Positions 1 to 50,971 of a stretch of 50,971 nucleotides of DNA are shown here, piece by piece (the stretch's first letter is position 1; the number at the start of each line of letters is the position of its first letter). The translations under genes were made by a program, and so were the position numbers. Source of the stretch: Thermoanaerobacter sp. A7A (GTDB lineage: Bacteria > Bacillota > Thermoanaerobacteria > Thermoanaerobacterales > Thermoanaerobacteraceae); contig NZ_AVAF01000085.1 of assembly GCF_000445185.1 (NCBI RefSeq), forward strand, positions 1-50,971. The letters are read 5' to 3'. The notes under the pieces were generated by a model. It saw nothing but the letters and a program-made list of their open reading frames with translations. It had not been told where the DNA came from and did no database searches.

Positions 1-93
1 CAATCATACTTACTTGAGTGCCGGGAAACTTAGCAAGCTCAAAAGACGGAGGCGGGGCTGGAGCCACGGATGGCGGAAGCTGCCACCTGAGAC
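1..93 (+). ncRNA. Partial structured RNA-like element with an AYGGAY-loop hairpin
   Basis: No open frame is visible here, but the sequence folds well. GCC (63-65) and GGC (72-74) close an ACGGAT loop (66-71), and outer pairing GGC/GCU with AGC/GCC surrounds it. The same kind of loop occurs twice in the element at 1281-1546. It runs directly into an intrinsic terminator, so it looks like the 3' end of a transcript that starts left of the window. It could be a degenerate TwoAYGGAY-type RNA or another leader or trailer RNA; only one such loop is seen, so the family assignment is weak. Confidence 0.35.
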
Positions 94-115
94 AAGGGAG
101 AAATCCCTTTTTTTT
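94..115 (+). terminator. Intrinsic terminator
   Basis: A 6-bp stem, AAGGGA (94-99) with TCCCTT (104-109), carries a GAAA loop and is followed by a T-run. It ends the structured element at the left edge and insulates spoIID from upstream transcription. Confidence 0.8.
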
Positions 116-155
116 GTAGACAGAGGTAGGGGTGATAAGAGGGCTTAATTAGATA

Positions 156-184
156 GAATAAATATATACATAAGGACATATATT
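156..184 (+). promoter_or_regulatory. Sigma-E-type promoter of spoIID
   Basis: GAATAAA (156-162) and CATATATT (177-184) lie 14 bp apart. This fits the sigma-E consensus (-35 KMATAWW, -10 CATACAMT, 14-15 bp spacer). spoIID is a mother-cell sigma-E gene in Bacillus subtilis, so the match is functionally expected. The match is read by eye. Confidence 0.6.
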
Positions 185-215
185 TTATTTAGTAGTTCAC
201 AATCGGAGGGGAAAA

Positions 216-1268
216 ATGAAATATGCCATTTATGGAATTTCTTTAATATTTTTTAGTTTAATAATTTTACCTTCTATAATAGTTTTTGGTTTTAATTCTC
301 ACAAAACTTCCTCAACACCTGCGAGTGAGGTCAAGCTTATTGATGGAGGGAAGCTAGTAAAATTAGACAATTTAGATAATACAGATTTGTACCATACAGT
401 GAATGTCTTTATAACAAATCAAAACAAAATCCAGAAAATGGATTTAGAAGAGTATGTAAAAGGAGTAGTTGCTGCAGAAATGCCTGCAGAATTTGAAATG
501 GAAGCTTTAAAGGCACAAGCTGTTGCAGCGAGGACTTATGCGCTCTCAAAAGAAATAGCTTTGGGAGGTAAGGGCTGCGAGTTACATCCGGGGGCTGATG
601 TGTGCACCGATTCTGAACATTGCCAAGCATGGCAATCTGAGGGGGAGCTGAAGGAAAAATGGGTAGAAAATTTTGATAAATACTATGCTAAAATATCTCA
701 AGCAGTAGAAGATACAAAAGGGCTTGTATTAGTTTACGATGATGCTTTAATTGTGCCAGCTTATCATGCTATAAGTGGAGGAAAAACAGAAAATTCTGAG
801 GAGGTATGGCATAGCAAAATTCCCTATTTAAGAAGTGTTGTTTCTCCTGGAGAAGAAGTAGCATCAAAATATAAAACTACTGTTGTGGTATCAAAAGAGG
901 AATTTATAAATAAATTAAAACAAAAAGAGCCTTCTTTGAAGTTGAATAGTAGCAATATTTTAAATCAAGTAAAAGATGTAGAAAAAACACAAGCTGGGCA
1001 CGTTAAAACGTTGAAAATAGGGAATATAACCTTTAGCGGAGAAGAAATAAGGGAGGTATTTAATCTAAACTCTACAAATTTTAGCTTTGAGGCACAAGGA
1101 AATAACATTGTAATAACTGTCATAGGTTATGGTCACGGAGTGGGAATGAGTCAATATGGGGCAAATGCATTGGCAAAACAGGGTAAAAAATTTGATGAAA
1201 TATTGAAATACTATTATACAGGAGTAGAAATAGTAAAAATCGAAAATTTATTAAAAATACAGCACTGA
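216..1268 (+). CDS. spoIID: Stage II sporulation protein D (SpoIID), peptidoglycan lytic transglycosylase
   Basis: SpoIID cuts septal and cortex-side peptidoglycan during engulfment, working in the mother-cell membrane with SpoIIP and SpoIIM. The 350-residue protein has an N-terminal membrane segment (about 5-26), then the SpoIID/LytB domain. The motif VVAAEMPAEFEMEALKAQAV contains Glu88, the position of the catalytic glutamate in B. subtilis SpoIID. Residues Cys121, His124, Cys130 and Cys136 form a plausible zinc-binding insert, as in clostridial SpoIID. The C-terminal GYGHGVGMSQYGA motif is typical. The ATG is preceded by a good site (GGAGGGG, 206-212) and by a sigma-E-like promoter. The gene ends on a hairpin that has lost its T-run through a downstream insertion (see 1258-1569). 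Confidence 0.95.
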   Translation: MKYAIYGISLIFFSLIILPSIIVFGFNSHKTSSTPASEVKLIDGGKLVKLDNLDNTDLYHTVNVFITNQNKIQKMDLEEYVKGVVAAEMPAEFEMEALKAQAVAARTYALSKEIALGGKGCELHPGADVCTDSEHCQAWQSEGELKEKWVENFDKYYAKISQAVEDTKGLVLVYDDALIVPAYHAISGGKTENSEEVWHSKIPYLRSVVSPGEEVASKYKTTVVVSKEEFINKLKQKEPSLKLNSSNILNQVKDVEKTQAGHVKTLKIGNITFSGEEIREVFNLNSTNFSFEAQGNNIVITVIGYGHGVGMSQYGANALAKQGKKFDEILKYYYTGVEIVKIENLLKIQH

Positions 1269-1280
1269 TAAAGTGCTGTA
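1258..1280 (+). repeat. Terminator-hairpin direct repeat, copy 1
   Basis: This 23-bp segment, containing ACAGCACT-GATAA-AGTGCTGT, forms a hairpin overlapping the end of spoIID. It is identical to 1547-1569. Copy 1 has no T-run behind it; copy 2 has one. The pair flanks the inverted-repeat element 1281-1546 and looks like a duplicated insertion target. Confidence 0.8.
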
Positions 1281-1546
1281 CAGACTGTAGACAAACTTTC
1301 GTAAAGTAGATATTTTGCATAAGGAGCGACTTGTTACAAAGCGGTAACAAAACTTAACAAGACCGAGGGTGGAGGCAGGGCCGAAGCCATGGATGGCGAA
1401 GGCGGGCACCTTAAGGCATGGATGCCGATTGTGCCCGGTACCCTGCCGGAACCTAAAGGTCGAGCTTTAGTTTTGTCACTTTGGAACATCGGAGCGCCGA
1501 TGCAAAATATCTACTTTGAATATTTTTTAACTTTGTCAACAAACTG
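1281..1546. mobile_element. MITE-like long inverted-repeat element inserted in the spoIID terminator
   Basis: The two halves of this 266-bp segment pair with each other almost throughout. The ends are imperfect inverted repeats (CAG-CTGTAGACAAAC... against CAGTTTGTTGACAAAG...). A perfect 18-bp arm lies at 1303-1320 and 1500-1517, and pairing continues inward (GTTACAAAGCGGTAACAAAAC side against the GTTTTGTCACTTTGGAAC side) to a GGCAGGG/CCCTGCC stem (1374-1380, 1441-1447). The element encodes no convincing protein and is flanked by a 23-bp direct repeat. It is either a non-autonomous mobile element or a large structured RNA gene, possibly both. Confidence 0.6.
1374..1447 (+). ncRNA. TwoAYGGAY-like RNA core
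   Basis: The closing stem GGCAGGG (1374-1380) pairs with CCCTGCC (1441-1447) and encloses two hairpins. The first is GCC-ATGGAT-GGC (1386-1397). The second is GGGCAC (1404-1409) with GTGCCC (1431-1436) around GGC-ATGGAT-GCC (1415-1426). Two terminal loops reading A-Y-G-G-A-Y are the defining feature of the TwoAYGGAY RNA motif described from comparative genomics in Clostridia. Assignment is by recall of that motif; a covariance-model search was not possible. Confidence 0.6.
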
Positions 1547-1575
1547 TACAGCACTGATAAAGTGCTGTATTTTTT
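1547..1575 (+). terminator. Intrinsic terminator (direct-repeat copy 2, with T-run)
   Basis: ACAGCACT (1548-1555) pairs with AGTGCTGT (1561-1568) and is followed by a T-run. It is the second copy of the 23-bp hairpin at the end of spoIID and is the only copy that keeps the T-run, so it is probably the original spoIID terminator split off by the insertion. Confidence 0.75.
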
Positions 1576-1604
1576 GTATAAATAATTAAGTTAGTGGTTA
1601 AAAT
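1576..1604 (+). promoter_or_regulatory. Sigma-F-type promoter of spoIIQ-like gene
   Basis: GTATA (1576-1580) and GGTTAAAAT (1596-1604) are separated by exactly 15 bp, as in forespore sigma-F promoters (-35 GYATA, -10 GGnnAnAnT). B. subtilis spoIIQ is a sigma-F gene. The -35 sits immediately behind the terminator copy at 1547-1575. Confidence 0.55.
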
Positions 1605-1623
1605 ACCATTTGGAGGTGAAAAT

Positions 1624-2460
1624 GTGAGAATAAACAGGGAAAATTTAATAAGATTTTTTGATAGAAAGGGTTTTTACATAGTATTATTTTTATCCATAGT
1701 AGTGATAGCCGCTACATCAATATATGTTACTAATAATAATTTAAAAAAATTAGAAGAACTCAAAAAAGCACAGCAAGAAGAAATTAATTCGGCTATTGAA
1801 AGTGATTGGGGTTATAAAAGAGAACTAGCGCAAGCTCAGGGAAAAAAAGAACAGCAAAATAATTCTACAACTGTTATCAGTCAACAAGAAGAAAGTAACG
1901 TATCTGACAAAAAAGAAAATCTTCAACCAGTAACAAAAAATAGTGACGAAGTTAAAAGTTCAGGGAAAAATGATAGTTTAACAAACAGTAAAGTAACAAC
2001 TGCTATGGCAAGTAATACCTCTACTATAAAAAAGGATAATAGTTTATCTTCTGCGAAATTAGTTTTACTGAAGCCTGTAAATGGAGACATAATATTAGAA
2101 TTTGCCAAAGATAAGCTTGTATTTTCAAAAACCCTTCAAGAATGGACAACTCATAAAGGTGTAGATATTGGATCAAACTTAGGAGAACCTGTATTGTCAG
2201 CTATGGATGGAATTGTGACAAAAGTATATAAAGATCCAAAATTAGGGAATACTGTTGTTATAAAAAATGGAAAATGGGAAACGCGGTATGCAAATTTAGA
2301 CGATGAGATTTTAGTAAAGGAACAAGAAAAAGTAGTAAGAGGACAGCAAATAGGGAAAATAGGAGTATCGGCAAAGTTTGAAGTTGGAGAAGGCCCCCAC
2401 TTACATTTTGAACTTTTAGAAAATGGAATACCTTTTGACCCAATAGCATATTTTAAATAA
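1624..2460 (+). CDS. spoIIQ: SpoIIQ-like M23 family metallopeptidase
   Basis: This is a forespore-membrane protein of the engulfment/feeding-tube complex that pairs with SpoIIIAH across the intermembrane space. The start is GTG 1624, directly behind a strong site (TGGAGGTGAA, 1611-1620); the in-frame ATG at 1594 lies before that site. The 278-residue product has one N-terminal membrane segment (about 16-35), a Lys/Gln/Ser-rich low-complexity linker and a C-terminal LytM/M23 domain. The zinc ligands are intact: His177 and Asp181 in HKGVDIG, and His259/His261 in GPHLHFE. B. subtilis SpoIIQ lacks one of these, whereas clostridial homologues keep them. YANL replaces the usual YxHL before the last motif. 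Position between spoIID and spoIIID supports the call. Confidence 0.85.
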   Translation: MRINRENLIRFFDRKGFYIVLFLSIVVIAATSIYVTNNNLKKLEELKKAQQEEINSAIESDWGYKRELAQAQGKKEQQNNSTTVISQQEESNVSDKKENLQPVTKNSDEVKSSGKNDSLTNSKVTTAMASNTSTIKKDNSLSSAKLVLLKPVNGDIILEFAKDKLVFSKTLQEWTTHKGVDIGSNLGEPVLSAMDGIVTKVYKDPKLGNTVVIKNGKWETRYANLDDEILVKEQEKVVRGQQIGKIGVSAKFEVGEGPHLHFELLENGIPFDPIAYFK

Positions 2461-2475
2461 GAACACCTGTTTAAG

Positions 2476-2512
2476 AAAGACTTGAATATTTTCCGTATTC
2501 AAGTCTTTTTTG
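2476..2512 (+). terminator. Intrinsic terminator after spoIIQ
   Basis: AGACTTGAATA pairs with TATTCAAGTCT around a short TTTTCCG loop and is followed by T6. Confidence 0.9.
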
Positions 2513-2591
2513 TTTTTATAAATATTCTAATGGCTTTGTTTTGGCATATACATATTAATGAGATTTGAAAAATTTAAAGGGGGTTTTGGTT

Positions 2592-2852
2592 TTGAAAGAT
2601 TACATAGAAGAAAGAACTTTGGAAATATCAAAATACATAATAGAACACAAAGCAACGGTAAGAGAAGCTGCAAAGGTTTTTGGAGTTAGCAAAAGCACAG
2701 TTCACAAAGATGTGACAGAAAGGCTTCCTGATATAAATTTTGAATTATATAAAGAAGTGAGAGAGATTCTGAGTAAAAATAAAGCAGAAAGGCATATAAG
2801 AGGAGGAAAAGCCACCAAAATAAAATATCAAAAACTGAACAATAAATTTTAA
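2592..2852 (+). CDS. spoIIID: Sporulation transcriptional regulator SpoIIID
   Basis: SpoIIID is a small DNA-binding protein that activates or represses many mother-cell genes of the sigma-E regulon. The 86-residue product carries a helix-turn-helix (about residues 20-45, TVREAAKVFGVSKSTVHKDV) followed by the conserved TERLPDIN and HIRGGKATKIKY segments, and it matches the family length. The chosen start is TTG 2592, giving LKDYIEERTLEISKYI, which aligns with B. subtilis MHDYIKERTIKIGKYI. The site AAAGGGGG (2576-2583) is 8 bases upstream. A TTG at 2565 is also in frame but would lie ahead of the ribosome binding site. Confidence 0.93.
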   Translation: MKDYIEERTLEISKYIIEHKATVREAAKVFGVSKSTVHKDVTERLPDINFELYKEVREILSKNKAERHIRGGKATKIKYQKLNNKF

Positions 2853-2910
2853 GAAAATAAAAGAGGATTTTGTAAATTTGTAGCGAATTAATAAATTGAT
2901 AATAAATTAA

Positions 2911-2962
2911 ACATTTCGGCATTAATGTCGATAATTTAAATGGATGCCATTTTTGTCGAAAT
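2911..2962 (+). repeat. Nested inverted repeat in the spoIIID-mbl spacer
   Basis: ATTTCG near 2911 can pair with CGAAAT near 2961, and inside it GGCAT pairs with ATGCC. The same stretch contains a 16-bp near-palindrome of the form TCGGCATTAATGTCGA. It lies just ahead of mbl and may be an operator or an mRNA hairpin. No clear promoter was recognised. Confidence 0.35.
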
Positions 2963-2983
2963 ACATAAGAAAGGTGTGTTTGG

Positions 2984-4015
2984 ATGTTTGCGATCTCTAA
3001 GGATATCGGAATTGACCTTGGCACGGCATCTGTCCTGGTCTACATCAAAGGGGAAGGGATTGTTTTAAAAGAACCATCAGTTGTAGCAATTGATAGAACT
3101 ACTAATAAAATTCTTGCAGTTGGCGAAGAAGCACAAAGAATGGTAGGCAGGACGCCAGGGAATATATTAGCTATAAAGCCTCTAAGGGCGGGAGTAATTT
3201 CTGACTACGAGATTACAGAGAAAATGCTTCGGTATTTTATAAACAAATCCTGTGGGGGAAGGTTTTTATTAAGACCGAAAATAATGATTAGTATTCCAAG
3301 TGGCGTAACACAGGTAGAAAAAAGAGCTGTCATTGATGCAGCATTACAAGCAGGAGCGCGAAAAGCTTATCTCATCGAAGAACCTATTGCAGCAGCCATA
3401 GGAGCAGGATTAGATATATCACAGCCAAGTGGAAATATGATTGTAGATATTGGAGGAGGCACCACTGACATAGCTGTAATTTCTTTGGGGAGTTCAGTGG
3501 TGTCTAAAAATATTAAAGTAGCAGGTGATAATTTTGATGGGGCAATTATCCGTTACATGAGGAAAAAGTATCACATCATAATAGGAGAAAGAATGGCAGA
3601 AGAAATAAAAATAAATATAGGTACTGCCTATTTTGATGGCAAAGAAGAGAAAATGCTAGTAAAAGGGAGAAGCTTAATATCTGGTTTGCCTCAAAATGTA
3701 GAAGTGACTTCCAGTGAAATATGTGAAGCATTAAAAGAGCCTCTTGAAGAAATTGTTGAAGCTGTACACAGTGTATTAGAAAGAACACCTCCTGAATTAG
3801 CGGCGGACATAAGTGACAAAGGGATAGTACTCACGGGGGGCGGAGCGTTGCTAAAAGGAATGGACAGGCTTTTAAGGGAAAGGATGAATACACCTGTGTA
3901 TCTTGCAAATGACCCTATAAGTTGTGTGGTTTTAGGTACGGGGAAAGCATTGGATTCTCTTGAATTATTAGAAAAATCAGAAACTGTAATTGATGTATAC
4001 AAAATCGATAAATAA
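2984..4015 (+). CDS. mbl: MreB-family rod-shape actin homologue (Mbl-type)
   Basis: This bacterial actin polymerises under the membrane and guides sidewall peptidoglycan synthesis. The 343-residue protein has the actin-fold phosphate-1 motif IGIDLGTASVLVY near residue 10, phosphate-2 MIVDIGGGTTDIAV near 152-165 and adenosine motif GIVLTGGGALLKGMDRLL near 285. It lies directly after spoIIID and before flhO/flhP, which is the B. subtilis order for mbl, so Mbl is preferred over MreB or MreBH. The ATG at 2984 follows an AAGGTG site. Confidence 0.92.
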   Translation: MFAISKDIGIDLGTASVLVYIKGEGIVLKEPSVVAIDRTTNKILAVGEEAQRMVGRTPGNILAIKPLRAGVISDYEITEKMLRYFINKSCGGRFLLRPKIMISIPSGVTQVEKRAVIDAALQAGARKAYLIEEPIAAAIGAGLDISQPSGNMIVDIGGGTTDIAVISLGSSVVSKNIKVAGDNFDGAIIRYMRKKYHIIIGERMAEEIKINIGTAYFDGKEEKMLVKGRSLISGLPQNVEVTSSEICEALKEPLEEIVEAVHSVLERTPPELAADISDKGIVLTGGGALLKGMDRLLRERMNTPVYLANDPISCVVLGTGKALDSLELLEKSETVIDVYKIDK

Positions 4016-4027
4016 GAAGGTGATTTT

Positions 4028-4783
4028 ATGTTAAGAGGGCTTTACACTGCCTCTTCGGGGATGATTACCCAAACTAAGATAATGGATGTTTTGGCGAATA
4101 ATCTTGCAAATGTTAATACAGTAGGATATAAAAGAGATGTGGTAGTTACTTCCTCTTTTCCAAATTTTGAAGTAACAAGACATGGGGGCGATAACATACC
4201 GCCTAACGGGAAAATTGGAAGAATGGATTACGGGGTGTTAGTTGATACTTTTCATACAAATTTTGAAGAAGGGGCTTTTTCTCAAACCAATGGTAAGTTA
4301 GACTTTGCGATAGATGGCAATGGCTTTTTTGTGATAGATACCCCTAATGGTCAAAGATACACAAGGGATGGTTCTTTTACTTTATCAAAAGATGGATATT
4401 TAGTTACACAAGAAGGATATATTGTAGAAGGGGAAAATGGGCCTATACAGTTGTCACAAGGAGACATTTCTGTTGATGAGATGGGTAATATAATAAACAA
4501 TGGTCAATTTGTGGACAGGCTTAGAATTGTGGATTTTGATAATTATGATGGTTTAAGAAAAGAGGGCAATAATTTATTTTTTATAGATAACAGTACCAAT
4601 GTACAGGTTATTCCTGCAACAGGGAAAATAAAACAAGGTTTTTTAGAACAGTCAAATGTGAATTCAGTTAAAGAAATGGTAAATATGATAAGCGTGATGA
4701 GAAATTATGAATCAAATCAGAAGGTTGTAATTGCTTTTGATGAGACTCTTGGAAAAGCTGTTAACGAAGTTGGAAAAGTATAA
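4028..4783 (+). CDS. flhO: Flagellar hook-basal body rod protein (FlgF/FlhO-type)
   Basis: This is an axial protein of the flagellar distal rod, exported by the flagellar type III system. The 251-residue protein begins with the conserved N-terminal rod motif LRGLYTASSGMITQ...NNLANVNTVGYKRD, has the central FlgF/FlgG core (GNGFFVIDTPNGQRYTRDGSF) and ends with the C-terminal coiled segment GFLEQSNVNSVKEMVNMISVMRNYESNQK. It is 12 bp downstream of mbl with a good site (AAGGTGAT), so it is co-transcribed. It corresponds to B. subtilis flhO by position. Confidence 0.9.
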   Translation: MLRGLYTASSGMITQTKIMDVLANNLANVNTVGYKRDVVVTSSFPNFEVTRHGGDNIPPNGKIGRMDYGVLVDTFHTNFEEGAFSQTNGKLDFAIDGNGFFVIDTPNGQRYTRDGSFTLSKDGYLVTQEGYIVEGENGPIQLSQGDISVDEMGNIINNGQFVDRLRIVDFDNYDGLRKEGNNLFFIDNSTNVQVIPATGKIKQGFLEQSNVNSVKEMVNMISVMRNYESNQKVVIAFDETLGKAVNEVGKV

Positions 4784-4798
4784 GGAGGGTAAAAGCTT

Positions 4799-5599
4799 AT
4801 GATGAGAGCATTGTGGTCTGCGGCATCTGGTATGACTGCTCAGCAACTTAATGTAGATGTCATTGCGAATAATCTAGCAAATGTAAATACTACTGCTTTT
4901 AAAAGGGATAGAGCAGAGTTTAAAGATTTAATATACCAAACTTTACAAAGAGAAAATGTTTATGGTGGCCAAGGTAAACCTGTCAATATGCAAGTAGGGG
5001 TAGGAGTAAGGCTATCAGCAATTGTAAAAGATTTTACTGGAGGAAGTCTCCAGCAGACAGACAATCCTTTGGATTTGGCATTAGATGGAGAAGGCTTTTT
5101 TGCAGTTTTAGGACCTGATGGCAAGGTTTATTATACAAGAGATGGAAGCTTTAAATTGAGTCCTAATGGGAATAATTTGATGCTTGTAACAGCAGATGGG
5201 TATCCCGTACTAGATGACAGCGGTAATCCCATAGTTTTTGACAGCACTGAAAAAGATATATCGGTATCACCTATGGGTGTGATAAGCGTAAAAAATCCTG
5301 ACGGAACTACTCAAGAAGTAGCTACTTTAGGAATCTATAATTTTGTCAATACTCAGGGACTTTTAAGTGTGGGTAGTAATCTCTATGAGCCAACAGAAGC
5401 ATCAGGACAGCCTGGTACAAGAGATGACTTTGAAGGAAGAATGGGTAAAGTCATGCAAGGATTTTTAGAAACCTCCAATATTCAAATTGTTAAAGAAATG
5501 GTGGATATGATTGCGGCACAAAGAGCTTATGAGATAAATTCAAAGGCTATACAAGCAGCTGATGAAATGCTGGGAATTGCAAATAATCTGAGAAGATAG
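4799..5599 (+). CDS. flhP: Flagellar hook-basal body rod protein (FlgG/FlhP-type)
   Basis: This is a distal-rod protein and paralogue of the preceding gene. It has the same layout: N-terminal MRALWSAASGMTAQQL...NNLANVNTTAFKRD, core GEGFFAVLGPDGKVYYTRDGSFKL, and C-terminal GFLETSNIQIVKEMVDMIAAQRAYEINSK. At 266 residues it is close to FlgG length. The start is ATG 4799, with a second ATG codon immediately after it, behind an AGGAGGGT site. It corresponds to B. subtilis flhP. Confidence 0.92.
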   Translation: MMRALWSAASGMTAQQLNVDVIANNLANVNTTAFKRDRAEFKDLIYQTLQRENVYGGQGKPVNMQVGVGVRLSAIVKDFTGGSLQQTDNPLDLALDGEGFFAVLGPDGKVYYTRDGSFKLSPNGNNLMLVTADGYPVLDDSGNPIVFDSTEKDISVSPMGVISVKNPDGTTQEVATLGIYNFVNTQGLLSVGSNLYEPTEASGQPGTRDDFEGRMGKVMQGFLETSNIQIVKEMVDMIAAQRAYEINSKAIQAADEMLGIANNLRR

Positions 5600-5624
5600 T
5601 TATAATTGAAAGGAATGACATTGC

Positions 5625-5960
5625 ATGGAAATAAATCCTATAAGTAATAATGCTGTAAATAAACTGCAAATTGATTTGCGAAAAGATGGAAGTGATTTTG
5701 AACGAATAATACAACAGGCAATAAAAGACAAAGACAAGCAAAAACTTAAAGAAGTATGTCAGCAATTAGAGGCGACTTTTATAGGGCTTATGTTAAATGA
5801 GATGAGAAAGACAATTCCAGAAGATTCATTGACCGGAAATAGCCTGGCGAAGGATGTTTTTACTTCTATGTTATACGATAAATATGCTGAAATGTTGGCG
5901 CAAAATGGTTCTTTTGGACTGGCTGACCAAATATATAATCAACTTTCTAAGAAAGTTTGA
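5625..5960 (+). CDS. Rod-binding protein (FlgJ N-terminal domain)
   Basis: A 111-residue protein with the FlgJ-N rod-binding domain: QLEATFIGLMLNEMRKTIPE, then AKDVFTSMLYDKYAEMLAQ and SFGLADQIYNQL. It has no glucosaminidase domain, unlike proteobacterial FlgJ, so it is probably a rod cap or chaperone that needs a separate muramidase. It sits 25 bp after flhP and ends on a terminator, closing the mbl-flagellar transcript. Start is ATG 5625, with GAAAGGA 11 bases upstream. Confidence 0.85.
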   Translation: MEINPISNNAVNKLQIDLRKDGSDFERIIQQAIKDKDKQKLKEVCQQLEATFIGLMLNEMRKTIPEDSLTGNSLAKDVFTSMLYDKYAEMLAQNGSFGLADQIYNQLSKKV

Positions 5961-5985
5961 AAGGGTGCTTGCCCTTTTTATTTTT
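5960..5985 (+). terminator. Intrinsic terminator after the rod gene
   Basis: AAAGGG pairs with CCCTTT around a TGCTTG loop and is followed by a T-rich run. It begins on the last base of the rod-gene stop codon. Confidence 0.85.
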
Positions 5986-6017
5986 CATTTTTTTGTGATA
6001 TAATCAATGATAAGCCA

Positions 6018-6068
6018 CTGTTTTGTCATATCTTCTAATTCCGCTAAAAAGAGGTGGTTAAAACAGTT
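6018..6068 (+). repeat. Inverted repeat upstream of the IS607 remnant
   Basis: ACTGTTTT and AAAACAGT bracket about 35 bp and are followed by an A/T-rich tract of repeated ATATATAAAA. This may be a sub-terminal region of the decayed insertion element. Nothing else is recognised between 5986 and 6109. Confidence 0.3.
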
Positions 6069-6109
6069 GACAAAAATATATAAAAATATATAAAAACCTA
6101 TTGGATACG

Positions 6110-6190
6110 TTATATACCTTCCTTATCCCAATTTCTCAAAGTTTGTATTGATACTCCTAATTTTTTAGAAAACTCACCTATTGAATACAT
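6110..6190 (-). pseudogene. tnpA: Truncated IS607-type TnpA (serine recombinase) N-terminus
   Basis: Read on the minus strand, an ATG behind a good GAGGTGATT site opens a 26-codon frame, MYSIGEFSKKLGVSIQTLRN followed by WDKEGI and a stop. This is the MerR-like helix-turn-helix that begins IS607-family serine recombinases (typical continuation KLKPHRTxGGHRRY). The rest of the recombinase, including the catalytic serine domain, is missing. It points away from tnpB, whereas in intact IS607 elements tnpA and tnpB run in the same direction, so the locus has been rearranged or contains scraps of two elements. Confidence 0.8.
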
Positions 6191-6273
6191 TACAATCACC
6201 TCAATCATATTATATCTCAAATGTAGTAGAAGTTATAAACAAAAAAAGTTAAAAAAAGTGGTAAAGGAAGTGC

Positions 6274-7470
6274 TTGAGCGTGAGATTCAAGAAGAATGAA
6301 GAAAAAATTATACTATGCAAAAAGATAGCTATACACCCAACAAAAGAACAAATAGAGTGTATAGAGAGGGATAGTAACTTATGTAAAATACTTTACAACA
6401 CCTATCTACGCCAGAGGATTGAATATTATAACTGTTATGGTAAAACTATAACAATGTCAGAGCAAAGAAGTCAGATTAAATTATTAAGAGAGCAAAATAC
6501 AGAGTATGCTAAAGTATATGCAAAACATTTACACGCAGTTTGCATAGATTTAGATACAGATTATAAGAATTGTTTAAAGAAAAGAGCAAATGGTAAAAAA
6601 TCTAAACTTCCAAGATATAAAAATAAAGATTACTTTTACCCATTAAAAACACCGAAAGAATATGTAAAAATAAATGACAATAAAATTAAGTTGGGTTTTT
6701 ATGAGTTTGATATAGATATTAATGAAATACCTAAAAATTATGGTGAAGTATGGATAATAAAGTCAAGAAATAAGTATATGCTTTCAATAACCTATGAAGT
6801 AGAGAAAATAGAAAACAATTCAAACAATATTTTAGCAGTTGATTTAGGTATTTCTAAATTTATAACAGGAATAAGCCAAGATGGTAAAGTTATTGAGATT
6901 ATAAATCCAAGATACGATAAATACTGGAACAAGAAGATAGATAAAGTAAGGTCAATGAGAGATAAAAAGAAAAAAGGAAGTAGAAGATATAAAAAACTTA
7001 CAAAAACATTAAACAGGTTGTATGAAAAGAGAAGAAAACAGCAGGAACACTTCATTCATGCAATAACAAAGTATTTAGTATTAAACAATAAAGAAATAAT
7101 ATTAGGCAATCTGTCTCAAGAACAGATGGTAAAAAAATCTAAAATGAAAGCTCTAAACAGAAGTATAAAGGAAAATTGGGGAGTGGGTAAATTTAAGACA
7201 GTATTAACATACAAGGCAAAATTGCATGGTGTTAATATTGTCTATATCGATGAAGCCTATACTTCTAAAACATGCTCAAATTGTGGTAGAAAACAAGATA
7301 TGAATTTATCCAAAAGAGTGTATAAGTGCCAATGTGGTATGGAATTAGATAGAGATATAAACTCAAGCATAAACATATTTAACAAGTATAAAGGGAATAA
7401 AGAGTTAAATTACAAAGAAATAAGTCAAGTAACTACTCTACATTTCCGATATGGGAAATTAGTTGCTTGA
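6274..7470 (+). CDS. tnpB: TnpB-family RNA-guided nuclease homologue
   Basis: TnpB is a transposon-encoded RNA-guided nuclease and Cas12 ancestor that cuts DNA next to a transposon-associated motif. The 398-residue protein has an N-terminal HTH-like/WED region, a Lys/Arg-rich middle, and a RuvC fold. RuvC-I ILAVDLGIS contains Asp190. The zinc ribbon uses Cys334, Cys337, Cys352 and Cys354, and RuvC-III LDRDINSS contains Asp361. The usual RuvC-II glutamate (IxxEDL) is replaced by Gly278 in ILGNLSQ; Glu327 in IDEAYTSK may compensate. The chosen start is TTG 6274 behind AAAGGAAG. No functional recombinase is nearby, so it is probably not mobile by itself. Structured sequence behind it may be its guide RNA. 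Confidence 0.9.
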   Translation: MSVRFKKNEEKIILCKKIAIHPTKEQIECIERDSNLCKILYNTYLRQRIEYYNCYGKTITMSEQRSQIKLLREQNTEYAKVYAKHLHAVCIDLDTDYKNCLKKRANGKKSKLPRYKNKDYFYPLKTPKEYVKINDNKIKLGFYEFDIDINEIPKNYGEVWIIKSRNKYMLSITYEVEKIENNSNNILAVDLGISKFITGISQDGKVIEIINPRYDKYWNKKIDKVRSMRDKKKKGSRRYKKLTKTLNRLYEKRRKQQEHFIHAITKYLVLNNKEIILGNLSQEQMVKKSKMKALNRSIKENWGVGKFKTVLTYKAKLHGVNIVYIDEAYTSKTCSNCGRKQDMNLSKRVYKCQCGMELDRDINSSINIFNKYKGNKELNYKEISQVTTLHFRYGKLVA

Positions 7471-7570
7471 CTTAAAGAAAGGAGTGAACAAAAGTACCGT
7501 TGGCTCACGGTATGGCATTGTAGAGAGATGCCATTATGTACACTAAGCCATAAAGGCTTGAGTGTATGAG
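7471..7570 (+). ncRNA. Candidate TnpB guide RNA (omega/reRNA) scaffold
   Basis: Directly after tnpB, three hairpins follow one another: ACCGT/ACGGT (7496-7511), ATGGCAT/ATGCCAT (7512-7534), and TACACT-AAGCC with GGCTT-AGTGTA (7539-7566). IS605/IS607-type TnpB proteins use an RNA made from the 3' end of tnpB and the right end of the element, so the location fits. The exact 3' boundary, where a guide segment would begin, cannot be fixed from this sequence alone. Confidence 0.5.
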
Positions 7571-7617
7571 TAAAACCTATAAATATTGTAGATAATTTTA
7601 GATCTTTATAGGTTTTA
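7571..7617 (+). repeat. 13-bp perfect inverted repeat ahead of fabZ
   Basis: TAAAACCTATAAA (7571-7583) pairs perfectly with TTTATAGGTTTTA (7605-7617) across a 21-base loop. There is no T-run, so it is not a standard terminator. It could be the right-end structure of the decayed element, an operator, or an mRNA-protecting hairpin for fabZ. Confidence 0.55.
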
Positions 7618-7634
7618 CAGAGCTGAAACATAGG

Positions 7635-8063
7635 GTGGAAAATAAAGACATAAGAAAAATTCTTCCTCATAGATATCCTTTTTTATTAGTGGATAGAATA
7701 ATAGAAATTGAAGAAGGTAAAAAAGCTGTTGGAATAAAAAATGTGACAGCTAATGAACCTTTTTTTCAAGGGCATTTTCCAGACAATCCTATAATGCCAG
7801 GAGTTCTTATTGTTGAGGCATTGGCACAAGTAGCAGGTATTGCTGTTATGAATATAGAAGAATTCAAAGGTAAATTAGGGCTTTTCACAGGGATTGATAA
7901 GTGCCGCTTCAAAAAAGTAGTAAGGCCGGGAGACCAACTTGTTTTAGAAGTTTTAATAGATTCTATAAAGATGGGGCTTGTTAAAGCTAAAGGTGTTGCA
8001 AAAGTTGGAGATGAAGTTGCAGCTACTGCAGAGCTTATGTTTATAATGACTGAAGAAGGATAG
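7635..8063 (+). CDS. fabZ: 3-hydroxyacyl-[acyl-carrier-protein] dehydratase FabZ
   Basis: FabZ dehydrates 3-hydroxyacyl-ACP to trans-2-enoyl-ACP in fatty-acid elongation. The 142-residue hot-dog-fold protein carries [13 protein letters not shown] near the N-terminus, catalytic His47 in [20 protein letters not shown] and Glu61 in the same motif, and [14 protein letters not shown]. The start is GTG 7635, which fits the family N-terminus; the ribosome binding site ahead of it is poor. In B. subtilis fabZ directly follows flhP; here the rod gene and the IS607/tnpB remnant lie between, so the gene may have lost its original leader. Confidence 0.93.
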
Positions 8064-8075
8064 GAGGCTTAATAT

Positions 8076-9641
8076 ATGTCGACGGCTAAAAAAGCTGTAA
8101 AAGCAGCTAGCGTCATAATGATAATAACTTTATTAAGTAAAGTATCTGGATTTTTGAGAGAAATAACTTTTGCTGCTAAATTTGGTACTTCTGTTTCCAT
8201 GGATGCCTACAATATAGCAACTGTTATACCTATGACACTTTTTGTGGCGGTAACTGCCGCAATAGCTACCACTGTTGTGCCAATATTTACCGAATACTTT
8301 CAAAAAGAAGGAAAGCAAAAGGCATTTGATTTTATAAATAACCTTTTAGGTGTTGTATTGGTTGCAACAGTAATTTTAACTTTCTTGGGTTTTACATTCG
8401 CACCTTATCTTGTAAAATTTGTGGCGCCAGCTTTTACTGGAGAAAAATTTGAGTTGACAGTAAAGATTACGACTATATTATTGCCTACAATGGTGTTGAT
8501 AGCTGCATCTAATATTTTTACTGGTGCTCTTCAGGCGATGGAACATTTCACTGTTCCTGCCATGATTGGTATACCTTACAATATTATTGTAATAACAGTA
8601 GCAATTTTATATGGGGGCAAATTTGGAATTACTGCAGTAGCTTATTCTACAATTATCGCCACTTTTATACAAACATTAGTTCATTTGCCTGTTTTATATA
8701 AATTAGGTTACAGATTCAAGTTGAGAGTGAATTTTAAAGATGAAGGAGTAAAAAGAGTCATTTTATTAGCAATGCCTGTGCTTGTGGGGACAGGGGTGCA
8801 GACTATAAATGTTTATGTGGATAGAGTGATAGCTTCTTTTTTGCCTGACGGAAGTATTGCGGCATTGAGTTATGCCAATAGGCTTAAGACGTTTGCATTA
8901 GGTGTTTTTTCAACATCAATTGCAACTGCTATATATCCTGTTTTATCGCAACATTCAGTAGCAGACGACAAAGAAGGTTTTCTAAAAAGTTTAAATTTTG
9001 TAGTAAGTGGTATTTTATATGTATTAATACCTGTATCAGTTGGTGCAATGGTACTCCGAGTGCCTATAATAAAAGTATTATTTGAAAGAGGAGCTTTTGA
9101 TGAGAAGTCCACATATCTTACCTCAATCGCCCTTTTTTATTATGCCATAGGAATGACTGCGTATGGCCTTAGAGATGTCTTAAGTAGAAGTTTTTACTCT
9201 ATGAAAGACACAAAAACTCCCATGATAAATGGTGCCATGGCTGTATTATTAAATATTGCACTTAATTTAATTTTGGTAAGATATTTAAAATTAGGAGGAC
9301 TTGCTCTTTCTACTTCTATTGCAGCCATATTTGCTACTTTTCTTTTATTTACTTCTTTAAAAAGAAAACTTGGTAAAATAGGCGGGAAATACATGTTTAT
9401 GAGTTTTATAAGGGCAATGTTTGCATCAGTTGTAATGGGGGTTGTAGTGCATTTTGTGTATAATAATATGATTATTAAGATGCCGTCAGATAAAAGAATT
9501 TATGAGGTTATAGTCTTGTTTATGACCATATTAATTGGAACTATAATTTACTCTGCCATTGTATTAATCACTGACAAATCTGCCCTCTCTTATTTTAAAA
9601 AAGGCATAAAATTTGTAAATTCTAAACTTGTAAGAAATTAA
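8076..9641 (+). CDS. murJ: Lipid II flippase MurJ
   Basis: A 521-residue integral membrane protein of the MOP exporter superfamily, with about 14 hydrophobic segments. It flips lipid II across the membrane for peptidoglycan synthesis. The start ATTLLSKVSGFLREITFAAKFG-type segment and the conserved arginines (SGFLRE near 25; YVDRVIAS near 250) are typical of MurJ/MviN. It follows fabZ by 12 bp with an AGGAGGC site and is probably co-transcribed. Confidence 0.9.
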   Translation: MSTAKKAVKAASVIMIITLLSKVSGFLREITFAAKFGTSVSMDAYNIATVIPMTLFVAVTAAIATTVVPIFTEYFQKEGKQKAFDFINNLLGVVLVATVILTFLGFTFAPYLVKFVAPAFTGEKFELTVKITTILLPTMVLIAASNIFTGALQAMEHFTVPAMIGIPYNIIVITVAILYGGKFGITAVAYSTIIATFIQTLVHLPVLYKLGYRFKLRVNFKDEGVKRVILLAMPVLVGTGVQTINVYVDRVIASFLPDGSIAALSYANRLKTFALGVFSTSIATAIYPVLSQHSVADDKEGFLKSLNFVVSGILYVLIPVSVGAMVLRVPIIKVLFERGAFDEKSTYLTSIALFYYAIGMTAYGLRDVLSRSFYSMKDTKTPMINGAMAVLLNIALNLILVRYLKLGGLALSTSIAAIFATFLLFTSLKRKLGKIGGKYMFMSFIRAMFASVVMGVVVHFVYNNMIIKMPSDKRIYEVIVLFMTILIGTIIYSAIVLITDKSALSYFKKGIKFVNSKLVRN

Positions 9642-9661
9642 TTTAAAAATGAGGTGATATC

Positions 9662-10780
9662 ATGAAATCAAAGGTATATTTTTACAATCTGAGAGCGAAT
9701 AAAGCCAGCAGTAGTTTGTCTTCCAAAGTAGCGAGAATTTTTGATGTAGCAGGTTTTAAAAACATTATTGATAAAAATGACTTGGTAGCTATAAAAATTC
9801 ATTTTGGAGAAAAGGGAAACAACGCTTACATCAACCCTATATATGTAAGAAAAGTGGTTGACAAAATTAAAAGTCATGGGGGAAAGCCCTTTTTAACAGA
9901 TACAAATACTCTTTACAAAGGTAGTCGTTCAAATGCAGTTGACCATTTGACAACAGCAATTGAAAATGGTTTTGCATATGCTGTTGTAAATGCACCAATA
10001 ATAATTGCTGACGGCATTTTAAGTAAAGATTCTGTAGAAGTGAAAATTGACAAAAAACATTTTGATACTGTAAAAATTGCTTCAAATATTTTTTTTGCAA
10101 ACTCAATGATTGTAATGTCACACTTTAAAGGTCATGAATTGGCTGGTTTTGGAGGAGCCATCAAAAACTTAGCTATGGGGTGTGCACCTGCGGCAGGAAA
10201 ACAACAGCAGCATTCAACAGTGCAGCCTGTTGTAGGAAAGGGATGTACCGCATGTCAAATGTGTATCAGGAATTGCCCCGTAAATGCGATATCTTTGGTC
10301 AATGGTTCAGCTTATATTGACCCTTCTATATGTATAGGGTGTGGAGAATGCGTGTCCATTTGTCAATATGGCGTGATAAAGCCTCAATGGGGAACTGATA
10401 TGGATGCTTTTGTAGAGAGAATGACGGAATACGCATATGGCGCTTATTCTACAAAAAAAGACAAAATTGCTTTTATAAATTTTGTCATGAATGTTACACC
10501 ACTTTGCGATTGTACGCCTTGGAGCGATGCGCCGATTGTCCCTGACATAGGAATATTGGCTTCCTTTGACCCTGTTGCCATAGATCAGGCAAGCTATGAC
10601 CTTGTGAATCAGCAATTTGGCCACAAAGGCACAGCTTTAGAAGAAGCGGGATATGGCATGAATCCTGGAGAAGACAAATTTAAAGCTTTGCACCCTGAAA
10701 CAAAAGGAGAACTACAATTAAAATACGGCGAAGAAATTGGCTTGGGTACAAGAGATTATGAACTTATTGAACTAAAATAG
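9662..10780 (+). CDS. DUF362 protein with two 4Fe-4S clusters
   Basis: The 372-residue protein has an N-terminal DUF362 domain (KVYFYNLRANK...IKIHFGEKGN, GHELAGFGGAIKNLAMGCAP) with a ferredoxin-like insert carrying two CxxCxxCxxxC clusters: CTACQMCIRNCP (near 197-208) and CIGCGECVSICQ (near 226-237). The C-terminal half resumes DUF362 (FDPVAIDQASYDLVNQ). Its precise reaction is not known from sequence; an electron-transfer or metal-dependent role is plausible. It is 20 bp after murJ with a GAGGTGAT site and ends on a terminator. Confidence 0.85.
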   Translation: MKSKVYFYNLRANKASSSLSSKVARIFDVAGFKNIIDKNDLVAIKIHFGEKGNNAYINPIYVRKVVDKIKSHGGKPFLTDTNTLYKGSRSNAVDHLTTAIENGFAYAVVNAPIIIADGILSKDSVEVKIDKKHFDTVKIASNIFFANSMIVMSHFKGHELAGFGGAIKNLAMGCAPAAGKQQQHSTVQPVVGKGCTACQMCIRNCPVNAISLVNGSAYIDPSICIGCGECVSICQYGVIKPQWGTDMDAFVERMTEYAYGAYSTKKDKIAFINFVMNVTPLCDCTPWSDAPIVPDIGILASFDPVAIDQASYDLVNQQFGHKGTALEEAGYGMNPGEDKFKALHPETKGELQLKYGEEIGLGTRDYELIELK

Positions 10781-10804
10781 CAGGTTAATCCTGCTATTTT
10801 TTTT
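10774..10804 (+). terminator. Intrinsic terminator after the DUF362 gene
   Basis: AAAATAGCAGG pairs with CCTGCTATTTT around TTAAT, followed by more T residues. It overlaps the stop codon. Confidence 0.9.
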
Positions 10805-10818
10805 AAAATTTTTAATGA

Positions 10819-10855
10819 TTTTTGACAACGTTTATAGTATTATATTATTAGAGAA
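10819..10855 (+). promoter_or_regulatory. Sigma-A promoter for the small membrane protein and pgeF
   Basis: A TTGACA -35 is followed about 17 bp later by an AT-rich -10 region (TTATTA/TATTAG overlap). It lies between a terminator and the RBS (AGGAGAG) of the 53-codon gene. Confidence 0.55.
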
Positions 10856-10884
10856 ATCAACGGGAGATAAAGGAGAGAAATTTA

Positions 10885-11046
10885 ATGGAAAAGTATTTTG
10901 TTATAATTTCCATAATTTCGGTGGTAACTCTAATATTGCTTTTATTAGTTCTGATAGCTTTTGTTAAATGGACGGATAAAATTTTTGGAATTGAAAATGA
11001 GAAAAAAGGGAAAAATGACAAAGATAAAAAAGAAAAAAATAATTAA
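10885..11046 (+). CDS. Small single-pass membrane protein (53 aa)
   Basis: A 53-codon frame starts at ATG behind AAAGGAGAG. Residues about 4-27 (FVIISIISVVTLILLLLVLI) form one strong membrane segment, followed by a KWTDKIFGIE hinge and a highly charged Lys/Asp/Asn-rich tail. The layout suggests a type I or II small membrane protein with a basic cytoplasmic tail. It has its own promoter and lies 24 bp ahead of pgeF. Family not recognised. Confidence 0.7.
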   Translation: MEKYFVIISIISVVTLILLLLVLIAFVKWTDKIFGIENEKKGKNDKDKKEKNN

Positions 11047-11070
11047 TATGGCATAAAAAGGAGTGATACT

Positions 11071-11883
11071 TTGGAAATAGGTTTTAAAAGGAATGAGGTA
11101 AAAGGAGTAGTTTTTTACACAATACCTTCTTTTGAAAAGACAGGGCTAGTCAAACACCTTTTTACTACTAGAATTGGCGGTGTAAGCAAAGGCAAATACG
11201 CTTTCTTGAATTTAAGCTTAAAAAGATATGACACTAAAGAGGAAGTCTATGAAAATTTTAAAATAATATGTGATATTGGCGGTTTTTCATATGAAGATAT
11301 GGTTTTTTCAGAGCAAGTTCATGGTGATGTTATAAAAAAGGTGACTTACGAAGATAAAGGCAAAAACTTTGGTGGAAGTGATATCTCTGGTGTAGATGCC
11401 CTTATGACTAATGAAAGAGGCATTCCTCTTGTTACATTTTATGCCGACTGTGTGCCTTTGTTTTTCTTAGACCCTGTCAAAAAAGTTATTGCCCTTGCAC
11501 ACGCAGGATGGAGAGGCACAGTAGCCTACATTGGGCCTAAAACAGTTAATGCCATGAAAGAAGAATACGGCTCAAATCCCAAAGATATACTTGTAGGGAT
11601 AGGCCCTTCTATATACAAATGCTGCTATGAAGTAGGTGATGATGTTGCGAATAAAATTAAAGATGTTATTGATGAATGGGAAAAAGTTCTTGTGAAAAAG
11701 GCGGAGGGCAAATGGATGTTGGATTTACAGCTTACCAACTACATTGAACTTATAAATACTGGCATACCAGATGAAAACATTACAGTAAGCCAAATGTGCA
11801 CCCATTGCAATAGTGAATTTTATTCCTATAGAAGAGACAAAGGCATGACAGGCAGTATGGCAGCTTTTATGGAACTTAAGTAG
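11071..11883 (+). CDS. pgeF: Peptidoglycan editing factor PgeF (YfiH/laccase-domain)
   Basis: PgeF removes non-canonical residues from peptidoglycan precursors; older annotation calls the family polyphenol oxidase or laccase-domain. The 270-residue protein has HAGWRGTV (near 147), GPSIYKCCYEVGDDV (near 178-192) and CTHCNSEFYSYRRDKG (near 246-261), whose His and Cys residues form the zinc site. The start is TTG 11071 with AAGGAGTGAT 3-4 bases upstream. Close linkage to murJ fits a cell-wall role. Confidence 0.9.
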   Translation: MEIGFKRNEVKGVVFYTIPSFEKTGLVKHLFTTRIGGVSKGKYAFLNLSLKRYDTKEEVYENFKIICDIGGFSYEDMVFSEQVHGDVIKKVTYEDKGKNFGGSDISGVDALMTNERGIPLVTFYADCVPLFFLDPVKKVIALAHAGWRGTVAYIGPKTVNAMKEEYGSNPKDILVGIGPSIYKCCYEVGDDVANKIKDVIDEWEKVLVKKAEGKWMLDLQLTNYIELINTGIPDENITVSQMCTHCNSEFYSYRRDKGMTGSMAAFMELK

Positions 11884-11949
11884 TTTTTCTTTTATGATAT
11901 TTGTTCTAGTGTATAAATTAAAGAAATGGTTATTTTTGTTTTTTGTATA

Positions 11950-11978
11950 TTGACTATTTCTATATTGGGTAATATAAT
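11950..11978 (+). promoter_or_regulatory. Sigma-A promoter of the toxin-antitoxin pair
   Basis: TTGACT (11950-11955), a 17-bp spacer and TATAAT (11973-11978), followed by repeated AATAATATGATAATAT sequence that could bind the antitoxin. Confidence 0.75.
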
Positions 11979-12033
11979 CAAATTGAATAATATGATAATA
12001 TAGTAAATGAAAATAGTGAAAGAGGTGATAAGA

Positions 12034-12267
12034 ATGAGAGTAAATGCTACAGAATTCAAAACAAGAGTTGGTAAATACTTGGAATTAGTTGATAAAGAAG
12101 AAATTATTATAACGAAAAATGGACGTGAAGTTGCAAAACTTATTCCAGCAAAAAAAGAAGGTACTCCAAATGCAGATTTTTTGTATGGAATTTTATCTGA
12201 CTATCCTAACAAAAATATATCTGCTGAGCAAATACGGGAAGAAAGAATAAGAAATAAATACAATTAA
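12034..12267 (+). CDS. Phd/YefM-family antitoxin
   Basis: A 77-residue protein. MRVNATEFKTRVGKYLELVD followed by EEIIITKNGREVAKLIPAKK is the Phd/YefM DNA-binding fold; the C-terminal part (YGILSDYPNKNISAEQIREERIRNKYN) would wrap the toxin. ATG 12034 is chosen because GAGGTGATAAGA precedes it at normal spacing; an ATG at 12007 lies before that site. It is paired with the PIN-domain gene downstream. Confidence 0.85.
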   Translation: MRVNATEFKTRVGKYLELVDKEEIIITKNGREVAKLIPAKKEGTPNADFLYGILSDYPNKNISAEQIREERIRNKYN

Positions 12268-12317
12268 AGGGGAGGGAAGATTACCCGTTAAATAACAATA
12301 TGGATATAATAGGTTAA

Positions 12318-12737
12318 ATGATGAAAGTGTTAATTGATACTAATGTTATTCTTGATGTTTTATTAAAAAGAACTCCCTTTGACGTAGATGCTTATAACAT
12401 ATTAAAATTAGCGGAAGAAAAAAAGATAGATGCTTATTTAGCTGCTTTTTCAATTACAGATATATATTATTTCATAAATAAAAACCTTTCTCACAATGAT
12501 AGCATAAAAACATTAGAGGCTTTGTTAAGTATAGTAGAAGTAGTGAGTATAACAAAACATGACATAAAGAGAGCAATGAATTTTAAGGAGTTTAGAGATT
12601 TAGAAGATGCTCTACAAATGCAATGTTTGAAAAAATTAAAAGGTGATTTGATTATTACAAGAGATGATGAATTCCAAAAAATAACTAATAAAGCAATATC
12701 ACCAAAAGATTTTTTATCCAATGAGGGCTTAACTTAA
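12318..12737 (+). CDS. PIN-domain toxin (VapC-like)
   Basis: A probable endoribonuclease. The 139-residue PIN domain starts MKVLIDTNVILDVLLKRTPF with Asp7 as the first metal ligand; further acidic residues lie in SITDIYY, RDLEDALQ and ITRDDEF. It ends KAISPKDFL, common in this PIN subfamily. It lies 50 bp after a Phd-type antitoxin, a known pairing for PIN toxins. ATG codons at 12318 and 12321 are both possible; the site (AGGTTA) is weak, as is common for toxins that are translated less than the antitoxin. Confidence 0.8.
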   Translation: MMKVLIDTNVILDVLLKRTPFDVDAYNILKLAEEKKIDAYLAAFSITDIYYFINKNLSHNDSIKTLEALLSIVEVVSITKHDIKRAMNFKEFRDLEDALQMQCLKKLKGDLIITRDDEFQKITNKAISPKDFLSNEGLT

Positions 12738-12773
12738 AAACCAATACAAATGCTACCATACTTTTTATGCCAT

Positions 12774-12797
12774 AAGACCTATTAAGGTCTTTTTTAT
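12774..12797 (+). terminator. Intrinsic terminator after the PIN toxin
   Basis: AAGACCT (12774-12780) pairs with AGGTCTT (12785-12791) around ATTA and is followed by T residues. Confidence 0.85.
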
Positions 12798-12868
12798 TTT
12801 ATCTAAAAACTTTTGTTCACAACTTATGCAATTTACTAAATATTCCGCTACAATTCCTGCCATATTTA

Positions 12869-12884
12869 TGGTATATTTTTTGCA
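12869..12884 (+). promoter_or_regulatory. Possible sigma-54 promoter of the first LevR-type gene
   Basis: TGGTATATTTTTTGCA has GG and GC at the same 10-bp interval as the -24/-12 consensus (TGGCAC-N5-TTGCA). The -24 half is weaker than in the two target promoters (T and T replace C and C). Sits about 30 bp before the start codon. Confidence 0.35.
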
Positions 12885-12913
12885 TAATATACATTGAAGG
12901 GAGGCTTGTCACT

Positions 12914-15829
12914 ATGATTGAAAGGATTTTTGAAATTATACAAAAAGAGGATAAAAAGAATCCTTTAACAGATGACCAAATAGCCGCAATTCTCAATATT
13001 AAAAGAGAAGATGTGACACAATTTAGACTGAAAAATAATATTCCTGACTCAAGAGAAAGAAGAAAACCTTACCTTTTAGAAGATGCAAAAAAAATAATTT
13101 CAAAGCACCCAAATATTTCAGATAGAAATTTGACAAAACAATTAAATAATTTAGGATATAATATTTCTCGTTTTGTAGCTACACAAATAAAAAAGGAAAT
13201 TTTGAAAGATAAAATTGCAGATAATTTAGTGCAACGAAGTACTATTAAAAACGATACTGTAAATTTTGAAACTCCTAAAACAGCTAAAAGCTTACTCTCA
13301 TTTAAAGAGATTATTGGAAGCGAAGGAAGTCTTAAAGTGCAGATAAGCCTTGCAAAAGCTGCAGTACTTTATCCTCCCCATGGATTGCATACTTTAATAG
13401 TAGGACCATCTGGATCTGGAAAAAGCCAGCTGGCTGAAGCAATGTACAACTATGCAATAGAGTCTGGAAGATTTAATGAAAATGCGCCTTTTGTAGTTTT
13501 TAACTGTGCTGATTATGCGGATAATCCACAACTACTCATGGCGCAACTTTTTGGTTATGTAAAAGGCGCTTTCACAGGGGCTGATACTGCAAAAGCGGGA
13601 TTGGTAGAAAAAGCTGATGGTGGAATTTTGTTTTTGGACGAAGTCCACAGACTCCCCAGTGAAGGACAAGAGATACTCTTTTATTTGTTGGACAAAGGAA
13701 AATTCAGACGATTAGGGGAAACAGAAAGTACTAGAGAGGCACAAATTATGCTTATTGCTGCTACTACTGAAAATCCTGAATCTTCGCTATTACTTACTTT
13801 TAGGAGAAGAATTCCTATGGTGATAGAACTTCCTTCTCTTTCAGAAAGACCTCCCCAAGAAAGATATGAAATTATACATCATTTTTTCTCAAAAGAGTCT
13901 TTTAGAATTAATAAATCGATTATTGTAAAAAAAGAGGCAGTAAGAGCTCTTATGCTTTATGACTGTCCGGGGAATATAGGGCAGCTAAGGAGCGATATTC
14001 AAGTTGCTTGTGCGAGGAGCTTTTTAAATTCATTAGGGAGTAAAAGCTCTTCATTGACAATAGACCTTTCAGATTTACCTAACCACGTAAAAATGGGGAT
14101 AATCAGAGTAAATAAAAGAGATCCCGAAATAGAAAGATATTCAAATGAAGACATTATGGTGTATCCTGACAAGGAAATTAAGTTATATCCAAAAGAAGAT
14201 AGATATATGCTGCCTGATGAAATATATCAATTTATAGAAGAAAGGTTTATTGACTTAAAAAGACAAGGACTTACAAAAGAGGAGATAGATAAAATTCTCG
14301 GGAAAGAGATAGAGGCGGAGCTGAAGAAATTTGCTGTAAATGTAAAATCTAACATAACAATTTCAAAAAAAGAATTGACAAACATAGTAGGAGAAAAAAT
14401 TGTAAATGCTGTTGAAAAAGCATACGAGATTGCTAAAAAAAGTTTTAAAAACTTAGAGGATAATCTCTTTTATTCCCTTGCTATACACTTAAGTGCTGCT
14501 TATGAAAGAATATTAAGCGGCAAACCAATAATTAATCCTCAACTTGAAAACATAGTGAAAGAATATCCTGTTGAGTATTCTATTGCTAAAATTATGGCAA
14601 AACAAATTAACAAAGAATTAGAAATACAGCTGCCTGATGAAGAAGTGGGCTTTATTGCTATGTATCTAAGGACATTCTCAGGGGACAAAGAAATAACTAA
14701 AGGCAGAGTGGGCGTAGTTGTGCTTACGCACGGCCATGTTGCAAGTGGCATGGCAGAGGTGGCAAATAAACTCTTAGGGGTAAATCATGCAGTCGGTATA
14801 GATATGGCTCTTGATGAAAGCCCAGAATCTGTTCTTGAGAGGACAATTGAAGTAGTGAAAAGAATAGACGAAGGCAAAGGCTGCATTATTTTGGTTGACA
14901 TGGGTTCACTTATTACCTTTGGCGAAATTATAACCAAAAGGACAGGGATACCTACAAGAGTGGTAGGAAGAGTAGATACGGTTATGGTGTTGGAAGCTGT
15001 CAGAAGAGCTATTATACCTGATACTAATTTAGATGAAATAGCAGATGCGTTAGACGTAGATAAAACATATATAGGAAGAGTTGAAGGTATAAAGAGTAAA
15101 GATAAGCTTCCAAAAGCAATTGTAACTGTATGTATTACAGGAGAGGGAACAGCGTTAAAAATAAAGAAATATATTGAAGATGTCTTACCACAACTAAAAG
15201 ATGATTACAAAATAATACCTGTTGGAATGCTCAGGCAGGAAGATATTGAAAAAGAAATTTCAAAAATAAGAGAAGAAAATGAAGTGGTAGCTTTTGTTGG
15301 TACAATAAATCCCGGCATAAAAAGTATACCTTTTATATCTGTTGAAGATATTTTACATGGCACAGGGATTGAAAAATTCAAAAAAATTGTCAATTTAGAG
15401 AAAGAAAATCCTTTACAAGAAGTAATACAGGAAGACCTTATTTTTCATGATTTAGATATTTCTATGAAAAGTGATGTCATAGATAAATTAGTGGAGATAT
15501 TGCAAGATAAAGGCTATGTAGATGAAAGGTTTTTACTAAGTGTATACAAAAGAGAATCAATGGGGGCGACTTTTTTAAAAGGAGGAATTGCGATACCTCA
15601 CGGTTATCCAGAACATGTCATAAAACCTGCCATTGCAATTGCTAAACTAAAAGAACCTATTTATTGGGAAGGAGAATTTAAGGCAGATTTGGTCTTCATG
15701 ATAGCGCTAAAGGAAGATTCAAAGGATTATTTTATGTATTTGTATCAAATTTTAACTAATGAAAAAATATTAAATGCTATGAAGAATGCTAAAAATCCTG
15801 GCGAAATAAAAAATATTCTTACAAGATAG
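12914..15829 (+). CDS. LevR-type sigma-54-dependent PTS-regulated activator (module A)
   Basis: An enhancer-binding protein that activates the sigma-54 promoter downstream and is controlled by PTS phosphorylation. The 971-residue protein has, in order: an N-terminal DNA-binding region (1-110); an AAA+ domain with Walker A GPSGSGKS (about 163-170), sigma-54 contact loop GAFTGA (about 218-223) and Walker B GGILFLDEVHR; one PRD (about 435-590, His in LAIHLSAAYERI, second site GFIAMYL lacks His); a mannose-type EIIA-like domain (VVVLTHGHVASGM, about 600-720); an EIIB-like segment with VCITGEGTALK (about 735-830); and a C-terminal fructose/galactitol-type EIIA domain with GIAIPHGYPEHV (about 830-971). 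That last domain resembles the EIIA gene that follows, supporting control of module A. ATG 12914 follows AAGGGAGGC. Confidence 0.92.
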   Translation: MIERIFEIIQKEDKKNPLTDDQIAAILNIKREDVTQFRLKNNIPDSRERRKPYLLEDAKKIISKHPNISDRNLTKQLNNLGYNISRFVATQIKKEILKDKIADNLVQRSTIKNDTVNFETPKTAKSLLSFKEIIGSEGSLKVQISLAKAAVLYPPHGLHTLIVGPSGSGKSQLAEAMYNYAIESGRFNENAPFVVFNCADYADNPQLLMAQLFGYVKGAFTGADTAKAGLVEKADGGILFLDEVHRLPSEGQEILFYLLDKGKFRRLGETESTREAQIMLIAATTENPESSLLLTFRRRIPMVIELPSLSERPPQERYEIIHHFFSKESFRINKSIIVKKEAVRALMLYDCPGNIGQLRSDIQVACARSFLNSLGSKSSSLTIDLSDLPNHVKMGIIRVNKRDPEIERYSNEDIMVYPDKEIKLYPKEDRYMLPDEIYQFIEERFIDLKRQGLTKEEIDKILGKEIEAELKKFAVNVKSNITISKKELTNIVGEKIVNAVEKAYEIAKKSFKNLEDNLFYSLAIHLSAAYERILSGKPIINPQLENIVKEYPVEYSIAKIMAKQINKELEIQLPDEEVGFIAMYLRTFSGDKEITKGRVGVVVLTHGHVASGMAEVANKLLGVNHAVGIDMALDESPESVLERTIEVVKRIDEGKGCIILVDMGSLITFGEIITKRTGIPTRVVGRVDTVMVLEAVRRAIIPDTNLDEIADALDVDKTYIGRVEGIKSKDKLPKAIVTVCITGEGTALKIKKYIEDVLPQLKDDYKIIPVGMLRQEDIEKEISKIREENEVVAFVGTINPGIKSIPFISVEDILHGTGIEKFKKIVNLEKENPLQEVIQEDLIFHDLDISMKSDVIDKLVEILQDKGYVDERFLLSVYKRESMGATFLKGGIAIPHGYPEHVIKPAIAIAKLKEPIYWEGEFKADLVFMIALKEDSKDYFMYLYQILTNEKILNAMKNAKNPGEIKNILTR

Positions 15830-15838
15830 TACAAAAGA

Positions 15839-15865
15839 TGCCAAATTATTGGCACGGATTTTGCA
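15839..15865 (+). promoter_or_regulatory. Sigma-54 promoter of the galactitol-type PTS operon, overlapped by a hairpin
   Basis: TGGCAC (15850-15855), five bases, then TTGCA (15861-15865): a perfect -24/-12 match. An inverted repeat TGCCAA (15839-15844) / TTGGCA (15849-15854) overlaps the -24 half. It starts 9 bases after the activator's stop codon and 38 bases before the EIIA gene. Confidence 0.92.
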
Positions 15866-15902
15866 AAAGAAATATAGTGACTCAACGAGGAGGTAATATT
15901 CA

Positions 15903-16391
15903 ATGAAGCTTACAGAGTTTTTTCATAAAGAATTAATCGTAACTAACCTAGAAGCTAAAAACAAAGAAGAAGTATTTGAGATACTTTATAGAAAGTTGCT
16001 AGAAAATGGCTATGTTAAAGAGAGTTTTTTGGAAGGAATTGTAAATAGAGAAAGAACTTTTCCTACAGGATTGCTTCTTAATGGTAATAACGTAGCAATA
16101 CCTCATACTGATGCGGAACACGTTTTAAAGCCAGCAATTGCTGTAGCGACACTCTCTAAACCAGTGGTATTTAAGAATATGGCTAATCCACAAGAAGATG
16201 TAAACATAAGGATAGTATTTATGATAGCTTTAAACTCAGCTCACAGTCAAGTGAAATTACTGCAGCAGCTTGTAGAATTAATACAAAGCGAAGAGTTACT
16301 GCAAAAAATTTTAAGTGTGAAGGGTGGTGAAGAGGTAATAGAGGTAATAGAAAGTTATGAATTAAAAAATCAAGTAGGGAAGGTGAATTAA
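15903..16391 (+). CDS. PTS EIIA, fructose/galactitol family
   Basis: Accepts phosphate from HPr and passes it to EIIB. The 162-residue PTS EIIA type-2 domain has the active-site His68 in NVAIPHTDAEHV. It follows a strong AGGAGGTAA site and is the first gene of the sigma-54 operon. Family-level resemblance is to GatA, but the sugar cannot be read from EIIA. It is 4 bases from the EIIB gene, so translation is coupled. Confidence 0.9.
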   Translation: MKLTEFFHKELIVTNLEAKNKEEVFEILYRKLLENGYVKESFLEGIVNRERTFPTGLLLNGNNVAIPHTDAEHVLKPAIAVATLSKPVVFKNMANPQEDVNIRIVFMIALNSAHSQVKLLQQLVELIQSEELLQKILSVKGGEEVIEVIESYELKNQVGKVN

Positions 16392-16395
16392 CATC

Positions 16396-16689
16396 ATGGG
16401 AGTAGATAAAAAGAAGACTATTCTAGTGGCCTGTGGGACAGGAATTGCAACTTCAACGGTTGTTACAGAAAAGATTTTAGACGCATGTAAAAAAGAAAAA
16501 TTAGATGTAAATGTGATTCAATGCAAAGTTTCAGAGATTAAAAGTTATGCAGAAAATGCTGACTTTATAGTCACAACAACCATTTTAAAGGATAGTTTTG
16601 GGAAAAAGAGCATTAATGCACTTCCTTTGATAACTGGCATTGGAGAAGAACAAGTTTTAAAAGAAATTATTGAAGAAATAAAAAAGTGA
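16396..16689 (+). CDS. PTS EIIB, galactitol family
   Basis: A 97-residue GatB-like EIIB. The phosphocysteine is Cys13 in ILVACGTGIATSTVV, the P-loop-like motif of this family. It transfers phosphate from EIIA to the incoming substrate at EIIC. It overlaps the functional unit with EIIA (4-bp spacing) and EIIC (next ATG 10 bp on). Confidence 0.9.
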   Translation: MGVDKKKTILVACGTGIATSTVVTEKILDACKKEKLDVNVIQCKVSEIKSYAENADFIVTTTILKDSFGKKSINALPLITGIGEEQVLKEIIEEIKK

Positions 16690-16699
16690 GGTGTGTAAT

Positions 16700-17947
16700 A
16701 TGAGTGTAATTAAGTATTTGTTAGATTTAGGGGCAACAGTAATGCTCCCAATAATAATTTTTATACTTGGCCTTATCTTAGGAGAAAAACCGGGAAGAGC
16801 ATTTCGTGCAGCTCTTACCATAGGAATAGGCTTTATAGGAATAAATTTAGTAATAGGTTTACTCGTTAATAATTTGGGCCCTGCAGCTCAAGCGATGGTA
16901 AAAAACATGGGAGTGAAATTAAACGTAATAGATGTTGGTTGGCCGGCTTCGGCAGCAATTGCTTTTGCTTCAAAAGTGGGTGCTTTGGTAATTCCAATAG
17001 GACTTGTTGTTAATATTATAATGTTGGCTACAAGGCTTACCAAAACTGTAAACGTAGATTTTTGGAATTATTGGCACTTTGCTTTTACAGGAGCACTTGT
17101 AACGGCTGCCACAGGAAGTTTGACACTAGGATTAATAGCGGCAGCAATTAATGCAGCTATTGTATTATTCCTTGCTGATTGGACAGCTAAAATGGTTCAA
17201 GATTTCTATGGTTTGCCAGGCATCTCGTTACCCCATGGCTTTTCTGCAGCTTATGTCCCTATAGCAATTCCATTGAACAAGCTAATTGATAAAATACCCT
17301 ATATCAATAAAATAGAGGCAGATCCCGATACTATTAGTAAAAGATTTGGTATATTTGGTGAACCAGTTGTAATTGGATTAATTTTAGGTTTAGTTTTAGG
17401 TGTGTTGGCTAAATACGATGTAAAAGCTACTCTTAACTTAGGTATGTCAATGGCGGGTGTAATGTTTTTAATGCCCAGAATGGTTAGGATACTTATGGAG
17501 GGACTTATCCCGATTTCAGAAGCGGCAAAAGTTTTTATGCAAAAAAGATTTAAAGGAAAAGAATTTTATATTGGCCTTGACTCAGCGGTGGCAGTAGGAC
17601 ATCCCGCTGCTATATCTACAGCATTGATTTTAGTGCCTATTACAATTTTCCTTGCGGTTATATTGCCGGGCAACAATGTTTTACCGTTTGGAGACTTAGC
17701 TACAATACCTTTTATGATAGCAATGATTGCACCAATTACAAAAGGGAATGTATTTCGTTCAGTTGTGATTGGAACAATAGTAATAGCTGTAGGATTATGG
17801 ATTGCGACAAATGTTGCACCACTGCTTACACAAGCTGCAGCCGAGGCGGCCTTCAAGTTCCCTACAGGTGCTACAGAAATTTCAAGTATATGTGATGGTG
17901 CTAATCCTTTAACATGGGTAATTTTACAGATAATGAAATTATTCTAA
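16700..17947 (+). CDS. PTS EIIC, galactitol family
   Basis: The membrane channel of the module A PTS. The 415-residue polytopic protein resembles GatC: DLGATVMLPIIIFILGLILGEKPGRAFRAALTIGIGFIGI at the N-terminus, and conserved segments SLPHGFSAAYVPIAIPLN and YIGLDSAVAVGHPAAIS. ATG 16700 is preferred, with GAGGTGTG ahead of it; the upstream in-frame GTG at 16691 is part of that site. No tagatose or galactitol catabolic gene is nearby, so the substrate may not be galactitol. Confidence 0.88.
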   Translation: MSVIKYLLDLGATVMLPIIIFILGLILGEKPGRAFRAALTIGIGFIGINLVIGLLVNNLGPAAQAMVKNMGVKLNVIDVGWPASAAIAFASKVGALVIPIGLVVNIIMLATRLTKTVNVDFWNYWHFAFTGALVTAATGSLTLGLIAAAINAAIVLFLADWTAKMVQDFYGLPGISLPHGFSAAYVPIAIPLNKLIDKIPYINKIEADPDTISKRFGIFGEPVVIGLILGLVLGVLAKYDVKATLNLGMSMAGVMFLMPRMVRILMEGLIPISEAAKVFMQKRFKGKEFYIGLDSAVAVGHPAAISTALILVPITIFLAVILPGNNVLPFGDLATIPFMIAMIAPITKGNVFRSVVIGTIVIAVGLWIATNVAPLLTQAAAEAAFKFPTGATEISSICDGANPLTWVILQIMKLF

Positions 17948-17997
17948 TATAAATCAAAGTTTTAATGGGTAAAAATTAAGGAAAGGAGTTTTAGGTG

Positions 17998-18351
17998 ATG
18001 ATTGTTTCAAATAAAAAACATGTAAAAGGGATAGAAATTAAAGATGACAATATGAAAAATGTCATAAAAAGAGTATTAATTACACCAAAAGAAGGCTGGG
18101 AAGGATATGTGATGAGGTTATTTGAGATAGGTTACGGCGGCTATACTTTAAGGCATAGTCATCCATGGCCACACATCAACTATGTAATAAAGGGTAAAGG
18201 GAAACTTCATATTGATGGTACAGATTATGATATAGAAGAAGGTTCATTTGCATATATTTCCTCCAATAAACTTCATCAATTTATAAATACAGGAGAGGAA
18301 ACATTAGAACTTATTTGTATAGTACCTGAGGAAGGCGATACGAAGAGGTAA
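17998..18351 (+). CDS. Small cupin-domain protein
   Basis: A 117-residue single cupin. Motif 1 is GYTLRHSHPWPHINYVIKGKG and motif 2 is GSFAYISSNKLHQFIN, giving His ligands for a metal. Such cupins bind sugars or act as isomerases, epimerases or dioxygenases; the reaction here is unknown. It sits between a PTS and a TPP-dependent dehydrogenase in one unidirectional set, so a role in converting the imported compound is a reasonable inference. ATG 17998 is placed 8 bases after AAAGGAGTTTT. Confidence 0.8.
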   Translation: MIVSNKKHVKGIEIKDDNMKNVIKRVLITPKEGWEGYVMRLFEIGYGGYTLRHSHPWPHINYVIKGKGKLHIDGTDYDIEEGSFAYISSNKLHQFINTGEETLELICIVPEEGDTKR

Positions 18352-18383
18352 TTTAGATAATATTATAAAGGAGGTTTTAAACT

Positions 18384-19343
18384 ATGGAACTATCAAAAGA
18401 AAAATTGCTATGGATGTATCAAAAGATGGTAGAAATAAGGCAATTTGAATTAAAAGTAGACGAACTTTTTAAGAAAAATATGATATGGGGGACATGCCAT
18501 CTATACGTAGGAGAAGAGGCAACGGCAGTAGGAGCATGTGCAGCTTTAAACCCAGATGACTATATAACAAGTACTCATAGAGGACATGGACATACAATCG
18601 CAAAAGGAGCAGACCTTAAAAAAATGATGGCAGAACTATTGGGCAAAGAGACAGGCTACTGCAAAGGAAGAGGAGGCTCCATGCATATAGTAGATGTTTC
18701 TACTGGTAATTTAGGAGCCAATGGAATAGTAGCGGGAGGAATACCAATAGCAACAGGAGCCGCTTTAGCATCAAAATTGAAAAAGGACAACAAAGTCACC
18801 ATTTGCTTTTTTGGAGATGGGGCAGCAAACGAAGGAGTGTTTCACGAATCGCTAAACATGGCGGGTTTATGGAAACTTCCAGTTGTGTATATATGCGAAA
18901 ACAACCTTTATGGAATGTCAAATCCAGTGTCTAAATCCACAGCAGTAAAAGATATAGCCCAAAGAGCAGAGTCCTACAACATGCCTGGTGTAATAGTAGA
19001 TGGCAATGACATAGTAGAAGTATACAAAGCAGTAAAAGAGGCGGTAGATAGAGCAAGAAGAGGTGAAGGGGCTACACTAATAGAGAGCAAAACATACAGA
19101 TGGTTAGGCCATTCCAAGAGCGATCCAAGGGTTTATAGGACAAGAGAAGAGGAAGAAGAATGGAAGAAAAAGGACCCAATAAAGAGATTTGAAAAATACC
19201 TCGAAGAAACGACAGATATAACAAAAGATGAACTAGAAGAGATAAACAAAAAAGTAGAGCAGGAAATAGAAGAAGCGTATCAATTTGCAATAAATAGTCC
19301 TGATCCACGAGTAGAAGACCTAGCAAAATATGTTTATGCATAA
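18384..19343 (+). CDS. acoA: TPP-dependent dehydrogenase E1 alpha (acetoin/pyruvate type)
   Basis: Alpha subunit of the E1 component that decarboxylates a 2-oxo acid or cleaves acetoin, forming an acyl-TPP intermediate. The 319-residue protein has the TPP motif FFGDGAANEGVFHESLNMAG ending in CENN (about 150-180), plus STHRGHGHTIAKGA and KGRGGSMHIVD. Length and the paired beta subunit fit the AcoA/PdhA branch; Aco and Pdh cannot be separated with certainty. The site AAGGAGG precedes ATG 18384. The coding strand here is strongly A-rich compared with the PTS genes. Confidence 0.9.
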   Translation: MELSKEKLLWMYQKMVEIRQFELKVDELFKKNMIWGTCHLYVGEEATAVGACAALNPDDYITSTHRGHGHTIAKGADLKKMMAELLGKETGYCKGRGGSMHIVDVSTGNLGANGIVAGGIPIATGAALASKLKKDNKVTICFFGDGAANEGVFHESLNMAGLWKLPVVYICENNLYGMSNPVSKSTAVKDIAQRAESYNMPGVIVDGNDIVEVYKAVKEAVDRARRGEGATLIESKTYRWLGHSKSDPRVYRTREEEEEWKKKDPIKRFEKYLEETTDITKDELEEINKKVEQEIEEAYQFAINSPDPRVEDLAKYVYA

Positions 19344-19356
19344 GGAGGGAGAAACA

Positions 19357-20334
19357 ATGACAGAAAAGCTATATATAGATGCATTAGCAGAAGCCATAAG
19401 AGAAGAATTTGATAGAGACCCTAATGTCTTTATGATGGGAGAAGATATTGGGATATACGGAGGAGCTTTTGGTGTTACCAAAGGAATGTATGAAAAATAC
19501 AAAGACAAACTAATAGAAACCCCAATATCTGAAGCAGGAATAGTAGGGGCAGCGGTAGGTGCGGCACTAGTAGGAATGCGACCAATAGTAGAAATAATGT
19601 TTTCGGATTTTTTAACTCTTCCTATGGAATGGATAGTAAACCAAGCGGCTAAACTGAGGTACATGACAGGAGGGCAATTAAAAGTACCTATGGTAATAAG
19701 GACACCTATGGGTTCAGGCACGGGGGCAGCAGCCCAACACTCTCAAAGTTTTCCTGCAATATTTGCACATATTCCAGGGTTGAAAGTAGTAATGCCAGCA
19801 ACACCTTATGACGTAAAAGGGTTGCTGAAAGCAGCTGTAAGAGATGATAATCCAGTACTATTTTTCGAGCATAAACTCTTATACTGGACAAAAGGAGAAG
19901 TGCCAGAAGAGGACTACATTGTACCCATAGGAAAAGCCGAAATAAAAAGAGAAGGAAAAGACATAACCATAATAGCTGGGTCTATAACAGTTCCAAGGTC
20001 TTTGGAAGCGGCAGAAGAACTCAAAACCTATGGAATAGACGCAGAAGTCATAGACATAAAAAGTCTGTCTCCATTGGATGAAGAAACAATAGTTAAATCA
20101 GTAATAAAGACAGGTAAAATACTAATAGTAGAAGATGACAACAAAAATTACGGTTGGGGAGCAGAAGTATTATCAAAATTAGTAGAAAGTGAAGCCTTTG
20201 ACTATTTAGATTATCCAATACAAAGATTAGCAGGTAAAAATGTACCAATACCCTACAACCCACAATTAGAAAGAGCGGCTGTACCTCAAACAGAAGATAT
20301 AGTACAGAAAGTAAGAAGCATATTTGATAAATAG
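19357..20334 (+). CDS. acoB: TPP-dependent dehydrogenase E1 beta
   Basis: Beta subunit of the E1 heterotetramer. The 325-residue protein has the transketolase pyrimidine-binding region (MGEDIGIYGGAFGVTKGMYEKY, ETPISEAGIVGAAVGAAL) and a C-terminal transketolase domain (IIAGSITVPRSLEAAEEL, EVIDIKSLSPLD). ATG 19357 is chosen because AAGGAGGGAGA precedes it; a frame opening at 19330 would overlap the alpha gene. It lies 13 bp after acoA and 10 bp before acoC. Confidence 0.92.
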   Translation: MTEKLYIDALAEAIREEFDRDPNVFMMGEDIGIYGGAFGVTKGMYEKYKDKLIETPISEAGIVGAAVGAALVGMRPIVEIMFSDFLTLPMEWIVNQAAKLRYMTGGQLKVPMVIRTPMGSGTGAAAQHSQSFPAIFAHIPGLKVVMPATPYDVKGLLKAAVRDDNPVLFFEHKLLYWTKGEVPEEDYIVPIGKAEIKREGKDITIIAGSITVPRSLEAAEELKTYGIDAEVIDIKSLSPLDEETIVKSVIKTGKILIVEDDNKNYGWGAEVLSKLVESEAFDYLDYPIQRLAGKNVPIPYNPQLERAAVPQTEDIVQKVRSIFDK

Positions 20335-20344
20335 AGGTGATACA

Positions 20345-21568
20345 ATGGCAAACATAGTCACAATGCCCAAATTAGGAATGACAATGACAAGTGGCAAAAT
20401 AACAAAATGGTTAAAGAATGAAGGGGAACGAGTAGCACAAGGAGAACCGCTTTTAGAAATAGAAACAGATAAAGTCACAATGGAAGAAGAAGCCTCCTTC
20501 AGTGGAGTTCTTTTAAAAATACTTGCAAAAGAAGGAGAAACAGTGCAAGTAAACCAGCCAATAGCAATAATAGGACAACAAGGCGAAAACATAGAAGACC
20601 TATTAAAACAATCAAACGTTATAGAAGAACAAAAAGAGCCTCAACAAAAAGAAGCAGTAGAAGCCAAAGAACCTATCTTAGAACAACAGCAAACCTTAAA
20701 ACCTACAAAACCAAGAGCAACCCCTGTAGCAAGGAAAATAGCAAAAGAACACGGAATAGACCTAACACAAATAAAAGGAGGTGGCCCTTCTGGCAGGATT
20801 CAGAGAAAAGATGTAGAAGAATACCTTAAAAACTTACAACAAAAACAATTGCCAATTCAAGAAGAACCAAAGTCTCAACCAGTTACCTATACAAAAACAA
20901 TACCACTTGTAGGTATGCGCGGGATAATAGCCAACAAAATGAAACAAAGCGTAAACACTGCTCCTCACTATTATGTGACAATGGAGATAAACATGGAAGA
21001 AATATTAAAACTAAAAGACACATTGAATCAAAAACTACAAGATACAAAAATAACTATAAACACAATTCTCATAAAAGCCTCCAGCATCGCAATAAAAGAA
21101 TACCCGATAATCAACTCCTTTGTCCAAGATGACCAAATAATACTGAAAGACCAAATAAACATAGGACTTGCTGTAGCATTAGAAGAAGGTTTAATAGTTC
21201 CAGTGATAAGAGAAGCTGACAAAAAAGGTTTAAGCGAAATAGCATATGAAGAAAGGCAACTTATAGAAAAAGCAAGAGAAGGAAAACTCACCCCAGACGA
21301 ATACAGTGGTGGCAGTTTTACAATATCAAATCTTGGAATGTTTGATGTAACAAGATTTACGGCAATAATAAACCAACCGGAAGTGGCAATACTTGCTGTA
21401 GGCAAAATAAAAGACACGCCGATAGTACAAAACGGACAAATTGGAATAAAGCCAATAATGGAAGTGACATTGTCATCAGACCATAGAGTAATTGATGGGG
21501 CTGTTGCAGCAAAATTTTCAAAGAGAATAAAAGAAATATTAGAAGATCCACTACAACTTATGCTATAA
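20345..21568 (+). CDS. acoC: Dihydrolipoamide acyltransferase E2
   Basis: Core E2 that takes the acyl group from E1 on lipoyl-lysine and gives it to CoA. The 407-residue protein has one lipoyl domain (about 1-76, lipoyl Lys in EIETDKVTMEEE), a Gln/Glu-rich linker, an E3-binding domain (about 120-160, ATPVARKIAKEHGIDL, GPSGRIQRKDV) and a catalytic acyltransferase domain ending in the active-site motif SSDHRVIDGAVAAKF. ATG 20345 follows AGAGGTGATACA. The E3-binding domain is intact, yet no E3 dihydrolipoamide dehydrogenase gene follows. Confidence 0.92.
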   Translation: MANIVTMPKLGMTMTSGKITKWLKNEGERVAQGEPLLEIETDKVTMEEEASFSGVLLKILAKEGETVQVNQPIAIIGQQGENIEDLLKQSNVIEEQKEPQQKEAVEAKEPILEQQQTLKPTKPRATPVARKIAKEHGIDLTQIKGGGPSGRIQRKDVEEYLKNLQQKQLPIQEEPKSQPVTYTKTIPLVGMRGIIANKMKQSVNTAPHYYVTMEINMEEILKLKDTLNQKLQDTKITINTILIKASSIAIKEYPIINSFVQDDQIILKDQINIGLAVALEEGLIVPVIREADKKGLSEIAYEERQLIEKAREGKLTPDEYSGGSFTISNLGMFDVTRFTAIINQPEVAILAVGKIKDTPIVQNGQIGIKPIMEVTLSSDHRVIDGAVAAKFSKRIKEILEDPLQLML

Positions 21569-21595
21569 TTATGAAAAAAATAGGAAGTGATAAAC

Positions 21596-21934
21596 ATGTA
21601 CACTTATATGAAAGCGATGCTTTATTGCCTTCACTGCAATGAAGAGACAGAACATACTATAACGTATGAAGATGGTATGATAAAAAGTATAAGATGTGAA
21701 AAGTGCGGTACTGAACTAGAAATAAATAAAGAAAACCTTAAAAAGAACTATGCAGAGGATTTTATAGAAAGGATATTGACAAAACCACAAAGAATGACAA
21801 AAGAGTTAGAGGAAGATATTGGCTTTTTTCTGTTTTCACTGCCTGTAAGAATAATTACAAAACCTTATAGGATCTTAGAAGAAGTAAAAGAAGATATAAA
21901 AAAATCTAAGACAAAAAACCGTGATACCAAGTAA
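21596..21934 (+). CDS. Zinc-ribbon protein of unknown function (bh-type)
   Basis: A 112-residue protein with an N-terminal zinc ribbon (CLHC near residue 10, CEKC near 32) and a charged helical C-terminus ending in Lys-rich sequence. It resembles the small Firmicute proteins annotated as bh protein. ATG 21596 is used, with GGAAGTGAT ahead. It is 27 bp after acoC with no terminator between, so it may be the last gene of module A. Function unknown. Confidence 0.7.
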   Translation: MYTYMKAMLYCLHCNEETEHTITYEDGMIKSIRCEKCGTELEINKENLKKNYAEDFIERILTKPQRMTKELEEDIGFFLFSLPVRIITKPYRILEEVKEDIKKSKTKNRDTK

Positions 21935-21936
21935 AA

Positions 21937-21968
21937 TTTGTTTTTCCTCCCTTGTTTTCTGTATAATT
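21937..21968 (+). promoter_or_regulatory. Sigma-A promoter of the MFS gene
   Basis: A TTGTTT -35 about 18 bp upstream of TATAAT (around 21962-21967). The -10 lies near the centre of the long palindrome at 21946-21994. Confidence 0.5.
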
Positions 21969-21994
21969 ATTATACACAGTAAAAACAAGGGAGG
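21946..21994 (+). repeat. 49-bp palindrome containing the MFS gene's ribosome binding site
   Basis: CCTCCCTTGTTTT (from 21946) pairs with AAAACAAGGGAGG (ending 21994), with CTGT/ACAG and ATAA/TTAT pairing inside. The 3' arm is the AAGGGAGG ribosome binding site of the MFS gene. In read-through RNA from upstream the site would be buried in the stem; in RNA started from the promoter at the centre it would be free. Confidence 0.75.
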
Positions 21995-22002
21995 TATTTT
22001 TA

Positions 22003-23154
22003 TTGAACAAAAATACATACACAATCGTTATAATTTACCTCTTGATGATGCTCATAGGAATAATAGAAAATGTCAAAGGACCCCTTATACTGAGCATTAA
22101 AACCTTTTATAGTATCGACTATACAATGATGGGTTTGTTTTTATCTGTAGGAAGTTTAGGGTTTATTTTGTCAACTTTTTTTGGAGGGTTTTTAACAGAG
22201 AAGATAGGGAGAAAATTAGTTCTTTTAAGTGGTTTATTACTTATACTACTAGGTATAATTGGAATTTCAATGGCACCCAATTTTATTTTATTCCTTCTTT
22301 TTGCCTTTATTATGAATATGGGGATGGGTTCTGTGGAAATAGGCATAAATGCCATTGCTGCATTGGTATTTATAATGAATCAGGCAATAATGATGAATTT
22401 GCTTCATTTTTTTTATGGAGTGGGAGCTATTATATCCCCTAATATAACTGTGAAATTGCTTCATTTTAACTTTACGTGGCAGTTGGTATATTTGAGTGTA
22501 GCAGCTTTAGCTTTCACTCTTATACTGGCTACTTTGGCTATTAAAATACAAGAGGGACAACATATAATAAAAGAAAAAATAAATTATGGCGAAATATTAG
22601 GGAATAAAAGAATGTGGCTTTTTGCAATTATGTTAGGTTTTTATGTTGCTTCTGAACTTGGTGTAGGAAATTGGGCTGTTACATTTTTAAGGGAATGGTA
22701 TAAGATGGATAACACAATAAGTTCTCTATACCTTTCCATTTTCTTTGCAACTTTCACATTAGGGAGATTATTTGGCGGTTTTATTGTCGAAAAGGTTGGA
22801 TGTCTTAAAAGCCTTTCAGTTTTTTCGCTTTGTGCTGCAGTGTTTATTGCAATAGGCATGTTGTCGAAAAGCTTAGCCTTTTCAATTTCTATTTCAGGCT
22901 TTTTTTATTCAATAATTTTTCCAACCGTCATTGCCACAATTATGAAAGAATTTAAAAAGCACGTCAGTGCTATAATTGGTATTACTGTAACCATAGCCTC
23001 AACCATAAATATGTTTGCAAATTTTTTGATTGGCAAACTAAACGACCTCTTTGGCGTTTTTGTAGGTTTTTCTGCAATATTGGTATTTATGATTGTAGTA
23101 GTTTTTATGTCGTTGATTTTATCTCAAACAATTAAAAAAGAGGTTAGTGAATAA
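22003..23154 (+). CDS. MFS transporter
   Basis: A 383-residue, about 12-segment major facilitator. The loop 2-3 signature GGFLTEKIGRKLVLLSG (near residues 65-80) and its repeat GGFIVEKVGCLKSL in the second half are typical. Overall shape resembles sugar or multidrug MFS carriers of the FucP/YfkF kind; substrate not readable. Start is TTG 22003, 8 bases after AAGGGAGG. It has its own promoter and an RBS within a palindrome. Confidence 0.8.
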   Translation: MNKNTYTIVIIYLLMMLIGIIENVKGPLILSIKTFYSIDYTMMGLFLSVGSLGFILSTFFGGFLTEKIGRKLVLLSGLLLILLGIIGISMAPNFILFLLFAFIMNMGMGSVEIGINAIAALVFIMNQAIMMNLLHFFYGVGAIISPNITVKLLHFNFTWQLVYLSVAALAFTLILATLAIKIQEGQHIIKEKINYGEILGNKRMWLFAIMLGFYVASELGVGNWAVTFLREWYKMDNTISSLYLSIFFATFTLGRLFGGFIVEKVGCLKSLSVFSLCAAVFIAIGMLSKSLAFSISISGFFYSIIFPTVIATIMKEFKKHVSAIIGITVTIASTINMFANFLIGKLNDLFGVFVGFSAILVFMIVVVFMSLILSQTIKKEVSE

Positions 23155-23190
23155 TTACTTTTAAAAATTTTTGTTTTTATGTGATATACT

Positions 23191-23196
23191 TATAAT
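23191..23196 (+). promoter_or_regulatory. Possible -10 of the second LevR-type gene
   Basis: A TATAAT sits 60 bp upstream of the start; no good -35 at 17 bp is visible. Confidence 0.3.
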
Positions 23197-23255
23197 AAGA
23201 TTAGATTAATACGATAATTTACAAAAGTTTTGAAATCTTAAAGGGGAGACCATCC

Positions 23256-26003
23256 TTGACAAACAAAGAAAGAGTATTTAATTTAGTAAAGGATTTATCA
23301 AAAGAAATAAATATTAAAGAAAAGAAGGGATTGACTGCCCAAGAAATTGCCAAAAAATTGAATTTGAGAAGGAATGTGGCAAGCCATTTATTAAATGAAC
23401 TTTATAAAGAGGGCAAAATAATAAAAATAAACACAAGGCCTGTCTATTTTTTAGACAAAGAAGTTTATGAAAAGAAGGCAAAAGAATTCAAAGAAACGGC
23501 TAAAACTTTGGATTCAACTGTAAAGGTTTCAAACGATGACCCTTTTACAAAGCTTATAGGATATAACGGCAGTCTTAAAACACAAGTGAAATTATGCAAA
23601 TCTGCTGCTTCCTATCCTCCCAATGGACTACCTATTTTGCTTATTGGAAATACAGGAGTAGGTAAAAGCTTCATTGCTCAACTTATTTACGAATATGCAA
23701 AATCGATCAATGCCATAGATGAAAATGCTCCATATGTGATATTTAATTGCGCTGAGTATGCTAACAATCCTGAACTACTTTCCGCAAACCTTTTTGGCTA
23801 TGTAAAAGGAGCATTTACAGGTGCTGATAAAGATAAACCCGGCCTTTTAGAAGAAGCGGATGGAGGATATTTGTTTTTGGATGAAGTTCACAGATTGCCG
23901 CCAGAAGGGCAGGAAAAACTGTTTCTATTTTTGGACAAGGGAATATTTAGAAGGCTTGGTGAGACAGGCAATTGGAGAACGGCGAAAGTGAGGTTTATTT
24001 TTGCTACAACAGAAGACCCTGAGCAAACTCTTACAAAGACTTTTTTAAGAAGAATCCCATTAGTTGTAAATATTCCTTCCCTTTATGACAGACCTTTACA
24101 TGAAAGGTTACAACTTATCTATAACTTTTACAAAAATGAGGCAAAAAATCTGGGAATGGATATTTTAATAAGCAAGCAAGTATTGAATGTTCTTCTTAAG
24201 ACCAAAATATCCGGCAACATTGGCCAGCTTATGAATGTCATAAAATACAGCTGTGCTCAAGCCTATAACCATGTCATAAGAGAGAAGACAAATATATTGC
24301 GAATCCATCTATATGACCTGCCGAGAGAAATGCAGGCTGATTTAGATATAATAAAAAGTAATTTTCACTTTAACGGCATGTTAATTTCTCACAATAGGAA
24401 AGATGAAGATTTAACATGGGATAAAGGAGACGATAGAGAGGTTTATGAGGTAGTGAACAAGCTATTTGAACTATTTGAGAGATATAGCAGCAAAGAAATA
24501 AGTGAGGATACTTTTAAAAAAGACGCTTTAATTTATTTGAATGAATTTACAGATAAAATAATTTTTAAAAATGACAATACTTATATAGATTCGATAGTTT
24601 TCAATGCTATCAAAAGCGTAGTGGAGAATGTGTTAAATATAATACAAAATATGTATGGGATTAAATATTATGGTAATTCAGTTTTAGTATTGACGCATTT
24701 TATTAATTATTTATTAAGCGATGTAACTTACGAGAAGTATTCTGAGAATATAAAAATGGTATACAGAGTTTTGAAAAATGTTTTTCCCAAAGAGTTTATA
24801 ATAGCTAATAAAATGGTAGAACTTATTGAAGTTAACCTGGACGTCAAGCTCAACCAAATAGCTGTAATTTATTTTACGCTTTATATTAAAAGTTTAAATA
24901 AAAGTGACAATACAAATCTCATAAATTCTATAATAATAGCCCATGGTTATTCAACTGCCAGTAGCATAGCCAGCGTCGCCAATAGGCTTTTGGGACAGTT
25001 TGTTTTTGAAGCTTTTGATATGCCAATTGAGATGTCAACACAGGAAATTATGCTAAAAGTTCAAGATTATTTAAAGAATATAGATACCTCCAAAGGAATC
25101 ATTATATTGGTTGATATGGGTTCTTTAGAGGAGATATACAAGTCTTTGACTGACATTGTCGAGGGAGACATAGCAATTATTAATAATATTACTACTCAAT
25201 TGGCTTTAGACGTTGGCAACAAGATAATGCAAAATCAGCCTATAGAACAAATTGTTACAGAATCAATCCAAAGAAATAGCAGTAGTTATAAACTCATTAA
25301 GTCGCAAAAAAATAAAAGAAATGCTATTATTGCTACTTGTATAACGGGAATAGGAACTGCTGTAAAAATAAAAGAACTTTTAAAAGAATGCTTTGTAAAT
25401 GAAGATATTGAAATAATTGCGTACGATTATAATAGACTTAAAGGTAATGGTGTAAAAGACGAGATATTTAAAGACTTTAATGTTAAATTAATTATTGGTA
25501 CAGCAGATCCTGGCATAAAAGAAATACCTTATTTGTCGTTAGAAGATTTGATTGCTGGAAAGGGCGATGTACTATTGAGTAAAGTTTTAAGAGGGGTTGC
25601 GGATGCTGAAAAAATTCAGCGAATCAATCAAACGATAGTCAGACTTTTTTCTTTGCAAAATGTGTTACATCATTTGACAATATTAAATCCTGATAAAATA
25701 ATTGCTCAAGTTGAAAAAGCTATTTCCGATTTAGAAAGATTCATTGGTGTGAGGCTTTCAAATGATTTAAAAATAAGCTTATATATACACGTTAGTGTAA
25801 TGATTGAAAGATTAGTAATGAAAGAGCCCATTGTGTTTTACAGTAGTTTAGAAGAGTTTGAACAGTGTCATAGACAGTTCATAAATTTCGTTAAATCTTC
25901 TTTTAGTGTCATAGAAGAGATGTACAAAATTGAAATTCCTACATCAGAAATAAGGCTGATATATGATATTATAAAAGATAGAGTAGCAGAGTTAAATGTG
26001 TAA
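23256..26003 (+). CDS. LevR-type sigma-54-dependent PTS-regulated activator (module B)
   Basis: Activator of the mannose-type PTS operon downstream. The 915-residue protein has an N-terminal winged helix (LTAQEIAKKLNLRRNVASHLLNEL), an AAA+ domain (Walker A GNTGVGKS, GAFTGA loop, GGYLFLDEVHR), PRD1 (VLTHFINYLLSD His near 490), a mannose-type EIIA domain (IIIAHGYSTASSIASVANRL), an EIIB-like domain (ATCITGIGTAVKIK) and a C-terminal PRD2 (LYIHVSVMIERL). This is the canonical LevR order, unlike the module A activator, which ends in a type-2 EIIA. The start is TTG 23256 behind AAGGGGAGA. Activity is probably set by phosphorylation of the PRD histidines by HPr and the module's EIIB. Confidence 0.92.
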   Translation: MTNKERVFNLVKDLSKEINIKEKKGLTAQEIAKKLNLRRNVASHLLNELYKEGKIIKINTRPVYFLDKEVYEKKAKEFKETAKTLDSTVKVSNDDPFTKLIGYNGSLKTQVKLCKSAASYPPNGLPILLIGNTGVGKSFIAQLIYEYAKSINAIDENAPYVIFNCAEYANNPELLSANLFGYVKGAFTGADKDKPGLLEEADGGYLFLDEVHRLPPEGQEKLFLFLDKGIFRRLGETGNWRTAKVRFIFATTEDPEQTLTKTFLRRIPLVVNIPSLYDRPLHERLQLIYNFYKNEAKNLGMDILISKQVLNVLLKTKISGNIGQLMNVIKYSCAQAYNHVIREKTNILRIHLYDLPREMQADLDIIKSNFHFNGMLISHNRKDEDLTWDKGDDREVYEVVNKLFELFERYSSKEISEDTFKKDALIYLNEFTDKIIFKNDNTYIDSIVFNAIKSVVENVLNIIQNMYGIKYYGNSVLVLTHFINYLLSDVTYEKYSENIKMVYRVLKNVFPKEFIIANKMVELIEVNLDVKLNQIAVIYFTLYIKSLNKSDNTNLINSIIIAHGYSTASSIASVANRLLGQFVFEAFDMPIEMSTQEIMLKVQDYLKNIDTSKGIIILVDMGSLEEIYKSLTDIVEGDIAIINNITTQLALDVGNKIMQNQPIEQIVTESIQRNSSSYKLIKSQKNKRNAIIATCITGIGTAVKIKELLKECFVNEDIEIIAYDYNRLKGNGVKDEIFKDFNVKLIIGTADPGIKEIPYLSLEDLIAGKGDVLLSKVLRGVADAEKIQRINQTIVRLFSLQNVLHHLTILNPDKIIAQVEKAISDLERFIGVRLSNDLKISLYIHVSVMIERLVMKEPIVFYSSLEEFEQCHRQFINFVKSSFSVIEEMYKIEIPTSEIRLIYDIIKDRVAELNV

Positions 26004-26009
26004 TTAATC

Positions 26010-26054
26010 AAAGCATGCTGAATAGTTAGTACACTATTTGGCATGCTTTTTGCA
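26010..26054 (+). promoter_or_regulatory. Sigma-54 promoter of the mannose-type PTS operon inside a terminator-like hairpin
   Basis: TGGCAT (26039-26044), five bases, TTGCA (26050-26054): a -24/-12 match. The -24 element lies in the 3' arm of a 16-bp hairpin (26010-26025 with 26034-26049, two G-T wobbles), whose T-run overlaps the -12. The hairpin begins 6 bases after the activator's stop, so it probably ends that transcript. Confidence 0.88.
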
Positions 26055-26173
26055 TTATAAAGAAGCAGATAAAAATTTAAAATAAAGTATAGTTAACATC
26101 AACTTTTAAAAAAGTTTCAAAGAAGTATTTTAAAATTCAAAGTTAAAGATATTAGCAAAGCGGAGGTGTAGTA

Positions 26174-26584
26174 GTGAAAGAAAAATTCGTACTAATTATT
26201 ACACATGGAAATTTTGGGAAAGGATTATTAAACGGAATTGAGGTGATTATGGGAAAACAGGAAAATGTGTTAGCCTTGGGACTTAATTTAGGGGATAATA
26301 TCGAGCTTTTAAGAGCTGAAGTTGAAAAGATTGTTAGAGAAAAGCTAAGAGAGAACAAGGAAGTGATAATTGCTGTAGATTTATTTGGGGGAAGTCCATT
26401 CAATATCGCGCTTTATGTTATGAAAAACTATGATGTAAAAGTTATAACAGGAATTAATATGCCTATGCTGATAGAATTATTATCATCTATTAATATGTAT
26501 GATATTGATGAATTATTAAAAAATATTCACAAGTCAGCTGTTGATGGAATTAAAGTAATAGAAAAAAGTTCACTTAAGTTTTAG
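26174..26584 (+). CDS. PTS EIIA, mannose family
   Basis: A 136-residue EIIA-Man domain: active His11 in LIITHGNFGKGLL, and VDLFGGSPFNIAL, conserved in the family. Start is GTG 26174 behind GCGGAGGTG. First gene of the sigma-54 operon, with about 110 bases of leader. Confidence 0.9.
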   Translation: MKEKFVLIITHGNFGKGLLNGIEVIMGKQENVLALGLNLGDNIELLRAEVEKIVREKLRENKEVIIAVDLFGGSPFNIALYVMKNYDVKVITGINMPMLIELLSSINMYDIDELLKNIHKSAVDGIKVIEKSSLKF

Positions 26585-26604
26585 AGAAGAAAGGAAGGAA
26601 GAGC

Positions 26605-27108
26605 ATGTGGAAAGTGGTATTTGCAAGAGTCGATGACCGATTGATTCATGGTCAAATAATGACAAGATGGATGAAAGGATTTCCAGGAGCTTCCATTGTG
26701 ATTGTAGATGATAGTTTAGCTGTTGACAATTTTATGAAAAACATTTATACGATGGCTGCACCGCCAGGTGTAAAAGTAAAAGTGGTAAGTGTTGATACCG
26801 CATTAAAGGAATGGAATCAAAAAGCTAACATTGATGAAAAGGTATTCTTACTTTTTAAGGACATTCAAACGGTAGAAAGAACGATAAAAGAAGGAATTCC
26901 TATTAAAACTCTCAATATTGGTGGTGTTGCAAAGATGCCAGACAAAAAAGCTATAACACAAAGTGTAAATTTAAATTCTCAAGAAGCAGAGATTTTATGG
27001 AATTTACACCGGAATTTTGGCATAGAGATATATTTACAAATGGTGCCAGATAGTGAAAAGCTAAGTATAAATACTGTTATAGAAAAGTATTTTCCGCAGT
27101 TGAAATAA
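26605..27108 (+). CDS. PTS EIIB, mannose family
   Basis: A 167-residue EIIB-Man/Fru/Sor domain. Active-site His15 lies in ARVDDRLIHGQIMTRW. Phosphate passes from EIIA to this histidine and then to the sugar. It is 20 bp after EIIA with an AAGGAAGGAAG site. Confidence 0.92.
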   Translation: MWKVVFARVDDRLIHGQIMTRWMKGFPGASIVIVDDSLAVDNFMKNIYTMAAPPGVKVKVVSVDTALKEWNQKANIDEKVFLLFKDIQTVERTIKEGIPIKTLNIGGVAKMPDKKAITQSVNLNSQEAEILWNLHRNFGIEIYLQMVPDSEKLSINTVIEKYFPQLK

Positions 27109-27114
27109 AATTTT

Positions 27115-27196
27115 GATTCACTATAACAATGTATATGCTCTATTAAAAAAGAATAGCTTCAATATTATTCAAGTTTTTAAATTGTTATAGTGGATC
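27115..27196 (+). repeat. Intercistronic three-way-junction hairpin
   Basis: GATTCACTATAACAAT (27115-27130) pairs with ATTGTTATAGTGGATC (27181-27196), 16 bp with one U-G wobble. The 50-base interior holds two small hairpins, CTATT/AATAG and CTTCAAT/ATTCAAG. It sits between EIIB and EIIC-EIID inside one operon, with no T-run, so it may be an mRNA-processing or stability element. Confidence 0.7.
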
Positions 27197-27235
27197 GTTT
27201 TAAATAAAAAATTTCTAAAAGGAGGGTAATGGTTT

Positions 27236-28912
27236 ATGGGTCAAATAACTGTTTTGCAAGCTGCGTTAATAGCTGCATGGGTAGCTGTAGTAGAGTCAAG
27301 AATTATTGGTTATACTTTATCTGGTTTTCTTCGTTTTACGGCTGTAGGAACTGGATTTGTAGTTGGACTTATTATGGGTAATGTACCTCAAGCAATGGTT
27401 ATAGCAGCAACAATACAATTGGTTTATATGGGTATTATTGCACCTGGAGGTACAACACCAAGTGAAACAGTTGTTGCAACTGCTGTAGCAGTTCCTGTGG
27501 CATTGGCATCAGGAATGACACCAGAGCAGTCTATTGCTGTGGCAGTGCCAGTAGGTCTTTTAGCAGCATACTTAGTAAGTTTTAGGTTTTTTATTAACTC
27601 TCTTATAACTCACTGGGTTGATAGATTAGCTGAGGAATTAAATGATAGAGGTATTACCTTTGCATCTGTAGTTCTAACTACTATTATAACAATGGTTTTA
27701 TTTTTCCCTTCAGTGTTTGTTGCAGTTTACTATGGAGCACCTTTAATAGATTCATTTTTAAAAACAATACCTCAAAGTGTGTTACATGCTTTAACTGTTG
27801 TTGGAGGAAGTTTACCTGCTCTAGGTATTGCGTTAACATTAGCAGTAATTGGGCGTAGAGAATTAATGGTATTTTATCTTCTTGCATATTTTGTCTCTTT
27901 AATATTGAAACCTCTTAATGTAAATGCGCTTATCTACGCTATCTTTGGAGGAATTGCAGCATATATATATGTGATTCTATATTATAAAAATGTTTTTGAA
28001 AATGATACAAATGCAGATTATGAGACAAAAAATAGCGAAGATAATGATACCCGCAGAAAAATGGATACCACAATCTCCAACAGCGATATAAAAGTTACAG
28101 AAAAAGACTTGAAATCTACCTGGTTTAGATGGTGGCTTACCACAGAAGTTCCACATTCTTTTGAAAGATTGCAAGCTTTAGCGTTCCAATGGAGTATAAT
28201 GCCTGTTCTAAGAAAATTATATAAGAACAATTTAAATGAATTAAAAGAGGCTTATAAGAGACATCTTGTATTTTTCAACACTCAGGGAACGTGGGGTGGA
28301 GCACCAATTTTAGGAATTACTCTTTCACTTGAAGAACAAAGAGCAAGAGCTATTGCCGACGGGAAAGAAGCTCCTGATCCCAATATCATTAATGCTACAA
28401 AAGTTGGTTTAATGGGACCTTTAGCAGGTATTGGTGATTCTGTAGAATGGTCTACGATTATGTATTTATTAATAGCAATTGCGCTTCCTTGGGCAAAGTC
28501 AGGTAGTGCGATGGGAGCATTATTCCCTTTAATTCTCTTCCCAGTAATTACTTATACTTATGGTTATTATTTCTTAAGACTTGGGTATAGACTAGGTAGG
28601 GAGTCAGTAAACGTGTTACTTGGAGGAGAAAAATTAAAAGCTCTTATTACAGGTCTTTCAACCTTAGGACTTTTTATGATGGGTGTATTAACAAGCTCAT
28701 ATGTATCAATTTCTACTCCTCTTAAATGGACAATTTCTGGAAAAGCATTTGAATTGCAAGCAATATTAGATAAAATACTCCCAGGTATGTTGCCGCTTCT
28801 TACCGTATTGCTGGTATATTGGTATTTTACCAAGAAAGGATTAAAGGTTCTAAAAGTTCTTGGATGGATGGTAGTTATATTCTTCATATTAGGTTGGATA
28901 GGAATCCTATAA
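27236..28912 (+). CDS. Fused PTS EIIC-EIID, mannose family
   Basis: The membrane part of the module B transporter. The 558-residue protein joins an EIIC domain (1-250, IGYTLSGFLRF, GTTPSETVVATAVAVPVALASGMTPEQSIAVAVPVG), a hydrophilic Asp/Asn/Lys-rich linker (about 251-287) and an EIID domain (about 288-558, WFRWWLTTEVPHSFERLQALAF, GVTW-type FNTQGTWGGAPILGI, GLMGPLAGIGDSVEW). The two are normally separate genes; the frame is open throughout, so this is a real fusion. The start ATG 27236 follows AAAAGGAGGGTAATGG. Substrate is probably gluconate, judged from the next gene. Confidence 0.9.
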   Translation: MGQITVLQAALIAAWVAVVESRIIGYTLSGFLRFTAVGTGFVVGLIMGNVPQAMVIAATIQLVYMGIIAPGGTTPSETVVATAVAVPVALASGMTPEQSIAVAVPVGLLAAYLVSFRFFINSLITHWVDRLAEELNDRGITFASVVLTTIITMVLFFPSVFVAVYYGAPLIDSFLKTIPQSVLHALTVVGGSLPALGIALTLAVIGRRELMVFYLLAYFVSLILKPLNVNALIYAIFGGIAAYIYVILYYKNVFENDTNADYETKNSEDNDTRRKMDTTISNSDIKVTEKDLKSTWFRWWLTTEVPHSFERLQALAFQWSIMPVLRKLYKNNLNELKEAYKRHLVFFNTQGTWGGAPILGITLSLEEQRARAIADGKEAPDPNIINATKVGLMGPLAGIGDSVEWSTIMYLLIAIALPWAKSGSAMGALFPLILFPVITYTYGYYFLRLGYRLGRESVNVLLGGEKLKALITGLSTLGLFMMGVLTSSYVSISTPLKWTISGKAFELQAILDKILPGMLPLLTVLLVYWYFTKKGLKVLKVLGWMVVIFFILGWIGIL

Positions 28913-28921
28913 TTCTTATCA

Positions 28922-28954
28922 ATCGATTCCACCCAAAATAAGGGTGGAATCGAT
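28922..28954 (+). repeat. 13-bp perfect hairpin between EIIC-EIID and gnd
   Basis: ATCGATTCCACCC (28922-28934) pairs perfectly with GGGTGGAATCGAT (28942-28954). The following bases GTTTAAAAAC give a poor T-run, so termination would be partial at best; it may tune gnd expression or protect mRNA. Confidence 0.7.
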
Positions 28955-28987
28955 GTTTAAAAACTTGACTAGTTGGAGGGAGTAAAA

Positions 28988-30394
28988 ATGAAGAATGATG
29001 TAGGTCTAATAGGACTTGCGGTAATGGGGCAAAACTTTGTTTTGAACATGGCCAGAAATGGTTATAGTGTTTCAGTGTACAACAGGACAGAAGAGAAAAC
29101 GAAGAAATTTATTGAGGAAAAAGTAAAAGATGAAAAAATTTATCCTTTTTATGCCTTAAAAAATTTTGTAGAAAGCTTGGAAAGACCGAGAAAAATTATA
29201 TTAATGATAAAAGCCGGGGAACCGGTAGATAATATGATTAATGAACTTTTGACGTATTTAGAACCTGGAGACCTTGTGGTAGATAGTGGTAATTCTAATT
29301 TTAGAGATACTTCTAGAAGATTAAAGTATTTGTCAGAGAAGGGAATTTTATTTTTAGGGATGGGGATTTCAGGTGGAGAATATGGAGCATTACATGGTCC
29401 ATCTTTAATGCCAGGAGGGACAAAAGAAGCATATGATTTAATAAAAGATGTACTTTTAAAAGTATCTGCAAAAACTGAAAATGGAGCATGTTGCACATAT
29501 GTAGGAAACGATTCTGCAGGTCATTTTGTGAAAATGGTTCATAATGGTATTGAATATGCTATTATGCAGTTAATTGCTGAAGTATATGATTTTATGAAAA
29601 AGGTATTGAATATAACTAATGAACAAATAAGCGATGTCTTTGAAAAATGGAATAAGGAAGAACTTAATTCCTATTTAATGGAAATTTCTTATAAGATTAT
29701 GAGATATAAAGACAAGGAGACAGGAGGATTTTTGATAGATTACATTTTAGATAAAGCAGAACAAAAAGGCACTGGAAAGTGGACTGCTCAAACTTCTTTG
29801 GATTTAGGAGTTCCTACACCAACATTGAATTTGGCGGTAGAGGCCAGAGTTATTTCTCATTACAAGGAAGAAAGAAAAACTTTATCAAAATTATATTCGA
29901 AAGAAAAGAATACAATCTCTGTGAATAAAGAAGAAATGATAGAGCATTTAAAAAAGACACTGCTTTTTGGAGTATTCATGTCATTTTCACAAGGATTATG
30001 GCTCATTTATGAAGCTTCAAAACAATATAATTATGGAGTAGACCTTAGCGAAATATTAAGAATTTGGAAAGGAGGCTGTATTATAAGAGCAAAAATTTTA
30101 GACTTTTTGAGGGATATCATCAGAGAAAATGAAGAATATGCAAATCTTTTGCATAGTGATAAGTCTATAGAATTTATTAAGGATAAATTAAATTCTGTCT
30201 ATCAAGTTCTAGAAATTGGAAGAAATTATAGAATACCTCTCATGATAATAAATTCTGCAGTTGATTATTATTTTGCTTTAACAGAGGAAAATCTTCCTGC
30301 AAATCTTATTCAAGCCCAACGTGACTTTTTTGGAGCTCATACTTATGAAAGAGTCGATAAAGAAGGAATATTCCACACAGAGTGGGAAAAATAA
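28988..30394 (+). CDS. gnd: 6-phosphogluconate dehydrogenase, decarboxylating
   Basis: Oxidises 6-phosphogluconate to ribulose 5-phosphate and CO2. The 468-residue protein has the N-terminal Rossmann motif VGLIGLAVMGQNFVLNMARNG, SGGEYGALHGPSLMPGG (substrate loop), the catalytic lysine/asparagine segment HFVKMVHNGIEYA and the C-terminal GTGKWTAQTSLDLGVP. It is full length for long-form 6PGDH. ATG 28988 follows TTGGAGGGAGT. Its place behind a mannose-type PTS suggests that the PTS delivers gluconate 6-phosphate directly to this enzyme. Confidence 0.95.
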   Translation: MKNDVGLIGLAVMGQNFVLNMARNGYSVSVYNRTEEKTKKFIEEKVKDEKIYPFYALKNFVESLERPRKIILMIKAGEPVDNMINELLTYLEPGDLVVDSGNSNFRDTSRRLKYLSEKGILFLGMGISGGEYGALHGPSLMPGGTKEAYDLIKDVLLKVSAKTENGACCTYVGNDSAGHFVKMVHNGIEYAIMQLIAEVYDFMKKVLNITNEQISDVFEKWNKEELNSYLMEISYKIMRYKDKETGGFLIDYILDKAEQKGTGKWTAQTSLDLGVPTPTLNLAVEARVISHYKEERKTLSKLYSKEKNTISVNKEEMIEHLKKTLLFGVFMSFSQGLWLIYEASKQYNYGVDLSEILRIWKGGCIIRAKILDFLRDIIRENEEYANLLHSDKSIEFIKDKLNSVYQVLEIGRNYRIPLMIINSAVDYYFALTEENLPANLIQAQRDFFGAHTYERVDKEGIFHTEWEK

Positions 30395-30424
30395 GCCATG
30401 GAGAAGTTGCTCCATGGCTTTATA
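30393..30424 (+). terminator. Intrinsic terminator of module B
   Basis: AAGCCATGGAG pairs with CTCCATGGCTT around AAGTTG, followed by TTTA. It directly overlaps the end of gnd. Confidence 0.8.
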
Positions 30425-30443
30425 ACTAAAAGAAATAGCATGA

Positions 30444-30472
30444 TTGACTCGATGACAGTAATCTGCTATAAT
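30444..30472 (+). promoter_or_regulatory. Sigma-A promoter of ktrBA
   Basis: TTGACT (30444-30449), a 17-bp spacer and TATAAT (30467-30472). Confidence 0.85.
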
Positions 30473-30507
30473 TTAAGCGTTGAAAATTTGACTTAGATAT
30501 TTTAAAG

Positions 30508-30540
30508 AAGAAGTGGTTCCATAGGCTTCTTGCTTTTTTC
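30508..30540 (+). terminator. Leader attenuator ahead of ktrB
   Basis: AAGAAG (30508-30513) pairs with CTTCTT (30526-30531), and T6 follows at 30534-30539, all within the short ktrB leader and just ahead of its ribosome binding site. The leader is only about 70 bases, too short for a standard c-di-AMP riboswitch. Confidence 0.5.
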
Positions 30541-30548
30541 ATGGGAAG

Positions 30549-31892
30549 GTGATTTTTATAATAAAAATAAAACTAACACCTACTCAAGTACTTGCTTTAG
30601 GATTTGCGACTATTATATTAATTGGAACTTTATTACTAATGCTACCTGTGGCAACTAAAAGTGGAGAGAGAACAGATTTTTTAACTGCGCTTTTTACGGC
30701 TACATCAGCTACATGTGTTACTGGCCTTGTAGTTGTTGACACAAAAACATATTGGTCTGTTTTTGGGCAAATAGTGATAATGTTGCTGATACAAGTTGGC
30801 GGTTTAGGTATTATGACCATGTCAACGCTTTTCGCGTTGATCCTTGGTAGGAAGATAACCTTTAAAGAGAGATTGGTGATGCAAGAAGCTTTCAATACAA
30901 ATAGCCTCGGAGGCATTGTGAAATTTGCTAGGTATATATTAATGTTTTCTTTTTTATTTGAAAGTATTGGGGCAGTTATATTGACTCTGAGATTTTTACC
31001 ACAGATGGGATTAAAAAAAGCGGTGTATTATGGCTTTTTCCATTCTATTTCTGCATTTAATAATGCTGGCTTTGATCTTATGGGGAATTTTAAGAGTCTA
31101 ACGGGTTATGTTTCTGACTGGGTGGTAAACCTGGTCGTAATGGGTTTGATAATATTTGGTGGATTAGGATTTTACGTTTTGCTTGATATATACGAACATA
31201 GACATTTTAACAAATTTACACTGCATTCAAAAATTGTTATAACTATCACGTTGCTTTTAATTGCCATCGGTACACTGCTTATATTTTTATTTGAATACAA
31301 TAATCCAAAAACATTAGGACCACTGGATTTTCCTACAAAAATACTTGCAGCATTATTTCAAGCTGTGACACCAAGGACAGCTGGCTTTAATACGTTATCG
31401 CTTTCTGACATGACTATAGCGTCTAAATTTTTGACAATAATACTTATGTTTATTGGAGCTTCTCCAGCTGGAACAGGTGGAGGCATCAAGACAACTACTT
31501 TCGCGGTTATACTATATACTGTGTTATCAGTTATACAAGGTGAAGAAGAGACAGTACTTTATAAGCGCACTATTAGCAGAAACATAGTCTATAAAGCTGT
31601 AGCTATATCTTTTATAAGTGTTTTTATTATTTTCTCCGTGACTATGGTTTTATCTATTACTGAAACATCCAACTTTTTGACTGTATTATACGAGACGACT
31701 TCAGCTTTTGGAACTGTAGGACTATCACTTGGGCTTACCCCCGAATTGAGTACAGTTGGCAAAATTATTATAATATTTACAATGTATACTGGCAGAGTTG
31801 GTCCTTTAACATTGGCGCTGGCATTGGCACAAAGGCAGAAAAAACCTAAACCTATTATGAAGTACGCTGAAGAAAAGATTATGGTAGGCTAA
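30549..31892 (+). CDS. ktrB: Potassium uptake channel subunit KtrB (TrkH family)
   Basis: The K+-translocating subunit of the Ktr system, working with KtrA. The 447-residue membrane protein has four selectivity-filter repeats: TSATCVTGLVV, ISAFNNAGFDL, VTPRTAGFNTL and TSAFGTVGLSLG. The start is uncertain. GTG 30549 is the only standard start, but it overlaps the good ribosome site GGGAAGGTGAT. The family-typical start MKIKLTPTQ would fall on an ATA codon at 30561 at ideal spacing from that site. Confidence 0.93.
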   Translation: MIFIIKIKLTPTQVLALGFATIILIGTLLLMLPVATKSGERTDFLTALFTATSATCVTGLVVVDTKTYWSVFGQIVIMLLIQVGGLGIMTMSTLFALILGRKITFKERLVMQEAFNTNSLGGIVKFARYILMFSFLFESIGAVILTLRFLPQMGLKKAVYYGFFHSISAFNNAGFDLMGNFKSLTGYVSDWVVNLVVMGLIIFGGLGFYVLLDIYEHRHFNKFTLHSKIVITITLLLIAIGTLLIFLFEYNNPKTLGPLDFPTKILAALFQAVTPRTAGFNTLSLSDMTIASKFLTIILMFIGASPAGTGGGIKTTTFAVILYTVLSVIQGEEETVLYKRTISRNIVYKAVAISFISVFIIFSVTMVLSITETSNFLTVLYETTSAFGTVGLSLGLTPELSTVGKIIIIFTMYTGRVGPLTLALALAQRQKKPKPIMKYAEEKIMVG

Positions 31893-31907
31893 AACAGAGG
31901 TGAGAAT

Positions 31908-32561
31908 GTGAAACAGTTTATTGTTATCGGATTGGGGAGTTTTGGTATAAGTCTGGCTAAGACTTTATATGAAATGGGCAATGACGTACTGGTTATAGAT
32001 GAAGATGAAGAATTGGTGCAAGCTATGAATGGCTTGGTTACACATGCAGTGAGGGCTGATGCTACTGATGAAAATGTACTTAAGTCCCTAGGTGTGAAAA
32101 ATTTTGATGTGGCTATAGTTGCTATAGGAAAGAACATGGAATCAAGCATTATGGTAACAATGTTGGTCAAAGAATTGGGTGTAAAATATGTAGTAGCAAA
32201 AGCTCACAATGAATTACACGCAAGAGTTCTTTATAAGGTTGGAGCAGATAGAGTTGTAATGCCTGAAAAAGATATGGGCATAAGGGTTGCCAGAAATGTT
32301 TTTTCTAGCAATTTAATAGACCTTATTGAGTTTTCTAAGGAATACAGCATAGCAGAAATTCTTCCAATTGAAGAATGGTTTGGCAAAACGTTAAAGGAAA
32401 TAAACGTGAGAGAAAAATATGGATTAAATGTCGTAGCGGTAAAAAAATTTAATGATGAAATCATTGTATCACCAGGGCCGGACTATGAGATTAATGAAGG
32501 TGATGTATTAGCTGTTTGCGGGAAAAATACAGATATTAAAAGATTTGAGATAAAAACATAG
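31908..32561 (+). CDS. ktrA: Ktr potassium uptake regulatory subunit KtrA
   Basis: A cytoplasmic ring protein that gates KtrB. The 217-residue protein has an N-terminal RCK domain with the nucleotide-binding motif VIGLGSFGISLAKTL, acidic end of strand 2 (VIDEDEE), and a C-terminal RCK_C domain (about 135-217), which binds c-di-AMP in many Firmicutes. Start is GTG 31908 behind GAGGTGAGA, 15 bp after ktrB. Confidence 0.93.
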   Translation: MKQFIVIGLGSFGISLAKTLYEMGNDVLVIDEDEELVQAMNGLVTHAVRADATDENVLKSLGVKNFDVAIVAIGKNMESSIMVTMLVKELGVKYVVAKAHNELHARVLYKVGADRVVMPEKDMGIRVARNVFSSNLIDLIEFSKEYSIAEILPIEEWFGKTLKEINVREKYGLNVVAVKKFNDEIIVSPGPDYEINEGDVLAVCGKNTDIKRFEIKT

Positions 32562-32582
32562 GATATAGGAAGAATTGTAGAA

Positions 32583-32630
32583 AAATAAAGCCATTGGAGT
32601 ATATGTCACTCCGTGGCTTTATTTTTTTTA
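32583..32630 (+). terminator. Intrinsic terminator of ktrBA
   Basis: A long stem, AAATAAAGCCA(T)TGGAGT with ACTCC(G)TGGCTTTATTT, is followed by T8. Confidence 0.92.
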
Positions 32631-32676
32631 TTTTTTTACTCAAAAAGGAGGATTTTTTTAATATACGTCGAATATA

Positions 32677-32706
32677 TATAATATAAGTTTGTTGAATCAA
32701 TAAACT
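32677..32706 (+). promoter_or_regulatory. xyl promoter -10 and XylR operator
   Basis: TATAAT at 32677-32682 is followed at once by a 21-bp near-perfect palindrome (32686-32706): AGTTTGTTGA, central A, TCAATAAACT, one mismatch. It resembles the Bacillus XylR operator (GTTTGTT...AACAAAC) and lies where a repressor would block initiation. A good -35 is not seen. Confidence 0.75.
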
Positions 32707-32724
32707 ATTGGGGTGGTTATATAA

Positions 32725-32871
32725 ATGAAAAGAAAATTAAAAAACAGTGTCGGAATATGGGCATTTGGCCCTGCTGCTACAAGATTCGATCCTGCAGGAT
32801 ACCACACGGAGCTTTCAAATGAGACAATGGAAGCATATATTGCATGGCACTTGGAGCAAAGTTTTAAATAA
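32725..32871 (+). pseudogene. Truncated sugar-isomerase (TIM-barrel) N-terminus in the xyl leader
   Basis: A 48-codon frame opens at ATG 32725 behind [27 protein letters not shown] then [15 protein letters not shown]. This resembles the N-terminus of TIM-barrel sugar isomerase/epimerase proteins. It stops after about 48 residues, far short of a barrel. It is either a deletion remnant of a gene once at the head of the xyl operon or a leader peptide. It lies between the XylR operator and xylA. Confidence 0.55.
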
Positions 32872-32899
32872 TTATATTTTCAAAAAGGAGGAAAATGAC

Positions 32900-34216
32900 A
32901 TGGAATACTTCAAAAATGTACCACAAATAAAATATGAAGGACCAAAATCAAACAATCCATATGCATTTAAATTTTACAATCCAGATGAAATAATAGACGG
33001 AAAACCTTTAAAAGAACACTTGCGTTTTTCAGTAGCGTACTGGCACACATTTACAGCCAATGGGACAGATCCATTTGGAGCACCCACAATGCAAAGGCCA
33101 TGGGACCATTTTACTGACCCTATGGATATTGCCAAAGCGAGAGTAGAAGCAGCCTTTGAACTATTTGAAAAACTCGACGTACCATTTTTCTGTTTCCATG
33201 ACAGAGATATAGCTCCGGAAGGAGAGACATTAAGGGAGACGAACAAAAATTTAGATACAATAGTTGCAATGATAAAAGACTACTTAAAGACGAGCAAAAC
33301 AAAAGTATTATGGGGCACAGCGAACCTTTTTTCAAATCCGAGATTTGTACATGGAGCAGCTACTTCCTGTAATGCAGATGTATTTGCATATGCAGCAGCG
33401 CAAGTAAAAAAAGCACTTGAGATAACAAAAGAACTTGGAGGACAGAACTATGTATTTTGGGGTGGAAGAGAAGGATATGAAACATTACTTAACACAGATA
33501 TGGAATTGGAACTTGATAACTTAGCAAGATTTTTGCACATGGCAGTAGAATATGCAAAAGAGATAGGATTTGAAGGGCAGCTTTTAATTGAGCCAAAACC
33601 AAAGGAACCGACAAAACACCAATATGATTTTGACGCAGCGAACGTATATGCATTTTTGAAGAAATATGACCTTGATAAATACTTCAAATTAAACATAGAA
33701 GCAAACCATACGACACTTGCAGGACATGACTTTCAACATGAATTAAGATATGCAAGAATTAACAATATGTTAGGCTCTATAGATGCAAATATGGGAGATA
33801 TGCTTTTAGGATGGGATACAGACCAATTTCCAACAGATATACGAATGACAACCCTTGCAATGTATGAAGTCATTAAGATGGGTGGTTTTGACAAAGGAGG
33901 ACTTAACTTTGATGCAAAAGTAAGACGTGCTTCATTTGAACCAGAAGACCTATTTTTAGGACATATTGCAGGAATGGATGCTTTTGCAAAAGGATTTAAA
34001 GTAGCCTATAAGCTTGTTAAAGATGGTGTATTTGATAGATTTATAGAAGAAAGATACAAAAGTTATCGAGAAGGCATAGGAGCAGAAATAGTAAATGGAA
34101 AAGCGAACTTTAAAACTCTTGAAGAATATGCATTAAACAATCCAAAGATTGAGAACAAATCAGGCAAGCAAGAGTTGTTAGAGTCAATATTAAATCAGTA
34201 TTTATTTAGTGAATGA
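32900..34216 (+). CDS. xylA: Xylose isomerase (class II)
   Basis: Converts D-xylose to D-xylulose. The 438-residue protein starts [20 protein letters not shown], has [10 protein letters not shown] with the catalytic His/Asp (near 101-106), [15 protein letters not shown], and metal-binding [19 protein letters not shown]. Length and N-terminal extension mark class II, as in thermophilic anaerobes. ATG 32900 is chosen because AAAGGAGG precedes it and because it matches the family N-terminus; the longer open frame upstream is not coding. Confidence 0.97.
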
Positions 34217-34230
34217 CGGAGGGCTAAAAT

Positions 34231-35733
34231 ATGTATTTTCTTGGGATAGATTTGGGTACATCAGCTGTAAAGATAATTTTAGTAGAGGAAAAAGGAAATG
34301 TAATAGGAAGCACATCAAAAGAATATCCAGTATATTACCCTCAGCCAGGCTGGTCAGAACAAAACCCTGAAGACTGGTGGAATGCCACAAAAGATGGCAT
34401 ACGTGAGTTAATAATTAAAACTGGTGTAAAAAATGATGATATAAAAGGCATAGGGCTAAGTGGACAAATGCATGGCCTTGTGCTTTTAGATGAGAACAAC
34501 AATGTACTATTGCCTGCTATACTTTGGAATGACCAAAGAACGCAAGAGGAATGTGATTATATTACCCAAAAATTAGGTAAAGAAAGATTGACAAAATACA
34601 CAGGGAACAAAGCTTTAACCGGATTTACAGCCCCAAAGATATTATGGGTAAGAAAACATCGCCCTGATGTATATAAAAAGATTCATCGTATACTTTTACC
34701 TAAAGATTACATCAGATTCAAACTTACAGGGGAATATGCAACAGATGTATCAGATGCATCAGGTACATTGTTGTTTGATGTAGAAAATAGAAAATGGTCA
34801 AAAGAGATGCTAGATGCGTTAGAGATACCCTATAATTGGATGCCAAAATGTTATGAATCTACGGAGGTAACTGGATATGTCACAAAAGAGGCAGCAGATT
34901 TGACAGGATTAAAAGAAGGGACAATAGTTGTAGGCGGAGGAGGAGATCAAGCAAGTGGAGCAGTAGGGACAGGAACAGTAAAAAGTGGCATAGTATCAGT
35001 TGCACTTGGCACTTCAGGAGTTGTATTTGCAAGTCAAGACAAATATGTAGTAGATGAAGAAAACAGATTACACTCTTTCTGTCATGCTAATGGCAAATGG
35101 CATGTAATGGGAGTAATGCTCTCAGCAGCCGCTTGTTTAAAATGGTGGATAGATAACATAATCAACTTTAATGGTTCTTCTATAACATATGAAAAGCTTT
35201 TAGAAGAAGCAGAAAAAGTAACACCAGGCAGTGGTGGATTAATATTTCTGCCTTATCTCATGGGTGAGAGGACTCCACATAGTGACCCTTATGCAAGAGG
35301 AAGCTTTATAGGATTAAACATGACTCACAAGAGAGAACACATGACAAGAGCAATACTTGAAGGTGTAGCATTTGGGCTTAGAGACTCACTTGAGATAATA
35401 AAAGAACTCAATATACCGATAAATGAAGTCAGAGTAAGCGGTGGCGGTGCAAAAAGTGTGTTGTGGAGACAAATACTTGCAGACATTTTTGGCGTCAGAG
35501 TAGACATGGTAAATGCGACTGAAGGACCAGCTTTTGGCGCAGCAATAATGGCAGCAGTGGGATATGGAATATTTAAAGATGTTGAAGAGGCATGTAGTAC
35601 ACTCATCAAAGTGACTGATAGTGTTTACCCAATAGGAGAAAATGTAAGTAAATATGATGAAATATATGCTATCTACAAGGACTTGTATTACTTACTAAAA
35701 AATACATTTAAAAGAATCTCAAAAAATGGTTAA
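34231..35733 (+). CDS. xylB: Xylulokinase
   Basis: Phosphorylates D-xylulose to xylulose 5-phosphate. The 500-residue FGGY kinase has GIDLGTSAVKIILVEE (phosphate-1), SGQMHGLVLLDE, WNDQRTQEEC, GGGGDQASGAVGTG and the C-terminal SGGGAKSVLWRQILAD. It follows xylA by 14 bp with a CGGAGGG site. Confidence 0.96.
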   Translation: MYFLGIDLGTSAVKIILVEEKGNVIGSTSKEYPVYYPQPGWSEQNPEDWWNATKDGIRELIIKTGVKNDDIKGIGLSGQMHGLVLLDENNNVLLPAILWNDQRTQEECDYITQKLGKERLTKYTGNKALTGFTAPKILWVRKHRPDVYKKIHRILLPKDYIRFKLTGEYATDVSDASGTLLFDVENRKWSKEMLDALEIPYNWMPKCYESTEVTGYVTKEAADLTGLKEGTIVVGGGGDQASGAVGTGTVKSGIVSVALGTSGVVFASQDKYVVDEENRLHSFCHANGKWHVMGVMLSAAACLKWWIDNIINFNGSSITYEKLLEEAEKVTPGSGGLIFLPYLMGERTPHSDPYARGSFIGLNMTHKREHMTRAILEGVAFGLRDSLEIIKELNIPINEVRVSGGGAKSVLWRQILADIFGVRVDMVNATEGPAFGAAIMAAVGYGIFKDVEEACSTLIKVTDSVYPIGENVSKYDEIYAIYKDLYYLLKNTFKRISKNG

Positions 35734-35820
35734 AAGGGGGTGTCCAAAAATATCACAAGACAAAAACCTTTTACAGCAAAAATATTATAGAAATATATTA
35801 TTTTGAGGAGGGGAATAGGT

Positions 35821-36930
35821 ATGTCATGGAAATTTTCTAGAAAAATTGTTTTGATGTTTGTGGCTATGTTTGTTTTAGGAATTGTTCTTTCTGGGTGTGC
35901 TACTACACAGAATAATCAACCAAATAGTTCTTCTACAACTCCATCTTCTAACGAATCGACAAAAGCCCCGGAAAAAATAAAAATAGGATTTAGCATGGAC
36001 AATTTGGCGTTAGAAAGATGGCAAAAAGATAGAGATTTATTTGTGAAAAAAGCACAAGAATTAGGGGCAGAAGTATTAGTTCAGTCTGCCAATAGTGATT
36101 CACAATTGCAATATTCACAATGCCAAAATTTAATTGCTCAAGGAATACAGGTTTTAGTTATATTACCTACAGATGGAAGTGCAATAGCGCCTATAGTGGA
36201 AGAAGCTCATAAAGCAGGTGTAAAGGTTTTAGCCTATGATAGATTAATAATGAATTCTGACCTTGATTACTATGTTTCTTTTGACAATGTAAAAGTAGGA
36301 GAATTGCAAGCAGAAGCAATTACCAAATTAGTACCAAAGGGAAGGTATTTCTTACTTGAAGGTTCTCCGACAGATAATAATGCAAAACTATTTTATGAAG
36401 GACAGATGAAAGTATTAAAGCCATTAGTTGACAAGGGGGATATTAAAATTGTAGGAGAACAATGGGCTAAAAATTGGGATACTAATGAGGCTTATAAAAT
36501 TATGCAGAATGCTTTAGTTGCTAATAATAATAAGATTGATGCAGTAGTTGATGCGAACGATAGTACTGCATTAGGGGCAATTAGGGCTTTAGAAGAGCAA
36601 GGATTAGCTGGCAAAATTCCAATTTCTGGGCAAGATGCCGACTTAGCTAATTGCCAATTGATTGTAGAAGGAAAACAGACAATGACTGTATACAAACCAA
36701 TTGTATTGGAAGCTACAAAAGCAGCTGAAATGGCAGTTGCTATGGCGAAAGGAGAAAAAGTAGAAACTAATGGTACAGTGAATAATGGGAAAATAGATGT
36801 ACCTTCCATGTTGTTAACTCCTATTGCAGTAGATAAGAGTAATATGGTAGATACAGTTATAAAAGACGGATTCCAGAAATTAGAAGATGTTTACAAAAAT
36901 GTTCCCAAAGATCAATGGCCAAAACAGTAA
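35821..36930 (+). CDS. xylF: D-xylose ABC transporter substrate-binding lipoprotein
   Basis: Extracytoplasmic receptor of the xylose importer. The 369-residue protein has a signal peptide and lipobox LSGC (Cys26), a Ser/Thr-rich tether, then a type I periplasmic-binding fold: KIGFSMDNLALERWQKDRDLF, LPTDGSAIAPIVEEAHKAGV, YDRLIMNSDLDYYVSFDN, GQDADLANCQLIVEGKQTMTVYKP, close to XylF. ATG 35821 follows GAGGAGGGG; an in-frame start at 35803 lies ahead of the site. Confidence 0.93.
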   Translation: MSWKFSRKIVLMFVAMFVLGIVLSGCATTQNNQPNSSSTTPSSNESTKAPEKIKIGFSMDNLALERWQKDRDLFVKKAQELGAEVLVQSANSDSQLQYSQCQNLIAQGIQVLVILPTDGSAIAPIVEEAHKAGVKVLAYDRLIMNSDLDYYVSFDNVKVGELQAEAITKLVPKGRYFLLEGSPTDNNAKLFYEGQMKVLKPLVDKGDIKIVGEQWAKNWDTNEAYKIMQNALVANNNKIDAVVDANDSTALGAIRALEEQGLAGKIPISGQDADLANCQLIVEGKQTMTVYKPIVLEATKAAEMAVAMAKGEKVETNGTVNNGKIDVPSMLLTPIAVDKSNMVDTVIKDGFQKLEDVYKNVPKDQWPKQ

Positions 36931-36937
36931 ATAAATT

Positions 36938-36966
36938 AAGTAGGGGAAGAATCTCTTCCCCTACTT
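36938..36966 (+). repeat. 13-bp hairpin between xylF and xylG
   Basis: AAGTAGGGGAAGA (36938-36950) pairs perfectly with TCTTCCCCTACTT (36954-36966) across ATC. No T-run follows. Such hairpins behind a binding-protein gene usually protect its mRNA and raise its yield over the ATPase and permease. Confidence 0.75.
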
Positions 36967-37006
36967 ATTCCAAGATTTAAAGGAAAACTGCAATTGGAGG
37001 GTTTTT

Positions 37007-38542
37007 ATGAGTGAATATATATTGGAAATGTACAATATTACAAAAGAATTTCCAGGAATTAAAGCATTGGATAATGTTTCTTTCAAGGTAAAAAGAGGTG
37101 AAATCCATGCTCTTTGTGGAGAAAACGGTGCTGGTAAATCTACATTGATGAAAATATTGAGTGGTGTATACCCTTATGGTACTTATTCTGGCGAAATATT
37201 TTATAATGGTGAAAAATTGATTTTACACTCAATTAGAGATGCTGAAAGAAAAGGTATAGCTATTATATATCAAGAATTAGCTTTAATTAAGGAGCTTTCA
37301 GTAAAAGAGAATATTTTTATGGGCAATGAGCCGAATAAAAATGGAATAGTAGATTTTGACCAAATGTACATTAATGCTAAAAAAATCTTACAACAATTTA
37401 ATTTAGATATTGATCCTAACACGTTAGTGAAAAATTTAGGAGTTGGGCAACAACAATTAGTGGAAATTGCGAAAGCATTATCTAAGAGTGCAAGCTTATT
37501 GATCTTGGATGAACCTACATCTTCTCTAACAGAAGCAGATGTTGAAATTCTACTAAAAATATTAAAGAAATTAAAAGAAAATGGAGTTACATGTATCTAT
37601 ATTTCCCATAAATTAGATGAAGTAATGGAAATTGCGGATACTGTAACTGTGATTAGGGATGGTAAAACTATAGGGACTGATTCTGCAAAAAATTTAACAA
37701 AAGAAAAGATTATAAGTATGATGGTAGGGCGAGAATTATCTCAACTTTATCCAAGAGAAAAACACTTTATAGGAGAGGTATTTTTTGAAGTAAAAGATTT
37801 CAATGTTTATGACACAAAAATTCAGAACAGAAGAATAGTAAAAAATGTGAGTTTTAAACTTAGGAAAGGAGAAATTTTAGGAATTGCAGGTCTGATTGGT
37901 GCAGGACGTACAGAGCTTGTTTCGAGTATTTTTGGTTCTTATCCTGGAAAATGGACAGGAGATGTATATTTGGAAGGGAAGAAGATTATTATCAGAAATC
38001 CAAGTGATGCATTAAAATATGGTATTGCAATGGTACCGGAAGACAGGAAAAAAGAGGGGCTTATTAGTTTGATGTCAGTAAAAGAAAATATGACTATATC
38101 AAATTTAGAAAATTATAAAAAAAATCTGATAGGTACAATAAATGAGAACAGGGAACTATTAGATGTAAAAGACTATATAAAGAAGATAAATATAAAAACA
38201 TCGCATTTTAGTACACAAGTAAAAAACTTAAGCGGTGGCAATCAACAAAAAGTGGTATTGGCAAAAAACCTATTAAGTAAACCTAAAATATTAATTTTAG
38301 ATGAGCCTACAAGAGGTATTGATGTTGGAGCAAAATATGAGATTTATAAATTGATGTTTTCGCTTGCTAAAGAAGGTATTTCAATAATAATGATTTCTTC
38401 AGAATTGCCGGAAATACTAGGTATAAGCGACAGAATAATTGTAATGCATGAGGGGGAAAAGAAGGGAGAATTTGAAAACAAAAATGTAACTCAAGAAATG
38501 ATAATGCAATGTGCAATAGGAGGTAGAAGTAATAATGATTAA
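37007..38542 (+). CDS. xylG: D-xylose ABC transporter ATPase
   Basis: A 511-residue fused double ATPase of the ribose/xylose class. First domain: Walker A GENGAGKST, signature LGVGQQQLVEIAKALS, Walker B LLILDEPTSSL. Second domain: degenerate Walker A GLIGAGRTEL, signature NLSGGNQQKVVLAKNLL, ILILDEPTRGIDVGAK. The degenerate second Walker A is normal for the family. ATG 37007 follows TTGGAGGG. Confidence 0.95.
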   Translation: MSEYILEMYNITKEFPGIKALDNVSFKVKRGEIHALCGENGAGKSTLMKILSGVYPYGTYSGEIFYNGEKLILHSIRDAERKGIAIIYQELALIKELSVKENIFMGNEPNKNGIVDFDQMYINAKKILQQFNLDIDPNTLVKNLGVGQQQLVEIAKALSKSASLLILDEPTSSLTEADVEILLKILKKLKENGVTCIYISHKLDEVMEIADTVTVIRDGKTIGTDSAKNLTKEKIISMMVGRELSQLYPREKHFIGEVFFEVKDFNVYDTKIQNRRIVKNVSFKLRKGEILGIAGLIGAGRTELVSSIFGSYPGKWTGDVYLEGKKIIIRNPSDALKYGIAMVPEDRKKEGLISLMSVKENMTISNLENYKKNLIGTINENRELLDVKDYIKKINIKTSHFSTQVKNLSGGNQQKVVLAKNLLSKPKILILDEPTRGIDVGAKYEIYKLMFSLAKEGISIIMISSELPEILGISDRIIVMHEGEKKGEFENKNVTQEMIMQCAIGGRSNND

Positions 38543-39698
38543 AAGCGACAAAACAGAAAAAGATATCATAAAGAGATTTAGTGGTTTAAATTTAAATATA
38601 AAATTGTATACAATGGTATTAGCTTTAGTAGCGATATGGATTATATTTTCTGTTGCTACCGATGGGAATTTTATTACACCCAGAAACATATCTAATCTTT
38701 TGAGACAAACAACTGTTACTGGTATATTAGCGATTGGAATGGTTTTTGTAATTATCGCAGGACAAATCGATTTGTCGGTTGGTTCTTTGTTGGGATTGAC
38801 AGGTGGAATAGCTGCTATACTAAATGTATGGTATAACTTGAATGGGTTAGTTTCTATTTTTGTAGCTTTGATAATAGGAATATTATTAGGCTTATGGAAT
38901 GGATGGTGGGTAGCATATAGAAATGTTCCGGCTTTTATTGTTACCCTTGCAGGCTTGCTTGTTTTCAGGGGAATTTTAATTGGTATAAGTAAAGGGTATA
39001 CTATTGCTCCTTTAAGTACAGATTTTCAATTTATTGGACAAGCTTATTTAACACCTAGCAGTGGATATATATTAGGAGTTGTAGCAGTTTTTTTGGTAAT
39101 TTATTTGGTATTAAATAGTAGAAAAACGAAAGCTAAGTATAATTTGGAATTACCTCCTTTGTGGATTGATATGCTTAAGATAGCGATTTTAATATTTTTT
39201 ATAGGTTTATTCATCTTCATTTTAAACTTATATATAGGGGTGCCACTATCTGTACTAATTCTATTGATATTAATGTTAGTTTTTTCATATATTTCATCAA
39301 AAACGGTATTTGGGAGAAGAGTGTATGCTATTGGTGGCAATGTAGAGGCTGCTAAATTATCAGGAATTGATGTTAAGAAAATTACATTGATTTTATTTGC
39401 TTTGAATGGCTTACTTGCTGCATTTGCTGGGGTACTATTGACATCAACCTTGAATGCTGCATCTGTGTCAGCAGGGCAAAATGCAGAGTTAGATGCTATC
39501 GCTGCAAGTGTTATTGGAGGTGCTAGTTTAAGTGGAGGTGTAGGAACTGTATTTGGAGCAGTAATAGGTGCACTGGTTATGGCTAGTATAGATAATGGAA
39601 TGAGCATGCTTAACTCACCGCCATTTTGGCAATTTGTAGTAAAAGGAATGATTTTACTTATAGCTGTATGGGTAGATGTAATCTCTAAAAACAAATAA
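38535..39698 (+). CDS. xylH: D-xylose ABC transporter permease
   Basis: A 387-residue membrane protein of the RbsC/XylH family: GILAIGMVFVIIAGQIDLSVGSLLGLTGG, VAYRNVPAFIVTLAGLLVFRGI, GGNVEAAKLSGIDV, ASVIGGASLSGGVGTVFGAVIGAL. Starts inside the last codons of xylG (8-bp overlap), so translation is coupled. Confidence 0.95.
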   Translation: MIKSDKTEKDIIKRFSGLNLNIKLYTMVLALVAIWIIFSVATDGNFITPRNISNLLRQTTVTGILAIGMVFVIIAGQIDLSVGSLLGLTGGIAAILNVWYNLNGLVSIFVALIIGILLGLWNGWWVAYRNVPAFIVTLAGLLVFRGILIGISKGYTIAPLSTDFQFIGQAYLTPSSGYILGVVAVFLVIYLVLNSRKTKAKYNLELPPLWIDMLKIAILIFFIGLFIFILNLYIGVPLSVLILLILMLVFSYISSKTVFGRRVYAIGGNVEAAKLSGIDVKKITLILFALNGLLAAFAGVLLTSTLNAASVSAGQNAELDAIAASVIGGASLSGGVGTVFGAVIGALVMASIDNGMSMLNSPPFWQFVVKGMILLIAVWVDVISKNK

Positions 39699-39809
39699 CA
39701 GTTTAAATAAATTTTGGACCCATACAAAATTTAGAGGAGAGATTATATGATTTTTAAAATAAAAAATTATAAAAAATTATTTTAATTTTTTCTCGAGAGT
39801 TTAATATGG

Positions 39810-39815
39810 TATAAT
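39810..39815 (+). promoter_or_regulatory. Probable -10 of the xylR gene
   Basis: TATAAT lies 41 bp ahead of the ATG in a spacer of about 157 bp after xylH. No good -35 is seen, and no XylR palindrome like that upstream of xylA. Confidence 0.4.
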
Positions 39816-39855
39816 TTACACTAGAAAATAATAATGGCAATAGAAGGGTGAAGAA

Positions 39856-41058
39856 ATGATAACAGCGGATCAATTATTAGTTAAGCAAATAAATAAATCA
39901 ATAGTACTAAATACTATTCGCAAAAAAGGCAATATTTCGAGGGCAGAAATTGCAGGTATAACAGGTTTAAACAAGTCAACTGTATCTTTCCTTGTTGATG
40001 AACTTATAAACGAAGGGTTTGTGAAAGAAGAGGGGCCAGGAGAATCAAAAGGTGGCAGGAAGCCAATCATATTAAGCATAAATAACAAAGCTGGGTGCAT
40101 AATAGGCATTGATTTAGATGTAAATTATATACTAATTGTCTTAACTGATTTGATGGCAAATGTTATTTGGGAAAAGAAAATAGATGTAAAAATTGGCGAG
40201 ACCCAGCAAACGATTATTGAACGTTTGATAGAATTGATTGATGAAGCAATCTCAAATGCTCCTGAAACAATAAGAGGAATTTTAGGAATTGGGATTGGTG
40301 TTCCTGGCATTGTGGATTACAAGAAAGGCAGTATATTATTAGCGCCAAATTTAAAATGGGAAAATGTACCTCTTAAACAAATTATAGAAGATAAATTCAA
40401 AATTAAGGTACACATAGATAATGAGGCAAATGTAGGAGCTATAGGAGAAAAGTGGTTTGGGGCAGGTGCCAAATATAACAATCTTGTTTATGTGAGTGCT
40501 GGAATTGGTATTGGTACAGGAATAATAATTAATGGAGAATTATACAGAGGCACAGTAGGTCTTGCTGGAGAAATGGGACATATGACAATTGATATTCATG
40601 ACCATCAGTGTAGGTGTGGCAATACAGGATGTTGGGAAAATTATGCTTCAGAAAAAGCATTGCTTGAATACTTAAATACACAATTGTTGATGGGAAAGTC
40701 TGATGAGTATATAAACAAAAATAACTTTTATACACTGAGTGCTATTGATATTATCGATTATGCGCGAAAGGGGAGCAAAATAGCGATAGAAGCTTTAAAA
40801 GAAATAGGAAGAAAATTAGGAGTAGGTGTAGTTAATATTATAAATACTTTTAATCCCGAACTTATAATTATTGGAAATACTTTGTCTTTAGCTGATGACT
40901 TAATTTTAAATGAAGTTTTAAAAGAAGTAGAGGAAAAAAGTCTTGTTTATAGATATTATAAAGTAAAAATAAAAACTTCCAAACTTCAATTCCATGCGGG
41001 GGCAATTGGAGCAGTATCTTTAGTTATTTCTGAATTGTTTGCATATCCTGGACTTTAA
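39856..41058 (+). CDS. xylR: ROK-family xylose repressor
   Basis: Represses the xyl genes until xylose binds. The 400-residue protein has an N-terminal winged helix (ISRAEIAGITGLNKSTVSFLVDELINEGFVKE, about 20-55) and a ROK sugar-kinase-like domain: GIGIGVPGIVD, the ROK zinc motif HQCRCGNTGCWENYAS (about 252-268) and NIINTFNPELIIIGN. Position behind xylABFGH and the XylR-like operator upstream of xylA fix the role. Confidence 0.9.
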   Translation: MITADQLLVKQINKSIVLNTIRKKGNISRAEIAGITGLNKSTVSFLVDELINEGFVKEEGPGESKGGRKPIILSINNKAGCIIGIDLDVNYILIVLTDLMANVIWEKKIDVKIGETQQTIIERLIELIDEAISNAPETIRGILGIGIGVPGIVDYKKGSILLAPNLKWENVPLKQIIEDKFKIKVHIDNEANVGAIGEKWFGAGAKYNNLVYVSAGIGIGTGIIINGELYRGTVGLAGEMGHMTIDIHDHQCRCGNTGCWENYASEKALLEYLNTQLLMGKSDEYINKNNFYTLSAIDIIDYARKGSKIAIEALKEIGRKLGVGVVNIINTFNPELIIIGNTLSLADDLILNEVLKEVEEKSLVYRYYKVKIKTSKLQFHAGAIGAVSLVISELFAYPGL

Positions 41059-41076
41059 TTATAATGAGGTGTTGAC

Positions 41077-41988
41077 ATGGGAAAATTAAAAGCAATTATT
41101 ATAGGGCCAGGGAATATTTTTAATAAAGCCTATTTGCCTTTCATATTTAATTTAGATGAACTAAATATATTAGGTATTGTTGGAAGAAACAAAGAAAAGC
41201 TCCAAAAATATAAAGAAAGATATGGATGTGATGTTTACACAGAAATAGACGTTGTGATAAAACAAAAGCCAGATTGTGCTTTTGTACATGCGTCTACAGA
41301 TAGCCATTATGAAATAGTAAAAGAACTACTAAAAAGCGGTATTCACGTATATGTTGATAAGCCTATAACTGAAGAGATAGATAAGACAAAAGAACTTATA
41401 GATTTGGCTATGGACAAATCTCTTATTTTGAAGGTAGGTTTTAACAGAAGATATGCGCCTATGTATCAAAAAGCCTTAGCTTTGTTTGAAGGCTTAAAAC
41501 CTGAATTGTGCATTATGGTGAAAAATAGGAATAATGACATCAAAAATAGTGTTAAGTTTACAATTTATGACGATTTCATTCATATAATAGACACTTTATG
41601 CTATATAGTTAAAGATGTTGATGACATAGATGTAAATATTTCAAAAGAAGGAGATTCATTGATTCATAGAAGTATAAAATCTAATAGTTCTACAGCGATA
41701 GGAGTCATGCATAGAAATGGTGGAAAAGATTATGAAAGGTTAGAGATACACGGGCATGGCAAAAGTGCAGTTGTGGAAGATATGGAAAGTATAAGAATAA
41801 TGGAAAATGGCAAAATATATGTGCATAATTTTGAAAGCTGGGATACTATATCTTATAGAAGGGGTTTTGAGACTGCTGTAAAAAGCTTTTTAAAGAACGT
41901 ATTAGAAGGGAATTATGCAAATGACGAATTAAAATGTACTTTAAAATCTCATGAGATTATAGAGGAAATATTAAAAAAGACAGTATAA
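41077..41988 (+). CDS. Gfo/Idh/MocA-family oxidoreductase
   Basis: A 303-residue probable NAD(P)-dependent sugar or sugar-derivative dehydrogenase. The N-terminal Rossmann motif is IIGPGNIFNKAYLPFI, unusual in having no GxGxxG third glycine in place; HVYVDKPIT replaces the common EKP motif with its catalytic Lys. C-terminal MocA fold follows (DDFIHIIDTLCYI). It sits 18 bp after xylR, ahead of a terminator, so it may act on a pentose or sugar acid. Substrate unknown. Confidence 0.82.
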   Translation: MGKLKAIIIGPGNIFNKAYLPFIFNLDELNILGIVGRNKEKLQKYKERYGCDVYTEIDVVIKQKPDCAFVHASTDSHYEIVKELLKSGIHVYVDKPITEEIDKTKELIDLAMDKSLILKVGFNRRYAPMYQKALALFEGLKPELCIMVKNRNNDIKNSVKFTIYDDFIHIIDTLCYIVKDVDDIDVNISKEGDSLIHRSIKSNSSTAIGVMHRNGGKDYERLEIHGHGKSAVVEDMESIRIMENGKIYVHNFESWDTISYRRGFETAVKSFLKNVLEGNYANDELKCTLKSHEIIEEILKKTV

Positions 41989-42017
41989 AATCAGGGCACA
42001 AAAAGCCCTGATTTTAT
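41986..42017 (+). terminator. Intrinsic terminator of the xyl locus
   Basis: AAAATCAGGGC pairs with GCCCTGATTTT around ACAAAAA. It begins on the stop codon of the oxidoreductase gene. Confidence 0.9.
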
Positions 42018-42065
42018 AAATAATTAAATCACGTGAAAAGTTATAAAAAATTTTTATTTTTATTA

Positions 42066-42120
42066 TTGACAAAATGTCATTTTTATTTTATTATATAGTT
42101 AAGCGTTTTACTAAAACGTT
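42066..42120 (+). promoter_or_regulatory. Promoter and LacI-type operator of the ribose/nucleoside locus
   Basis: TTGACA (42066-42071), a 17-bp spacer, TATTAT (42089-42094). Directly after it lies AAGCGTTTTACTAAAACGTT (42101-42120), whose CGTTTT-act-AAAACG core is a LacI/RbsR-type palindrome. The position predicts autorepression. Confidence 0.85.
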
Positions 42121-42147
42121 AAACCAAATTTAATAGGTTATGAATTT

Positions 42148-43152
42148 ATGGCTGTAACAATAAAAGATATTGCAAAACTAGCGAATGTATCAATTACAAC
42201 AGTATCGAGAGTTATAAACAATAAAAGTGAAGGAGTTAGTGAAGAAACTAGAAATAGGATTCTTCAATTAGTAAAAGAATTGGGTTATCAACCTAATGCA
42301 ATAGCACGAGGCTTAGTTACTAAAAAAACTAAGACTATCGGCCTTATAATTCCCGATATTTCCAACCCATTCTTTCCTGATATTGCCCGTGGTGTAGAGG
42401 ATAGTGCTCACATTTACGGTTACAACGTCTTCTTGTGCAATACAGATGACAATTTGGAGAAAGAAAGCGAGTATATAAATGCACTAAAAGAAAAATATGT
42501 CGATGGTATAATATTTACCAGCAGTTCTATTCCTAAACATGAACACATTATGGAACTTGTCAAGAGTGGTATTCCTATTGTCATAATGGATAGACGTGTT
42601 GATTCTGAAGACATTTACGGAGTTTTTCTTGATAACTATGAAGGTGGTTACATTGCGACAAAACATCTCATAGATTTAGGGCATAAAAAAATTGGTTGTA
42701 TAACAGGACCGCTGTATATTAGTAATGCTATTGAAAGATTGGAGGGGTATAAAAGAGCTTTGGTAGATAATGAAATAGAAGTCGATAATAGGCTCATATT
42801 TGAAGGAGATTATAAGATAAATAGCGGCATAATTGGGGCGGAAAAATTGTTAGAGCATGAAGTAACAGCTATTTTTGCCTCTAATGATTTAATGGCATAT
42901 GGAGCGTATAAAGCCATACGTTCATATGGGTACCAGATACCAGATGATATTTCGATAGTAGGGTTTGATGATATACAACTTTCACAAATACTAGAACCAC
43001 AGCTTACAACTATAAGGCAACCTGCTTATGATATGGGACTGACTGCTGCTCGAATGCTAATAAAACTTGTAGAAGGGAAAAAGTTAAAGAAAAAAATTAT
43101 TAATTTTAGACCCCAGTTGATAATACGCCAAAGCACAAAAAATATTGGCTAA
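42148..43152 (+). CDS. rbsR: LacI-family transcriptional regulator (RbsR-like)
   Basis: A 334-residue repressor with the LacI helix-turn-helix VTIKDIAKLANVSITTVSRVINNK, hinge helix PNAIARGL, and a ribose-binding-like effector domain (IGLIIPDISNPFFPDIARGVED, DGIIFTSSS, AIFASNDLMAYGAYKAI, VGFDDIQLSQILEPQLTTIRQP). Ribokinase follows 13 bp later, so ribose is the likely effector. The ribosome site ahead of ATG 42148 is weak. Confidence 0.88.
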   Translation: MAVTIKDIAKLANVSITTVSRVINNKSEGVSEETRNRILQLVKELGYQPNAIARGLVTKKTKTIGLIIPDISNPFFPDIARGVEDSAHIYGYNVFLCNTDDNLEKESEYINALKEKYVDGIIFTSSSIPKHEHIMELVKSGIPIVIMDRRVDSEDIYGVFLDNYEGGYIATKHLIDLGHKKIGCITGPLYISNAIERLEGYKRALVDNEIEVDNRLIFEGDYKINSGIIGAEKLLEHEVTAIFASNDLMAYGAYKAIRSYGYQIPDDISIVGFDDIQLSQILEPQLTTIRQPAYDMGLTAARMLIKLVEGKKLKKKIINFRPQLIIRQSTKNIG

Positions 43153-43165
43153 AGGTGGTAAAAAA

Positions 43166-44092
43166 ATGGAGAAAATAGTTGTTGTTGGAAGTATTAATAT
43201 GGACGTTGTGATACGAGTTCCGCATATTCCTGTAGTTGGTGAGACAGTTATTGCTTATGATTTGAAAAATTACGGCGGTGGTAAAGGCGCAAATCAAGCG
43301 GTATCAATTGCAAGGTTGGGTGGAACGGTCTTTATGATCGGCAGAGTTGGAAATGATGAATATGGTAAGAAATTATATGAGGGTTTAAAAATTGATAGCA
43401 TAGATGTTAAAGGAATAGAATTTGATTACGAAATACCGACGGGTACAGCTTATATTAATGTGAGTGAAAGAGGAGAAAATAACATAGTTGTTTATCAGGG
43501 AGCAAATAAAAGGCTTAATATAGAGCAAATAGAAAAACACGAAGATATTTTTGATGAAGCAAAAATGTGTGTAATTCAGTTAGAAATACCAGTTGAGACA
43601 GTAGAATTTGTAGTGGATTTATGTTACCGAAAGGGTATAAAAGTCATATTAAATCCTGCACCAGCATGTGAATTGCCTGATACGCTCTTAGAAAAGGTTT
43701 ATATTTTAACTCCAAATGAAACAGAATTAGCTCTTTTATCTAGAAGTAAAACAGAAACAATTGCAGATATAAAAAAGGCCTCAAAATATTTGCTGGACAA
43801 AGGAGTTCAAAACGTTATAACAACTATTGGAGAAAAAGGAAGCTTTTTTATCAATAAGGATACAGAAAAACTATTTGATGCGATCAAAGTTACTGCTGTT
43901 GATACAACAGCAGCAGGTGATTCATTTACAGGAGCATTAGCAGTGGCATTAAGTGAAGGGAAAAATATTGAAAGTGCAATAGAATTTGCTACATACGTAG
44001 CAGCATTAACGGTTACTAAAGAAGGCGCTCAGTCATCCTTGCCTTATAGAGATGAGGTAGAAAAATTTATTAAAGAAAGGACATTCCAGTAA
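43166..44092 (+). CDS. rbsK: Ribokinase
   Basis: Phosphorylates ribose to ribose 5-phosphate. The 308-residue PfkB-family kinase has GSINMDVVIRVPHIP, NYGGGKGANQAVSIARLGG (substrate), NPAPACELP, LTPNETELALL and the anion-hole/catalytic-base motif DTTAAGDSFTGALA. ATG 43166 follows AAAGGTGGT. Confidence 0.95.
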   Translation: MEKIVVVGSINMDVVIRVPHIPVVGETVIAYDLKNYGGGKGANQAVSIARLGGTVFMIGRVGNDEYGKKLYEGLKIDSIDVKGIEFDYEIPTGTAYINVSERGENNIVVYQGANKRLNIEQIEKHEDIFDEAKMCVIQLEIPVETVEFVVDLCYRKGIKVILNPAPACELPDTLLEKVYILTPNETELALLSRSKTETIADIKKASKYLLDKGVQNVITTIGEKGSFFINKDTEKLFDAIKVTAVDTTAAGDSFTGALAVALSEGKNIESAIEFATYVAALTVTKEGAQSSLPYRDEVEKFIKERTFQ

Positions 44093-44129
44093 TAGATAAA
44101 AATAGTATCTTCTCATAAAATACAGGGTG

Positions 44130-44152
44130 TAAATTCTAAAATTTACCTTATA
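44130..44152 (+). repeat. Small inverted repeat ahead of the nucleoside hydrolase
   Basis: GTAAATT and AATTTAC face each other across a short CTAA loop in the 75-bp spacer between rbsK and the nucleoside hydrolase. It may influence expression of the hydrolase; there is no T-run. Confidence 0.4.
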
Positions 44153-44167
44153 AGGGGGAAGGAACCT

Positions 44168-45094
44168 ATGTCAATGAAGGAAATAATAAAAATCATTCTA
44201 GATACTGATCCTGGAATTGATGACGCAGTAGCGATAGGTGCTGCGCTATTTGATGAACATATTGATTTACAGTTGATTACTACTGTTGCTGGCAACGTAT
44301 CTGTCGATAAAACTACTCGCAATGTTTTAAAATTGCTTGATTTCTGGGATAAAGATGTTCCTGTTGCGCGAGGTGTTTCAAAACCGCTTGTCAGAAAATT
44401 AGAAAATGCTAGTCATATACACGGGCATTCTGGATTGGATGGTTATGAGTTTGGTAACATCCATAGGATGCCGCTTTCTAAACACGCTGTCGAAGCAATG
44501 AGAGATGTTTTAATCGAAAGTGATCAACCCATTACGCTTGTTGCAATTGGACCGCTAACCAATATTGCTCTCTTGCTTACACTTTATCCTGAATGTAAAA
44601 AAAATATCGAACGTATTGTGCTGATGGGTGGTTCGACATCTAGAGGCAATTATACACCAAACGCCGAGTTCAATATCTATGTTGATCCTGAAGCGGCTAA
44701 AATTGTCTTCGAGTCCGGACTTAAGATTGTAATGTGTGGACTAGATGTTACAAGCAAGGCCATGTTGATTCAAGAAAACATTGAAGAAATCAAGGAAATG
44801 AATAGGACAGGGAATATGTTGTACTCACTATTTCAACACTATCGTGCAGGTACTTTAAAGACAGGACTGATCATGCATGATCCATGCGCAATAGCTTATT
44901 TGGTAAAGCCAGATATCTTTACAACACAGGATTGTTTTGTAGACATTGAATTATGCGGAGCTTATACATTGGGTACAACGGTCGTTGACATTCGGGGCCA
45001 ATTAAATAAACCCAATAACGCTACAGTATGTGTAGATATCGATGTAGCAAAATTTCGTACTTGGTTGATAAATACATTGAGAAAAGCCCCGTGA
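44168..45094 (+). CDS. Nucleoside hydrolase
   Basis: Hydrolyses a ribonucleoside to base and ribose. The 308-residue protein has the calcium-binding signature [24 protein letters not shown], the substrate motif [17 protein letters not shown] and [12 protein letters not shown]. Closest by motif to the RihA/RihB/IunH group; base preference not readable. Ribose released here would go to the ribokinase just upstream. ATG 44168 follows GGGGGAAGGAACCT. Base use is a little more GC-rich than the xyl genes. Confidence 0.92.
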
Positions 45095-45229
45095 CTTATT
45101 TGTTTATAAGATGTATAGAATTTTTTAAAATGAGTTGATTTTTGTGTACAAAATTTTTATTAGCATAAATTTTAAAGTGCGACGATTTATTAGTTCATGT
45201 GGAAAGGAGGGAATTTGGGAAAGAATGGG

Positions 45230-45275
45230 ACAAGACCTTGTTTTTGTATTTCAACAATATCAAGGTCTGTAAAAC
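45230..45275 (+). repeat. Inverted repeat in the leader of the ABC importer
   Basis: AGACCTTG and CAAGGTCT are separated by about 20 bases in the 210-bp spacer (45095-45304). It has no T-run. The spacer otherwise shows a GGAAAGGAGGG ribosome-site-like stretch near 45201 with no frame behind it. Confidence 0.5.
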
Positions 45276-45304
45276 AATAATAAATCTGTTTGGAGGGGAA
45301 TAAA

Positions 45305-46636
45305 ATGAAAAAGAATTTTATCGTATTGGTAATAGTGTTTTCACTAATTTTTCTTATGCTTCCAGCTTGTTCAAGTGAAAAGAAATCTCTGCAAACTAAT
45401 GGTACATCTCAAGAGGTATCAGATAATAATCAACAAGTCGAAATTACAGTACTTGCGCTTGACCTGTGGTCAAAATCACTTGAAGAGGTTATTAATGCAT
45501 TTGAAAAAGAAAACCCATCAATTAAAGTAAAAGTGGTAACGCAACCATTCAAACAAATTTTTGAAACAATTGAAGTACAAATGATGTCGAAAGCACCTGG
45601 ATTTGATGTGTTTCCTGTTGATACACCGTTAGTAACTAATTATACAATTAAAGGATACTTAATTCCTTTAGATTCTTACTTTGACTCAAATTTAAAACAA
45701 AGTTGGATTGAAACGGCGCTAGATGGTGGAACTTATAATGGAAAATTAATGGCAGCTCCAATGAATACTTCCTCTCAGGTTTTGTATTACAACAAAGATA
45801 TCTTCAAAGAGCGGGGAATTGATTTTCCTCCGAGCGACGTGAAAGACCGTTGGACATGGGAACAGTTAGTTGAAGTAGCTAAAAAACTTACTTATGACAA
45901 AAAAGATGGTCAACGTGTATATGGTTTTACTTTTGACCAAGTAGGTCGTCCATATCAATTAATCCCTTTGGGACAAAGTCTTGGAGCAAAAGTTATGAGT
46001 GATGATGGACTTGTATCAGTAGGATATACCAACTCACCGGAAATGGTTAAAGCAGCAAAATTCTATTATGATTTGTTTAATACATGGAAAGTAAGCCCTA
46101 AAATTGGTCAGGAGGTAACCAGAGAATATTTTGCTACAGGAAAAGTGGCTATGTTTCTTGGCCTTACCAATGCATTAAACGTTTTTAAAGACAAGATTAA
46201 TCTCGGAATTTCTTGGCATCCTTACTTTGCAGGAGGGAAAGTTGTAACTCCGACAGGTAGCTGGTATCTGGGCATTTCAAGTTACTCACAGAAGAAAGAG
46301 GCGGCAGCTAAATTTATTAAATTTATTACTACAGGTAAAGGGGCAGAAATATGGTTTCACTCTTATAAACAACTACCAGTACAGAAGGACCTTTTAGAGT
46401 CTATAGAAAAAAATCAAAAAGATGATATTGAATCACAAGTCTTTAAAATTGCTGCATATGAAGCAACACACACGGCGGTACCCAGACCAAAAAGTCCTGG
46501 TTATTTAGAGTGGGAAAATGCGCTTTATCAAGCTTTTGAAGATATAAAAAACGGTACAGATCCGAAAACAGCATTGGATCAAGCTGTAGAAATAATCGAC
46601 AAGCAACTAAAAAAATACGAGTCGGCAGTAAAATAA
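45305..46636 (+). CDS. ABC transporter substrate-binding lipoprotein (CUT1 type)
   Basis: A 443-residue extracellular solute-binding protein of the sugar-binding family 1. It has a signal peptide with lipobox LPAC (Cys22), then VEITVLALDLWSKSLEEVINAFEKENPSIKVKV, GTYNGKLMAAPMNTSSQVLYYNKDIFKERGIDFPPSD and a Trp-rich C-terminal lobe. ATG 45305 follows TTGGAGGGG. Linkage to a nucleoside hydrolase suggests a nucleoside or ribosyl compound rather than a maltodextrin. Confidence 0.88.
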   Translation: MKKNFIVLVIVFSLIFLMLPACSSEKKSLQTNGTSQEVSDNNQQVEITVLALDLWSKSLEEVINAFEKENPSIKVKVVTQPFKQIFETIEVQMMSKAPGFDVFPVDTPLVTNYTIKGYLIPLDSYFDSNLKQSWIETALDGGTYNGKLMAAPMNTSSQVLYYNKDIFKERGIDFPPSDVKDRWTWEQLVEVAKKLTYDKKDGQRVYGFTFDQVGRPYQLIPLGQSLGAKVMSDDGLVSVGYTNSPEMVKAAKFYYDLFNTWKVSPKIGQEVTREYFATGKVAMFLGLTNALNVFKDKINLGISWHPYFAGGKVVTPTGSWYLGISSYSQKKEAAAKFIKFITTGKGAEIWFHSYKQLPVQKDLLESIEKNQKDDIESQVFKIAAYEATHTAVPRPKSPGYLEWENALYQAFEDIKNGTDPKTALDQAVEIIDKQLKKYESAVK

Positions 46637-46654
46637 TATCAAAGTTGAACTCTG

Positions 46655-46826
46655 AAAAAAGCGGTAAGCGTTGGTGTAATTGTTAATATTCTGTTCTATA
46701 TTTTTAGCCTTAAAAAGTTTTATTTTTATTATGATACATAAGTTGCACTAATCTTTATTTGTGCTGTATTATTGCTTGCCGCTTGTTACTTATTTTACTA
46801 TAAAACTTGGTTAATGTGGAAGGAGT
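46655..46826 (+). pseudogene. Possible broken small membrane-protein frame
   Basis: One frame through the 200-bp spacer between the binding protein and permease reads two hydrophobic stretches, KAVSVGVIVNILFYIFSL and then, after a single TAA, VALIFICAVLLLAACYLF ending in YYKTWLMWKE and a stop. The layout looks like a two-segment membrane protein interrupted by one stop, but no start or family is recognised and the AT-rich sequence could produce this by chance. Confidence 0.3.
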
Positions 46827-46838
46827 AGTGAAACAACA

Positions 46839-47759
46839 ATGAATAAAAAGGTTATTCATATAATTAAGCCGATTAGTTTTACTGTTATGTTAAAATTATT
46901 TTTCGAGAAAAACATTGTACCATATCTTTTTTTATTCCCGGCTTTTTTGCTAATTATAGTTTTTAAACTGTATCCTATTATTGAAGCATTAAAAGAAAGC
47001 ATGTATGCTCCAACATTTTTAGTTAGTCAACCGCGATTTGTCGGATTAGAAAATTATATTTCCTTATTTACCGATTCTCAATTTTGGAATTCAGTACGGG
47101 TTACATTATTAATGAACGTTGTTATTAATCCTCTACAAATTATATTGGCTTTAGCCTTGGCTATTTTACTTAATTATAGAATTAAGGGGATCGAACTGTT
47201 TCGATCCATTCATTACATCCCAATTGCAGTTTCTCTTCCCATTGCCAGTACTTTATGGGGGATAATGCTAAGTCAAGAATACGGAATTGTAAACTCAATC
47301 CTCACTGCTATGGGGTTTGAACCGCAACCTTTCTTAGGGAGTAAAGATCAAGCTTTATGGGCGATTATTGCAATTGCCTCTTGGCGAGGAATTGGATATT
47401 GGGCTATTTTCTTATTAGCTGGACTTCAGGAAGTTCCGCAACATTTGTATGAAGCAGCTGCGATCGATGGAGCTGGAGGATGGCAAAAGTTTAGGAATGT
47501 TACATTACCTCTAATTAAGCGACCATTGCTGTTTGTTACCGTTGCAGATACCATAGCAAATTTCTTGTTATTTGCACCCATGTACATTTTAACCAAAGGG
47601 GGACCCGAGAAGAGCACCAATGTTCTTATGTATGAAAGTTTTAACAGTGCATTTGTATATTCAGATATGGGGAGGGCTTCTGCTATTGTAGTAATTCTAC
47701 TTGTAGTTATTTTGCTAATAATTGCTTTACAGTTTCAGTTGTTAAAAGCACAACATTAA
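46839..47759 (+). CDS. ABC transporter permease (MalF/UgpA type)
   Basis: A 306-residue membrane protein with about six segments and the EAA loop EAAAIDGAGGWQKFRNVTLPLIKRPL (about 203-228), which docks the ATPase. It pairs with the next gene. The start ATG follows GGAAGGAGTAGTG. Confidence 0.92.
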   Translation: MNKKVIHIIKPISFTVMLKLFFEKNIVPYLFLFPAFLLIIVFKLYPIIEALKESMYAPTFLVSQPRFVGLENYISLFTDSQFWNSVRVTLLMNVVINPLQIILALALAILLNYRIKGIELFRSIHYIPIAVSLPIASTLWGIMLSQEYGIVNSILTAMGFEPQPFLGSKDQALWAIIAIASWRGIGYWAIFLLAGLQEVPQHLYEAAAIDGAGGWQKFRNVTLPLIKRPLLFVTVADTIANFLLFAPMYILTKGGPEKSTNVLMYESFNSAFVYSDMGRASAIVVILLVVILLIIALQFQLLKAQH

Positions 47760-47773
47760 GGAGGAACCTTTTT

Positions 47774-48613
47774 ATGAGATCTAATTGGAAAATTTATTTA
47801 TTATATTTTACTCATATTATTATAGCACTACTTCTCATTTTTCCGCTGTTGTTTGCTATTATATCTTCGTTTAGACCATTGGATGACGTGTTTAGATATG
47901 TTTCGCCTGTTACTTGGAAGACATTTATACCATTAAACTTTACTTTGCAAGCATATATCAGTCTATTTATGGAACGAAACTTTGGAAGTGTTATCTTAAA
48001 TACATTTTTTGTTTCTATTGTTACCGTAGTATTTGGTATATTCATCAATTCTATGGCGGCGTTTGCGTTTGCCAAATTTGAATTCAAAGGGAAAAGGTTG
48101 TTGTTTTTTATAGTACTTCTTACATTCATGCTTCCTTTTGAAATTATTTCAATACCGCTATATAATATAGTAAATAGATTAGGTTGGATTGATTCTTATT
48201 ACGCATTGATTGTTCCATCTGTTGCTAATGGTATGGTAATCTTTTTATTCAGACAGTTTTTTTTAGACATTCCAGATTCATTGCTCGAGTCTGCTCGAAT
48301 AGATGGTGCGACCTGGTTTTGGATATATTTCAGAATCATTATGCCTTTAAGTAAACCAGTGACAGTTAGCGCTGCTTTATTAATTTTTATTTACCAGTGG
48401 GAGTCTTTCTTATGGCCACTAATCGCAACTAGGACTGAAAAATACCGAGTAATTCAGATCGCTATCAGCTATTTAACTACTGAATTTGGGACTTATTGGA
48501 ATGAAATATTTGCTGCAACTATAGTTGCTGTCATAGTTCCTGTGTTGTTATTATTGTTTTTGCAAAGATATTTTGTACAAGGGATAACAAGTACTGGGAT
48601 GAAGGAAGGTTAA
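47774..48613 (+). CDS. ABC transporter permease (MalG/UgpE type)
   Basis: A 279-residue permease with the EAA loop ESARIDGATWFWIYFRIIMPLSKPV (about 175-200) and segments typical of MalG partners (FFVSIVTVVFGIFINSMAAFAFAKFEFKGK). It is 14 bp after its partner with AAGGAGGAA. No ATPase gene follows, so a shared MsmK-type ATPase elsewhere is needed. Confidence 0.92.
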   Translation: MRSNWKIYLLYFTHIIIALLLIFPLLFAIISSFRPLDDVFRYVSPVTWKTFIPLNFTLQAYISLFMERNFGSVILNTFFVSIVTVVFGIFINSMAAFAFAKFEFKGKRLLFFIVLLTFMLPFEIISIPLYNIVNRLGWIDSYYALIVPSVANGMVIFLFRQFFLDIPDSLLESARIDGATWFWIYFRIIMPLSKPVTVSAALLIFIYQWESFLWPLIATRTEKYRVIQIAISYLTTEFGTYWNEIFAATIVAVIVPVLLLLFLQRYFVQGITSTGMKEG

Positions 48614-48898
48614 ATTCTTTATAATACTTTAGTATCATGGTTTTAATAACAATATTACACTTTTTAGTGCATATTTACATTTCTAAAGTGATGAACAAAC
48701 CTTTTCATGGCTATTTAAATAGTTGGTGCAGTTACTGAGAACTCCAGAAAGAATTTGGGTTTAAATGGCTAAAGGATGACAAATACATGTAATGTGGAAC
48801 TATGAATAATGATTAAAAGGGAGATACGGTTGATTCTAACGTTGCATAACGACGGTTTTATTATCATTATCCTATAAAAAGGGAAAGTGTAGGTGGTT
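48614..48898. other. Gene-free stretch with coding scraps
   Basis: No intact gene, promoter or terminator is seen between the last permease and the first 38-bp repeat. At 48691-48792 one frame reads MNKPFHGYLNSWCSY, a TGA, then ELQKEFGFKWLKDDKYM and a stop; the second part looks protein-like, so this may be a fragment of a lost gene of the nucleoside locus. The family is not recognised. Confidence 0.3.
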
Positions 48899-48936
48899 GA
48901 ATTTACAAAGTTTGCTATATTTTAAGATGGGCTTTT
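48899..48936 (+). repeat. 38-bp direct repeat, left copy
   Basis: It matches 50192-50229 with one difference (T/C) and includes TTTGCTATATTTTAAGATGG. The pair brackets the ISL3-type remnant and is much longer than the short target duplications usual for ISL3. Confidence 0.85.
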
Positions 48937-48939
48937 AAT

Positions 48940-50190
48940 GGCTCTTTGTCAATAGTTGGGGTGGGTATTTTTTCTGAATGCCCACCTATAAATCTTATCA
49001 CGTTATATGGTAATATTTGTAATTATTAGTTACAATAAGAGATATAGCTAGAAGTATGGGTGGGTATTTATCTATGCCTTTTTATCAAAGCTCTATAATA
49101 TACTTGAATATCTTTCATCACTAAAAATAGTATTACATCAAGCATTACAATATAATATCCTTTTCCTGAATCGATAAAAATTTCTGTATCCATATGCAAG
49201 CCTTTTTAGTACTTTAATTTTATTGTTATAACCTTCTGTTACAGAATTAGTGTAAGGTATATCAAAGGCATTTGTTATTTCTTCAAACCAACGGTTAAAT
49301 ACTTGCACACATCTTTTAAATTCATCAATTTTGCTTTCTTTAGCTAACTGTATCCATCTTTTTAATTCTATTTTTGCCTCCTTTGAATTTTTGCATTTTA
49401 ATACTTTATCATTAAATTCTTCTTTTAAAAGGTATGCTATTCTTAAGTCGTCACTGTACCAGAACATTACTTCTAATTCTTCTTTTTGTTCTGTTGTTAA
49501 AGTATCATATTTTGCAAGAAGTAGCTTATAAATATCTAATATTTTTCTTTCTTTTGGGTCTACAATAATGCAATGATATTTCCTGCCTCCAGAGTTCTCT
49601 TTGAATTTGTATATACTGATAATTTCCGGTAATGTTTTATAATCAGGTTCTACTCCTATTGTGTCTAAAAGTCTCATCACAGTCGTAATTGATACCCCTG
49701 TAACTTCAGATATATCTTTCATGCTTTGCTGTTTTTTTAGTTGTTGTAGTATGTAAATAGATAATCTGTTAGTCATTCTATGGTAACGTGGTAAATAGTC
49801 TATATGTTCATAGAATTTCTTACCACAGTGTTTACAAACGTATCTCCTCTTTTTTAGTCCTATCACTGTTGGTTTGCCAAATAGCGGTACATCTTTTATT
49901 CTTTGTACTCTATAATCATGAATCTTAGATGTTATTTCCCCGCACCTTGGACAAATATGTGGTTTTTGTTTCATCTTAATATAAAGCTCTATTCTGTTGT
50001 CATTCTCTATTATATCTTCCCAAATTATATCTTCAGATTTTAAGAAATTTGTGATATAATTACCTTGCACTTATTCTGATGCCTCCTTTTGTTGGGTTGT
50101 TTTAACCACTTCTATTATAGCAGGCATTCAGAATAAGTGCTCTCTTTTTTATAGATTTCTTTTTCTCCACCCCAACATTTATTATAAAAA
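48940..50190 (-). mobile_element. Decayed ISL3-family insertion sequence
   Basis: The left end begins GGCTCTTTGTCAATAGTTGG (from 48940), a typical ISL3-type terminal repeat. The right end shares GTTGGGGTGG (reverse strand, 50167-50176), but its outermost bases differ. A second shared block, TTCTGAATGCC, is at about 48972-48982 and inverted at 50123-50133. Between them lies one internally deleted transposase on the minus strand. With a degraded right terminus and broken transposase, the element should be immobile. Confidence 0.75.
49138..50070 (-). pseudogene. ISL3-family transposase with internal deletion
   Basis: The 310-residue frame is short for ISL3 transposases (about 400). The N-terminal zinc ribbon is intact (Cys40, Cys43, Cys79, Cys82), as is the HTH (MKDISEVTGVSITTVMRLLD). 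The DDE core is not. The first catalytic Asp, normally in ISIDEF, is Tyr154 (ISIYKF). Sequence jumps from KERKILDI (about residue 180) straight to KLLLAKYDTLT, so about 70-90 residues with the second Asp are gone in frame. The C-terminus (NSVTEGYNNKIKVLKRLAYGYRNF) with the glutamate region is kept. Start is GTG at 50070 on the minus strand behind GGAGGC. Confidence 0.85.
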
Positions 50191-50191
50191 C

Positions 50192-50229
50192 GAATTTACA
50201 AAGTCTGCTATATTTTAAGATGGGCTTTT
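50192..50229 (+). repeat. 38-bp direct repeat, right copy
   Basis: Second copy of the repeat at 48899-48936, with C for T at one position. Confidence 0.85.
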
Positions 50230-50283
50230 TTATTAATAAAGGAATAAGTAAATGAGGAATATAGGCTTTAATAGAAATAATGG

Positions 50284-50289
50284 TATAAT
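50284..50289 (+). promoter_or_regulatory. Probable -10 of the decayed toxin-antitoxin locus
   Basis: TATAAT lies within the imperfect palindrome AATGGTATAATACTATT, 40 bp ahead of the remnant start codon at 50329. Such a palindrome over the -10 is common for antitoxin autoregulation. No -35 is clear. Confidence 0.4.
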
Positions 50290-50328
50290 ACTATTAATAG
50301 AGGATAAAAAATAGTAGGTGGTGATTAT

Positions 50329-50425
50329 ATGAATAAAATAGATTATCTTATAAATGAAATAAAGTCATTTCCCCGCAAAGGATTGGCTAAAACCTGAGGA
50401 GGACGAGGCATGGCAGAACTTATAA
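50329..50425 (+). pseudogene. Antitoxin-like remnant
   Basis: ATG 50329, behind AGGTGGTGATT, reads MNKIDYLINEIKSFPRKGLA and then stops at 50397. In another frame the sequence continues WLKPEEDEAWQNL to a stop that overlaps the next start. The two parts look like the N- and C-termini of one small antitoxin whose middle was deleted with a frameshift. Family call is inference from layout. Confidence 0.45.
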
Positions 50426-50442
50426 AAGGCGATGTGGTGTAA
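50410..50442 (+). pseudogene. MazF/PemK-like toxin remnant
   Basis: A ten-codon frame, MAELIKGDVV then stop, with a good site (GAGGAGGACGAGG) 2-3 bases upstream and overlapping the end of the antitoxin remnant. Many PemK/MazF toxins begin with a similar KRGDVVLV. Everything after the first strand is lost. Confidence 0.4.
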
Positions 50443-50491
50443 AAGTTCTAAAACATTTTATGAAAACAAATTACAAAGTCATAAAAAATAC

Positions 50492-50520
50492 TTGAAATAT
50501 TATTTCACAAGTAGTATAAT
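50492..50520 (+). promoter_or_regulatory. Promoter and possible operator of the RpiR-type gene
   Basis: TTGAAA (50492-50497), a 17-bp spacer and TATAAT (50515-50520). The -35 and spacer lie in an imperfect palindrome, ACTTGAAATA-T-TATTTcaCAAGT (about 50490-50512), a candidate site for autoregulation. Confidence 0.8.
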
Positions 50521-50549
50521 ATAAACTAGAAAGGAGTGTAAACATTAAC

Positions 50550-50971
50550 ATGCCAGGAGATATAGAAAAAATTAGAGCAGTTATTAATAATTTAAAACCA
50601 TCAGAAAGAAAAATTGCTGAGTATATAATTGAAAATGCTGATAAGATTTCAGATTTATCTGTAGCTGAACTTGCAAAAAACAGCAATACTAGTGAAGCAA
50701 GTGTTGTGAGATTTTGCAAAAGTCTCGGATACAAAGGATATCAAGATTTAAAAATAAAAATTGCTGCAGACTACACATATAAGACAAAAAGTATTCAAGG
50801 TTTTGTTAATATAGATGATGATATTAATACCATAATTGTGAAAATATCTAAAAATAATATGGACTCAATAGAAAAAACAATGGATATGTTAGATAGGAAC
50901 GAAGTAGAAAGAGCTGTTATTGCTATTTTAAATGCCAATAAAATAGACATTTATGGAGTTGGAGCATCTGC
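50550..50971 (+). CDS. MurR/RpiR-family transcriptional regulator (partial, runs off the window)
   Basis: The first 140 residues are present and the frame is open at the window edge. The N-terminal HTH_6 domain is clear: IRAVINNLKPSERKIAEYII, ISDLSVAELAKNSNTSEASVVRFCKSLGYKGYQDLK. After a linker, IDIYGVGAS is the start of the SIS sugar-phosphate-binding domain. ATG 50550 follows AAAGGAGTG at 11 bases. Such regulators respond to sugar phosphates and usually precede a sugar locus, which would lie to the right. Confidence 0.9.
   Translation, partial: MPGDIEKIRAVINNLKPSERKIAEYIIENADKISDLSVAELAKNSNTSEASVVRFCKSLGYKGYQDLKIKIAADYTYKTKSIQGFVNIDDDINTIIVKISKNNMDSIEKTMDMLDRNEVERAVIAILNANKIDIYGVGAS

Follow-up and report, generated by a model that had tools for sequence, protein, structure and literature searches.

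A putative intrinsic terminator of a LevR-type activator gene overlapping the predicted sigma-54 promoter of a PTS operon in Thermoanaerobacter

The window, i.e. the whole 50,971 nt stretch analysed (contig NZ_AVAF01000085.1 of Thermoanaerobacter sp. A7A), encodes a LevR-type sigma-54 activator (23256..26003) upstream of a mannose-family phosphotransferase system (PTS); these and all features below lie on the + strand. The predicted activator combines an AAA+ domain, with the GAFTGA motif for sigma-54 interaction in its translation, with PRD and EIIA-man-like domains (Pfam PF00158, PF00874 twice and PF03610), the architecture of a LevR-type PRD activator. The PTS region (26174..28912; PF03610, PF03830, PF03609 and PF03613) consists of genes for EIIA (26174–26584), preceded by a ribosome-binding site GGAGG (26162..26166), EIIB (26605–27108) and an EIIC–EIID fusion (27236–28912). 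A 6-phosphogluconate dehydrogenase gene (28973..30394; PF00393, PF03446) is likely to belong to the same operon. The genome encodes rpoN (PF04552, 220 bits, E = 2.1e-65), and the host genus also includes Thermoanaerobacter thermocopriae and T. wiegelii.

Six bases past the activator stop codon TAA (26001–26003) begins a hairpin of 17 pairs (15 Watson–Crick, two G-U) with a 6-base loop (26010–26049). The 5' arm, AAAGCATGCTGAATAGT (26010..26026), is separated by the loop TAGTAC (26027..26032) from the 3' arm, ACTATTTGGCATGCTTT (26033..26049), which contains a -24 element and ends in TTTGGCATGCTTT; folding defines the arms, and they covary in relatives. The stem-loop alone is predicted at -21.5 kcal/mol (centroid fold), and the 81-nt fold around it has z = -3.6, with none of 200 shuffles as good. 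Its stability and its position just after the coding region are those of an intrinsic terminator. The T-run (26047..26051) is formed by the spacer and the TT of the -12 element of a sigma-54 promoter, TGGCATGCTTTTTGCA (26039..26054; -24 TGGCAT at 26039–26044, -12 TTGCA at 26050–26054). This site conforms to TGGCAY-N5-TTGCW, with the GG and GC at their fixed spacing, and is a perfect match to the consensus TGGCAYGNNNNTTGCW, of which there are only nine in the whole 2.6 Mb draft genome. All nine lie on the + strand of their contigs, perhaps through contig ordering and perhaps by chance.

An earlier note had described a 16-bp hairpin and T-run after the activator gene, with the -24 element in the 3' arm and the T-run entering the -12 element, so that every base does two jobs. 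The hairpin and T-run are present, the stem being of 17 pairs and not 16, and the placing of both promoter elements is borne out by the sequence at 26033–26054. Double use is confined to the 13 bases common to hairpin or T-run and promoter (26039–26051); the 5' arm and loop serve the hairpin only, unless the possible TACAC element counts as a second use, and the terminator does not extend to the GC of the -12 element.

The U-tract is modest, since TTTTT, followed by GCATT, is partly inside the stem and is broken by the GC of the -12 element. A generic terminator scanner with a strict pattern (at least five T in the eight bases after the stem) does not call the hairpin, because three of the T's are already inside the stem; the tract passes a looser rule of four T in six. 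The PTS transcript is predicted from sigma-54 promoter geometry to start at 26065, 12 nt after the C of the -12 element. The hairpin was also considered as an attenuator of the PTS mRNA, and this was rejected because the predicted start is downstream of it.

As a test against chance, the promoter was kept fixed while the 60 upstream bases were dinucleotide-shuffled, and the stability of the hairpin pairing the -24 GG was scored. In 5000 shuffles the hairpin of the element at 26010–26049 (module B) was never equalled in stability. This shuffling replaced pattern counts as the main statistic because a scrambled-arm control (ACCGT) matched the true palindromes of the sister genus. A counterpart elsewhere in the window (module A, 15839..15865), in which TGCCAA-ATTA-TTGGCA lies over the -24 element of TGGCACGGATTTTGCA, is weak and has no T-run after the stem. 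Here 853 of 5000 shuffles do as well, so that it is not significant alone; it was rejected as an equal example and kept as a weak relative. A longer version of this palindrome is conserved in the sister genus.

Comparison of close relatives with the same activator reveals both conservation and rebuilding of the element. Two genomes, G004 and G008 (the latter T. thermocopriae), are identical across all of it. In G006, GCATGCC...GGCATGC is kept and the upper stem is rebuilt, with G-C replacing the G-U of the window, while in G005 both arms are changed, to GTGCCAAG...CTTGGCAC. In Caldanaerobacter subterraneus (G007), the long hairpin and six T's are kept after the activator, the -12 element has become TTAC, and the next gene, which is peptidase-like, is followed by a second complete overlap, TGCCAACGG...TTGGCATGGTTTTTGCA, before an ABC-transporter operon. 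In T. wiegelii (G001) and two relatives (G002 and G009) the terminator is separate and strong, and an intact -24/-12 promoter with a decayed hairpin partner lies about 40 bases beyond it. Since Caldanaerobacter has lost the -12 element with the hairpin kept, and T. wiegelii the hairpin partner with the promoter intact, it seems from these sequences that termination and initiation can each be lost without the other. The change in the T. wiegelii relatives may be a rearrangement and not pure relaxation, as the downstream operons differ between these species. In Thermoanaerobacterium the activator is immediately followed by a bare promoter, and a full overlap is found 2.8 kb further on, in the interval separating the first PTS genes from a second EIIB gene. 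In place of PTS genes, the operon that follows the PTS-type activator at two loci, L184 (Caldanaerobacter) and L032 (AS04 MAG), begins with a gene for an ABC sugar-binding protein or a lipoprotein-like product.

Among 84,980 species genomes scanned, 80 LevR-type loci were identified, and of those examined further 52 have a sigma-54 site downstream of the activator. A hairpin lies over the -24 element at 12 of 18 orthologous activator loci (42–99% identity to the activator of the window), including those of Clostridium hydrogeniformans, C. guangxiense, C. zeae, C. jeddahtimonense and Tepidanaerobacter; in the surveyed set it is absent from all LevR-type loci below 42% identity. It is also absent from the other six orthologs. 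Three of these (L150, L152 and L153) have no predicted terminator before the promoter, so that a terminator can evidently be dispensed with. The stem of C. hydrogeniformans and C. zeae extends nearly to the -12 element and the T-run is poor; judged from these features, termination may be weak there.

Compensatory changes in relatives, proposed in the earlier note as a check, were found. Across 15 versions, compared with sets in which the 3' letters were shuffled among species, paired cells amounted to 92.4% vs 79.4 ± 1.5, double-sided changes to 30 vs 9.9 ± 2.6 expected, and the covariation score to 0.441 vs 0.226 ± 0.021, comparisons that are inflated by kinship among the sequences and drawn from an alignment trimmed to hairpins, which favours structure. 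Registers slid by 1–3 bases all score far lower than the true register, and RNAalifold returns the same stem, with double changes in seven of 12 pairs. At promoter position 7, in the normally free spacer, all four Watson–Crick pairs are used across relatives. The partner opposite the invariant -24 GG is always C or T and never A or G, as expected for RNA with G-U pairs. Position-wise covariation was preferred to swaps of whole upstream regions between species, which reveal little since the upper half of the 3' arm comes along with each donor region. The compensatory changes indicate that the hairpin is kept as a structure while the -24/-12 elements are kept as a sequence.

The overlap also stands in a complementary relation to separate terminators. 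Between the activator stop codon and the -24 element, no further terminator is predicted at any of the 11 simple overlapped loci, while a separate one is predicted at 30 of 40 related loci without the overlap. In Caldanaerobacter, outside these 11, the old hairpin remains as a predicted terminator ahead of the second overlap. The gap from stop codon to -24 element is 12–40 bp at nine of the 11 overlapped loci (98 and 128 bp at the other two); it has a median near 115 bp at non-overlapped loci, and the overlapped gaps are shorter (Mann–Whitney p = 1.6e-4). It is this trade-off, more than the hairpin itself, which suggests that the hairpin is the terminator of the activator gene. At eight Lactobacillales loci (L205, L206, L214, L220, L222, L223, L225 and L226), the separate terminator stem after the LevR-type activator is built of GATACACT/AGTGTATC inverted repeats; this composition raises the possibility that the separate terminator there may double as an activator-binding site.

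Overlaps of this kind are found beyond the ortholog group. Approximately 400 genomes of the phylum (Firmicutes) were pattern-searched and then folded, only intergenic, folded examples being retained since the pattern search is diluted by coding matches. This gave 11 further intergenic overlaps with long stems, which show recurrence and not frequency because the search pattern requires an inverted repeat; among sites fetched without that filter (L117–L146), none is significant by upstream shuffling. Each of the 10 clean intergenic sites has a co-directional gene upstream, and the eleventh (L232) is covered by a short predicted reading frame. At seven of the 11 the upstream gene encodes a sigma-54 activator: PAS/Fis-type activators precede genes for an E1 dehydrogenase (L085), HpcH (L112) and a GGDEF protein (L098), a LevR-type activator precedes an EIIA gene (L089), and other sigma-54 activators precede an integrase (L229), a beta-eliminating lyase (L234) and, 426 bp away, a [2Fe-2S] ferredoxin subunit (L114). 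The remaining four upstream genes encode HtrA, FeoB (405 bp away), an HD protein and a glucoamylase-like product. The L089 site (G253:C16:18960-18998), between the LevR-type and EIIA genes, is a near-perfect palindrome, GCAAGTTGCGTGCCA/TGGCACGCAACTTGC, with complete sigma-54 promoters on both strands.

Two further elements may be recognized as DNA. A candidate activator-binding site, TGTC-ATA-GACA (25866..25876), lies inside the activator gene, 163 bp upstream of the -24 element, and is exact in 10 of 12 orthologous genes, although coding constraint could contribute to this conservation. The repeats TGTCATAGACA and TGTCATAGAAG occur within the gene at 25866–25876 and 25907–25917, 41 bp apart, the second copy being imperfect. 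These repeats are well conserved in orthologs and are candidate upstream activating sites. The second element, TACACT (26030..26035), occupies the loop and upper stem and starts 9 nt upstream of the -24 T. TACAC occurs within 20 nt upstream of the -24 element in 19 of 52 LevR-type promoters vs 0.7 expected from shuffling, at a near-fixed distance of 9–13 nt from its start to the -24 T (among L147–L226), and T. wiegelii retains it although its hairpin has been lost. The element could be half of an activator site, or an additional part of the promoter. Conserved, placed in the loop and upper stem, and surviving loss of the hairpin, it probably imposes a third, DNA-level constraint on part of the stem.

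Taken together, these comparisons make it very probable that the 45-bp element is a dual-use one, serving as intrinsic terminator of the activator mRNA and as sigma-54 promoter of the PTS operon. This terminator-plus-promoter reading, put forward in the earlier note, gains support from the complementarity with separate terminators, the co-directional upstream genes and the apparent loss of one job alone in two lineages. An improbable alternative is that the inverted repeat is a palindromic protein-binding site, an operator or activator site over the -24 element which acts as DNA, with the RNA hairpin a by-product. The near-fixed TACAC that outlives the hairpin is consistent with this, as is the conservation in the sister genus of the module A palindrome, which has no T-run. 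However, the arms vary among species and yet stay complementary, G-U pairs included, which a sequence-specific protein would not need, nor would such a site be expected to alternate with separate terminators or to lie, at every clean intergenic example, downstream of a co-directional gene. It is very improbable that the main role of the hairpin is to protect or define the 3' end that processing leaves on the activator mRNA, with transcription ending elsewhere or entering the PTS operon. The modest U-tract missed by the strict scanner and the three orthologs lacking a predicted terminator before the promoter would suit such a role, but most versions have a T-run immediately after the stem, and the way in which overlaps and separate terminators replace one another fits termination. 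Chance would mean that a fixed TGGCA and T-rich spacer, giving half a hairpin free, happened on a partner, and the module A hairpin is indeed within chance. For module B it is hardly credible given the 5000 shuffles and the long stems that distant species have rebuilt from other bases, and is refuted there by the covariation.

With dual use as terminator and promoter, the following sequence of events can be envisaged, in which we infer the actual termination and initiation points from sequence. The nascent activator transcript would fold the 17-pair hairpin and RNA polymerase would release in the U-tract at about 26050–26054, insulating the downstream PTS operon from constitutive read-through. 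In its DNA form, the 3' arm together with the U-tract would be the -24/-12 elements, where sigma-54 RNA polymerase would be poised until opening of the promoter by the LevR-type activator, bound upstream and probably inside its own gene, lets PTS mRNA start near 26065. The fusion would allow the promoter to lie within about 35 bp of the activator stop codon. Since polymerase would cross the -24/-12 elements before release, the terminating polymerase and the waiting sigma-54 complex would be mutually exclusive at the site, and occlusion between the terminating and promoter-bound polymerases may result. Disturbance of bound sigma-54 holoenzyme by read-through polymerase, raised in the earlier note, is conjecture. 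A more speculative and rather unlikely extension is that the arrangement is a regulatory interlock and not only compaction, in which activator synthesis and occupancy by the sigma-54 holoenzyme exclude each other, or the released polymerase is captured on the spot by sigma-54. If true, feedback would be inherent in the element, and the arrival of several activator families at the same overlap would be explained.

At such sites two unrelated codes, RNA folding and promoter recognition, appear to be held in the same bases by selection across genera, and different families of activator have apparently reached this arrangement. Sigma-54 promoter spacers can normally vary freely, but this one is coupled to a partner 30–40 bases away. 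Promoter or terminator predictors used alone would mis-score these sites, and mutational scans of such promoters would alter the activator transcript too. The arrangement also allows a test for mutual interference or feeding of terminating polymerases and waiting sigma-54 complexes.

Activators of the LevR (PRD) type are known beside sigma-54 PTS operons, as in Bacillus subtilis lev, Bacillus thuringiensis cel (PMC10864463) and Clostridiales regulons (PMC6615313), and the locus described here resembles these in activator family, -24/-12 promoter and PTS target and, if the candidate sites are genuine, in upstream binding sites. The main text of PMC6615313 and PMC10864463 does not contain the word 'terminator', and neither describes one sharing bases with the -24/-12 elements; searches of the open-access literature found no sigma-54 promoter described as having bases in common with a terminator. 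At most LevR-type loci surveyed here the terminator is separate, unlike the overlapped element. The latter resembles an ordinary intrinsic (Rho-independent) terminator in its hairpin and (modest) U-tract just past a stop codon, but differs in that its 3' arm and U-tract must in addition conform to a promoter, so that the tract can be only about five bases long. A terminator–promoter overlap comparable to that described here is reported for the sol operon of Clostridium saccharoperbutylacetonicum, in which the terminator of an antisense RNA overlaps the downstream promoter P bld-2 and a promoter overlaps the loop of the sol operon terminator (PMC9402939). In contrast to the present element, that system has -35/-10 in place of -24/-12 boxes and involves an antisense RNA, and the parts of the report drawn on here do not describe covariation or recurrence (PMC9402939). 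Both terminator–promoter overlap and LevR-type sigma-54 operons are thus already known, and the sigma-54 version of the overlap is a recurrent variant.
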